From NCBI GenBank assembly GCA_029247135.1, contig JAQWLS010000006.1:1-40037 (forward strand): a stretch of 40,037 nucleotides of DNA. Direction: 5' to 3'. Shown piece after piece: positions 1 to 40,037 of this stretch (positions are counted from its first letter, which is position 1; each line of letters begins with the position of its first letter). Both the position numbers and the translations under genes were made by a program. The notes beneath the pieces were generated by a model, which had not been told where the DNA came from, searched no databases, and was given only the letters and a program-made list of their open reading frames with translations. The stretch comes from Dehalococcoidia bacterium. Its GTDB lineage: Bacteria; Chloroflexota; Dehalococcoidia; UBA2979.

Positions 1-1
1 T

Positions 2-364
2 CTGTTCTTTGTTGGAGATGGCCATGCAGCACAGGGAGATGGTGAGATCGTTGGCACAGGGATAGAAATTTCAATGGATGTCCCTTTCAGAGTTGAGCTT
101 CGCAAAAATGTCGAGTTGCGTTGGCCTCGAATGCAGACGGACACTCACATAATAGCTCTTGGCAACGCCAGACCAGTAGATCAAGCACTTCAACACGCAA
201 CCACCGAATTGATACGATGGCTATGTAGTGATTATGGGTACGACACACGAGGCGCGAGTCATCTTTTGGGCCAGGCGCTTGAGTATGACATCGGCAATGT
301 ATTTGATCCCGCGTATACGGTTGCAGCTAAAATCGCCAAGGAACACTTGCCGGACCACTACTAA
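2..364 (+). CDS. Acetamidase/formamidase family protein, C-terminal part
   Basis: The reading frame is open from base 2, so the gene begins outside the window and only about 120 C-terminal residues are seen. The first residues read LFFVGDGHAAQGDGEIVGTG, the glycine-rich GDxHAxQGDGE signature of the FmdA/AmdA amidase family, which hydrolyses formamide or short aliphatic amides to ammonia and the acid. The ATG at 74 lies inside the domain and is not the true start. The tail (RWLCSDYGYD, then a segment around DIGNVFDPAYTV) also matches the end of this family. The family assignment is firm. Which amide is used cannot be told from this fragment. Confidence 0.85.
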   Translation: MFFVGDGHAAQGDGEIVGTGIEISMDVPFRVELRKNVELRWPRMQTDTHIIALGNARPVDQALQHATTELIRWLCSDYGYDTRGASHLLGQALEYDIGNVFDPAYTVAAKIAKEHLPDHY

Positions 365-388
365 TTCATACTTTCGGTTTACTGAATA

Positions 389-1090
389 TTAACGACTGTT
401 GGTGAAGCTGCTCTCTCGGCACTCCGTGATTGCTTCGGCGACTTGAGGATCATCTCTATCAATATCCTGACCGGCAAACATGGTACGCAGGCCACTTCGT
501 GTCCCTCCTGAAAAATCCGGATCAGCGACTGGCACGCCCCGGTCCCTGAGACATGTGGCGAAAGTGAGTACTTGATCTTGCAGCTCGACTTCGTCTTCAG
601 TTGATCGGGGTTGCGCGAAACTAGCGTCAGCCAGCAATCCTCGGCATTTGCCGAGAGCTTCTCGAGTTTTGGGGTCTTGCCAGTTGAAGCTCGGATCCTG
701 GCTGAGTTTAGTGAAGAAACCCCGTAAATCTACAGAACCATCCGCATTGACTTCAGGATCTGGCACGTTAAAGCCTTCGTCTCGAAGGCAAGCGGCGAAT
801 TCAGACGTCAGATCCTCGTCTGTCTTGGTGGTGACTGCATCCGGAATCGGTGTCTCTGTGGGTGTGACCGTAGTGGTATCTGGCGTGACGGGTTCGGCCG
901 TCGCCTGAACTGGAGCTTGCGAGACTTGTTGGACGGTGGCAACCATAGGTGGCACCGGTTCCGCGTCTTCAACTCGGGCTACACCGGCCGCCGAGGCAGA
1001 GCTACACCCAATCAAGAACGTAAGCAGTACAATCAGCACAGTATTGAGGGCTAGCGGGCGAGATATACGGCGGAAGGAAGACGCGTTCAT
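389..1090 (-). CDS. Lipoprotein with two CLRDxG...DP repeats
   Basis: A 233-residue predicted lipoprotein. The N-terminus has Arg7, Arg8 and Arg11, a hydrophobic stretch and a lipobox LIGC with Cys29, so it should be lipidated and exported. Residues about 35-90 form a Thr/Pro/Val-rich linker. The rest is two related units of about 60 residues: FAACLRDEGFNVPDP...EALGKCRG and FATCLRDRGVPVADP...EAITECRE. Each has one Cys near the front and one near the back, suggesting one disulfide per unit. Similar Cys-Met/Leu-Arg-x-x-Gly repeats occur in secreted actinobacterial proteins; I know of no function. It is divergent from the gene at 1145 with only 54 bases between. An AGAGAGAA purine stretch precedes the ATG. 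Confidence 0.8.
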   Translation of the reverse strand: MNASSFRRISRPLALNTVLIVLLTFLIGCSSASAAGVARVEDAEPVPPMVATVQQVSQAPVQATAEPVTPDTTTVTPTETPIPDAVTTKTDEDLTSEFAACLRDEGFNVPDPEVNADGSVDLRGFFTKLSQDPSFNWQDPKTREALGKCRGLLADASFAQPRSTEDEVELQDQVLTFATCLRDRGVPVADPDFSGGTRSGLRTMFAGQDIDRDDPQVAEAITECRESSFTNSR

Positions 1091-1144
1091 GTTTTCTCTC
1101 TGTTCCAGACAAGTTTAATGTGTTAATTAAAGAGGCGGTACTTT

Positions 1145-2077
1145 ATGGCTATTCCATTCCTTCGCACTCCGGAGAGTAGATTTACGGAGCTTGGTATTGA
1201 CCTTTGGCCAGTCCACTATGTTGATATTGAGGGACTGAGGATGGCCTACAGTGATGAAGGTTCAGGTCAAGCCGGCACAATGCTATTACTTCATGGTGAG
1301 CCAACTTGGGGCATTTTGTATCATAGAATGTTTGATATTTTTGTGAATGCTGGCTGGCGACTAATTATTCCGGATCTGATTGGATTTGGAAGATCTGATA
1401 AGCCAGTTAACCGAAGCGATCACACCTATGCAAATCATGTTCGCTGGGTAGCGACTTTTTTAAAGACGAGTGGCGTTCTGGCTATCTCGGAAGATCTATC
1501 TCCAGATCATGGCTTTTGTGCTTTTTTTCAGGATTGGGGAGGCTTGATAGGACTTCGGGTCGTCGCTGAGAATCCAGATTTATTTGACAAGTTGATTCTC
1601 GCTAACACTGTACTCCCTGATGGATATAGTCCCATGAGCGAAGGATTTATGAATTGGCAAAATGCTTCACAGACAATGCCCGAGATGGATCCTGGTCGAC
1701 TGATCGCACGTAACTGTGAGCGAGTGCAGTTATCGGACGCGATGCAGGACGCTTATCGAGCCCCGTTTCCAGATGAAACATATATGGCTGGTGCTCGAGA
1801 ACTTCCGATGATGGTTCCGGTCAGTGATCAGAACCCTGCGATTCCAGCAAATCGAGCAGCATGGGAAGTATTTGAGAATTGGACGAGGCCGGTATTAACC
1901 ACTTGGAATGTTGATGATCGAGTACTTGGCGAATACAACGACGTGTTTATCAAAAGAATTCCTGGAGCGAACGGTCAACCTCACAAAACATATTCGCCAG
2001 GGGGGCATTTCATACAGGAGGACTGTGGTGAGTTAGTTGCATCTGACGTTGTAAGTTGGCTTAAAGGACTAAAATAA
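1145..2077 (+). CDS. Haloalkane dehalogenase-like alpha/beta hydrolase
   Basis: 310 residues, the usual length for haloalkane dehalogenases. Visible landmarks are the oxyanion-hole segment HGEPTW (50-55), the nucleophile elbow FQDWGG with Asp130 followed by the halide-binding type Trp131, a late acid at Asp257/Asp258 (NVDDRVLG), and the catalytic His288 in SPGGHFIQED. The HGEPTW plus QDWGG pair is most like the DhlA/DmbB type (HLD-I), which replaces halogen by hydroxyl through an aspartyl ester. Epoxide hydrolases and fluoroacetate dehalogenases share the nucleophile motif, so the substrate is not certain. The ATG follows AAAGAGGCGG. It is probably co-transcribed with the esterase gene just downstream. 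Confidence 0.85.
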   Translation: MAIPFLRTPESRFTELGIDLWPVHYVDIEGLRMAYSDEGSGQAGTMLLLHGEPTWGILYHRMFDIFVNAGWRLIIPDLIGFGRSDKPVNRSDHTYANHVRWVATFLKTSGVLAISEDLSPDHGFCAFFQDWGGLIGLRVVAENPDLFDKLILANTVLPDGYSPMSEGFMNWQNASQTMPEMDPGRLIARNCERVQLSDAMQDAYRAPFPDETYMAGARELPMMVPVSDQNPAIPANRAAWEVFENWTRPVLTTWNVDDRVLGEYNDVFIKRIPGANGQPHKTYSPGGHFIQEDCGELVASDVVSWLKGLK

Positions 2078-2105
2078 CGATTCGTTAATGAGAGAGGTTG
2101 GGTAT

Positions 2106-3341
2106 ATGGATACAGTAGTACCGGAGTCAGTTAATTTGGCGTCAGAGCAGCTCGCAAAGATTCCAAAATTTCTTCAGCAAAAATATGTTGATTCAGGCTT
2201 GGTTGCTGGATGCGTAGTCGCCGTAATTCGAAACGGAGAAGTCGCACACGTATCAGCAATGGGTAAAGCTGACATTCAACGAGATATAGATATGACGGAG
2301 AATTCGATCTTTCGGCTGTATTCCATGACCAAACCTATTACATCTATAGCGCTGATGAGCCTGTATGAAGATGGACTATTTCAGCTCACTGACCCCGTTT
2401 CTAAGTTCATTCCTGCGTGGAAAGATTTGGCCGTCTATGTCGGTGGATCGTATCCAGATTTCCAGACACGACCAGTGGATCGAGAGATGAACGTACAGGA
2501 TTTGCTCACTCATCAGAGTGGTTTGACGTACGGTTTTTTTGTTGACATGCCTGGAGCCACTACTCCGGTTCAGCATGCGTACAAAAAACTGGACTTAGGT
2601 ATGACAGATGTATTTCCGCCCACTCTCGAGGATCTTGTGAATGAATTGGGGACTTTGCCACTGGAATTTAGCCCAGGTACAGCCTGGAATTATTCTGTAA
2701 GTACTGATGTGTGTGCTCGCCTTGTCGAAATAATCTCTGGACGGGACTTTGATAAATTTCTTACCGAGGTGATATTTGAGCCACTTGGGATGCACGAGAC
2801 AAGCTATGAGATTTCGGATCAATTATTACCCAGATTTGCGGTGAATTACAAACCCTCGGCAGGGAGCGAACTTGAGATATATCAAGACTCGCACGGTAGT
2901 AGATACAGCGGTCCAGTAACACATTTCGGCGGTGGAGTTGGGCTGACAGCTCCCATCGCGGATTACATCCAATTTGTGAAAATGTTGATGAACTGGGGTG
3001 AACTAGATGGGAAACGAATACTAGGCCCACGCACACTTGAGTACATGATTCGGAACCATCTTCCTGCAGGCATGGATATTGCCGATCACGCCTTTGACAA
3101 TAACGTGGTGCGACCTCCAGGAGCCGGATTTGGGCTTGGTTTTGGGGTTACCACTGACGCGGCGGCAGCGGGAGTAATTGGAAGTGAAGGCATCTATAAC
3201 TGGACAGGGGCAGCGTCCACACTTTTCTGGGTCGACCCAGTAGAGGATCTCGCTGTTGTGTATCTCACCCAGTCAATGCTGGCTGGTCTTCCGACAATCG
3301 CTGATTTGAAGGCTTTGGTATATCCGGCAATAATTGATTAG
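2106..3341 (+). CDS. Serine hydrolase of the beta-lactamase/EstB family
   Basis: 411 residues from the chosen start. The active-site Ser-x-x-Lys is SMTK (Ser73, Lys76) within RLYSMTKPITS, and the Tyr motif is WNYSVSTD (Tyr196). HQSGL (residues 136-140) and the glycine-rich GFGLGFGV near the end are also typical of the family (Pfam PF00144). These proteins act as esterases or D-aminopeptidases more often than as true beta-lactamases. There is no signal peptide, so it is likely cytoplasmic. An in-frame ATG at 2088 exists, but the AGAGAGG at 2091-2097 lies between the two and is well placed for the ATG at 2106, which I therefore prefer. It starts 28 bases after the dehalogenase-like gene. Confidence 0.85.
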   Translation: MDTVVPESVNLASEQLAKIPKFLQQKYVDSGLVAGCVVAVIRNGEVAHVSAMGKADIQRDIDMTENSIFRLYSMTKPITSIALMSLYEDGLFQLTDPVSKFIPAWKDLAVYVGGSYPDFQTRPVDREMNVQDLLTHQSGLTYGFFVDMPGATTPVQHAYKKLDLGMTDVFPPTLEDLVNELGTLPLEFSPGTAWNYSVSTDVCARLVEIISGRDFDKFLTEVIFEPLGMHETSYEISDQLLPRFAVNYKPSAGSELEIYQDSHGSRYSGPVTHFGGGVGLTAPIADYIQFVKMLMNWGELDGKRILGPRTLEYMIRNHLPAGMDIADHAFDNNVVRPPGAGFGLGFGVTTDAAAAGVIGSEGIYNWTGAASTLFWVDPVEDLAVVYLTQSMLAGLPTIADLKALVYPAIID

Positions 3342-3354
3342 ATAAGTAATGTTT

Positions 3355-3428
3355 TGGCTCGGGACCAGGGAGTCGAACCCCGACACCATGAACCAGAATC
3401 ATGTGTACTACCATTATACGAGTCCCGA
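3355..3428 (-). tRNA. tRNA-Gln (anticodon CUG)
   Basis: On the minus strand the sequence folds as a tRNA. The 7-bp acceptor stem is TCGGGAC (3428-3422) with GTCCCGA (3365-3359). The anticodon stem is CATGA/TCATG around the loop TTCTGGT, giving anticodon CTG (Gln, codon CAG). The T arm has GGTTCGACTCC. The discriminator base is G (3358) and CCA is encoded (3357-3355). It lies 41 bases downstream of gltX on the same strand and could be made as the tail of that transcript. Confidence 0.93.
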
Positions 3429-3469
3429 GCGTCCTAAAAGCGTACCTCACTATGACACTTGTTGCACAC

Positions 3470-4978
3470 TTAACTCAGGGAAGACGACGCCTCATTAATT
3501 CGTTCTACGACGAGGCCTTTACCAACAATTTCCATTGATTCAAAAAGAGGAGGCGATATACGTTTTCCGGTGACAGCGGTGCGTACGAGTGATAATAATT
3601 CTCCAGCCTTTAGGCTTAATTCTTCAGCAAGATTTCTTAGCAGCGCTTCTATTTCGCTGGTATTCCAGGATGAATCGGGCAGGTCATTGAGGCGAGTACC
3701 TACCCGTTCCAAGGTCGCTGATGCCTCTTGTGCACGATCACGCCACTTTTTTACTAAGAAATCTTCTGGAGGAGGTGTACTGATTTTGCTTTGCCAGAAG
3801 AAATCAACCAATGCAACTGCGTCAGTCATGAGAGTGATGCGCTCCTGTATTAAGGGTGCGATTGATTCAATTAAAGCCTCGTCTAATGGACGCGGCACGT
3901 CGACTGGTAAGTCGAGTTCCAGTTGCCGTTTGAGGCTGGTGACAAAAACGTTTTCATCGAGAGCTCTGATGTATGTGCCATTTAGCCATGCCAATTTATC
4001 ATGATCGAATGTGGCAGATGCCAAGGTTATATCGCTCATGTCAAAGAGCGATAACAGATCACTCCGACTGAATAGTGTTTGATCTCCATGACCCCAACCA
4101 GTCAAACAAAGAAAATTTAATAGAGTTTCAGGTAGGTAGCCGTCTTCCGCATATTCCAGTATTGACTTTGCACCATCACGTTTCGATAATTTCCCGCCAC
4201 CAGGAGCTTTAATAACCGAAGCATGAGCATATTCGGGTCGATCGTATCCAAAAGCGTCAAAGAGAAGAGCATGCCGTGGTAAAGAAGATATCCATTCCTC
4301 ACCACGCGTCACGAGCGTTATGTCCATAGCATGATCGTCTACAACGTGTGCGAGGTGGTATGTGGGAAATCCATCAGATTTTAATAATACAAAGTCATCG
4401 AGAGTACTGTTTTCAAAAGATATATCCCCACGCAAAAGATCGGTTGCCACAGTCGTTCCCTCTCGCGGCGTCTTAAACCGAACTACATACGACTCACCTG
4501 CAGCGGCTCGTGCTTCCGCATCCTCCGGCGCGATGTCACAGCAATCTCGAATACCAGGCGGAAGCTTATTGGCCTGTTGCTCCTCCCGAATTTCAGTTAA
4601 TCGTTCAGGACTACAGAAGCAGCGTCGAGCAGCGTCGTTTTTCAGTAACATCTTTATATGATCATGATAAAGGTCTAAGCGGTGGCTCTGAATATATGGG
4701 GCATACTCGCCACCTATGTCTGGGCCTTCGTCCCACTCAACGCCGAGCCACCGTAACGAATCGAGAATTCTTTTGTCTGCCCCTGGTTGGGCTCTACTCT
4801 GGTCGGTGTCTTCTAGTCGTACGATGAAGTCCCCCCCATATCGTTTCGCGTGTAGCCACGACCAAACAGCTTGGCGGATATTTCCTACATGTGGATCTCC
4901 CGTCGGGCTTGGGGCATATCGGAGCCGTGGTCGATTCGTGAGGGTTCGCTTGTTTTGGTCTGAATTACCAACTGGCAT
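3470..4978 (-). CDS. gltX: Glutamyl-tRNA synthetase
   Basis: 502 residues. The class I HIGH-type motif is PSPTGDPHVGN (His30-Val-Gly-Asn33) and the KMSKS-type motif is GGKLSKRDGA (263-267). A CFC pair (Cys120, Cys122) plus Cys146/Cys147 recalls the zinc knuckle of bacterial GluRS. The enzyme attaches Glu to tRNA-Glu. In lineages lacking GlnRS it also charges tRNA-Gln, followed by GatCAB amidation; which type this is cannot be read from sequence alone. The ATG at 4978 is chosen over a TTG one codon earlier because AAAGGGA sits 7 bases ahead of it. The start lies inside the 3' end of rluD (stop 4965-4967), so translation is probably coupled. Operon: lspA-rluD-gltX-tRNA-Gln. Confidence 0.96.
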   Translation of the reverse strand: MPVGNSDQNKRTLTNRPRLRYAPSPTGDPHVGNIRQAVWSWLHAKRYGGDFIVRLEDTDQSRAQPGADKRILDSLRWLGVEWDEGPDIGGEYAPYIQSHRLDLYHDHIKMLLKNDAARRCFCSPERLTEIREEQQANKLPPGIRDCCDIAPEDAEARAAAGESYVVRFKTPREGTTVATDLLRGDISFENSTLDDFVLLKSDGFPTYHLAHVVDDHAMDITLVTRGEEWISSLPRHALLFDAFGYDRPEYAHASVIKAPGGGKLSKRDGAKSILEYAEDGYLPETLLNFLCLTGWGHGDQTLFSRSDLLSLFDMSDITLASATFDHDKLAWLNGTYIRALDENVFVTSLKRQLELDLPVDVPRPLDEALIESIAPLIQERITLMTDAVALVDFFWQSKISTPPPEDFLVKKWRDRAQEASATLERVGTRLNDLPDSSWNTSEIEALLRNLAEELSLKAGELLSLVRTAVTGKRISPPLFESMEIVGKGLVVERINEASSSLS

Positions 4979-5918
4979 CAATATTCCCTTTGCTCATGTG
5001 TGTGCTTCCAAATGAATTTCGTAATTGAGTAATACAGTGTGTCATGTCTTCTGGTAAAGGGGCGTTGATGATTTGATACTGGTGTGTTGAGGGGAGGCGA
5101 AAGCCCAGCTGTGCTGCATGAAGAGCTTGTCTGTCAATAAACTCGGAGTTAGTACCATAGAGCTTGTCACCTAGTACAGGGTGTCCGATGGCAGCTAAGT
5201 GAACTCTAATTTGATGGGTACGCCCTGTCAGAATTGAGACTTCCAGAAGTGCTGCCTGAGATCCAAACACTTCCAGAGTATTGTAACTAGTGAACGCGGA
5301 TCGTCGATCAGGGTTACTTTCATCAGTCACTATACGCTTACGCGGGTCAGTTAAGGACACGCCAATTGGCGCATCAATTTCTGCGCTAAGATTTTCCGGA
5401 ACATCTTGAACAATTGTCAGATAGGTCTTTTGAGTTTCGCGTTCTTTCCATTGTTGCTTGAGGTCAAATTGAGCCTCAGCCGTTCGAGCCACGGCGAGGA
5501 CGCCGGTGGTGTCCTGATCGAGTCGGTGTACGATTCCCGGACGTTTTGTTTCACCAATGGAGTTAATTTCAGGATATTTCTTCTTGATAAAATCGAGGAG
5601 TGTTCCACTTCGTTGATTTGCAGTGGGATGAATAATCACACCGGCAGGTTTATTTAATACTGCGATATCTTCGTCTTCGTAAAGGATCGCGATGAAGGGC
5701 GTAGGCATTTGATTTTCAGCGTCCGGCGGACTTAGAAAATCGATAGCCACACCATGTTTGGCGATGTGGCCGGGCGAGTTAATAATTTTGCCATCTATTT
5801 TTACGTTGCCAGCTTGAATTAATCGCTGGATTTCTGAACGAGAATATTCTGTCAACAGTGATGTTAATAAGTGGTCCAGCCGGATTGGCTCTATGTGACT
5901 ATTAGAAATGATTGGCAT
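4965..5918 (-). CDS. rluD: RluD-family 23S rRNA pseudouridine synthase
   Basis: 317 residues. An N-terminal S4 RNA-binding domain (about 12-60) contains YSRSEIQRLIQAGNVKIDGK. The catalytic domain follows, with NKPAGVIIHP (about 89-98), the active-site motif HRLDQDTTGVLAVA with catalytic Asp134, and TGRTHQIRVHLAAIGHPVLG. This is the RluA/RluD family, which converts uridines to pseudouridine in 23S rRNA (RluD: helix 69). The pairing with lspA just upstream is a very common arrangement in bacteria. The gap to lspA is 21 bases, and the 3' end overlaps the start of gltX. The RluD rather than RluC assignment rests on the S4 domain and this context. Confidence 0.92.
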   Translation of the reverse strand: MPIISNSHIEPIRLDHLLTSLLTEYSRSEIQRLIQAGNVKIDGKIINSPGHIAKHGVAIDFLSPPDAENQMPTPFIAILYEDEDIAVLNKPAGVIIHPTANQRSGTLLDFIKKKYPEINSIGETKRPGIVHRLDQDTTGVLAVARTAEAQFDLKQQWKERETQKTYLTIVQDVPENLSAEIDAPIGVSLTDPRKRIVTDESNPDRRSAFTSYNTLEVFGSQAALLEVSILTGRTHQIRVHLAAIGHPVLGDKLYGTNSEFIDRQALHAAQLGFRLPSTHQYQIINAPLPEDMTHCITQLRNSFGSTHMSKGNIDASW

Positions 5919-5939
5919 CTTAAAATTAACCCTTAATTG

Positions 5940-6422
5940 CTAGGTTTGTTTTCTTCGATCCAGCAGAGAGGTACCGATAAGAACAGCCGCTCCAATAGAT
6001 ATTAGCGAGTCAGCCACGTTGAATGCAGGATAATGAGTGGGGTCGATAAAGTCAGTGACTGCTCCATGCCAAAAGCGATCAACTAAATTTCCGACGGCGC
6101 CCGCAAGAATCAATACAAATGAATAGTCAGAAAATGAGGTGAGGGGTGGCTGCGTCAAGATCATGTAAATGAAACCGAGCAAGACAATCGGAACAATAAG
6201 ACTTAATAATTCGCCGTGACCTTGCAAAAAACCAAAAGCTATTCCGGTGTTTTCCACGTAACTTAGCCGGATTAATTCCCAATTTTCTGGCCAGCTACTT
6301 CCGTACGTTAGATTCGATCTGACTAGTAATTTGGTGATCTGGTCTACGACAATTAGCAACACCCAAATGAGACCAAAGGTAGAGAGTCGCTGACTGTTCC
6401 ATCGTGAATGTATGTGGATCAT
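5940..6422 (-). CDS. lspA: Signal peptidase II (lipoprotein signal peptidase)
   Basis: 160 residues with four hydrophobic segments (about 15-33, 70-90, 100-112, 134-152). Family motifs are VENTGIAFG, AGAVGNLVDR (catalytic Asp115), VTDFID and FNVADS (catalytic Asp138). This membrane aspartyl protease cleaves prolipoprotein signal peptides before the lipidated Cys. Several substrates with clear lipoboxes are encoded nearby (389, 8993, 24511 and 35793 genes). It is the first gene of the rluD-gltX operon and starts at an ATG preceded by TAGGAT. Confidence 0.95.
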   Translation of the reverse strand: MIHIHSRWNSQRLSTFGLIWVLLIVVDQITKLLVRSNLTYGSSWPENWELIRLSYVENTGIAFGFLQGHGELLSLIVPIVLLGFIYMILTQPPLTSFSDYSFVLILAGAVGNLVDRFWHGAVTDFIDPTHYPAFNVADSLISIGAAVLIGTSLLDRRKQT

Positions 6423-6525
6423 TCATTAATCCTATGTTCTGTAAATACTCATGTCGAATTGACTGTAATTTACTAGATATTTAGGCAGAGGTTGTCTTAG
6501 TATGGAATGAGTTAAGAGGTGCATC

Positions 6526-7134
6526 ATCAATTTATTTCGTGCAGCAGAGTCGAGACCAAACGAAATTCGTCCAGATGGTCGCGATAGACTTCCTCCTGGC
6601 CAACGTTTGGTCGACCATTGGCCAGTGCTTACGTACGGGTCAAATCCACCTATTGACTTAGGAAGTTGGCGATTTGACGTATTCGGACTTGTTGAAAACG
6701 AAATGTCATTCTCTTGGGATGAATTCATGGCTCTGCCGCAAACAAAATTAAGAACTGATATCCATTGTGTGACCACCTGGAGCAAATACGATAATGATTG
6801 GGAGGGGGTTAGATTCATCGATCTTGAGGCTCTCTGTAAACCACTCCCTGAAGCAAAGCATGTTATTTTTCACTGCTATGGCGGCTACACTACAAACGTG
6901 TCATTAGATGAACTTCGATCTCCCGAGAACCTGTTAGTTCATAGATATGATGGAGAACCTTTGACATCTGATCATGGTGGCCCTCTACGTGGAATGATTC
7001 CGAACCTTTATTTCTGGAAAAGTGCAAAATGGGTGCGTGGAATTGAATTTGTACCACAGGATCGACCAGGTTTTTGGGAAATGTATGGTTATCACATGCA
7101 CGGCGACCCGTGGACTGAAGAGCGTTACGGTTAA
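6526..7134 (+). CDS. Sulfite oxidase-like molybdopterin oxidoreductase
   Basis: Soluble SUOX/MsrP-fold protein. The molybdenum ligand is Cys81 in TDIHCVTTWSKYD, and HGGPLRGMIPNLYFWKSAKW is typical of the cofactor-binding region. The first legal start in the frame is TTG at 6607 (175 aa), but the upstream codons encode RPDGRDRLPPGQ, the usual N-terminus of these proteins, with no stop until 6508-6510 and no ATG, GTG or TTG. An AAGAGG at 6514-6519 sits 6 bases before ATC at 6526, which I take as a possible rare start (202 aa: MNLFRAAESRPNE). A lost ATG or a sequence error is the alternative. There is no export signal. The electron partner and substrate are unknown. Confidence 0.8.
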   Translation: MNLFRAAESRPNEIRPDGRDRLPPGQRLVDHWPVLTYGSNPPIDLGSWRFDVFGLVENEMSFSWDEFMALPQTKLRTDIHCVTTWSKYDNDWEGVRFIDLEALCKPLPEAKHVIFHCYGGYTTNVSLDELRSPENLLVHRYDGEPLTSDHGGPLRGMIPNLYFWKSAKWVRGIEFVPQDRPGFWEMYGYHMHGDPWTEERYG

Positions 7135-7146
7135 TTGACTAGATAC

Positions 7147-7171
7147 TCAGTAAACCTTTTCGGCTTACTGA
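7147..7171. terminator. Hairpin between convergent genes
   Basis: TCAGTAAACC and GGCTTACTGA form a 10-bp stem with one mismatch on the plus strand (a G-U pair on the minus strand) around the loop TTTTC. It lies between the molybdoprotein stop (7134) and the malic enzyme gene on the opposite strand, whose stop codon (7165-7167) is inside the second arm. There is no strong T-run, so termination is only a suggestion. Confidence 0.45.
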
Positions 7172-8625
7172 ATATAGATATCTGAACGTTCAGGCCTGTT
7201 ATTCCCGGTTCGAATGGCTTCATTCCTGACAGCTTCTCCTACGGCTTCGAAGACGTGCTCATTGAAAACCGTTGGAATAATATAATCTTCGGTTAGTTGC
7301 TCGTCTGGAATCGTATCTGCGATTGCACGCGCCGCAACTATCTTCATTGACTCTGTAATTTCCTTAGCTCCTGCGTCCAGTGCTCCTCTTAATAATCCGG
7401 GGAAGCACAGGACGTTATTGATCTGATTAGGGAAGTCACTCCGGCCTGTACCAATAACTCGAGCCATCCCATGGATTTCATCAGGCATAATCTCAGGTAC
7501 TGGATTTGCTAGAGCAAATACTATTGGATCTTCTCCCATTTGAGCGATCCAGTCGGCCTCAACTAAACCTGGTCCCGACAGACCGAGGAATACGTCAGCA
7601 CCAACCAACGCGTCGGATAAGTCTCCTTGGAATCCTTCTTTATTGGTGTTGTCTGCGAACCATTCCTTTTCCGGGTTCATATTTTCACCCCGACCTTTAT
7701 ACACAGCACCTGAGCGATCGAATCCTATAACGTCTTTAACACCGTATTCCATCATAATTTTTGAGCAGGCTACGCCTGAGGCACCAACTCCGAGAACCCG
7801 AAGTTTAATGTCTTCGGGTCTTTTGTTAACTAATTTAAGAGCGTTCATTAAGCCGGCGAGCACCACCACGGCGGTGCCATGTTGGTCGTCGTGGAAGACT
7901 GGGATATCCAACTCGTTACGTAGTCTTTCTTCAATGACAAAGCAGCGAGGAGCGGATATGTCTTCCAGGAGGATCCCTCCAAAACCTGGGGCTATCGCCT
8001 TCACGACTTGGATTATTTCTTCGGTATCAGTTGTGTCCAGACAAATTGGCCATGCGTCAATGTCAGCAAATGACTTGAACAACATGCATTTCCCTTCCAT
8101 CACGGGCATTGAGGCTTCTGGTCCAATGTCTCCAAGGCCTAGCACAGCGGTGCCATCCGTCACGACGGCAATAGTGTTTGACTTGATTGTGAGAGACCAA
8201 GCGGCTGCAGGATCTTCTGCTATTGCCATGCAGACCCGAGCTACCCCTGGGGTATATACGTGGGCTAGCTCCGCATTTGTTCGGATATGCACCTTGTTGT
8301 GGATGCCAATTTTACCTTTTTGGTGAAGTTGAAAAGTCCGATCGGAGGCCAATATTAATTCGCAACCGTCCACGGCTTCAGCTGCCCGCACGATGCTAGC
8401 GGCTTGGTCATTTCCATCACAGAGTATTAAAAAATCTCGAACGATAAAATCTGATCCAACCTCATGGATATCGATATCTAGAATATCGGCACCATTCTCT
8501 CCTAGAACAGTGGCCACACGTCCATGCATCCCACGCTCGTTGTTCATGCGCAGTCTTATCATGAGTTGATAGCCCGCACCAGGATTAGTAGTTTCAGTAT
8601 TTGGGTTGGTGTCTCCGTTAGTCAT
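7165..8625 (-). CDS. NAD(P)-dependent malic enzyme with N-terminal ACT domain
   Basis: 486 residues. Residues about 20-95 form an ACT regulatory domain (RLRMNNERGMHGRVATVLGE...). The malic enzyme N-terminal domain follows with NAELAHVYTPGVARVC (Tyr124), TDGTAVLGLGDIGPEA and the catalytic-lysine region EGKCMLFKSFADIDAWP (Lys179/Lys184), metal-ligand region LEDISAPRCF and FHDDQHGTA. The NAD-binding domain has LGVGASGVACSK. It should decarboxylate malate to pyruvate and CO2 with reduction of NAD(P). ACT-malic enzymes occur in several bacterial phyla; the amino-acid effector, if any, is unknown. ATG at 8625. It converges on the molybdoprotein gene. Confidence 0.93.
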   Translation of the reverse strand: MTNGDTNPNTETTNPGAGYQLMIRLRMNNERGMHGRVATVLGENGADILDIDIHEVGSDFIVRDFLILCDGNDQAASIVRAAEAVDGCELILASDRTFQLHQKGKIGIHNKVHIRTNAELAHVYTPGVARVCMAIAEDPAAAWSLTIKSNTIAVVTDGTAVLGLGDIGPEASMPVMEGKCMLFKSFADIDAWPICLDTTDTEEIIQVVKAIAPGFGGILLEDISAPRCFVIEERLRNELDIPVFHDDQHGTAVVVLAGLMNALKLVNKRPEDIKLRVLGVGASGVACSKIMMEYGVKDVIGFDRSGAVYKGRGENMNPEKEWFADNTNKEGFQGDLSDALVGADVFLGLSGPGLVEADWIAQMGEDPIVFALANPVPEIMPDEIHGMARVIGTGRSDFPNQINNVLCFPGLLRGALDAGAKEITESMKIVAARAIADTIPDEQLTEDYIIPTVFNEHVFEAVGEAVRNEAIRTGNNRPERSDIYIQ

Positions 8626-8742
8626 GGAAGGCTCCGTTCATGATTTCAAACTTAAAACTGCTACCTGTGCCAAGATTTCTCAAGGCTTCTCAGGAGTTAC
8701 TCAGCACTATATCGCAGCTTGATGATACATGGTGAGGACGCG

Positions 8743-8770
8743 GTGCACATTATCGTATATTTCATATAAT
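8743..8770 (+). promoter_or_regulatory. Candidate promoter for tRNA-Glu(UUC)
   Basis: A consensus -10 box TATAAT (8765-8770) is preceded by GTGCAC (8743-8748), a partial match to TTGACA, at a 16-base spacing. A start point near 8777 would give a leader of about 20 bases before the tRNA. The rest of the gap from 8626 to 8797 shows nothing else I can name. Confidence 0.4.
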
Positions 8771-8797
8771 GTTTCTTGCTGATAATCTTATGGATAT

Positions 8798-8872
8798 GGC
8801 CCCATCGTCTAACGGTTAGGACGCGAGGTTTTCAACCTCGAAATCGGAGTTCGATTCTCCGTGGGGTCACCA
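8798..8872 (+). tRNA. tRNA-Glu (anticodon UUC)
   Basis: The acceptor stem GGCCCCA (8798-8804) pairs with TGGGGTC (8862-8868), followed by discriminator A and an encoded CCA (8870-8872). The anticodon stem is CGAGG/CCTCG with loop TTTTCAA, so the anticodon is TTC (Glu). The T arm contains GTTCGATTC. A weak hairpin (8906-8931, CTCTGTCC/GGACAGGG) follows downstream without a T-run. Confidence 0.95.
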
Positions 8873-8968
8873 ATAAAGCCGCAATCTCTGGGAGAAATGG
8901 TTACACTCTGTCCGAAATGGAAAGGACAGGGTATAGACTGGTAACAAGTAACAATCATTGCTCAAATT

Positions 8969-8982
8969 GCCACAGGAGTGGC
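8969..8982 (-). terminator. Possible terminator of the metalloprotease lipoprotein gene
   Basis: GCCAC/GTGGC pairs around a 4-base loop just after the stop of the minus-strand gene that ends at 8993. On the minus strand the stem is followed by AATTTG, a poor T-run. This is weak evidence. Confidence 0.3.
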
Positions 8983-8992
8983 CACCTGCTAA

Positions 8993-9922
8993 CTAATTGT
9001 TTGCTGTGACGGGATACATAGCAAAATTTTGTGCATCAAAATACTTAAGTCGGTGAGGAATTGCTTCTAATATTTTGCGTTGATCGGACTTTGAAATCCT
9101 GTCTAGACGATACCGCAATGCAAACCACGGTAAGAAACTCTCGGCAATATCTTCCCTTTCAGGGTGCTGTTTGGCGTAGGCAGAAATAAATCCTTCATCT
9201 GACTCCTGAGCGATTAACCATCCTGGCGTCTTTCCGTGATCCAGTAATGGCTCAGGCCAGTTAAGTGAGGTATGGGCTGCCTCATGTATGAATACTTCTT
9301 CGAGAAGGTTGCGCGACGCATATTCTTTACCCTGTTCGACATGTATGAGGATGTTCTCGTTGCCACCACCAAACGGATGTTTGCCATCATGAATCCAAAG
9401 AGTTTTAACCCCTTTTCTCAATACCTTCGGCAACTGTCCCACCTGCCATGCATAGTCAAACGCTATCTTGCGTGCAATGTCCAAATCTTCAAACTCTGAA
9501 TTTACTTGTACTTCAATGGTTAATTTGTCTGAGTACTGAGCAATGAACAAGTGAGGGGTATCTTGAATCCAGTCGTTTTGCCTTCTGTCGTACATTTGTC
9601 GTGATTCTTTCCCAGAGTAGGCAATTCCTAGAAACGTTGATGGATCCTCTGAATTAATCACATCTGAAAAAGGATCCCAGACCGTTCCCTGATAAGGATA
9701 TGCATCAACCTTGCTGCTGGTGGTCTTGGTCGCGGTCGGCCTGCTGACCTGGGTGACTGCGACTGGTGTGCTGCTCGTTGGAGTGGGAGTACTTGTTTGC
9801 GTAACTTCTTTCAGAGACGCATTTTCAGCTTCAAGCGCGGCTAGTCGTGCTTCCAAATCTGAGGTGTCAGAGCACCCAAAAACTAATACGAGCGGGATCA
9901 ATAAGAGAAGTAATCGTTTCAC
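8993..9922 (-). CDS. Lipoprotein with HExxH metalloprotease motif
   Basis: 309 residues. The signal peptide with two basic residues and a Leu-rich core ends in a lipobox VFGC (Cys17). A short heptad-like coiled coil follows (about 19-40, LEARLAALEAENASLKE), then a Thr/Ser/Pro linker (41-70). The globular part contains FIHEAAHTSLNW with HEAAH at 213-217, a zinc-binding HExxH, and downstream ESDEGFISAYAKQHPEREDIAESF, where Glu257 or Glu261 could be the third ligand as in gluzincins. It is likely a membrane-anchored extracytoplasmic peptidase; I cannot assign a named family, and substrates are unknown. ATG at 9922. Confidence 0.75.
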   Translation of the reverse strand: MKRLLLLLIPLVLVFGCSDTSDLEARLAALEAENASLKEVTQTSTPTPTSSTPVAVTQVSRPTATKTTSSKVDAYPYQGTVWDPFSDVINSEDPSTFLGIAYSGKESRQMYDRRQNDWIQDTPHLFIAQYSDKLTIEVQVNSEFEDLDIARKIAFDYAWQVGQLPKVLRKGVKTLWIHDGKHPFGGGNENILIHVEQGKEYASRNLLEEVFIHEAAHTSLNWPEPLLDHGKTPGWLIAQESDEGFISAYAKQHPEREDIAESFLPWFALRYRLDRISKSDQRKILEAIPHRLKYFDAQNFAMYPVTANN

Positions 9923-9957
9923 GTGTTAAATAGTAGGGGTACTAGGTCAGACGAGAA

Positions 9958-11859
9958 CTAGGTAAAAGTTCCTGTTGCTGCGGCTTCTCCGATGTCATCA
10001 ACGGTCATGTCTAAGATGTCTGAAAGTACCTCAAAGGTATGTTCACCCATAATTGGACCTGGACCACGTAAATAATTTCCTGATCGCGCCGAAAATTTCG
10101 TTGAATGTCCGTCATAAGGAGTTGGTCCCATCAGAGCGTGTTGATGAGTTTCGAAGAAGGCCCTATGAAGAATCTGCTCGTCAGAATAAAGTTCGCTAGT
10201 TCTTTGGACCACTGAGGCAGGAATTCCAGCAGTGATTAGCTGGGATTCTAATTCTCGTCCATCCTTGCCGAGACACCATTCAGTCAAATAATTGTTTATT
10301 TCTTCCTCATGGACAAGTCGATCGTCAACTGAAGCGAAGTTGTCTCCTCCGAATTTTGAGATTAACTCGGGGTTATCAACGAGATCGAGTAAAGCTCGCC
10401 ACTGTTTATCGGTTTCGCAGGAAATTGCTATATAGCGTTCCTTGCCATCTCCAGTAAGATATGTCTGGTTTGGGCATGCATATAGAGAAGAGTTTCCCTG
10501 GCTTGTGGTGAGATGTTTATTGGTCATGTAGTCCAACAGTAGAGGTCCGATAAATTGCATTCCAGCTTCGATTTGTGAAAGGTCTATGAATTGCCCTTTT
10601 CCAGAGGCCCGCCGTTCCAATATTGCCGACGCTAGGGCCGATACTCCAAAGCGCGGCGTGATGAAATCTGTGTAGGCACCCCAAGTACCGGCCGGTGCTC
10701 TGTCGACCCATCCGGTAAGGCCATGTAGGCCGGCTATAGCACTTCCTTGTTGGCCGAATCCACCGAAAGAGGCATGTGGTCCGGTTTGTCCCCGTAACGT
10801 GGTGCTGTACCAAATTAAATCAGGTCGAGACTTTAGAATTTCCTTTGGATCAAATCCTAATCGCTTCATGGTGCCCGTGGTGAACGAGTCAACAACTACA
10901 TCAGCCCAATCAATGAGCTGACTAGCAATTTTTTTGCCCCAATCTGTTCTCAGATTCAACTGTATCCCATATTTGGAGGTATTAAAGTTCGCAAAGAATT
11001 GACCTCTATCCAATCCAAGGATTCCGTCTTTTGCTGGGCGTCCCATGCGCAGCACATCAGGGATTGTTGCGCTCTCAATATGCACAACTGTTGCGCCGTG
11101 ATCGGCGAGTGCTTTTGCGGAGATAGGACCAACTCCCACCCAAGAAAAATCCGCAACTTTGAGTCCAGCAAATGCCTGACCTAGGCGATCTTCTTGAGGC
11201 TCCAAAGACGAGGGAGCTGGGATACTGCGAACAGGTAGCCCGTCTGAGAAAACAATCGGTTCACGTAGCAAATTGTTTGAAGCACCAAGCTCAGGGGCTG
11301 ATTCGGAAAGCAGAGCCGGTGTGCGACTGAACCGTATCGGCGTGTTTGGATGCATACGGTCGCCAACTTGTTTCCAAAAGCCACGAGATCTCAACTGAGG
11401 ATCTCGATCGACCAGGTCAGCGATGCTGTTTACGGGGGCGACCTGTGCATCATTCGTGACTGCCCGGTCAAAAATCTCCGCTTTGCTTCGCCGACCGAAC
11501 GCCCGGTGAACCATCTCTGTTGCTGCGGTAATGAGCTCTGCAGTAGCATCGTCGACATCAGGACCGATTTTATCTGCTAGGTTTGTGAAATCGACCCCTT
11601 CGAGGATTTCAGGAAAATCCCCATCACTCTCTGCGAGCGCTGCTGCCATGCGGAGTACACGGGCTCCGAAACGTCCCCCACGGAGCGAGGCAAGAACATA
11701 TCCATCAGCGGTCGCGACGGTATTAAGTCCCGTTAGATCTAATTTTCCAATTTTCGGATGTGGATCATTTCGATCATCTCCTGTCAGAGGAGGTTCACAC
11801 CTTTCCATTGGCCAGAACCCGGTAGCGTGCATGAGAGTCCAGAGCATGACCGTTTGCAT
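9958..11859 (-). CDS. Tandem CaiB/BaiF CoA transferase, second part (after frameshift)
   Basis: This 633-residue frame holds the end of a first family III CoA transferase domain and a complete second one (from about residue 230, LGQAFAGLKVADFSWVGVG). The second domain has the expected catalytic Asp398 in GAYTDFITPRFG. The true N-terminus is the gene part at 11784-12473. Reading this frame upstream of the ATG at 11859 gives GQHLDVS directly before MQTVM, the conserved GQxxDVS motif of the family, so the ATG is not a real start. With one extra G near 11880 the two parts form a single protein of about 838 residues. Family III enzymes move CoA between carboxylic acids through an aspartyl anhydride. 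The substrate is unknown. Confidence 0.85.
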   Translation of the reverse strand: MQTVMLWTLMHATGFWPMERCEPPLTGDDRNDPHPKIGKLDLTGLNTVATADGYVLASLRGGRFGARVLRMAAALAESDGDFPEILEGVDFTNLADKIGPDVDDATAELITAATEMVHRAFGRRSKAEIFDRAVTNDAQVAPVNSIADLVDRDPQLRSRGFWKQVGDRMHPNTPIRFSRTPALLSESAPELGASNNLLREPIVFSDGLPVRSIPAPSSLEPQEDRLGQAFAGLKVADFSWVGVGPISAKALADHGATVVHIESATIPDVLRMGRPAKDGILGLDRGQFFANFNTSKYGIQLNLRTDWGKKIASQLIDWADVVVDSFTTGTMKRLGFDPKEILKSRPDLIWYSTTLRGQTGPHASFGGFGQQGSAIAGLHGLTGWVDRAPAGTWGAYTDFITPRFGVSALASAILERRASGKGQFIDLSQIEAGMQFIGPLLLDYMTNKHLTTSQGNSSLYACPNQTYLTGDGKERYIAISCETDKQWRALLDLVDNPELISKFGGDNFASVDDRLVHEEEINNYLTEWCLGKDGRELESQLITAGIPASVVQRTSELYSDEQILHRAFFETHQHALMGPTPYDGHSTKFSARSGNYLRGPGPIMGEHTFEVLSDILDMTVDDIGEAAATGTFT

Positions 11860-12473
11860 TGATACGTCGAGATGTTGTCCTTGCCGCTTAGTGCACGTTC
11901 GTTTAAGGCAATTATGGCATCTGCAGCTGCTTGTCCCCCTGCATGAAAAGATGCCTGAGGGTACCCAATCGCTAAAGGTGGTCTGTCCCCATCACCTTGA
12001 AGAGTGGTAAGACCGGCGGCAGCTTCGATCGTAAAGTCTGTCGCTGGCCAATTAGCTTTTGGGCCAGTTTGACCAAATGGAGATATTGAAATGTAAACCA
12101 GTCGTTGGTTTATAGCTGATAGATCCTCATATCCAAGCTTTTTGTTATCCATGTATCCGAGGCTTGAGCTTTCAATAAAGATATCTGCATTTGCAATCAG
12201 ATCACGTAGGTCAGATTGACCTTGATCGGTTTCTAGATCAGCCACAACTGATTGCTTACCAGCACCTACATGAGCCCAATAGAGTGATTCACCTGTATTG
12301 TCATCCGCTGGCTTCATGTGTCTGGAATTAACGCCGTTTGGTGGTTCGATTTTTATTACACAAGCCCCAAGATCAGCGAGTAATCGTCCACACATCTCAC
12401 CTTTGGAATCACTGGCGTCAATTACCAACGTACCTGTAAGCGGGCCAATTCCCGTTGTCTCTGATTTTGACAT
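11784..12473 (-). CDS. Tandem CaiB/BaiF CoA transferase, N-terminal part (before frameshift)
   Basis: The start is an ATG with GGAGGA 8 bases upstream. Residues 10-200 are a clear CaiB-type N-terminal domain: GTLVIDASDSKGEMCGRLLADLGA, VIKIEPP, LVYISISPFGQTGP. The last residues after SGK (about position 198) are out-of-frame translation. At minus-strand position about 11880 the frame should change to continue as GQHLDVSMQTV in the following part. At the place of the catalytic Asp (usual pattern PxxVGxPxxD) this domain has PLAIGYPQAS, with Ser175 instead, so the first domain is probably inactive. Whether the split reflects sequence error or true decay cannot be decided here. Confidence 0.8.
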   Translation of the reverse strand: MSKSETTGIGPLTGTLVIDASDSKGEMCGRLLADLGACVIKIEPPNGVNSRHMKPADDNTGESLYWAHVGAGKQSVVADLETDQGQSDLRDLIANADIFIESSSLGYMDNKKLGYEDLSAINQRLVYISISPFGQTGPKANWPATDFTIEAAAGLTTLQGDGDRPPLAIGYPQASFHAGGQAAADAIIALNERALSGKDNISTYQCKRSCSGLSCTLPGSGQWKGVNLL

Positions 12474-12583
12474 GTGTGATCCTCCAACAATTGTCGCTGC
12501 TAAATCATAAAGGCAAATAAGTTATTTAGGAGATGACACCTGAAATAAGTTTAGTTTTAGGATCTGATCATAATTTCTTGAAA

Positions 12584-13242
12584 TCATGAAACGTCTCCCT
12601 GTTTGAAGTAGGTGATTCGACTTGTGGATCTGACAGGTGGATTCTTGATCAACTCGCCGAACCTTTTCATTCGAGAATTTCCTCGAATATCTTGTTCATT
12701 GAACTGCGATAAGTCCTCCAAGCTCTGTCCAAAATGCGATACTCTGAGGGCTTCCGATATTGATAACCCTTGAACGGTCTGACTGAATACCCAATGTATG
12801 TTTGATGTCGATTCTTCGCGCCACTCGGACAGAAGATCTAGAAGTTCAGGTAACGCTCCCGACTGAGGGGTGATGAAATCACGCTTCACGTATTTTGGAA
12901 CAAAACTTGCCGGCCAATCTTTGAAGTTTAAAATTTCTGATATTGAGTGATTCGTATGGTCGCACAGGCTGCTTATTCGGTCTAAGGCACTGTAGCGAGA
13001 GCCGTCTTGCAGGATAGCGTCATGAAAATCTTCAATCTCGCTAGGGTGCGGAACCCCCCTACAGTGCCGATAACCATGAGACTGCGATTAATCGGATCCG
13101 AAGGCGCTAGGGTGACTGTAATATTTCCAGGATGATTGGTATTTCTTAAAGATGTCTCGCTAGCATCCGTCACACTATACAGATTGCCATTCTTTGGAGT
13201 TCTCCAAGTATTAATAAAGTATTTCATGGAATCACTACCCAT
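12584..13242 (-). pseudogene. Duplicated alpha/beta-barrel-like hypothetical gene, frameshifted
   Basis: The ATG at 13242 opens a frame (MGSDSMKYFINTWRTPKNGN...) that runs to LMVIGTVGG. At a run of six C on the plus strand (13054-13059) the sense continues in another frame: VPHPSEIEDFHDAILQDG..., open without a stop through VPKYVKRDFITPQSGALPE to the stop at 12584. Adding one G restores about 219 residues. The two halves resemble each other (YFINTWRTPKNGNL...ILNF and YVKRDFITPQSGAL...ITYF), suggesting two fused ferredoxin-like/dimeric alpha-beta-barrel domains. I do not recognise the family. The GTG at 12889 is an internal codon of this frame. The gene may be intact if the homopolymer is miscalled. 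Confidence 0.6.
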
Positions 13243-13409
13243 TTCATATTCATGCGTTCGTCCTGAGTTTATCGGCTCGTGTCAAGATATTCGGCAGTCA
13301 AAGTGTTTGAATCGGCATGAGCCCGTGGAGATGAGATCTGACTCGACTATAGAAATTAATTCTCTTGTTATAGTTGGACTGAATTAAAGCGAAAAATTAA
13401 GGATTGAAT

Positions 13410-14420
13410 ATGCTTGAGCGAGACGAATGGCTGCAGCCATTTTCTGAGCCGGTAATTGAGCCGGACCTTGCAATCATCGACCCTCATCACCATTTGTGGG
13501 ATCGACTCGGAGGCACAAGATATTTTTTGGATGAACTGTTGTTGGACACAACGGGACACAACGTGCGCCAAACAGTCTTCGTTGAATGTAATTCGATGTA
13601 TCGTGCCGAAGCGGCTGATCCATTGAAATGTGTAGGAGAGACAGAATTTGTTCGTGGTATTGCCGCCCAAAGTAACCACGGACAGTATGGTGACATGCGG
13701 GTAGCTACTGGGATAGTGGGTGCCGCAGATTTATTACTCGGAGTCGAAGTGCAACAAGTACTTGAGGCACATCTTGCTGCTAGCCCTGAAACATTTAGAG
13801 GTATTCGGTATAAAACTGCATGGGCCGACGAAACTGTGGGTTTGATTCCAGGAGGTGCCAAACAGGAGGGCCTCATGAATACTCGCGAATTTGCGGAAGG
13901 GTTTGCGATGCTCGGCCGCTATGACATGAGCTTCGATGCGTGGTTGCTCCACCCACAATTAGAGGAACTCGCCGCACTCGCAGGAAAATTTCCGGACACA
14001 ACAATTATTCTCAATCACCTAGGCGGCCCGATAGGTATGGGACGATACTCGGAGAATCGAGCAGACGTGTTTGATGAATGGGCTCGTGGACTCGCGTCTG
14101 TTGCAAGCCATGAAAATGTGGTGCTTAAGGTTGGTGGTATTCAAATGCCTGTCAACGGCTTCGGTTGGCATGAGAAAGATGCTCCTCCCACGTCAGATGA
14201 TTTACTTGATGCCAACAGTGATTGGTATTTAGCGGCTATTGAGCTATTTGGGCCAGATCGATGTATGTTTGAAAGTAATTTTCCGGTTGAGCGCCAATCC
14301 TGCTCTTACACGGCACTTTGGAATCAATTCAAGAAATTATCTGGAAGCTTTAGCTCTACCGAACGAGCGGCGATGATGCACGATACTGCTATGCGGATTT
14401 ACAGACTTGATGCGGTGTAG
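13410..14420 (+). CDS. Amidohydrolase-family (COG3618-type) metal-dependent hydrolase
   Basis: 336 residues; ATG at 13410 has AGGA 6 bases upstream, so I prefer it to the TTG at 13404. The beta-1 metal motif is IDPHHHLW (His26 and His28). Later landmarks are LHPQ (His181), NHLGGP (His203) and CMFESNFPVER near the end, the pattern of TIM-barrel amidohydrolase 2 enzymes such as L-fuconolactonase and 2-pyrone-4,6-dicarboxylate lactonase. The last motif has Glu-Ser-Asn where related enzymes often have Gly-Ser-Asp/Asn. A lactone or aromatic-acid-derived substrate is likely but not shown. The carboxylesterase gene starts 27 bases downstream, suggesting one catabolic transcript. Confidence 0.82.
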   Translation: MLERDEWLQPFSEPVIEPDLAIIDPHHHLWDRLGGTRYFLDELLLDTTGHNVRQTVFVECNSMYRAEAADPLKCVGETEFVRGIAAQSNHGQYGDMRVATGIVGAADLLLGVEVQQVLEAHLAASPETFRGIRYKTAWADETVGLIPGGAKQEGLMNTREFAEGFAMLGRYDMSFDAWLLHPQLEELAALAGKFPDTTIILNHLGGPIGMGRYSENRADVFDEWARGLASVASHENVVLKVGGIQMPVNGFGWHEKDAPPTSDDLLDANSDWYLAAIELFGPDRCMFESNFPVERQSCSYTALWNQFKKLSGSFSSTERAAMMHDTAMRIYRLDAV

Positions 14421-14427
14421 CGTAAGG

Positions 14428-14457
14428 ATGGCAAGAGATGGCAACAGATGGCAACAG
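14428..14457 (+). repeat. 10-base tandem repeat at a start codon
   Basis: Three near-identical 10-base units (ATGGCAAGAG, ATGGCAACAG, ATGGCAACAG) directly precede and include the start of the carboxylesterase. Each carries an ATG, in three different frames (14428, 14438, 14448). Only the last is in frame with the gene. Confidence 0.7.
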
Positions 14458-15968
14458 TTAATACACGCTTCGGTGATTTGCGTGGAGAGTCACTAGACGG
14501 TGTAAGTATTTTTCGTGGTATTCCATTTGCGACGCCTCCAGTCGATGAATTGCGATGGAGGGCGCCCAAAGCACCTATACCGTGGTCCGGAGTTAGGGAT
14601 GCAACCAGATTTGGCTCTCCTGCGCCACAGTTGGAAAGCCCGATTCAAGTCGAATCTGCTTATAACGGCATGTGGCGTGCACTTGAAGATATGTCTGAGG
14701 ATTGTCTAACACTCAATATATGGAGCCCGGACCTGCCGAGTGGTCGGTTACCAGTGATGGTCTGGATTCACGGTGGTGCCTTCAATACGGGGGCGGGAAG
14801 TCAACCAATGTATGAGGGTACCCACCTCGCGAAGAATAATGATGTAGTCGTGGTGACAATCAATTACCGCTTGGGACCTTTTGGATACTTCAACCACGAC
14901 CAATTCGATTACAACGTTGGTACCTTGGATCAAGTGGCGGCCTTGAAGTGGATTCAAACTGAAATTTCCGCGTTTGGCGGAGACCCAGATAACATAACAA
15001 TTTTTGGAGAGTCAGCTGGAGGGAAAAGTGTTGAAATCCTACTATCTATACCCTCCGCCAAAGGATTGTTTCATAAGGCAATTATCCAAAGTACGTACGA
15101 TCCTCCGATGGAAGTATCGCGTGGGGTAGACAAGACTAAAGAGCTGGTTACTTATTTGGATTGTGGGTCGAGTGATATTGAATTACTTAATTCAACCACA
15201 GGCGAGCTACTTAAAGCACAGGAGAATTTATATTTTCTAGGTTTAACTGAAGGAGATCAGAGAGGTGTAGTAAACCCCGTTATCGATGGCACTGTATTGC
15301 TGGATTATCCCCGATCAATGATCTCTAACGGCATGTCCTCCGATATTCCAGTTATGATCGGAACCACACTCGACGAGAGCAAATTGTTCTCTTTGTTTAC
15401 GTTGATTGACAGCCCGGAGGCGACCTTTGATAATCTCCTGCAACATTTAGAAACAGGCATTTCTGACACGACACGAGACGTACTGCTACGGGCCGTGGAT
15501 CATTACCGATCGTTAGATAAATCTGGCGAAAACTTGATTAATGCGGAAGATGTGAAGCAGGCAGTTCGAACGGATATGACCTTTCGGCAACCCTCTATCC
15601 GGCTAGCCGAAGCGCATGCAAGCAGTAATGCAAACACGTACATGTATATTTTTGCTTGGAAATCCCATTTATTACCTCAGATCGGAGCCTGTCATGGTCT
15701 TGAAATTCCTTTCATCTTCGGAAATTTTGATTGCCCAATTGGTGAACTTGCCGGAATTTTACGTGAACCAGAGGAACTAATGGCCGAGATGCAAACAGCG
15801 TGGGCTAATTTCGCTCGAACCGGCGAGCCAAACGCAGCAGGGGGAATCGAGTGGCCAGCCTATGAATTAGAAGACCGTTTTACCATGATTTTTGACGAGA
15901 CGAGTACTGTTGTTTCGGATCCGTATAGTGAGACACGACGATTCTGGGCTGAACAATACGAATCATGA
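14448..15968 (+). CDS. Type-B carboxylesterase
   Basis: 506 residues, normal for the family (PF00135). The N-terminus has the typical FRGIPFATPPVDELRWRAP and SEDCLTLNIWSP. The oxyanion hole is WIHGGAF, the nucleophile is Ser189 in FGESAGG, the acid is Glu310 in GTTLDESKLF, and the base is His416 in GACHGLEIPFIFG. No signal peptide is visible, so it is probably cytoplasmic. It hydrolyses carboxylic esters; the natural substrate is unknown. It follows the amidohydrolase closely and has a paralogue at 28942. The start lies in a 10-base tandem repeat. Confidence 0.93.
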   Translation: MATVNTRFGDLRGESLDGVSIFRGIPFATPPVDELRWRAPKAPIPWSGVRDATRFGSPAPQLESPIQVESAYNGMWRALEDMSEDCLTLNIWSPDLPSGRLPVMVWIHGGAFNTGAGSQPMYEGTHLAKNNDVVVVTINYRLGPFGYFNHDQFDYNVGTLDQVAALKWIQTEISAFGGDPDNITIFGESAGGKSVEILLSIPSAKGLFHKAIIQSTYDPPMEVSRGVDKTKELVTYLDCGSSDIELLNSTTGELLKAQENLYFLGLTEGDQRGVVNPVIDGTVLLDYPRSMISNGMSSDIPVMIGTTLDESKLFSLFTLIDSPEATFDNLLQHLETGISDTTRDVLLRAVDHYRSLDKSGENLINAEDVKQAVRTDMTFRQPSIRLAEAHASSNANTYMYIFAWKSHLLPQIGACHGLEIPFIFGNFDCPIGELAGILREPEELMAEMQTAWANFARTGEPNAAGGIEWPAYELEDRFTMIFDETSTVVSDPYSETRRFWAEQYES

Positions 15969-16082
15969 GCTTATGTTTATGCCATACTGCAAGACCTGAT
16001 TGTGGTAATTTGAATTTCTAAATAGCTACTCACTGGACCACGAAAGCTTTTACATGTCACATATAGACATAACTATAAAACC

Positions 16083-16118
16083 TGCCTGCTATCGGATAGT
16101 GATCCGGCTACGATAGTC
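16083..16118. terminator. Imperfect hairpin between convergent genes
   Basis: CTATCG and CGATAG form an outer stem and GGAT/ATCC an inner stem with loop AGTG. It lies between the carboxylesterase (ends 15968) and the minus-strand gene ending at 16125. No T-run follows, so its role as a terminator is uncertain. Confidence 0.25.
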
Positions 16119-16124
16119 GAAAAT

Positions 16125-16568
16125 TCAAGACAGTTTGGCGTTTTCAACGAATTCAATAAAGATGCGCTCGTGGAGATTTATTCCGATCTCATCCCAGAAT
16201 CGTTGCACACCAGGGCCAAGTCCGAAAATTTGATTGACGCGCCTTTCAACATTTTTATGATCATTACCGTTTTCCCAATGATCTTTGAACTGTGCAAAAT
16301 ATTGAAGCATAAAGATATTAAATCGATGTTGATCAATCTTGTCGAGCTTGCCAGTGTTTTCGCAACCGAGCAGGAAAACATTAGCGAAATCTCTGTCGGT
16401 ATACATACTGCGAAACATGTCATCGACCTGGGTACCTATTGTGAGGCGGAGATTTGTTACAGAATCCTTGTGTTGCAGTCGTAACTGCCGCAGAAGAAAT
16501 ATGGCGAGCAACATAGTGCTGAGTCCAGTGATGATTTGAGTTGTGATGGTTATCTGTTCAAAGTCCAT
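16125..16568 (-). CDS. Hypothetical protein with one N-terminal membrane segment
   Basis: 147 residues. One hydrophobic segment at about 8-26 (ITTQIITGLSTMLLAIFLL) is followed by Arg/Gln/His, so the rest is likely on the cytoplasmic side. The remainder is a mostly helical, charged domain (LRLTIGTQVDDMFRSMY, RFWDEIGI). The start is well supported: GGAGGG lies 6 bases before the ATG. I do not recognise the family. It stands alone, convergent with the carboxylesterase gene and divergent from the gene at 16757. Confidence 0.75.
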   Translation of the reverse strand: MDFEQITITTQIITGLSTMLLAIFLLRQLRLQHKDSVTNLRLTIGTQVDDMFRSMYTDRDFANVFLLGCENTGKLDKIDQHRFNIFMLQYFAQFKDHWENGNDHKNVERRVNQIFGLGPGVQRFWDEIGINLHERIFIEFVENAKLS

Positions 16569-16756
16569 TCATATCCCTCCTAGCATTGACTTTTAACAAT
16601 CGGCCAAAACATAGTGATGACCGACTTTGAGAAGAGGATAGCAACCAGCCGGTGGTGGTGAGCTTGAGTTTTCAAGATATTCCTGACTTGACAACTTAAC
16701 TTATGTTTTGTTACAAAGGTCGCACTACAAACTAATCAGAAATCGAGGTAATTTAA

Positions 16757-17386
16757 ATGACGGTCTTATCAACGCTAGTGTTCAAACCAGCAAATGGTCG
16801 TATTGCAGATGCAATCGAGAATTTAAAGACGGTAGAAAAACTAGCTATTGATTCAGGGGCGACGCGAGCGGGCTCTTCTCGTGTATTAACAGGACCTGCA
16901 GTCGGAAATTTGCAAATGAGGATGTTTACTGAGGACTTAGAGCATCTTGGTGAGGTGTCTAACGCGATGTACGCCTCTGATGTAATGGCTACCCTAAATA
17001 GTAATGATTCACCTCCATCAGAATTAGTGAATCTGATACGCAGTGATGTCACGCACCGATCAGTAGAGGGCACTACCGCCGACGGAATCACTGTAGGAAG
17101 TGTTGTTGGTCTCCAAGTGCATCCTGGAATGAGTGAGGTTCTGCACGCTCGTATGGTTGATATGGCAGATGCCTGGGTCGAGGTTGGGGCCACTCAAGCC
17201 CTTGTAACAGCATCAATATCTGGGACTGCAGGCCCGGCGATGTTCTTAACAACTTTTTTCACGAACTATGCTGACCTTGGGCGTGCTACCACTAACATCA
17301 GATCAACGAAACCAATGCAGGCGACTCGAAGCTCGACTAGTCCATCTGGCACGATTATGGCTAATTTTCATATGAGTAGACTCTAG
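16757..17386 (+). CDS. Hypothetical protein with two repeated alpha/beta domains
   Basis: 209 residues, ATG at 16757 with GAGGT 7 bases upstream. The sequence has two similar halves: LSTLVFKPANGRIADAIENL..., ending at about 70, and SVVGLQVHPGMSEVLHARMV... from about 113. Each has a strand, a long helix, and SRVLTGPAVG or TASISGTAGP followed by an aromatic strand and a second helix. That pattern suggests a fused pair of dimeric alpha/beta-barrel (ABM-like) domains. No catalytic motif or signal is visible. The function is unknown. A similar duplicated layout is seen in the frameshifted gene at 12584-13242. Confidence 0.7.
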   Translation: MTVLSTLVFKPANGRIADAIENLKTVEKLAIDSGATRAGSSRVLTGPAVGNLQMRMFTEDLEHLGEVSNAMYASDVMATLNSNDSPPSELVNLIRSDVTHRSVEGTTADGITVGSVVGLQVHPGMSEVLHARMVDMADAWVEVGATQALVTASISGTAGPAMFLTTFFTNYADLGRATTNIRSTKPMQATRSSTSPSGTIMANFHMSRL

Positions 17387-17505
17387 ATTCTTCTTATATC
17401 AGGCCTTAATCTTTTGAAACTGGACTTGCCGATGTAGGCTAGATTTTAAAGAAATAGTTATGTGATGACTGCTTACTTAGACGGTAAGTGCTTGACTAAT
17501 AACGT

Positions 17506-17763
17506 ATGGAGTCACTTGTAGTTCAAAGTGAGACGTGTATGAGTAGTGGAAATGATCAATCACGTGAGAAGCGTGACAACCAGATCGAACGAGCACGTAA
17601 GATTCGGGAGCTCAACCCGAACATTGACTTTGAGTGGCACGAAGTTTACCTCCCAGACGAATCAAACGACGATGATACATTCATAGATTCTTGCGAGACG
17701 TTTATTGAACTTGTCACAAAGTTCGGTAGTCGAGACAATATGAATAGACATAATCAACAATAA
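17506..17763 (+). CDS. Small charged hypothetical protein
   Basis: Up to 85 residues, rich in Asp, Glu, Arg and Asn (KRDNQIERARKIRELNPN, YLPDESNDDDTF). The ATG at 17506 has no ribosome binding site. The in-frame ATG at 17539 has a weak GTGAGA upstream and would give 74 residues. There is no membrane segment and no recognised domain. It precedes the kinase-like gene by 46 bases. Whether it is expressed is uncertain. Confidence 0.45.
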   Translation: MESLVVQSETCMSSGNDQSREKRDNQIERARKIRELNPNIDFEWHEVYLPDESNDDDTFIDSCETFIELVTKFGSRDNMNRHNQQ

Positions 17764-17809
17764 AAATGCTTATATAATAAGCCAGACATTGTGAGCTAAT
17801 TAACTTTTT

Positions 17810-18880
17810 ATGCTACTAACTCCCGAATGGTTTAATCGCGAATTAACAAGCATATTGGGGCTAACTGATACACATAAAGTCGTGAATTTGCGAAGAGTTC
17901 CGCTGGGTGATGGCTATGCAGCATCCACGCATAGAATCGAACTTAAATACAGTGAAAATAATAAATATAATGTGCAATCAATCGTTGTGAAAAGCCCTAT
18001 TACGGACAGTTCTATACTCAAGACGGCGCAAATTAATGGAATTTATGAGCGGGAAGTTGAATTTTATCGAATCATGTCACGAACAGGATTTGATGCGCAC
18101 ATTCCACGTTGTTACTACGCAGATTTTGATTCAGAATCAGGTGATTTTGTGCTAGTACTTGAGGATTTAAGCTCTCGTATTCCCGGAAATCACCATACAA
18201 GTCGCCCGTTGCACGAGATTAAGGACGTATTTAGGGCGTACGGGAGGCTTCATCATAGATTTTTTTCTCTTGCAGAACTTCGCGACGGTATTTTCTTGGC
18301 AAAACCAGGGAACGGTAAATTTATTCGGCGCCAGATGCAACAGTTGTTGGACGCAATGGTAGTAAAGCTGGAGCCATACATGGGTGAGGGAACTCGCCAT
18401 CGTATTCTTGGTCAACTGAATTACTTTGAAAAGCTTTACGAGTATTCAAAGCAGGCGCAACATTCAACGCTTACACATGGAGATGCTCACCAAGCAAATG
18501 TTATGTTTGGGAAAAATGGTGAGAAGCCCGTCATTCTAGACTGGCAGTTAGCTCGCTTTGGTATCGGTATGGAGGATATCGCTCGCTTTTTACTTTTGAG
18601 CACGGAACCTGAATTTCGCAGAGCGCATACGGACGAGCTAATTGCAGTCTACGCGGATGAGCTTAGTGCAATCGGTTCTGACCTGACATTTACCGAATGT
18701 CAGGCCGATTACCTTCCGATGTTAGCTTTGCAGGGATGTATGTCACTGTTGGCGGTTGGCGCTGCTGACTTCACGCAGTCAGAAGAACAGCAACGAACTG
18801 GTGAGAAGTTGTGTACACGATTGGCAACTGTGATTGATGAGCTAGAGACTGAAGCCGCAAAATTATCTATTTGGACGTAG
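17810..18880 (+). CDS. Aminoglycoside phosphotransferase/ecdysteroid kinase-like protein
   Basis: 356 residues with a small-molecule kinase fold. SIVVKSP (Lys61 region) supplies the ATP lysine, VLVLEDLS is the hinge region, LTHGDAHQANVMF holds the catalytic Asp225 and Asn230, and ILDWQLARFG (Asp244) replaces DFG. The LDWQ motif and EREVEFYRIM segment are closest to the CHK/ecdysteroid-kinase-like branch, which in bacteria often sits in catabolic clusters. It probably phosphorylates a small hydroxylated or amino compound. The substrate is unknown. It is followed 45 bases later by an alpha/beta hydrolase. ATG at 17810; no clear ribosome binding site. Confidence 0.82.
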   Translation: MLLTPEWFNRELTSILGLTDTHKVVNLRRVPLGDGYAASTHRIELKYSENNKYNVQSIVVKSPITDSSILKTAQINGIYEREVEFYRIMSRTGFDAHIPRCYYADFDSESGDFVLVLEDLSSRIPGNHHTSRPLHEIKDVFRAYGRLHHRFFSLAELRDGIFLAKPGNGKFIRRQMQQLLDAMVVKLEPYMGEGTRHRILGQLNYFEKLYEYSKQAQHSTLTHGDAHQANVMFGKNGEKPVILDWQLARFGIGMEDIARFLLLSTEPEFRRAHTDELIAVYADELSAIGSDLTFTECQADYLPMLALQGCMSLLAVGAADFTQSEEQQRTGEKLCTRLATVIDELETEAAKLSIWT

Positions 18881-18925
18881 AATGCGAAGTTAAGGCCTTT
18901 ATATTGACGAATCAAGGAGATTCTT

Positions 18926-19681
18926 ATGCCCTTTACTCAGAACCCCGACGGTACAAACATTCACTATGAAGTGATAGGCGAGGGGCCTCCCTTGGTATTG
19001 CAGCACGGTTTGCTTTCGGACCTCAACACGTGGAAGAGCCGTGGATATGTGGATGCCCTCCAGGACACTTTTCAATTAATTCTTATCGACTCGCGGGGAC
19101 ATGGAGAGAGTGACAAACCCGATCAGTCAGAGGCTTATGAGCTTCGGGCACGGATTACTGACTTGGCGACGGTGCTTAATGCATTGGAGATTAATCAGGC
19201 GCACTACATGGGATATTCCATGGGCGGCTGGATGGGTTACGGAATAACCATCTACATGCCACAACGTTTCAAGTCGCTGGTAATCGGTGGATTCGGTCCA
19301 TTTCGTGTCGGTCGTACCGGCCCTTTAACTGAAGAACAGAAGCAGGCACGTTGGGAGACAATGGTTAGTGCAGTGACGACAAATGCACACAGAACGCGGG
19401 CATTACAAGAGTTCCCATGGGCTATAAAACACTGTCGGGATGCCTTAGATACTTGGAAGGGAGCTCGACAGGCTCTTAAGGTTGGAGATCTGCCACTCTT
19501 GATGTTTGCTGGCACCGAGGAGCCGAACTCGTCACCCATCGATATGCCTGAGGTGCTGAAATTTAGAGCTGATGCGGAGTTTTTTAGCGTTGAAGGTGCA
19601 AACCACATCGAAACAATTGAGGCGGTTGATGTCGTGGCTCCTCGAGTTCTGAAGTTCTTAGCAGAAATTGAAGGCCGATAA
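18926..19681 (+). CDS. Alpha/beta hydrolase
   Basis: 251 residues. The oxyanion-hole motif is LQHGLLSD (27-29 HGL), the nucleophile Ser98 is in GYSMGG, and the base His227 is in EGANHIETIE. A late acid near 198-199 (GTEEP) is plausible. IDSRGHGESDKP is typical of esterase/lactonase-like members (for example 3-oxoadipate enol-lactonase relatives), but no single substrate can be assigned. A GGAG lies 7 bases before the ATG. It probably shares a transcript with the kinase-like gene. Confidence 0.87.
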   Translation: MPFTQNPDGTNIHYEVIGEGPPLVLQHGLLSDLNTWKSRGYVDALQDTFQLILIDSRGHGESDKPDQSEAYELRARITDLATVLNALEINQAHYMGYSMGGWMGYGITIYMPQRFKSLVIGGFGPFRVGRTGPLTEEQKQARWETMVSAVTTNAHRTRALQEFPWAIKHCRDALDTWKGARQALKVGDLPLLMFAGTEEPNSSPIDMPEVLKFRADAEFFSVEGANHIETIEAVDVVAPRVLKFLAEIEGR

Positions 19682-19746
19682 GTAATTTCGTTGCCGGCGA
19701 AATTGGACTGTATCGATATCGAAGAACGCAGTATGATGATTTACGC

Positions 19747-19821
19747 GGCCCCATCGTCTAGGGGTTAGGACGCGAGCCTCTCACGCTCGAAACCCGGGTT
19801 CGATTCCCGGTGGGGTCACCA
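19747..19821 (+). tRNA. tRNA-Glu (anticodon CUC)
   Basis: The acceptor stem GGCCCCA (19747-19753) pairs with TGGGGTC (19811-19817), followed by A and encoded CCA. The anticodon stem is CGAGC/GCTCG with loop CTCTCAC, so the anticodon is CTC (Glu). Its first 26 bases match the tRNA-Glu(UUC) at 8798 except for two bases in the D loop. Confidence 0.95.
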
Positions 19822-19858
19822 CCACTTGCCGCAATGCCCTACGGGCAAAAGATCTCAC

Positions 19859-19887
19859 AAAAACTGGCCCTAAAAGTGGCCTTTTTT
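19859..19887. terminator. Bidirectional intrinsic terminator
   Basis: GGCC (19866-19869) pairs with GGCC (19878-19881) and is flanked by five A on the left and six T on the right, so each strand ends in a T-run. It lies between tRNA-Glu(CUC) and the convergent livF gene. A second small hairpin, TGCCC/GGGCA (19835-19847), precedes it. Confidence 0.7.
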
Positions 19888-19931
19888 GTAAGAGTTTCGG
19901 TTGAGTGTACCTACAGGGCTGCACATACTAG

Positions 19932-20657
19932 CTAGCCTTCGACAGTATTGAGTCCTAGAAAATACTCTCCGATTTTAGGATCATGAAGGATATTTTCCGC
20001 ACTACCGGAATACACGACTTCTCCGCTAGAAAATATATATCCTCGATCTGATCTTGCAAGTGATAATCTGGCATTTTGCTCCACTACGAGGACTGAAATT
20101 CCATCATTTCGAAGATTGTCAATATTGGCAAGAATCTCCTGTTGGTATCTAGGCGAAAGGGCAGCAGTGGGTTCATCTAGCATCAGGAAACTAGGATTAG
20201 AGATAAGTGCTCTGGAGATAGCCAACATTTGACGTTCTCCACCTGAAAGTGAAGCCGCAAGATCATTCATTCGATATTTTATGTCAGGGAACATCTTGCA
20301 AGAACGCTCAATCCCTCTTGAAACTTCACTCGACTTGAGACCGATCCCCCCCATTAAGAGGTTCTCTTTAACTGATAATGACGGGAAGACGTTGTCGACC
20401 TGGGGTACGTAACCGATACCTCTTTTAACTAATTTATCCGTGCGCCACCCTGATACATCGGTGGCATTATGCAAAATGTCACCGTTATGAAGAGTGGTAA
20501 GTCCAAAGATCACTTTCAAAAAAGTAGACTTACCACAACCGTTTGGTCCAATAATTGTGACAAATTCTCCTTGGTTAACATGCAGATCGATACCATACAA
20601 AATTTGAACATTGCCGTATCCACCTTCAAGGCCGGTGACGTCCAAAACCTTATTCAT
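19932..20657 (-). CDS. livF: Branched-chain amino-acid type ABC transporter ATPase LivF
   Basis: 241 residues from the ATG at 20657. Walker A is GPNGCGKS (37-44), the ABC signature LSGGERQ (137-143), and Walker B LMLDEP. LEGGYGNVQILYGIDL at the N-terminus and short length mark it as LivF rather than LivG. The ATG overlaps the livG stop (ATGAATAA), so translation is coupled; a longer frame to 20699 exists but overlaps livG more and is not needed. It is the last gene of the liv operon and ends before a bidirectional terminator. Confidence 0.93.
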   Translation of the reverse strand: MNKVLDVTGLEGGYGNVQILYGIDLHVNQGEFVTIIGPNGCGKSTFLKVIFGLTTLHNGDILHNATDVSGWRTDKLVKRGIGYVPQVDNVFPSLSVKENLLMGGIGLKSSEVSRGIERSCKMFPDIKYRMNDLAASLSGGERQMLAISRALISNPSFLMLDEPTAALSPRYQQEILANIDNLRNDGISVLVVEQNARLSLARSDRGYIFSSGEVVYSGSAENILHDPKIGEYFLGLNTVEG

Positions 20658-21435
20658 TTTGTAGTTCCCCCGAACTTCCAAGATACGCCTCAATGACATC
20701 TCGGCTTTGTTTGATCTCGTCAGGCGTTCCTTCCATTAGGACCTTTCCCTCATTCATTACAATAATTCTGTCGACATCACGCCGAAGGATGAAATCCATA
20801 TTGTGTTCGATTACTAACATCCCGATATTCCTGTCTGAGGTCAAACGGTGTAGGTTCTGAAAAATTCGTTCAGCGAGAGGACCGGCTACTCCAGCCACAG
20901 GTTCATCAAGTAATAAAAAACGAGGAGCGCTCATCAAGGCTCTCCCGATATCAACCAGTTTACTTTGACCACCAGATAATTCACTTGTGAGATTATGTGC
21001 CATATGAGGTATTTCTAAGAGGTCTAACGTTTCGTATGCGTCTTGGATTCGTTTTGCCTCAGCCTTTCGTGTACTCGGCTTTAATAAGGCTAAGATGGCG
21101 TTAGGTTTAAATTGGTCACGTGGAGGCACAAGTAGGTTTTCTATTACCGTCATATCTCGCCATAACCACGTGTGTTGAAAAGTTCTTGTTAGTCCCAAGC
21201 GTTGTATTTGGTCTGGTCGCATTTCCGTGGCATCTTGCCCAAGAACTTCAATTTTTCCAGCGGTTGATTGAAGCATTCCAGATATACAATTGAAGGTGGT
21301 TGTTTTTCCACAGCCATTAGGTCCTATTAACCCCACAAGTTCACCTTCCGAAACCTGGAAAGAAATACTGTCCACAGCTCGCAGGCCACCAAAATCTTTG
21401 GTTAAATCTGAGATACGCAGCGCCGGATTTGACAT
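20650..21435 (-). CDS. livG: Branched-chain amino-acid type ABC transporter ATPase LivG
   Basis: 261 residues. Walker A is GPNGCGKTTTFN (about 38-49), the signature is LSGGQSKLVDIGRAL and Walker B is FLLLDEPVAG. LTRTFQHTWLWRDMTVIENLL is typical of LivG. After Walker B it reads AGVAGPLAERIF, where the family usually has AGLNPxE. The ATG follows the permease stop by two bases and the stop overlaps the livF start. It pairs with LivF to power the fused permease. Confidence 0.94.
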   Translation of the reverse strand: MSNPALRISDLTKDFGGLRAVDSISFQVSEGELVGLIGPNGCGKTTTFNCISGMLQSTAGKIEVLGQDATEMRPDQIQRLGLTRTFQHTWLWRDMTVIENLLVPPRDQFKPNAILALLKPSTRKAEAKRIQDAYETLDLLEIPHMAHNLTSELSGGQSKLVDIGRALMSAPRFLLLDEPVAGVAGPLAERIFQNLHRLTSDRNIGMLVIEHNMDFILRRDVDRIIVMNEGKVLMEGTPDEIKQSRDVIEAYLGSSGELQNE

Positions 21436-21437
21436 GA

Positions 21438-24404
21438 CTATTTACCCTTACCCTCAAAATTCTGGAGTTGATTTTGTCCTTCTGCGCTGGAATTCGATAG
21501 AGCATCCCCATCTAGTACTCCTCCGACTAAAGCGGGGCGTTTGGGTCTACTAGCTACTTCTGGTAGCAAACCTCTGGAAGACATAAGTAGAGCACTTATT
21601 ATCACCAAGCCGACGAGCGCGAGCTTGAGGTGAGGTAGTGATAATAATACGTTGCCGTGGGCAAATATTTCGTTAACAGATCGGTCCGACCAAACTAATC
21701 CTCCGACGTTAATCATTAGCCAAGAGAAAACAGAGTCAAGAAACGAAGTCAAACCATGGAATGGAAGGCTCGCGCTCCCGCGCGATACTACCATTACGTT
21801 GAAGACAAACTCAACAATAACAATGATAAATGCACCGATTATCATCCCTCGATTATTCCCACGCCCCCCAACAATATAAGCTGCCCATATCAAAAACGTG
21901 GTGCGCACAGGGTTCATAAAATCAGGCCAGATATTAGTGTTTAACCAAGCCCACAATGCTCCGGCAAGGGCAGCAATAGCTGCACCTAACGCTAAACTGG
22001 CTGCTTTATGAATTAGGACATTATGGCCATGATGTTGGCTTACGGCCTCATCTTCTCTAATGGAGCGCAATATTCTGCCCCAGGGGGATGAAAGGATAGT
22101 ATTGAGTAAATACCAGACTCCAGCAGTGAAACCGATAGCCATGAATGCGAGTAGTACAACGTATGGTGCATTACCAGGCAAGCCAATCAAATTTCCTACA
22201 GCTTCTGAGGGGCTTCCGTTCCACCAATCCTCAAAGGGTCGCGCAAATTGAGATATACCAATGCCAGAAGTAACAGTACCGGCCCGCAGTAATGGCTCAG
22301 CCTGCAGTGAAATGCGGAGTATCTCTGCTAGTGAAATTGTCAGGATCGCAAAATAGTCCATTCTTAATCGAGCAGTTGGGTACGCAAGAAGCCACCCAGC
22401 TATGGCTGCAATTATTACGGCGGCAATTGTGGCAGCGATAGGATTCCAACCATAGCCATTAGTTTCAACAGGCGCAGATAACAAACCAACAACTACGGCT
22501 CCAATCCCTACAAAAAAGATCACTCCAAAATTTGTCATTCCTGTAATTCCAGTGTGTAGGTTTAGTGAAAACGCAGCTAATCCAAAGATACCTACTAGGG
22601 TGAAAATACGTGCAACCTGCAATGTTTTTGTCAGTACGCTTACGCTGGGGAGGAGCAAGACTATGGTGAGCAGGACTAAAAAGAGGATCGCAAAAAGAGT
22701 CCATGAACCTCTTTCAGTGTCCCTTCTAACACTAAAAAGGCTACCGATTTTAGACCTGAGAACGGAAAAAAGTGAATCAATAAATGCGAATACCGGCTCA
22801 GAGATTTTTGCCATGCGAAGCATATGATGATTGATGAAATTCCAAGATTGAGCTGTACTGCGTTTGGATAATTGAATTGTGGTATTTATCCTCTCAGCGG
22901 TGAGTTCAAAGTAATGTATTGGATTCTTATTTCGCGCAGATATTCTTGAAGTAAATTCCTTACCGACGGGATCAACTGGAAGTGTAGTTATTTCTTCTTT
23001 CATTCTCCTTTTTCGTATTCGATCTATATTCCAATTTTCTATAGCAGAGCCAATTCCTCGTGGTGCTAACAGTAGTAGACCTACAAGAAAAATAAAGGGC
23101 ATTACCTCAGCGAAACCACTTGCGGTTGGACGATCAAGTGCGTTCCCGGCACCTATCAGAACGGGTTCCGAGAAGGCTCGAAGCCCACCAACTATTAGTG
23201 CCCCAATCAGAACTCCAGGAATCGAACCTATCGAACCCAGAACTATTACAGCGAAAGCTGGTAGTAATAGCATTAACCCTAGCTCAGGATTGATAGGTAA
23301 GATGCCCGCTAATAATGATCCACCGAACCCCGCGATTCCCGCTGAAAGGAATGAGGTACTTCTATGTACGTGTTCGAGATGAATACCACTAGACGCTGCA
23401 AGGTCTGGATTGTCCGCGACCGCTCTCATTTGTCTACCCAGTCGCGTTTTCTGTAACAGCAGTATGAGAAATATTACAGCTAAGAATATGCCCAATACCA
23501 GAGCTATTTTCGAATAAGCAAAACCGTATGGATCTACGTTTGCTGAAAACTCCATAAGCGGTTTAGTTACACGATCTCCAAGATTCAACTTGAGTAATCC
23601 TGTAGGAATATCGACTATTGATGTGGTTAATCTCCAATCCCGATCAGGGACGAAGCGGAAAGTACTCGCACTGAATCGCATAAATAAGACGGCTCGGAGT
23701 ACCATTGAAACTCCTAGGGAAGCGATCATCATGACCTGTGGGGTTGCTGCTTTGTTCCTTAGTCGTCTGAAAACTAATCGATCTATCAATAGGCCCGCGA
23801 ACCCAGTCACGACGAAAGCACAGATTGAAGCCCAAATTAGTAAAGTCCAATTGATATTTCCATCCACGGGAGCGTCAGAGATAGAGAAAAAGGAGTCAGA
23901 CCACATGAGTGTCAGCGCGACGTAAGAGCCAACAAGCATCATTTCTGCTTGGGCAAAATTAGCGAATCTCTGAACTTTGTAGGTCAGTGTTAAGCCAATT
24001 GCAATACTTAAATAAACTGCTGACCAGTACAGGCCACTAAACAGAATTGAAGAGAGATTAAAGTTCATTGTGGCTGAACGATTAAGACCCGATACCAAAA
24101 CTTCGAGGACTATAAATGCAATTAAACCCACGAGTATGGGAGTGAGTATGATGATGGGGCTTTTCCATTTAGGTGGCGATTGATTAACGAGAATACGGAC
24201 CAGAATCAAACCAGAAGCCATCATCTCAACGGACAAAACTATCCATTTAAACTGACCGGAAAATAGACCAGATCCTGCGACAAAACCTAAGTTATAGATT
24301 GCACCAAAATAAGCATCGAATAAAAGAAGTAAGGCAAATAATAGCTGGCGTAGCCATGGGGCTTTAAATATCTGCTGGTGTCGTATTGCATTCAAAGCAA
24401 TCAT
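21438..24404 (-). CDS. Fused LivH-LivM permease of a branched-chain amino-acid type ABC importer
   Basis: About 988 residues with many membrane segments. Residues about 1-115 hold three extra membrane spans. The LivH domain follows (NFNLSSILFSGLYWSAVYLSIAIGLTLTYKVQRFANFAQAE near its start, AVADNPDLAASSGI as the ATPase-contact loop). A charged linker of about 100 residues then leads to the LivM domain (FGLAAFSLNLHTGITGMTNFG, LRSIREDEAVSQHHG as contact loop). In most bacteria LivH and LivM are separate. The C-terminus ends in a polar tail. ATG at 24404 is chosen; GAGGGG is very close to it, and the alternative TTG at 24425 has no ribosome binding site. Located between livK and livG. Confidence 0.9.
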   Translation of the reverse strand: MIALNAIRHQQIFKAPWLRQLLFALLLLFDAYFGAIYNLGFVAGSGLFSGQFKWIVLSVEMMASGLILVRILVNQSPPKWKSPIIILTPILVGLIAFIVLEVLVSGLNRSATMNFNLSSILFSGLYWSAVYLSIAIGLTLTYKVQRFANFAQAEMMLVGSYVALTLMWSDSFFSISDAPVDGNINWTLLIWASICAFVVTGFAGLLIDRLVFRRLRNKAATPQVMMIASLGVSMVLRAVLFMRFSASTFRFVPDRDWRLTTSIVDIPTGLLKLNLGDRVTKPLMEFSANVDPYGFAYSKIALVLGIFLAVIFLILLLQKTRLGRQMRAVADNPDLAASSGIHLEHVHRSTSFLSAGIAGFGGSLLAGILPINPELGLMLLLPAFAVIVLGSIGSIPGVLIGALIVGGLRAFSEPVLIGAGNALDRPTASGFAEVMPFIFLVGLLLLAPRGIGSAIENWNIDRIRKRRMKEEITTLPVDPVGKEFTSRISARNKNPIHYFELTAERINTTIQLSKRSTAQSWNFINHHMLRMAKISEPVFAFIDSLFSVLRSKIGSLFSVRRDTERGSWTLFAILFLVLLTIVLLLPSVSVLTKTLQVARIFTLVGIFGLAAFSLNLHTGITGMTNFGVIFFVGIGAVVVGLLSAPVETNGYGWNPIAATIAAVIIAAIAGWLLAYPTARLRMDYFAILTISLAEILRISLQAEPLLRAGTVTSGIGISQFARPFEDWWNGSPSEAVGNLIGLPGNAPYVVLLAFMAIGFTAGVWYLLNTILSSPWGRILRSIREDEAVSQHHGHNVLIHKAASLALGAAIAALAGALWAWLNTNIWPDFMNPVRTTFLIWAAYIVGGRGNNRGMIIGAFIIVIVEFVFNVMVVSRGSASLPFHGLTSFLDSVFSWLMINVGGLVWSDRSVNEIFAHGNVLLSLPHLKLALVGLVIISALLMSSRGLLPEVASRPKRPALVGGVLDGDALSNSSAEGQNQLQNFEGKGK

Positions 24405-24454
24405 ACCCCTCAGTGAGACTTTCAATATTGTGCTACACGGGAGTGTGAGTAGAA

Positions 24455-24483
24455 CGGTCTGCTTTCACTATGAAAGCAGACCG
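24455..24483 (-). promoter_or_regulatory. Perfect 13-bp hairpin between livK and the permease gene
   Basis: CGGTCTGCTTTCA and TGAAAGCAGACCG are exact inverted repeats with a 3-base loop. It lies 28 bases after the livK stop and about 50 bases before the permease start. No T-run follows on the minus strand, so it is more likely an mRNA-stabilising or partial attenuator element, which would allow more binding protein than permease. Confidence 0.65.
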
Positions 24484-24510
24484 ATTCTATACATAATTGT
24501 CGGCTGGTAG

Positions 24511-25665
24511 CTAGTTGCCAGCTAACCCACCATCGGCTGTCCAAATACGAGGGCAGGAGAAGTTAGTGCCATCAAATTGGCAGACCTCATACCCAGTACC
24601 CAACACATCACCATTTGCATCGAATGTATGTGTACCACTCGCCCCAGCATAATTAACACCCGTATTATTTATGGCATTCACTAGGTTTCCATCGGGGTCA
24701 GAGACCACAGCTGCTGCGACTAACTTGATCGCATCATATGTCTCACCCGTGTATATAGCACCGTCTGCCCCGCCGGCAGTGGCGTATGCGGCTTCAAAAC
24801 TCGACTTGGCGTTAGAATCTTCTCCCGGTCGCGGTCTTGTTGCTATGAGTCCACCAACCGCTGATGCGTCTGTAAATGATTCAGTAAATGCAGCATCTGC
24901 GATGCCATCAGCACCAATGATTTGACCGCTGAACCCCTGCGCAGATAGTGCTTCCATAATGGCGGCTCCATCAGTTGCATAGGACATTAATAGGACAGAA
25001 TCACATCCACCATCAATTACAGATTGAGCTAACGTAGATGCATCGTAAGAACCCTCAGCTGGGTCGTATCCGACTTGGATACATGTGTCACTAGACCAGT
25101 TTGACGCGAAATTATCACCAAGTCCCGCACCGTAATCGTTAGTCATGTACAAGACAGCAGGTTTACTTACACCGGCTGCAGAAGCAACTGCAGCTAAAGC
25201 AACTGCTTGTTGAGCATCACTAGGAACAACTCGGAAAAGGTGACCATTATCATCGGCTCCAGAAATTGCTGGTGAGGTACTTGCGTACGATATCATTGGA
25301 ACTCCGGCAGGAGCGGTCACGGCGATTGCGCCAAGCGTGGCACCAGAACAGGCTGCGCCAACAATCGCTTTTACGCCGCTATCTATTAAAGTTTGCGCAG
25401 CAGTTGCCGCTTGGGTGCCATCACAGCCTGAATCACCAATGATCAATTCAAATACGTAATCCCCATCATGTTCGGCATTAAGCTCAGCTATTGCCACTCT
25501 TCCCGCATCCTCAAATCCAGGCGCATATTGCGCGATTGGACCAGTTTGAGGACTTAGAAGCCCTATCTTAACGGTTTCACTTCCACCGAGCACTCCGCAT
25601 CCAAGTGCGAAAGCGGCCAGTATTACTGATGTCAAGAGCAAACAAAATTTATTCATTAATCGCAT
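24511..25665 (-). CDS. livK: Branched-chain amino-acid type ABC transporter substrate-binding lipoprotein
   Basis: 384 residues. The signal peptide ends in a lipobox ALGC (Cys23), so the protein is membrane-anchored outside the cytoplasm. VKIGLLSPQTGPIAQYAPGFEDAGRVAIAELN, SGVKAIVGAACSGATLGA and PMISYASTSPAISG are typical of the type I periplasmic binding fold of the LivJ/LivK family (PF13458). The ligand could be branched-chain amino acids, but this family also binds amides, urea and aromatic acids. AAAGGAGTGGGAG precedes the ATG. It is the first gene of the liv operon. The 149 bases upstream are AT-rich with no promoter I can call with confidence. Confidence 0.93.
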   Translation of the reverse strand: MRLMNKFCLLLTSVILAAFALGCGVLGGSETVKIGLLSPQTGPIAQYAPGFEDAGRVAIAELNAEHDGDYVFELIIGDSGCDGTQAATAAQTLIDSGVKAIVGAACSGATLGAIAVTAPAGVPMISYASTSPAISGADDNGHLFRVVPSDAQQAVALAAVASAAGVSKPAVLYMTNDYGAGLGDNFASNWSSDTCIQVGYDPAEGSYDASTLAQSVIDGGCDSVLLMSYATDGAAIMEALSAQGFSGQIIGADGIADAAFTESFTDASAVGGLIATRPRPGEDSNAKSSFEAAYATAGGADGAIYTGETYDAIKLVAAAVVSDPDGNLVNAINNTGVNYAGASGTHTFDANGDVLGTGYEVCQFDGTNFSCPRIWTADGGLAGN

Positions 25666-25814
25666 AGTGCTCCCACTCCTTTCAAATTCAAATCCCTCAT
25701 GTCTAATCTTGCAATTCTACCGCATAAATACTGTTGTAATCTTTCAACAAGTCACGACGGTGTAAATTCTTACATATGTTGTTGTCGATGGAATCACATG
25801 AACTAGTGGAGGGA

Positions 25815-26843
25815 TTAAAGGGCTCCAAGCTTGGGAAAGACCAATTCCTTAAACTTTTCGTCGCCAAGACCCAAATGGAGCATCTCTATTCCAAGCGATT
25901 TGTAGAGGCTGATGCGCTCCAATATAGTGTCGGGCGATCCAATTAATCGAGCTGCGTAACCTTCATTGCTATCAAGAGCGCTTAGGGGATCGTCACTGTC
26001 CCACATTCCCTGGGCTCCCGAGGTTCGTTGTTTTCTTTTTGCGACAAGTGATTTATCTACTCGGGCGAGCATGCCGTCAATCACATCCCACGCTTCGTCG
26101 TCAGTATCACGACAAAGTGGGATCGCATACATCCCAAACCGCACGGTTCGACCGGTCGATTCACAAGCTTTGCGAACCTTCCGCACTATCTCTTCGATCC
26201 GTTCGGGGGTCCCGCCGTTAAGAAACATCCAGTCTGAGTGCTGTGACGCGAGGTTAATGGCAGCATCGCTCTGCCCACCTTGAAATACTTCTAAATCTGT
26301 GATTGGTCTTGGTTCAAGTCGAAGATTGTCGTTCTGGTAATAATTACCCTCATAATCGAAGGCTTCACCCTCCCAGGCACCACGTATAACCTCTATGAAC
26401 TCTGCGGTGCGTTTATAACGTGTGTCGTGATCGAGTTTATCTACCCCGAACATATCAAATTCTTCCATGTGCCAACCACTCGTGACATTGATAGACCATC
26501 GTCCGCCGGTCAACCGATCCATGGTTGTTCCCCATTTCGCGATTGTCGCTGGACTGAAAAAACCTGGATGGATGGCCGTAATTAAGTTGAGAGTTTTTGT
26601 ATGTGCGGCTAGAAAGGTGGTCATTGCAAGACAATCGAATGAGGAGCCTTCGATTTCCTCACCGGTACCCCACCAGCGCTGTGGTATGAGGAGATCAGTA
26701 AGGCCCATCTCTTCCCAGTTTTTTGTGTTGGTCTTTATGCGATCTAAGAGTTCTTGCCCGCTGGGAACCTCGGTGGCATGGGACGATCCTGCGACTAATT
26801 TCATACCTCTAACGGCAACGCCCGCCCAAGTGCAAGTTCTCAT
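25815..26843 (-). CDS. LLM-class FMN-dependent monooxygenase (SsuD/SfnG-like)
   Basis: 342 residues from the ATG at 26843; a longer TTG start at 26861 is not preferred. The luciferase-like TIM barrel shows LNLITAIHPGFFSPATIAKWGTTMD, then GRWSINVTSGWHMEEFDMFG, HDTRYKRTAEFIEVIRGAW and FDYEGNYY, which match the alkanesulfonate/dimethylsulfone monooxygenase branch (SsuD, SfnG, RutA-like). Such enzymes use reduced FMN and O2 to cleave C-S or C-N bonds. No flavin reductase is encoded beside it, so FMNH2 must come from elsewhere. It is divergent from the FAD oxidoreductase at 26936, with 92 bases between. Confidence 0.88.
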   Translation of the reverse strand: MRTCTWAGVAVRGMKLVAGSSHATEVPSGQELLDRIKTNTKNWEEMGLTDLLIPQRWWGTGEEIEGSSFDCLAMTTFLAAHTKTLNLITAIHPGFFSPATIAKWGTTMDRLTGGRWSINVTSGWHMEEFDMFGVDKLDHDTRYKRTAEFIEVIRGAWEGEAFDYEGNYYQNDNLRLEPRPITDLEVFQGGQSDAAINLASQHSDWMFLNGGTPERIEEIVRKVRKACESTGRTVRFGMYAIPLCRDTDDEAWDVIDGMLARVDKSLVAKRKQRTSGAQGMWDSDDPLSALDSNEGYAARLIGSPDTILERISLYKSLGIEMLHLGLGDEKFKELVFPKLGAL

Positions 26844-26935
26844 GCCAATATAGTAAAGCAAAAACAGACAAGATTTGAACTAACTATGGCTTTACGATGT
26901 ACTGGATTAAGAGTAGCTCGATTGGAGTATAGAAA

Positions 26936-28120
26936 TTGAATGCAGATGTGATCGTGATTGGTGCTGGGATAGCAGGCTGTTCGACTGCTCTCCATCTAGC
27001 GGAAGCAGGCATTTCTACAATTGTGTTGGAGAAAGGTGAAATTTCAAGTGAAGCCTCGGGCGTAAATATGGGAGGCCTTGGAGGGGTTGGATGGGGACAC
27101 TCTCCTTCACTTCAGGAGTATCTGACTATGGGGAGTCTCAATATTTTTAAAAGACTCCAGAACGAACTGGGCTACGACATCGAGTTTCGTCAATCAGGAT
27201 CGTTCACAGCGATTCACACCGAGGCACAGCATGCGTATGCCAAGGAACGGGTGCTGGAGGCACAAAATAACGGATTTAATCTTGAATTAATGAGTGCGTA
27301 CGAGTCTAGAGCGCTGGAACCAGAGTTGAACTTGGACATGTTGGGATACGTATACAGTCGTTCGAGAGGACAAGCTGATCCATTGAAGACGACTCGGGCA
27401 TTTGGACAGGCAGCAATTCAGGCTGGTGCCACCATAGAAACGGACACTGAAGTTATGGCGGTAAAAAAGTCGAATGGAACTTGGATGGTTGAGACGAGCA
27501 GGGGTGTATATGAATCCGACGCTGTTGTTGTCGCAGCTGGCGCTTGGTGTAAATTGCTTGGCAAAATGGTGGGAGTAGAGATCCCGATTGAACCGGTAGT
27601 TGGTCAAATGTGGTCCACTGAACCTCTTCCACCAAGAATCTTTGGAACGATTGGCTCATTCGAATCCAGTTTCCACTGGAGCGAAGATTTGTACGCTGGA
27701 GCCGGATCTCCTCCGGAGCTAACTCATTTGGGAACCCAACGTCTGACACGACATCTGTACGGTAGGCAAAGAAAAAGTGGTGAAATTATTTTCGGTGGTG
27801 ACAGACGAGATGTCGGCTTCGATAAAACCATTGAAGATGCAGGAATCGATGTCAACAAGGGACATGCGACGGAGATATTGCCACTACTTGCCGATCTTCC
27901 TATCGCTACTACTTGGTCCGGTCTGATGCCGTTTTCAATAGACGGGCACCCTATCATAGGCGAATTGCCATATAACGAAAATTTGTTCGTGGTGACTGGA
28001 CTGGCGTCCTCAGGTTTTGGACGGGGACCTGGCGCAGGGATGCTAATTGCAGATTTCGTTGCCCGTGGTGCGGCTCATCCGGCCTTGACTGAATCAGATC
28101 CGGCACGGTTTGCTGATTGA
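26936..28120 (+). CDS. FAD-dependent oxidoreductase (DAO family)
   Basis: 394 residues. The FAD-binding motif is VIVIGAGIAGCSTALHLAEAG with the acidic end of beta-2 in VLEKGE. VEIPIEPVVGQMWSTEPLP and the C-terminal PFSIDGHPIIGELPYNENLFVVTGLASSGFGRGPGAG are typical of glycine oxidase/sarcosine oxidase/D-amino-acid oxidase relatives (PF01266). It should oxidise a secondary or primary amine of an amino-acid-like substrate. The start is a TTG at 26936 with GGAG about 9 bases upstream; no in-frame ATG is available near the fold start. It leads a plus-strand cluster with two small proteins and a carboxylesterase. Confidence 0.88.
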   Translation: MNADVIVIGAGIAGCSTALHLAEAGISTIVLEKGEISSEASGVNMGGLGGVGWGHSPSLQEYLTMGSLNIFKRLQNELGYDIEFRQSGSFTAIHTEAQHAYAKERVLEAQNNGFNLELMSAYESRALEPELNLDMLGYVYSRSRGQADPLKTTRAFGQAAIQAGATIETDTEVMAVKKSNGTWMVETSRGVYESDAVVVAAGAWCKLLGKMVGVEIPIEPVVGQMWSTEPLPPRIFGTIGSFESSFHWSEDLYAGAGSPPELTHLGTQRLTRHLYGRQRKSGEIIFGGDRRDVGFDKTIEDAGIDVNKGHATEILPLLADLPIATTWSGLMPFSIDGHPIIGELPYNENLFVVTGLASSGFGRGPGAGMLIADFVARGAAHPALTESDPARFAD

Positions 28121-28263
28121 AATCACTGACGAAGTTAGCGTTATATATAATCCGCGAAACAACGTATGACGCTTTTACTGGACGAGGATGAGATACCGCG
28201 GGCATCATCTGTTAGGGTAGTTCCGAACGAATTGAGAGTTAATAGGTAGAGGGGTACACGCAT

Positions 28264-28578
28264 ATGCCGTTACAAGTGACGAAATGGCGACGTAAAGAAT
28301 CAGGTTCACTGAATGATCTAGGCTTAGCTGCATTGGCATTCTGTCGTGCACAGCGGGCTCGGGATGAAGTCGATGATGCGAAGTACTATTGGGGTAATCC
28401 TAACGAGATATGGATAATTATCGATGGAGCTGAAGAGATGGTGTTAAACAAAAACCAAACTCCTGAATCATTAGCCGCAATGTACGACCTCAGTGATTTA
28501 GCATCACAGATTGAAACAGCATTTCTTGCCGATGCCCGTGGCGGATTTGAAACGTATGAGGCCGCGGGTCGGTCGTAG
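28264..28578 (+). CDS. Small conserved hypothetical protein
   Basis: 104 residues, ATG with GAGGGG about 10 bases upstream. The layout is a helix with AALAFCRAQRARDEVDDAKYYW, a strand NEIWIIIDGAEEM, and a closing helix plus GGFETYEAAGRS. It looks like a compact alpha/beta domain, possibly of the dimeric alpha/beta-barrel type. I recognise no function. It lies between the FAD oxidoreductase and the DUF1330 gene, 17 bases ahead of the latter. Confidence 0.75.
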   Translation: MPLQVTKWRRKESGSLNDLGLAALAFCRAQRARDEVDDAKYYWGNPNEIWIIIDGAEEMVLNKNQTPESLAAMYDLSDLASQIETAFLADARGGFETYEAAGRS

Positions 28579-28595
28579 TTGATTTGGAGTGATAA

Positions 28596-28886
28596 ATGTC
28601 TAAAGGATATATTTTATCGGCTTACCGAGAGATCCACGATCCTGAGAAATTAGCAGCATATGGAGCATTAGCCGGCCCAGCTGTTGAGGCAGCTGGAGGA
28701 CGATTTCTTGCCCGAGGTGGAGCCGTCACTGCTTACGAGCATGGTCTAGATCAGAGAACTGTTGTTATTGAATTTGAGAGCTATGACGCAGCGCTGCAAC
28801 TTTACGAAAGTAAGCTGTATAAAGAAGCCTTAGCGCTGCTGGGTGACGCGGTAATCCGAGATTTTCGCGTTGTAGAGGGCGTGTGA
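28596..28886 (+). CDS. DUF1330 family protein
   Basis: 96 residues. GYILSAYREIHDPEKLAAYGALAGPAVEAAGGRFLARGG and RTVVIEFESYDAALQLYESKLYKEAL are diagnostic of DUF1330, a dimeric alpha/beta-barrel family with no settled biochemical role, often beside catabolic enzymes. It is soluble and has no signal. It lies 17 bases after the previous small gene and 55 bases before the carboxylesterase, consistent with one transcript. Confidence 0.9.
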   Translation: MSKGYILSAYREIHDPEKLAAYGALAGPAVEAAGGRFLARGGAVTAYEHGLDQRTVVIEFESYDAALQLYESKLYKEALALLGDAVIRDFRVVEGV

Positions 28887-28941
28887 TCTTCAGATTTAAA
28901 GCAAATTTACTACTAGAAAGGCTGCTCGCTGCAGATTTTAT

Positions 28942-30570
28942 ATGAGTGATATTGTCATTGAGTTAGATAATGGTGCTGTGGTTGGCTCAACCTCGAAGAA
29001 TACCATTGTGTTTAAAGGCATTCCTTATGCAAAACCTCCCATCAATGAATTACGATGGCGTCCGCCGGTGCAGTTGGATCCATGGTCTGAAGCACTTCAA
29101 GCAAAAGAGTATTCGAAGTCTGCTTGGCAACTAGGAGTAGACACAAAGCTATTTATTGCGGAAATCATCAATCAATCCGGATTTAGTGCCATCAAGCGAA
29201 ATTTATTTAAGACGGTGTTAAGCAGATTTGGACAATCAAACGAATCGGAAGATTGTTTGTACCTCAACATTCGAACCCCGAGTGAAAGCGTGCAGGCTGG
29301 TTATCCCGTGATGATTTGGATTCATGGCGGTGATCATCAGGATGGTTCAGGTAATGGGTTCCCATATGAGACTGATGTGTTTTGTGATGAGGGAGCGATT
29401 CTAGTCACCATAAATTATCGGCTCGGCGTGATGGGTTTTTTATGTCATCCGGAATTAAGCCTCGAATCCGCAGATGGAATAAGTGGTAATTATGGAATGC
29501 TTGATCAGATTGCAGCATTGAAATGGGTTCAGGAAAATATAGCGGCTTTTGGTGGCGATCCTAAACAGGTAACAATTTTTGGTGAATCAGCAGGTGGTGA
29601 ATCAGTTGCTCACTTGCTTACGTCTCCACTCGCGGAAGGACTTTTTCAACGAGCAATCATTGAGAGTGCAGCTAATAGTGGGCAAATGATTCATCAGACA
29701 ACACCAGTTTTACACCACGACAGTGGCGAGCAAATTGGAAAAAACCTTGCGGACAACTTAGTCCCAGGGCCTAATCAGATCCAAGCTCTCCGAGAGCTCT
29801 CTGCATCCCAGATAATGGAAGAAGTCCGAGGGGAAGAAGATTTTGCACGACGAAGTTTTTTTCCGGTGATCGATGGGCTTATTTTACCGATGAGCCCATT
29901 TCAAGCGTTTAGAGAGGGTAAAGAGCACGACGTGCCTCTTCTTGTGGGAAGTAATTCTGATGAAGCCTCTCTATTCTGGCCTCACATGCCGAGCCCGTTG
30001 ATCGAGTATCGGGAACGAGAACCTGACGCGAGTCAAATGAAAGAATTAATACAATTTGAATTTCGTGAGGATGCGTGTCTTATCGATGATGTATATAACG
30101 GAATCATGAATTGCGATCGAATGGCTCAACAGGATCTACTGGGTGACTCACTATTCGGTGCTCCTGCCTTCTACTATGCATCTTTGCATTCTAGAAAAAA
30201 CACGAACACCTTCTTGTATTACTTCAATCAAGTACCACCTTCTAGCAAACAAACAGCCGGTGCCTATCACGCAGCTGAGATCGGCTACGTATTCGATATC
30301 AAGTCACCAGTATTTCCAAAGTCACAACAGGGGAAGCGACTTGCGAAAATTATGAGTCGGACTTGGGCGCAGTTTGCAAAAACCGGGAATCCAAATAAGA
30401 CTGACTTGCCGGTTTGGGATGCATTTCAGGATGAATCTGCTGGCTGGATGGTCTATGGAAGAGATATCGGACAAGACAAGGTATTTAAAGTGCTTCAATA
30501 TGGTGCTTTGAATCGCCGTTTGGAACGCCAACTAGATCAGCTACCGATTCGCGCAAATAAAGATCTTTAA
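28942..30570 (+). CDS. Type-B carboxylesterase
   Basis: 542 residues. FKGIPYAKPPINELRWRPP and SEDCLYLNIRTP mark the family. The oxyanion hole is WIHGGD, the nucleophile Ser217 is in FGESAGGES, the acid Glu341 in GSNSDEASLF and the base His443 in AGAYHAAEIGYVF. An extra segment at about 62-100 lengthens it relative to the paralogue at 14448. There is no signal peptide. The natural ester is unknown; clustering with an FAD oxidoreductase suggests a catabolic role. ATG at 28942 without a clear ribosome binding site. Confidence 0.93.
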   Translation: MSDIVIELDNGAVVGSTSKNTIVFKGIPYAKPPINELRWRPPVQLDPWSEALQAKEYSKSAWQLGVDTKLFIAEIINQSGFSAIKRNLFKTVLSRFGQSNESEDCLYLNIRTPSESVQAGYPVMIWIHGGDHQDGSGNGFPYETDVFCDEGAILVTINYRLGVMGFLCHPELSLESADGISGNYGMLDQIAALKWVQENIAAFGGDPKQVTIFGESAGGESVAHLLTSPLAEGLFQRAIIESAANSGQMIHQTTPVLHHDSGEQIGKNLADNLVPGPNQIQALRELSASQIMEEVRGEEDFARRSFFPVIDGLILPMSPFQAFREGKEHDVPLLVGSNSDEASLFWPHMPSPLIEYREREPDASQMKELIQFEFREDACLIDDVYNGIMNCDRMAQQDLLGDSLFGAPAFYYASLHSRKNTNTFLYYFNQVPPSSKQTAGAYHAAEIGYVFDIKSPVFPKSQQGKRLAKIMSRTWAQFAKTGNPNKTDLPVWDAFQDESAGWMVYGRDIGQDKVFKVLQYGALNRRLERQLDQLPIRANKDL

Positions 30571-30615
30571 TTTCCGAAGTATATGTGAGTCACGAAGCAG
30601 GTTGGTCCACTGTTT

Positions 30616-30637
30616 AGAGGTAAGTTCTGATACCTCT
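30616..30637. terminator. Hairpin between convergent genes
   Basis: AGAGGTA and TACCTCT form a perfect 7-bp stem with an 8-base loop, between the carboxylesterase (ends 30570) and the minus-strand gene ending at 30654. No T-run is present, so a terminator role is tentative. Confidence 0.35.
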
Positions 30638-30653
30638 GCCCGATGCTTAATAA

Positions 30654-31094
30654 CTATGAGTTGCGCTCGTTAATCGTAGCTGCATGCTCCGTGAAATGAG
30701 TACCTGACCGGACCATAGCAGCCCCAATTGTTGCGTCCCAGTCCATGCTTTCCGGGCGTTCGACTGGCTTGACCATGTCGTGATCTTCTACGTATCTAAA
30801 GACCCGATTCAGTATTTCAAGTGACGCGTCCAATGCCGGAATTACGTCGGCGGACGCAGCAAACTCACCACCAGTTTTTTCCGCAGGTCGCGCGTCCATT
30901 GCGGTAGCAACCACTCCGGCAAAAAAGCCTACTGCGCCTACGGTATGTTCAGCAACCTTTCGGGCGGACCATGTTTCTTCACCACCATCGCTACCAGCAT
31001 CGGCTTCCCAGTCGCCGTTGAACGACTCAACTGCGTCTCTAAAAGCTTGAGCTGCTGCCGCGATTTGTTCTCGTGTTTCATCTGAGTTTGCCAT
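30654..31094 (-). CDS. DinB/maleylpyruvate-isomerase-like helical protein
   Basis: 146 residues, mostly helical. The WSARKVAEHTVGAVGFF segment resembles the conserved W...vvxHl start of DinB/MDMPI-fold helix 2, and THFTEHAATI near the end could supply a second metal-ligand His pair. An Asp/Glu-rich stretch (about 28-40) interrupts the first helix region. Members bind metal and sometimes catalyse thiol-dependent isomerisation; the activity here is unknown. It is monocistronic, about 100 bases downstream of the dehydrogenase gene on the same strand. Confidence 0.65.
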   Translation of the reverse strand: MANSDETREQIAAAAQAFRDAVESFNGDWEADAGSDGGEETWSARKVAEHTVGAVGFFAGVVATAMDARPAEKTGGEFAASADVIPALDASLEILNRVFRYVEDHDMVKPVERPESMDWDATIGAAMVRSGTHFTEHAATINERNS

Positions 31095-31195
31095 TTAGTT
31101 CTATCCCGTCATGTGCACTTAGTTAATTGGTGCGCTTAGGGTAGCGCACGACGCCGGAATAGTGTTGACAAGCCGGAAGAGCTGATGAGTTATGG

Positions 31196-32251
31196 CTAGA
31201 GGGAAGCGATCACAGACCTGGTAAATTGTTCGGTAGTGCCGTTTCCACCTTGGTCTTTCGGTAGATTTTCTTTGTTAGCATAAACCGTTCGAATTGAGGT
31301 TTTTAGGGTATTAGCTGCGACTGGGAGATTGAGATACTCGAGCATCATTGCTGCTGAAAGCATAGTGGCAGTAGGATTGATGATTCCGAGACCTTCTATA
31401 TCCGGAGCTGATCCGTGAACTGGCTCAAAGTAAGCGTATTCGTCACCGTAGCATCCGGACGGAGCAACCCCTAGTCCTCCTACTAGGGCAGAGGCTTCGT
31501 CAGATAAAATATCCCCGTATTGGTTTGGAAGCAGCACAACATCAAGTGTTTCCGGTTCCACAATAATGCGACGTGCAAAATCATCGATGATGAAGTCGTT
31601 GTATTCGATATCTGAATAGTTTTCTGCAATTTCAGTGACAATTTCTCTAAAGAAACCATCAGCTGTAGGTAACGTATTGTGCTTGCACGACATCGTCACC
31701 TTACCCGGGTAACCAGCTTGCTTTCGGCGCCGGGCCATTTGGAATGCATAATGAGCGATTCGTTCAGTTGCCGCACGTGTAATGACCTTCACAGCAAATC
31801 GACCATCGCCTAAAGCAGGGATCCCGGTTCCTCGGTATGACGTGAGTTTGAGCGGGCGCAGTAAATCGAGATCCCCTTCAACTGCCGCGTAGAGGTCTTC
31901 CGTATTTTCGCGAACAATTACAAAGTCAATATTATTTGGATTGCTGAGAGGCGACTTGATCCCTTCAATGTATGAAACTGGACGTATGTTAGCGTATGTA
32001 GCCTTACCCCATCGTAAATACGAAATAGCTCCCGTACGACGAGACGTTGCGCCAAAAAGGGTTGCATCTGAGGAATCAATTGCTTCACGGCATTCGTTGC
32101 TCAAAGTCTCACCAAACTGGCCGACTGGTCCGATTCCTTCATCTACTACAAGAATATCAATGTCCGGAATAAGTTCTCGAAGGACGAGTACCGTGGCGGC
32201 CATAGCCTCAGGTGCGGCCTGATCTCCGGGGACTACGCATATTTGTGTCAT
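31196..32251 (-). CDS. Isocitrate/isopropylmalate dehydrogenase family enzyme
   Basis: 351 residues. The family signature is FVIVRENTEDLYAAVEG (Tyr121), with the substrate-binding arginine region YANIRPV and the metal/NAD motif LLPNQYGDILSDEASALVGGLG. A lysine in MSCKHNTLPTADGFF matches the second catalytic position. FEPVHGSAPDIEG is the adenine-binding loop. It oxidatively decarboxylates a 2-hydroxy acid. Its sequence could fit isocitrate, homoisocitrate, isopropylmalate or tartrate/D-malate dehydrogenases; no leuCD or TCA genes lie nearby to decide. It is followed on the same strand by the DinB-like gene and preceded by an SDR. Confidence 0.88.
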   Translation of the reverse strand: MTQICVVPGDQAAPEAMAATVLVLRELIPDIDILVVDEGIGPVGQFGETLSNECREAIDSSDATLFGATSRRTGAISYLRWGKATYANIRPVSYIEGIKSPLSNPNNIDFVIVRENTEDLYAAVEGDLDLLRPLKLTSYRGTGIPALGDGRFAVKVITRAATERIAHYAFQMARRRKQAGYPGKVTMSCKHNTLPTADGFFREIVTEIAENYSDIEYNDFIIDDFARRIIVEPETLDVVLLPNQYGDILSDEASALVGGLGVAPSGCYGDEYAYFEPVHGSAPDIEGLGIINPTATMLSAAMMLEYLNLPVAANTLKTSIRTVYANKENLPKDQGGNGTTEQFTRSVIASL

Positions 32252-32340
32252 ACCAAAGAGAGTAGGGGATCTGACTATCTTTGTGTTTCACTCAGGTCTT
32301 TAACATGAGCTCTTTGGCTCGAGGGTGAGAATTCTTGGAT

Positions 32341-33117
32341 CTATTGAGAGTAGGATGTTTTGCCTCGTACTGCATCAAGTTCACGCAAGTCTGCAATCGT
32401 TACGACGTTGCCTGTGTAATCGTTATCGTTATTTGTGATCCAAAGACATGCATCTGTCATAACAATGGGATCTTCGAAGTCCATCTCTTTTGCGCGGTCG
32501 CCGAGAGTAAATACGTAACCCTCGCTCCATACTGATAGATCCAATCGTATAGCGTTGACACTCACGCCAGTTCCTGCGAGCTCGCTCGCTAGAGCCTCCG
32601 ACATTCCTTCTAAAGCGCGCTTTGTTGTAGTGTAAGAAACTCGTCCCATTTCAGGATTTACCGAGGCACTCGAAGAAATATTAATCACGCGACCATAACC
32701 GCGCTCAATCATGCCAGGGCACAACTCCTGCATGAGGATTAGAGGAGCATTGACATTTATTTCTAAGGCTAATCGCCAAAGTTTCATGCCGGCATCAAGC
32801 GTTGAACCAATTGGAGCGATGGCTGCGTTATTTATCAGCACATCGACTTTTCCAAATTCAGTTAGGGCAGCTCTTGCTGACGATTCGCATTCGTCAGGAT
32901 TATTTAAGTTTGCGCCAATCGATAAAACTTTTGCACCGTTTTCACGGGCGAGTTCGGCGGTGTCATCCACCGTTCCAGGTAGTTTTGTAGGAGAGGTCGC
33001 CGTAGATCTAGCAACTAAAACCAAATCGTAACCAGCTTTGGCATAGTCAATTGCAAGTTGTTTTCCAATACCGCGGCTGGCTCCAGTGATAAATGCAACT
33101 GGTTTCTCTATGCTCAT
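32341..33117 (-). CDS. Short-chain dehydrogenase/reductase
   Basis: 258 residues. The cofactor motif is TGASRGIG (11-18), followed by INNAA (95-99), the catalytic Ser149 in INISSSAS, Tyr162 and Lys166 in SYTTTKRAL. VARST after beta-2 would fit NADP with an Arg at the ribose end. Classical SDR length. The C-terminal substrate loop is short and the end carries ITNNDNDYTGNVVTIADL. The substrate is unknown. GGGGG precedes the ATG. It is co-oriented with the dehydrogenase gene 89 bases downstream. Confidence 0.92.
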   Translation of the reverse strand: MSIEKPVAFITGASRGIGKQLAIDYAKAGYDLVLVARSTATSPTKLPGTVDDTAELARENGAKVLSIGANLNNPDECESSARAALTEFGKVDVLINNAAIAPIGSTLDAGMKLWRLALEINVNAPLILMQELCPGMIERGYGRVINISSSASVNPEMGRVSYTTTKRALEGMSEALASELAGTGVSVNAIRLDLSVWSEGYVFTLGDRAKEMDFEDPIVMTDACLWITNNDNDYTGNVVTIADLRELDAVRGKTSYSQ

Positions 33118-33202
33118 AATTGCCCCCTTGATGATTGTCTATATGTCTAAGAGTCTACAATAGAGTGGTGGATCTGGTGAGTGGAATAGAGTGAGGATTA
33201 GC

Positions 33203-33430
33203 ATGCGAGTATCAGAAGATTTACACACTCAATACATGACAGCATATTCGGCTTGGCTTGAACAAATCACGGCGGTTCATAGTTTTTTCTTTGAGGAGAG
33301 TGCGCTGCGCCCGGATAAGGTGAAGGGTTTACTAAATCGAGAAGCTAATGCAAAGGATAAATATGACCTAGCTCGACTCAAGTTACTCGGGCTCGATTCC
33401 GATAGCTCACAGTCGTCGACAGATTATTAA
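33203..33430 (+). CDS. Small hypothetical protein upstream of the CcdA-like gene
   Basis: 75 residues from the ATG at 33203, chosen because GAGGAT lies 6 bases upstream; a GTG at 33191 is the longer alternative. The sequence is helical with several aromatic residues (QYMTAYSAWLEQITAVHSFFFEE) and a basic middle (DKVKGLLNREANAKDKYDLARLK). There is no membrane segment or Cys. Its stop codon (33428-33430) directly abuts the ATG of the next gene at 33431, so the two are translationally linked. I recognise no family. Confidence 0.7.
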   Translation: MRVSEDLHTQYMTAYSAWLEQITAVHSFFFEESALRPDKVKGLLNREANAKDKYDLARLKLLGLDSDSSQSSTDY

Positions 33431-34201
33431 ATGATTGCTAAGAGTGCAGGATCTGATTCGGGCTACGTCAGAGCAATACTTCTCGGGGGAGCGATCGCTC
33501 TAGGTTGGTCGCCGTGCATAGGGCCCATTTTGGGCTTTGTTTTAGTTCTAGCAGCGACAAGCGAACAGGTGGCCCGCGGAGCGTTATTATTATTGTTTTT
33601 TGGCTTTGGTTTAGGCCTATGGTTTCTAATTATTGCTGTCGGATTTCAGCAAATATGGCCTAGGATTCATCGAACTGAGAAATTTTTTAAGCGGTACACC
33701 TTGGTTAATGGAATTCTCCTAACTTCATTCGGGGGACTCTTGTTGGTAGGTGGAATTGATATTTGGTCACGTATCAGCTCGAGAGTCCTACGATTTGGAT
33801 CGATCATTCCGGCGTTTGAGACTTTCGAACAAAATTTAGTTCAATATGTTGATGGTCCAGCAGGACTGGTGACCGCTTTTCTCGCGGGGGTAATAGCGTT
33901 CGCTTCTCCGTGTGTCTTACCACTAGTGCCCGTGTTTTTTGTGCATATTGGTGGTGACCTTGCGTTGACACCTAATAAGCGCCACGATCAAAAAAGATTT
34001 ATTCTCCAAACTTTACTATTCATTCTTGCGTTCTCAGTCACATTTGCTGCGTTAGGTGCATCAGTTGGACTCGCTGGTGGAGCAATTCTTTCAAGGATTG
34101 ACTGGGCACTTCGGCCGATTGGTGCAGTAGTCATAGTTCTTGGCTTGAACATGCTTGGGTTAATCAACTTACGCTACCTGAATCGGACGTTTCAATTGTG
34201 A
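33431..34201 (+). CDS. CcdA/DsbD-type thiol-disulfide membrane protein with halves in swapped order
   Basis: 256 residues with six or more membrane segments. CcdA proteins carry reducing power across the membrane using one Cys in each of two related halves. The usual order is an N-terminal half with FLSPCVLPLVP and a C-terminal half with GWTPCIGPxLG. Here GWSPCIGPILGF (Cys29) comes first with its typical follow-up VARGALLLLFFGFGLGLWF, and FASPCVLPLVPVFF (Cys161) comes second with its typical AFSVTFAALGASVG and GLNMLGLINLRYL. A linker of about 35 residues (111-145) joins them. So the family is clear and the order is reversed. No thioredoxin-fold partner or cytochrome c gene lies nearby. Stop overlaps the ATG of the downstream region. 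Confidence 0.85.
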   Translation: MIAKSAGSDSGYVRAILLGGAIALGWSPCIGPILGFVLVLAATSEQVARGALLLLFFGFGLGLWFLIIAVGFQQIWPRIHRTEKFFKRYTLVNGILLTSFGGLLLVGGIDIWSRISSRVLRFGSIIPAFETFEQNLVQYVDGPAGLVTAFLAGVIAFASPCVLPLVPVFFVHIGGDLALTPNKRHDQKRFILQTLLFILAFSVTFAALGASVGLAGGAILSRIDWALRPIGAVVIVLGLNMLGLINLRYLNRTFQL

Positions 34202-34210
34202 TGACTAACC

Positions 34211-34696
34211 ATGTTGCCATCGAAGAGGAATCAGACGAGAATTGTATCTATTATGAGTGAAGAACTTGATGGTTTGAATTTGAGCGAGTTGATAGAAGCA
34301 ATTGCACAGGAAGAGGTGCTAATTGTCCGTTTTCAAAATTTTGAAGAACGGCTTCTATTAGACATGCGGCTTGGTGAAGATGAGCAGCCACTCGTGCGAA
34401 TGGTGGGTCCTGTTTCGTCGGCCGAAGAACGTTACGCAGAACTTCGGCAGATTCGACCTGAAGTAGCACTGCCAGAGAGAATCATGGTTGTCCCGTGGCC
34501 TCGCTCGTTCAGTGAGATGCAACGACTGGGTCTTTGGGACGAGATCAGTTCACGAATCCTGAAGGTCGCTGGTGATTCTGCAACCGCGCTGACACGAGAG
34601 CTACGTACTGATATCGAACGCCTTGAAATGTTGGAATTAGCCGCAATTATTCGGGGAGATATTGGTTATGAAACCTTATGGGAACGCGATGATTAA
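34211..34696 (+). CDS. Hypothetical acidic protein
   Basis: Up to 161 residues; ATG codons at 34211 and 34253 (MSEELDG, 147 residues) are both possible and neither has a clear ribosome binding site. The sequence is soluble and acidic, with a central strand-rich part (EVLIVRFQNFEERLLLDMRLG, PLVRMVGPVSSAEERYAELRQIRPE, RIMVVPWPRSFSEM) and a helical end. The 14 extra residues from the upper start are basic and may not be translated. It follows the CcdA-like gene by 9 bases, so it is probably in the same transcript. I do not recognise the family. Confidence 0.65.
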   Translation: MLPSKRNQTRIVSIMSEELDGLNLSELIEAIAQEEVLIVRFQNFEERLLLDMRLGEDEQPLVRMVGPVSSAEERYAELRQIRPEVALPERIMVVPWPRSFSEMQRLGLWDEISSRILKVAGDSATALTRELRTDIERLEMLELAAIIRGDIGYETLWERDD

Positions 34697-34752
34697 CGGA
34701 TCCATAACTAGTCTTCTGATAACCTTTTTCTATTAACACCACGATTGAAAAC

Positions 34753-35799
34753 ATGAACAATATAATTGATTTGCGCTCTGACACAGTTACAAAACCATCG
34801 CAGAATATGCGACTGGCAATCCAGGCTGCCGAGGTTGGTGATGATCATTCTGGTGAAGACCCATCTATTAACCGACTGGAGTCGGTGGCCGCGGATTTTA
34901 CGGGCAAGGAAGCGGCACTCTACGTTCCATCAGGTACGATGTCGAATCTGGTCGCACTCCTCACACATTGCCAACGAGGGGACGAGGTCATCACGGGTAG
35001 CGAATCTCATATAAATAACCACGAGGGTATGGGTGCCTTCACCTTGGGTGGATTTTCTGTCCGAACGGTGACCAATGACTTCCGGGGTCGAATTAATCCA
35101 AGTGATATAACTGACGCATGCAGGCAAGAATGGCCTAGAACGAAAGTTATATGCCTGGAAAACACACATAATCGTTGCGGTGGTAGTGCTATCCCGAAGA
35201 GCGATATTAGTGAGATTGCAGCAATTGCACAAGAACGCGGAATCCAATTGCATATTGACGGAGCAAGAATTGCAAATGCAGCCGTGGCACTAGAAACAGA
35301 TGTTGCATCGCTAGTGGCAGATGCCGACTCCGTCTCATTTTGTTTTTCGAAAGGACTGGGAGCTCCGGTAGGCTCGGTTTTGTGTGGAACCAGAGATTTC
35401 ATAACGGAGGCTCGCCATAATCGACGTTTGGTTGGTGGAGCAATGCGTCAAGGCGGAGTGATTGCTGAAGGGGCTTATTACGCTCTCACGCATAATTTTG
35501 ATCGATTGGCTGAAGATCATGAAAATGCTCAACTACTCCGACACCGGATCGAAGGTTTACCGGGCATTAATTTGGACCCGGCTGGCTGCGACACCAACTT
35601 AGTGTTTTTCGATCTTGATTTAGAATTTGATGGTGATGCTTTTCGATCGAAACTCAGTGAACTTGGTGTTCGCTGTTCTGGGACAAGCAAACAAAGAATT
35701 CGTATGGCTTGTCACTTGGACATCTCCAAGGGGGATGTCGAGCGCGCTGCGAAATTAATTGCGCAGACTTTAGGTGAGATGGAGGCAGAATCATCATAG
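34753..35799 (+). CDS. ltaE: Low-specificity L-threonine aldolase
   Basis: 348 residues, a PLP fold-type I enzyme. IDLRSDTVTKPS is the standard N-terminus, GDEVITGSESHI holds the stacking His86, LENTHNRCGG and HIDGARIANA (Asp169) contact the cofactor, and Lys200 in SFCFSKGLGAPVGS is the PLP lysine. RRLVGGAMRQGG is the usual follow-on. It cleaves threonine or allo-threonine to glycine and acetaldehyde, and acts on other beta-hydroxy amino acids. The stop overlaps the probable start of the next gene. Confidence 0.94.
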   Translation: MNNIIDLRSDTVTKPSQNMRLAIQAAEVGDDHSGEDPSINRLESVAADFTGKEAALYVPSGTMSNLVALLTHCQRGDEVITGSESHINNHEGMGAFTLGGFSVRTVTNDFRGRINPSDITDACRQEWPRTKVICLENTHNRCGGSAIPKSDISEIAAIAQERGIQLHIDGARIANAAVALETDVASLVADADSVSFCFSKGLGAPVGSVLCGTRDFITEARHNRRLVGGAMRQGGVIAEGAYYALTHNFDRLAEDHENAQLLRHRIEGLPGINLDPAGCDTNLVFFDLDLEFDGDAFRSKLSELGVRCSGTSKQRIRMACHLDISKGDVERAAKLIAQTLGEMEAESS

Positions 35800-36566
35800 T
35801 ACTTAAACGCTCGGTGTTTCTGGGGACTGCGTCGGTAATTTTTTTGATTTTTGCAACTCTCGGCTGTTCAGATTCGAATTCAAATCAAATTTCGACTGAT
35901 TCACTCACGCGGGCGTACCAACTAGCTGTTCCAGAGGAACTACGCTATGAGTTAACTAACGACCTAGGTGAACGTGTAGGACTTGGGGTATTTGAGTCGA
36001 AAATTAGTTCAACTAACCCGTCGATTATTGTGCTCCAAGAACGCTATAGCCGCCAGGATAATCCAGATGCAGGCGACATAATTACAACTCGAGTCTCGGG
36101 GGCTAATTTTTCAGCATTAGGTGGAGACCGAAAGGTAGCGAGTGTGAAACAACTTGAGGTTAAGGGAGTTTCGTATGCTTGGAAGATTTCAGAAAGCGAT
36201 GACGAAAGGCCTATGCTGCAGAAAACAGATAATTTGGATGACTCGAGCTCAATTAGAACAAAGAAGTTGCCCAACATGCCGATATATGCCAATTCCAGCT
36301 CATTTTGGTTATGGCGACAACTGCCCCTAGAAGTTGGTTATAGTGCAAGCTATATCGCGGTCGATCCGTTTGAAGAAAAATGGCAGTTGGTCAACATTAC
36401 TGTTCCCCAATCAGAAATTCTTAAGACACCCTTTGGCGAGATTCCAGTGTGGAGAGTTCTTGTGCGATCTGGACGAGCAACTCGATCTGCCTGGATTGAG
36501 CAGTCCAACCCTCATCGGGTGCTTAAATGGGACAATGGACTAACTGTTATGACTCTGGTTGACTGA
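35793..36566 (+). CDS. Lipoprotein of unknown function
   Basis: A lipobox TLGC is clear. The first standard start is GTG at 35814, which gives a signal peptide without any positive charge and has no ribosome binding site. The same frame is open further upstream and adds IVLKRS, the expected basic start, with GGAGG at 35781-35785. That places initiation at ATC 35793 or ATA 35796, overlapping the ltaE stop. From 35793 the lipidated Cys would be Cys25 of 257 residues. The mature part is rich in beta strands (KVASVKQLEVKGVSYAW, LEVGYSASYIAV, GEIPVWRVLVRSGRATRSAWIE) with no recognised domain. Its 3' end overlaps that of the opposite-strand gene by 20 bases. Confidence 0.7.
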   Translation: MIVLKRSVFLGTASVIFLIFATLGCSDSNSNQISTDSLTRAYQLAVPEELRYELTNDLGERVGLGVFESKISSTNPSIIVLQERYSRQDNPDAGDIITTRVSGANFSALGGDRKVASVKQLEVKGVSYAWKISESDDERPMLQKTDNLDDSSSIRTKKLPNMPIYANSSSFWLWRQLPLEVGYSASYIAVDPFEEKWQLVNITVPQSEILKTPFGEIPVWRVLVRSGRATRSAWIEQSNPHRVLKWDNGLTVMTLVD

Positions 36567-37167
36567 GTGATGCGGCGGCAATTTCGAGAGATTCAGTTGC
36601 TATGCCAAGCGTACCGACGATCTCAAATAAAGCTTGGCTTGATTCGGCTATTTCCTTTGGTAGTAATATCAGAGCACAGGCTCGATGGCGGTCACGTTCT
36701 TCGATAGTATGACCACTAGCAATGATTGCATCCGGCATTGCCGAATGGAGGTCTTGGAACCACTTCGTAATCTGCCATTCGAATACTCGTGCATCACCTT
36801 TGACTGCCAGAGCCGTGATTGATTTAGCGTGAGAAAAAAACGTATTATTCGTTGGGAACTCTTCGTTGCACTGAAAGTCCACACTCCACATGCCTGTGAT
36901 GTACTTACCCAACGAATGAACCACAAATTCCATGTGGCCGGACGAGTCAGAAAACTCTTCAAGTGAGCCTGAGAGAACGAGTTCGACACTGATAATAAGA
37001 TGAGTATCAGACACGCCTAGACTAACATTATGGACAGCCGGAGCCTGCTTTAAAGCGTAGGCACTGCTGTACAAGGATTGAAGGTCTGCACGAGATAAAT
37101 TCTCCCGAAGCTCAGCAACGATCACATGAATCGCCGTGTTAATAAAGTCTGTAGGTGCGTTAGTCAT
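36547..37167 (-). CDS. Hypothetical soluble protein, last gene of the ABC cluster
   Basis: 206 residues with no signal peptide or membrane span. The N-terminal half alternates strands and helices (VSLGVSDTHLIISVELVLSG, HMEFVVHSLGKYITGMWSVDF). The C-terminal half is mostly helical (FEWQITKWFQDLHSAMPDA, HRACALILLPKEIAESSQALFEIV). It starts 23 bases after the ABC ATPase gene on the same strand, so it is probably part of that transcript, but there is no evidence that it is a transporter component. I recognise no family. Confidence 0.7.
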   Translation of the reverse strand: MTNAPTDFINTAIHVIVAELRENLSRADLQSLYSSAYALKQAPAVHNVSLGVSDTHLIISVELVLSGSLEEFSDSSGHMEFVVHSLGKYITGMWSVDFQCNEEFPTNNTFFSHAKSITALAVKGDARVFEWQITKWFQDLHSAMPDAIIASGHTIEERDRHRACALILLPKEIAESSQALFEIVGTLGIATESLEIAAASLSQPES

Positions 37168-37190
37168 CGTCTTGTGAAATTCTCGTGACG

Positions 37191-38006
37191 TTACGGATTA
37201 CGTCGTGGCACAACCGGTGGGAGAAATGGATCCGTACTGCTGGAGTTGTCCATCAGCTTTGGAGAATCAGTCTTTGTATCGAGCCTTGACGATACGATTC
37301 CTTCGCCTAATGGAAGCAAGGCACCGTCCGCCATTTCTCGGACTAGATCAACGTGTTCCATTACGAAAGGATCATGGGTTGCCGTAATAATTGTTACTCC
37401 TGAATCTGCAACCTCGCGAAGTAAGCCGAAAATCTGTGCACCTGTAGTGGAATCGAGCTCGCCAGTCGGCTCATCAGCGATGATGAGGGGAGCATTATTT
37501 GCCAACGCTCGGGCGACCGCTACACGTTGTTGTTCCCCTCCAGATAATTCATAGGGGCGGTGGTCGGCCCGATGAGTCAACCCTACCTGTTCCAGCAGCT
37601 CTCGTGTTCTGTTTCCGCGTTCTCGTATTCCACTGCCAGCAATGCGAAGGGCGAGGTCAATATTTTCCGCGGCAGATAATAATGGGAGAAGGCCAAATGA
37701 CTGAAAGACAAATCCAATTTGCTCACGTCTAAACTTCGTGCTCTGCTTGTCAGAGAAGTGAGAGACCTCCTGGCCATTGATAACAACAGACCCCTCATCA
37801 GGTGTATCTAGGCCCGCAATGATATTTAATAGTGTGGTCTTGCCAGACCCCGATCTTCCAACTATTGCAATGAATTGCCCAGAGGGAATCTCCAGATTGA
37901 CCGCATTTACGGCAGTTACAACGGTTCCACCACTATCAAATCTTCGAGTTAGTTCCGATACGGTAATTAGATTATTTTGATCTGATTGCTGAACGTGACT
38001 TGCCAT
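37191..38006 (-). CDS. ABC transporter ATPase (MacB/LolD-like)
   Basis: 271 residues. Walker A is GRSGSGKTT (50-58), the signature LSGGEQQRVAVARAL (154-168) and Walker B LIIADEPTGELDS. FQSFGLLPLLSAAENIDL is the Q-loop region typical of the LolD/MacB/FtsE group that works with FtsX-type permeases. After about residue 228 there is a polar tail ending PVVPRRNP. AAGGAT lies 8 bases before the ATG. It is downstream of a second ATPase of the same group, 23 bases away. Likely role: mechanotransmission-type export or lipoprotein handling. The cargo is unknown. Confidence 0.9.
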   Translation of the reverse strand: MASHVQQSDQNNLITVSELTRRFDSGGTVVTAVNAVNLEIPSGQFIAIVGRSGSGKTTLLNIIAGLDTPDEGSVVINGQEVSHFSDKQSTKFRREQIGFVFQSFGLLPLLSAAENIDLALRIAGSGIRERGNRTRELLEQVGLTHRADHRPYELSGGEQQRVAVARALANNAPLIIADEPTGELDSTTGAQIFGLLREVADSGVTIITATHDPFVMEHVDLVREMADGALLPLGEGIVSSRLDTKTDSPKLMDNSSSTDPFLPPVVPRRNP

Positions 38007-38029
38007 GATGCTAATCCTTACAATTAAGT

Positions 38030-38884
38030 CTATTCACCTGTAATTTTGACCGATTGGCCATCTATTTCAATACGGGCCCGACGATCAATTCCAATGTCCT
38101 GCAGATATTCGCGAGGGATCTGAAGGCGACCGCTTCGATCGACAACTGCTAATTCGTCAACGGAGAAATCTTTTCCGATAACCGAAGAATTCCGGATAAG
38201 CTCCGTACTTGCTCGGCCATCTCGCATGGCTACCACGCGATCGACTCGGCTGGTGATTTCTCGATCATGCGTGACTATAACAACTGTGACGCCAGTGTTT
38301 CGATTGATTTTGCGTAGGACTTCGAAAACTTCGTCAGCGGTAGCACTGTCTAGCTCCCCCGTGGGCTCGTCAGCTAGTAGAAGCGGTGGCTGGTTAGCCA
38401 AAGCAACCCCAATTGCCACGCGCTGTTGCTCACCACCAGATAGTTCATTTGGTTTTCGCTTGTGTTTGTCACCAAGGCCAACAGCCTCTAAAAGCTCTCT
38501 TGCCCGGTTTTTTGCAGTCTTACGCTTAACGCCCTCAAGAATCATAGGTGCTTCTATATTTTGTTGAGCGGACAGATAAGGAATCAAATTACGTCCGGTT
38601 TGTTGCCAGATGAATCCCACTTCACGCCGTCTGTAATCCACGAGGTCATCATCGCTCATGCGCAATAGATCTCGGTCACCGACTGAGATTCTACCCGCTG
38701 AAGGAGTATCCAGGCCCGCAAGAATATTCAGGAATGTTGATTTTCCTGATCCTGAGGCACCGACAATTGCCATCATCTCGCCAGGAGCAACTCTGAGGTC
38801 GAGACCACGCAGCGCAACAACTTCCAGGTCCTCCGTTTTGTATATCTTAAATAACTCTTCAGCAAATATATAGGCGTCAGTCAT
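38030..38884 (-). CDS. ABC transporter ATPase with C-terminal AbrB-like domain
   Basis: 284 residues from the ATG at 38884, which overlaps the permease stop (TAATG). Walker A is GASGSGKST (42-50), the signature LSGGEQQRVAIGVAL (148-162) and Walker B LLLADEPTGELDS. WQQTGRNLIPYLSAQQNI replaces the usual Q-loop segment. Residues 246-284 (AVVDRSGRLQIPREYLQDIGIDRRARIEI) match the swapped-hairpin AbrB/SpoVT fold seen in transition-state regulators and antitoxins. That tail is not part of a normal LolD/MacB ATPase. A longer upstream frame to 39007 exists only as overlap with the permease gene. It sits between the permease and the second ATPase. Confidence 0.9.
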   Translation of the reverse strand: MTDAYIFAEELFKIYKTEDLEVVALRGLDLRVAPGEMMAIVGASGSGKSTFLNILAGLDTPSAGRISVGDRDLLRMSDDDLVDYRRREVGFIWQQTGRNLIPYLSAQQNIEAPMILEGVKRKTAKNRARELLEAVGLGDKHKRKPNELSGGEQQRVAIGVALANQPPLLLADEPTGELDSATADEVFEVLRKINRNTGVTVVIVTHDREITSRVDRVVAMRDGRASTELIRNSSVIGKDFSVDELAVVDRSGRLQIPREYLQDIGIDRRARIEIDGQSVKITGE

Positions 38885-40037
38885 TAGGCATCTCCAATTC
38901 GCAGTGCTCGGTGAATGGCTAGCCGGAAGTAGAGCGTTACTACTGCGGCAACCGTTAGAATGAATACCAGACTTAATATACCCCAAACAAGGAATACTTC
39001 GGTCCAAGAAAATTCTAAGATAAAGGGCGGAACGACAGCATTTCCCACTTCATCTGTCGCGAGAAAACTCATCATAAATCTCCCAATGAATAGCCCGACA
39101 GCCGTACCCAGTCCAAGACCCGCCAAGACTACGAATAGGTGCTCAAAAAGAACGAGACTAAATACCTGTGGCCGGGAGAACCCAAGAGTTCTCATGATTG
39201 CAAATTCGAGACCGCGGAGCTGTGCATTTAAATAGGAATACACCATGAACCCGATGGCAGAGAGTAATAACACAGCACCGAAGCTGATTGCTAATATTCC
39301 CGACCAACCAGCTGCAATTAAAGGATCTTCTTGTTGCTCAGTTCGAATGGTTTCGGCCAGAAAAAGCTTGTCGTACTCAAACTCGTCGGTCCATTGAACG
39401 TGATCAGTTGTATCCGTTGACCGGAACCATAATTCGTTGCTTCCAACAGAGTTATCGGGCAAGGCGATGTTGATAGCAGACTCGAGTCTATGTGAATTTA
39501 CGACTGCAAACCCAGCGTTAGTATTTGGAACGTAGGTCGGAAAATAGTCAAATACTCCAGCAAGCATCCCTTGTGTCCATCTCGAAGAGGAATTTAAGGC
39601 AAATCGATCGCCAACTTCGACAGACATATCTGCCGCAGTCTTCTTGTCCAAGTAGACTTTGAGATCGGTAGTTGTTGTATCAAGCATTAAGCCATGGACT
39701 CGGTAGTATCCTCGAGTTTGATTATTAGAAACCCAACTGAGTGTTGTGGTTTGTTGAATTCCTTGCGGTGCATCGACATCGATACTAAGGAAATCACCAG
39801 AAGAGCCAGCTCGAGCACCAGAGAGGGGTGAAAAACCTCCTTCGACGAAATCATACACGATTGCTGCATCCGGCCAAGCAGCGATGCCGCGAGCGCCCCC
39901 GTCTAAGCCAAAGTACCAGCTAAATCGACCCGATGTGGTCGGCTGATCATCCATACCTTCTGGAGCTGGCGGTGGAGTGTTTGTCTCAGTATAAATAAGG
40001 GGACCGATTCTAATACTTGCTTGTTGAGCAGTAAGCC
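38884..40037 (-). CDS. FtsX/MacB-type ABC permease, C-terminal part
   Basis: The frame is open through the window edge at 40037, so the N-terminus is missing; the ATG at 39954 is internal. About 380 residues are visible. The first 200 form an extracytoplasmic domain (GRFSWYFGLDGGARGIAAWPDA, RGYYRVHGLMLDTTTTDLKVYLDKKTA). The end is the FtsX membrane core with three spans: ISFGAVLLLSAIGFMVYSYL, then LRGLEFAIMRTLGFSRPQVFSLVLFEHLFVVLAGLGLGTAVGLFIG, and VFLVWGILSLVFILTVAAVVTLYF. The EFAIMRTLGFS coupling segment is a hallmark of this family. It works with the two ATPases that follow. Confidence 0.88.
   Translation of the reverse strand, partial: LTAQQASIRIGPLIYTETNTPPPAPEGMDDQPTTSGRFSWYFGLDGGARGIAAWPDAAIVYDFVEGGFSPLSGARAGSSGDFLSIDVDAPQGIQQTTTLSWVSNNQTRGYYRVHGLMLDTTTTDLKVYLDKKTAADMSVEVGDRFALNSSSRWTQGMLAGVFDYFPTYVPNTNAGFAVVNSHRLESAINIALPDNSVGSNELWFRSTDTTDHVQWTDEFEYDKLFLAETIRTEQQEDPLIAAGWSGILAISFGAVLLLSAIGFMVYSYLNAQLRGLEFAIMRTLGFSRPQVFSLVLFEHLFVVLAGLGLGTAVGLFIGRFMMSFLATDEVGNAVVPPFILEFSWTEVFLVWGILSLVFILTVAAVVTLYFRLAIHRALRIGDA

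Follow-up and report, generated by a model that had tools for sequence, protein, structure and literature searches.

Gene organization at the locus

The window, which is the whole stretch of 40,037 nucleotides analysed in this work, carries a CcdA-type gene encoding a protein whose two halves stand in the reverse of the usual order (Table 1). Since ORF79 ends at position 33430 and ORF161 starts at 34211, no further half could be hidden beside this gene. In 22 of the 22 family loci compared, ORF79 precedes the permuted gene and ORF161 follows it. ORF161 is usually followed by the threonine-aldolase-like gene and then by the DUF3108-like gene; ORF206 and ABC genes lie on the opposite strand. A redox role for ORF79 and ORF161 was sought by Pfam search and no match was obtained; a functional link of these two proteins to the transporter is possible. 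The window also contains three tRNA genes, Gln (ctg, 3355-3428), Glu (ttc, 8798-8872) and Glu (ctc, 19747-19821), and besides them the Rfam search of the window gave no family above threshold.

Table 1. Position of the permuted gene, its segments and the neighbouring genes in the window
Feature	Position	Strand	Evidence or remark
ORF79, small cysteine-free protein, no Pfam match	33191..33430	+	stop codon directly precedes the ATG of the permuted gene
Circularly permuted CcdA-type gene, type I order (B, then A1, then A23)	33431..34201	+	open frame, 256 aa
Segment B (canonical helices 4-6), residues 10-112, with GWSPCIGPILG	33458..33766	+	DsbD_TM profile; segment HMM
Cys29 codon, active-site cysteine, canonical TM4 helix	33515..33517	+	column invariant in 30 family members
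New linker from natural C-terminus to natural N-terminus, residues 113-140, predicted extracytoplasmic	33767..33850	+	length and charge statistics; tail motif
Segments A1 and A23 (canonical helices 1-3), residues 141-256, with ASPCVLPLVP	33851..34198	+	DsbD_TM profile; segment HMMs
Cys161 codon, active-site cysteine, canonical TM1 helix	33911..33913	+	invariant column
ORF161, cysteine-free protein, no significant Pfam match	34211..34696	+	starts 10 bases after the stop of the permuted gene
Threonine-aldolase-like PLP enzyme (GntG family model)	34753..35799	+	NCBIfam NF041359, 412.8 bits against 230; synteny
DUF3108-like protein	35814..36566	+	PF11306, E = 1.5e-05, 25.4 bits, just below the cut-off of 26; synteny

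Sequence of the permuted protein

The original prediction stated that the halves of a CcdA-type protein are swapped here in one unbroken frame, and it proposed a profile search of both halves. The Pfam profile DsbD_TM (PF02683) matches the two of them, in swapped order: residues 10-80 correspond to profile positions 123-193 and residues 146-249 to positions 5-105, with a score of 69.5 bits against a cut-off of 27.1 and a whole-protein E-value of 3.4e-19. The phmmer search against the PDB gave a single match, CcdA (5vkv_A, E = 1.5e-18), which is also out of order, with query residues 145-244 aligned to chain residues 4-93 (first half) and query residues 7-109 to 105-203 (second half). The swap within one frame is borne out by these two sets of matches.

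Segment profiles were built for the second half (B), helix 1 (A1) and helices 2-3 (A23) and were run on all loci. In the window protein they match residues 11-112 (B, E = 4e-34), 141-178 (A1) and 188-254 (A23), and six hydrophobic helices are predicted from its sequence. The linker, initially put at about 35 residues, measures 28 residues between segment profiles, which is close to that estimate, and ranges from 17 to 29 residues across all proteins of this arrangement. C29 and C161 are the only cysteines of the protein, and each belongs to one of the two Pro-Cys motifs. The presence of one such motif per half had also been claimed, and it extends to the alignment of 30 permuted family proteins, where P28-C29 and P160-C161 are among the 40 invariant columns.

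Regarding these matches, the window protein is, by its sequence, a circularly permuted variant of the CcdA/DsbD_TM family, set apart from ordinary members by the reversed order of its halves. With CcdA from Thermus thermophilus (PDB 5VKV) it shares both halves, the Pro-Cys motifs, six helices and a similar length.

Three other identities were considered and rejected. DsbD is a three-domain reductase; the 256 residues of the window protein correspond only to its membrane core, which is homologous (NF001419, 49.5 bits against a cut-off of 330), with the halves swapped and the soluble redox domains missing. No match to the VKOR/DsbB family appeared in Pfam or NCBIfam up to an E-value of 1, and the NicO/RcnA metal exporter model NF007454 reached 10.8 bits against a family cut-off of 195.

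Conservation of the swapped order

The order of the halves was followed in a search of 60 related genomes, the window's family belonging to the class Dehalococcoidia (Chloroflexota). In family genomes the permuted protein matched colinearly over its full length, and in class relatives outside the family it matched mostly in two pieces, that is, in the normal order. A shared order in related genomes had been named beforehand as a supporting check, and the swapped order was read out in 29 of 29 further family genomes besides that of the window (loci L002-L030), at identities of 35-80%. It is also present in the public contigs Chloroflexi SB0661_bin_43 (L051) and Dehalococcoidia cluster2_bin.142 (L052). 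As the order is shared within the family, with other families of the class and with public records, neither chance nor a local assembly join can account for it; a normal-order gene or an assembly join at this place, the two outcomes that the original prediction had set against its own reading, are excluded by the same order in independent genomes. The window comes from a fragmented MAG that is 72% complete, but an assembly join, a frameshift or a strain-specific rearrangement mimicking a permutation has a negligible probability, given that the order and the operon neighbours are the same in tens of independent family genomes, that the order recurs in other class families and in public contigs, and that synonymous change is in strong excess.

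Concerning this excess, the window gene and its nearest relative (80% identical) differ in 117 synonymous and 52 nonsynonymous codons, with a dN of 0.12 and a dS of 2.17, the latter being near saturation, which makes the ratio approximate. The permuted gene is under purifying selection.

A DsbD_TM match was found in 38 of the 44 family genomes, and the halves of the permuted gene are the sole such matches except in three genomes (G027, G573 and G575). The two extra DsbD_TM genes that were read are distinct normal-order paralogues, one with a redoxin-like start (L223) and the other with a DsbD-like frame (L222). In the first of these (L223:4670-5626, genome G573) a normal-order CcdA follows the redoxin-like stretch, and the same genome also has the permuted gene. 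Absence of the permuted gene from some family MAGs is probably due to their incompleteness. The order of the halves is fixed in the window's family, and the permuted form is usually the only CcdA-type protein there.

Two types of permutation

The segment profiles revealed three arrangements: the ordinary one (A1-A23-B), type I (B-A1-A23), to which the window gene belongs, and type II (A23-B-A1), in which the SPCVLPLVP helix is C-terminal. Beyond the window's family, type I was found in families f50, f66 and f31 of the class, and in f66 the type I gene is also adjoined by ORF79 (L215:7030-7254). Type II was found within the class in families f20 and f5, elsewhere in the phylum in f83, f100, f101, f130, f133 and f139, and also in the genome group reached through L062; its loci include L031, L032, L056, L184-L201, L225-L234 and others. 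The two types have in common the protein family, the joint from helix 3B to helix 1A and two conserved Pro-Cys motifs, and they differ in the position of the cut, which lies after helix 1 in type II and between the halves in type I.

Several loci show particular features. At L053:6816-11918 about 3 kb separate a type II gene from a divergent CcdA-like gene of normal order (373 aa), and the type II protein at L054:9482-10507 has a hydrophobic insertion of about 100 residues between helices 2-3 and the second half. Two genomes of family f83 (G325 and G223; L187 and L188) carry two or three type II copies plus a normal-order CcdA match, so permuted and ordinary CcdA can coexist.

Topology and structure prediction

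In type I proteins, the loops expected inside contain 1.36-1.54 K/R per 10 residues and those expected outside 0.15-0.41; over the three arrangements these values are 1.2-2.1 and 0.15-0.64, respectively. The terminal regions of ordinary CcdA contain 0.74 and 0.51 K/R per 10 residues, those of type I 1.78 (N-terminus) and 1.33 (C-terminus), and those of type II 1.40 and 0.84, the last value being weak. In the permuted forms, the stretch that joins the old ends is acidic. From these charges, the termini look to be inside in the permuted forms and outside in ordinary CcdA; according to the same patterns, both cuts appear to be cytoplasmic, with every helix keeping its orientation, as a prediction from sequence. 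The pattern is also consistent with the opposite orientation of the two three-helix inverted repeats. A cut in a cytoplasmic loop together with the joining of the natural ends outside would allow the halves to keep their orientation, with only the chain ends changing sides, from outside to inside. The permuted protein would then differ from ordinary CcdA in the order of the halves, in its predicted inside termini and in an acidic and probably extracytoplasmic joint.

AlphaFold2 gave a pLDDT of 82.7 and a pTM of 0.75 for the window protein, from an alignment with three full-length rows only, and a pLDDT of 69.6 and a pTM of 0.71 for a type II protein. With Foldseek, an aligner bound to chain order, CcdA (5VKV) ranked first for both models, at E = 0.78, TM 0.45 and rmsd 7.8 for the window protein and at E = 1.7e-3 with a poor superposition for type II. 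With VIA-align, which is also bound to chain order, 5VKV was second for the window model (Z 7.9, rmsd 5.5 Å), which is within the background of unrelated transporters (Z of about 7). Sequential aligners penalise permuted matches, so that a poor superposition is to be expected, and these comparisons do not by themselves establish a CcdA fold. The six helices would pack as in ordinary CcdA, and the pseudo-symmetry of CcdA makes such a re-threading structurally plausible.

Mode of origin

In type I relatives, the linker starts like the C-terminal tail of ordinary Chloroflexota CcdAs (RLNxYF..G; L045, L061) and then runs into the natural N-terminus. This opening with an ordinary CcdA tail indicates an end-to-end fusion. 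The likely origin would be a tandem duplication with in-frame fusion, after which both ends were trimmed. A tandem duplication followed by the loss of the outer halves had been proposed in the original prediction: the joint fits it, with the CcdA tail leading into the N-terminus, and the 12-helix stage that it implies was not found. Indeed, among all the loci fetched there were no 12-helix tandem, seven-helix or split-gene intermediates.

The type I order could also derive from the fission of the gene into half-genes that were then fused in the opposite order, a proposal on the origin alone, which agrees with a CcdA function. Such a route would suit the type I cut, which falls exactly between the halves, and the missing 12-helix tandem among the loci examined is in its favour. 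Nevertheless, it is unlikely, since the linker of type I relatives opens with the tail that naturally ends normal CcdAs, no split genes turned up, and type II is cut within a half, after helix 1 and before helix 2, where a swap of half-genes would not place the cut. Duplication, fusion and trimming is therefore the preferred route.

Predicted function and partners

CcdA is a minimal six-helix membrane thiol-disulfide (electron) transporter. With a probability of roughly 85%, the window gene encodes a natural circular permutant of it with this predicted function. Among the helices of type I proteins, canonical TM4 comes first and canonical TM1 fourth; among those of type II proteins, TM1 comes last. 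The helices bearing C29 (TM4) and C161 (TM1) would form the moving redox pair within a scaffold made of the other four. CcdA has been described as the smallest elevator-type protein, in which the active cysteines sit on TM1 and TM4 and these two helices may move inside an O-shaped scaffold, and the same review asks for further work to confirm this model (PMC7329351).

Electrons would pass from cytoplasmic thioredoxin to the permuted CcdA and from there to an extracytoplasmic thioredoxin-like acceptor, most likely CcmG. The source of reductant for CcmG is DsbD or, in some organisms, CcdA (PMC3601427). The window genome has a CcmG-CcmE-CcmF-CcmH-CcmA-CcmB-CcmC operon for System I cytochrome c maturation, which adjoins a cytochrome c oxidase subunit with a c-type domain; the permuted gene does not adjoin the ccm genes. 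PF01578 proteins are present in 40 of the 44 family genomes and nearly always number two, as expected for CcmF plus CcmC. In genus g8, with small genomes (G010 and G033; L135 and L144), the permuted gene is present and the PF01578 match is absent, so CcmG is not the sole acceptor and others must exist. The System II protein ResB was rejected as a partner, as it is absent from the family except in G575 and its weak match in the window genome falls inside CcmF.

A permuted member of the superfamily could instead serve another substrate, as a metal or small-molecule exporter of the RcnA or ArsG kind, and not act as an electron carrier. Weak NCBIfam matches below the cut-offs, to ArsG (25.9 bits against 200) and to RcnA (with the score given above), as well as neighbours ORF79 and ORF161 without an assigned function, would be in line with this. 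Such a role is quite improbable: the Pro-Cys motifs are both invariant in the 30 sequences, CcdA is the sole solved sequence relative, and genomes with Ccm genes usually have no other CcdA-type protein than the permuted one. Electron transfer by a permuted CcdA is retained as the likely reading.

Number of permutation events

Trees were built on segments rearranged into the standard order. MAFFT with many half-length normal CcdA rows placed A halves on the B half, and a smaller set was used instead. In the tree of 114 rows the arrangements require at least 10 changes; on its well-supported branches alone, four changes are forced for the normal order and four for type II, and the forced number is three when long-branched rows are removed. 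Topology tests were applied to groups defined by arrangement and chosen after the first tree was seen: a single type II clade was rejected (AU p = 0.0011; 0.0012 without long rows), a grouping of all permuted proteins in one clade was rejected too (p = 0.00027), and a single type I clade was not rejected (p = 0.314).

In the L062 group, 11 type II and 14 normal-order proteins form one clade of 25 (support 100/99), apart from the Chloroflexota proteins. This clade includes L069 from Candidatus Eremiobacterota, which is 81% identical to one member, and three further type II proteins of the group fall outside it. The second phylum with type II is probably Eremiobacterota (Vulcanimicrobiota in NCBI), an assignment that comes from L069 alone.

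One ancient permutation could also lie behind all the permuted forms, with the normal order regained or horizontally acquired elsewhere. The single type I clade, which the AU test did not reject, and the 3B-to-1A joint of both types would agree with it. This scenario is very improbable considering the rejection of both the all-permuted and the type II clade, the latter with and without long branches, and the union of type II and normal-order proteins of the L062 group in a clade separate from Chloroflexota. The data favour, with good confidence, that CcdA has been permuted repeatedly, at two cut points in predicted cytoplasmic loops and probably at least four times, in Chloroflexota and also in another phylum, probably Eremiobacterota, and that the ordinary form has been replaced in the window's family.

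Relation to known permutations and biological meaning

The natural circular permutation relating VKOR and DsbB was reported as the first among helical membrane proteins (PMC4555120). Like the permuted CcdA, it concerns a helical membrane thiol oxidoreductase. However, VKOR and DsbB are very distantly related four-helix families of oxidative function, set apart by one ancient permutation (PMC4555120), whereas the permutation of CcdA took place within one family at clear identity, with two cut points, several times, and in a reductive carrier. No description of a permuted CcdA or DsbD was found in the literature searched, a coverage that leaves out most subscription journals. Natural permutation of helical membrane proteins is rarely documented, and annotation by profiles masks the permuted genes as ordinary or fragmentary DsbD_TM matches.

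The permuted CcdA would have the same parts and most likely do the same work, in a new and recurrent order. Close normal-order and permuted relatives in one family allow folding, topology and elevator motion to be compared directly, and the forms with the moving TM1 last (type II) or TM4 first (type I) are useful tests of the elevator mechanism. If this reading is true, CcdA would be a natural experiment in which the order of the chain and the side of its ends are dispensable for an elevator-type membrane carrier.
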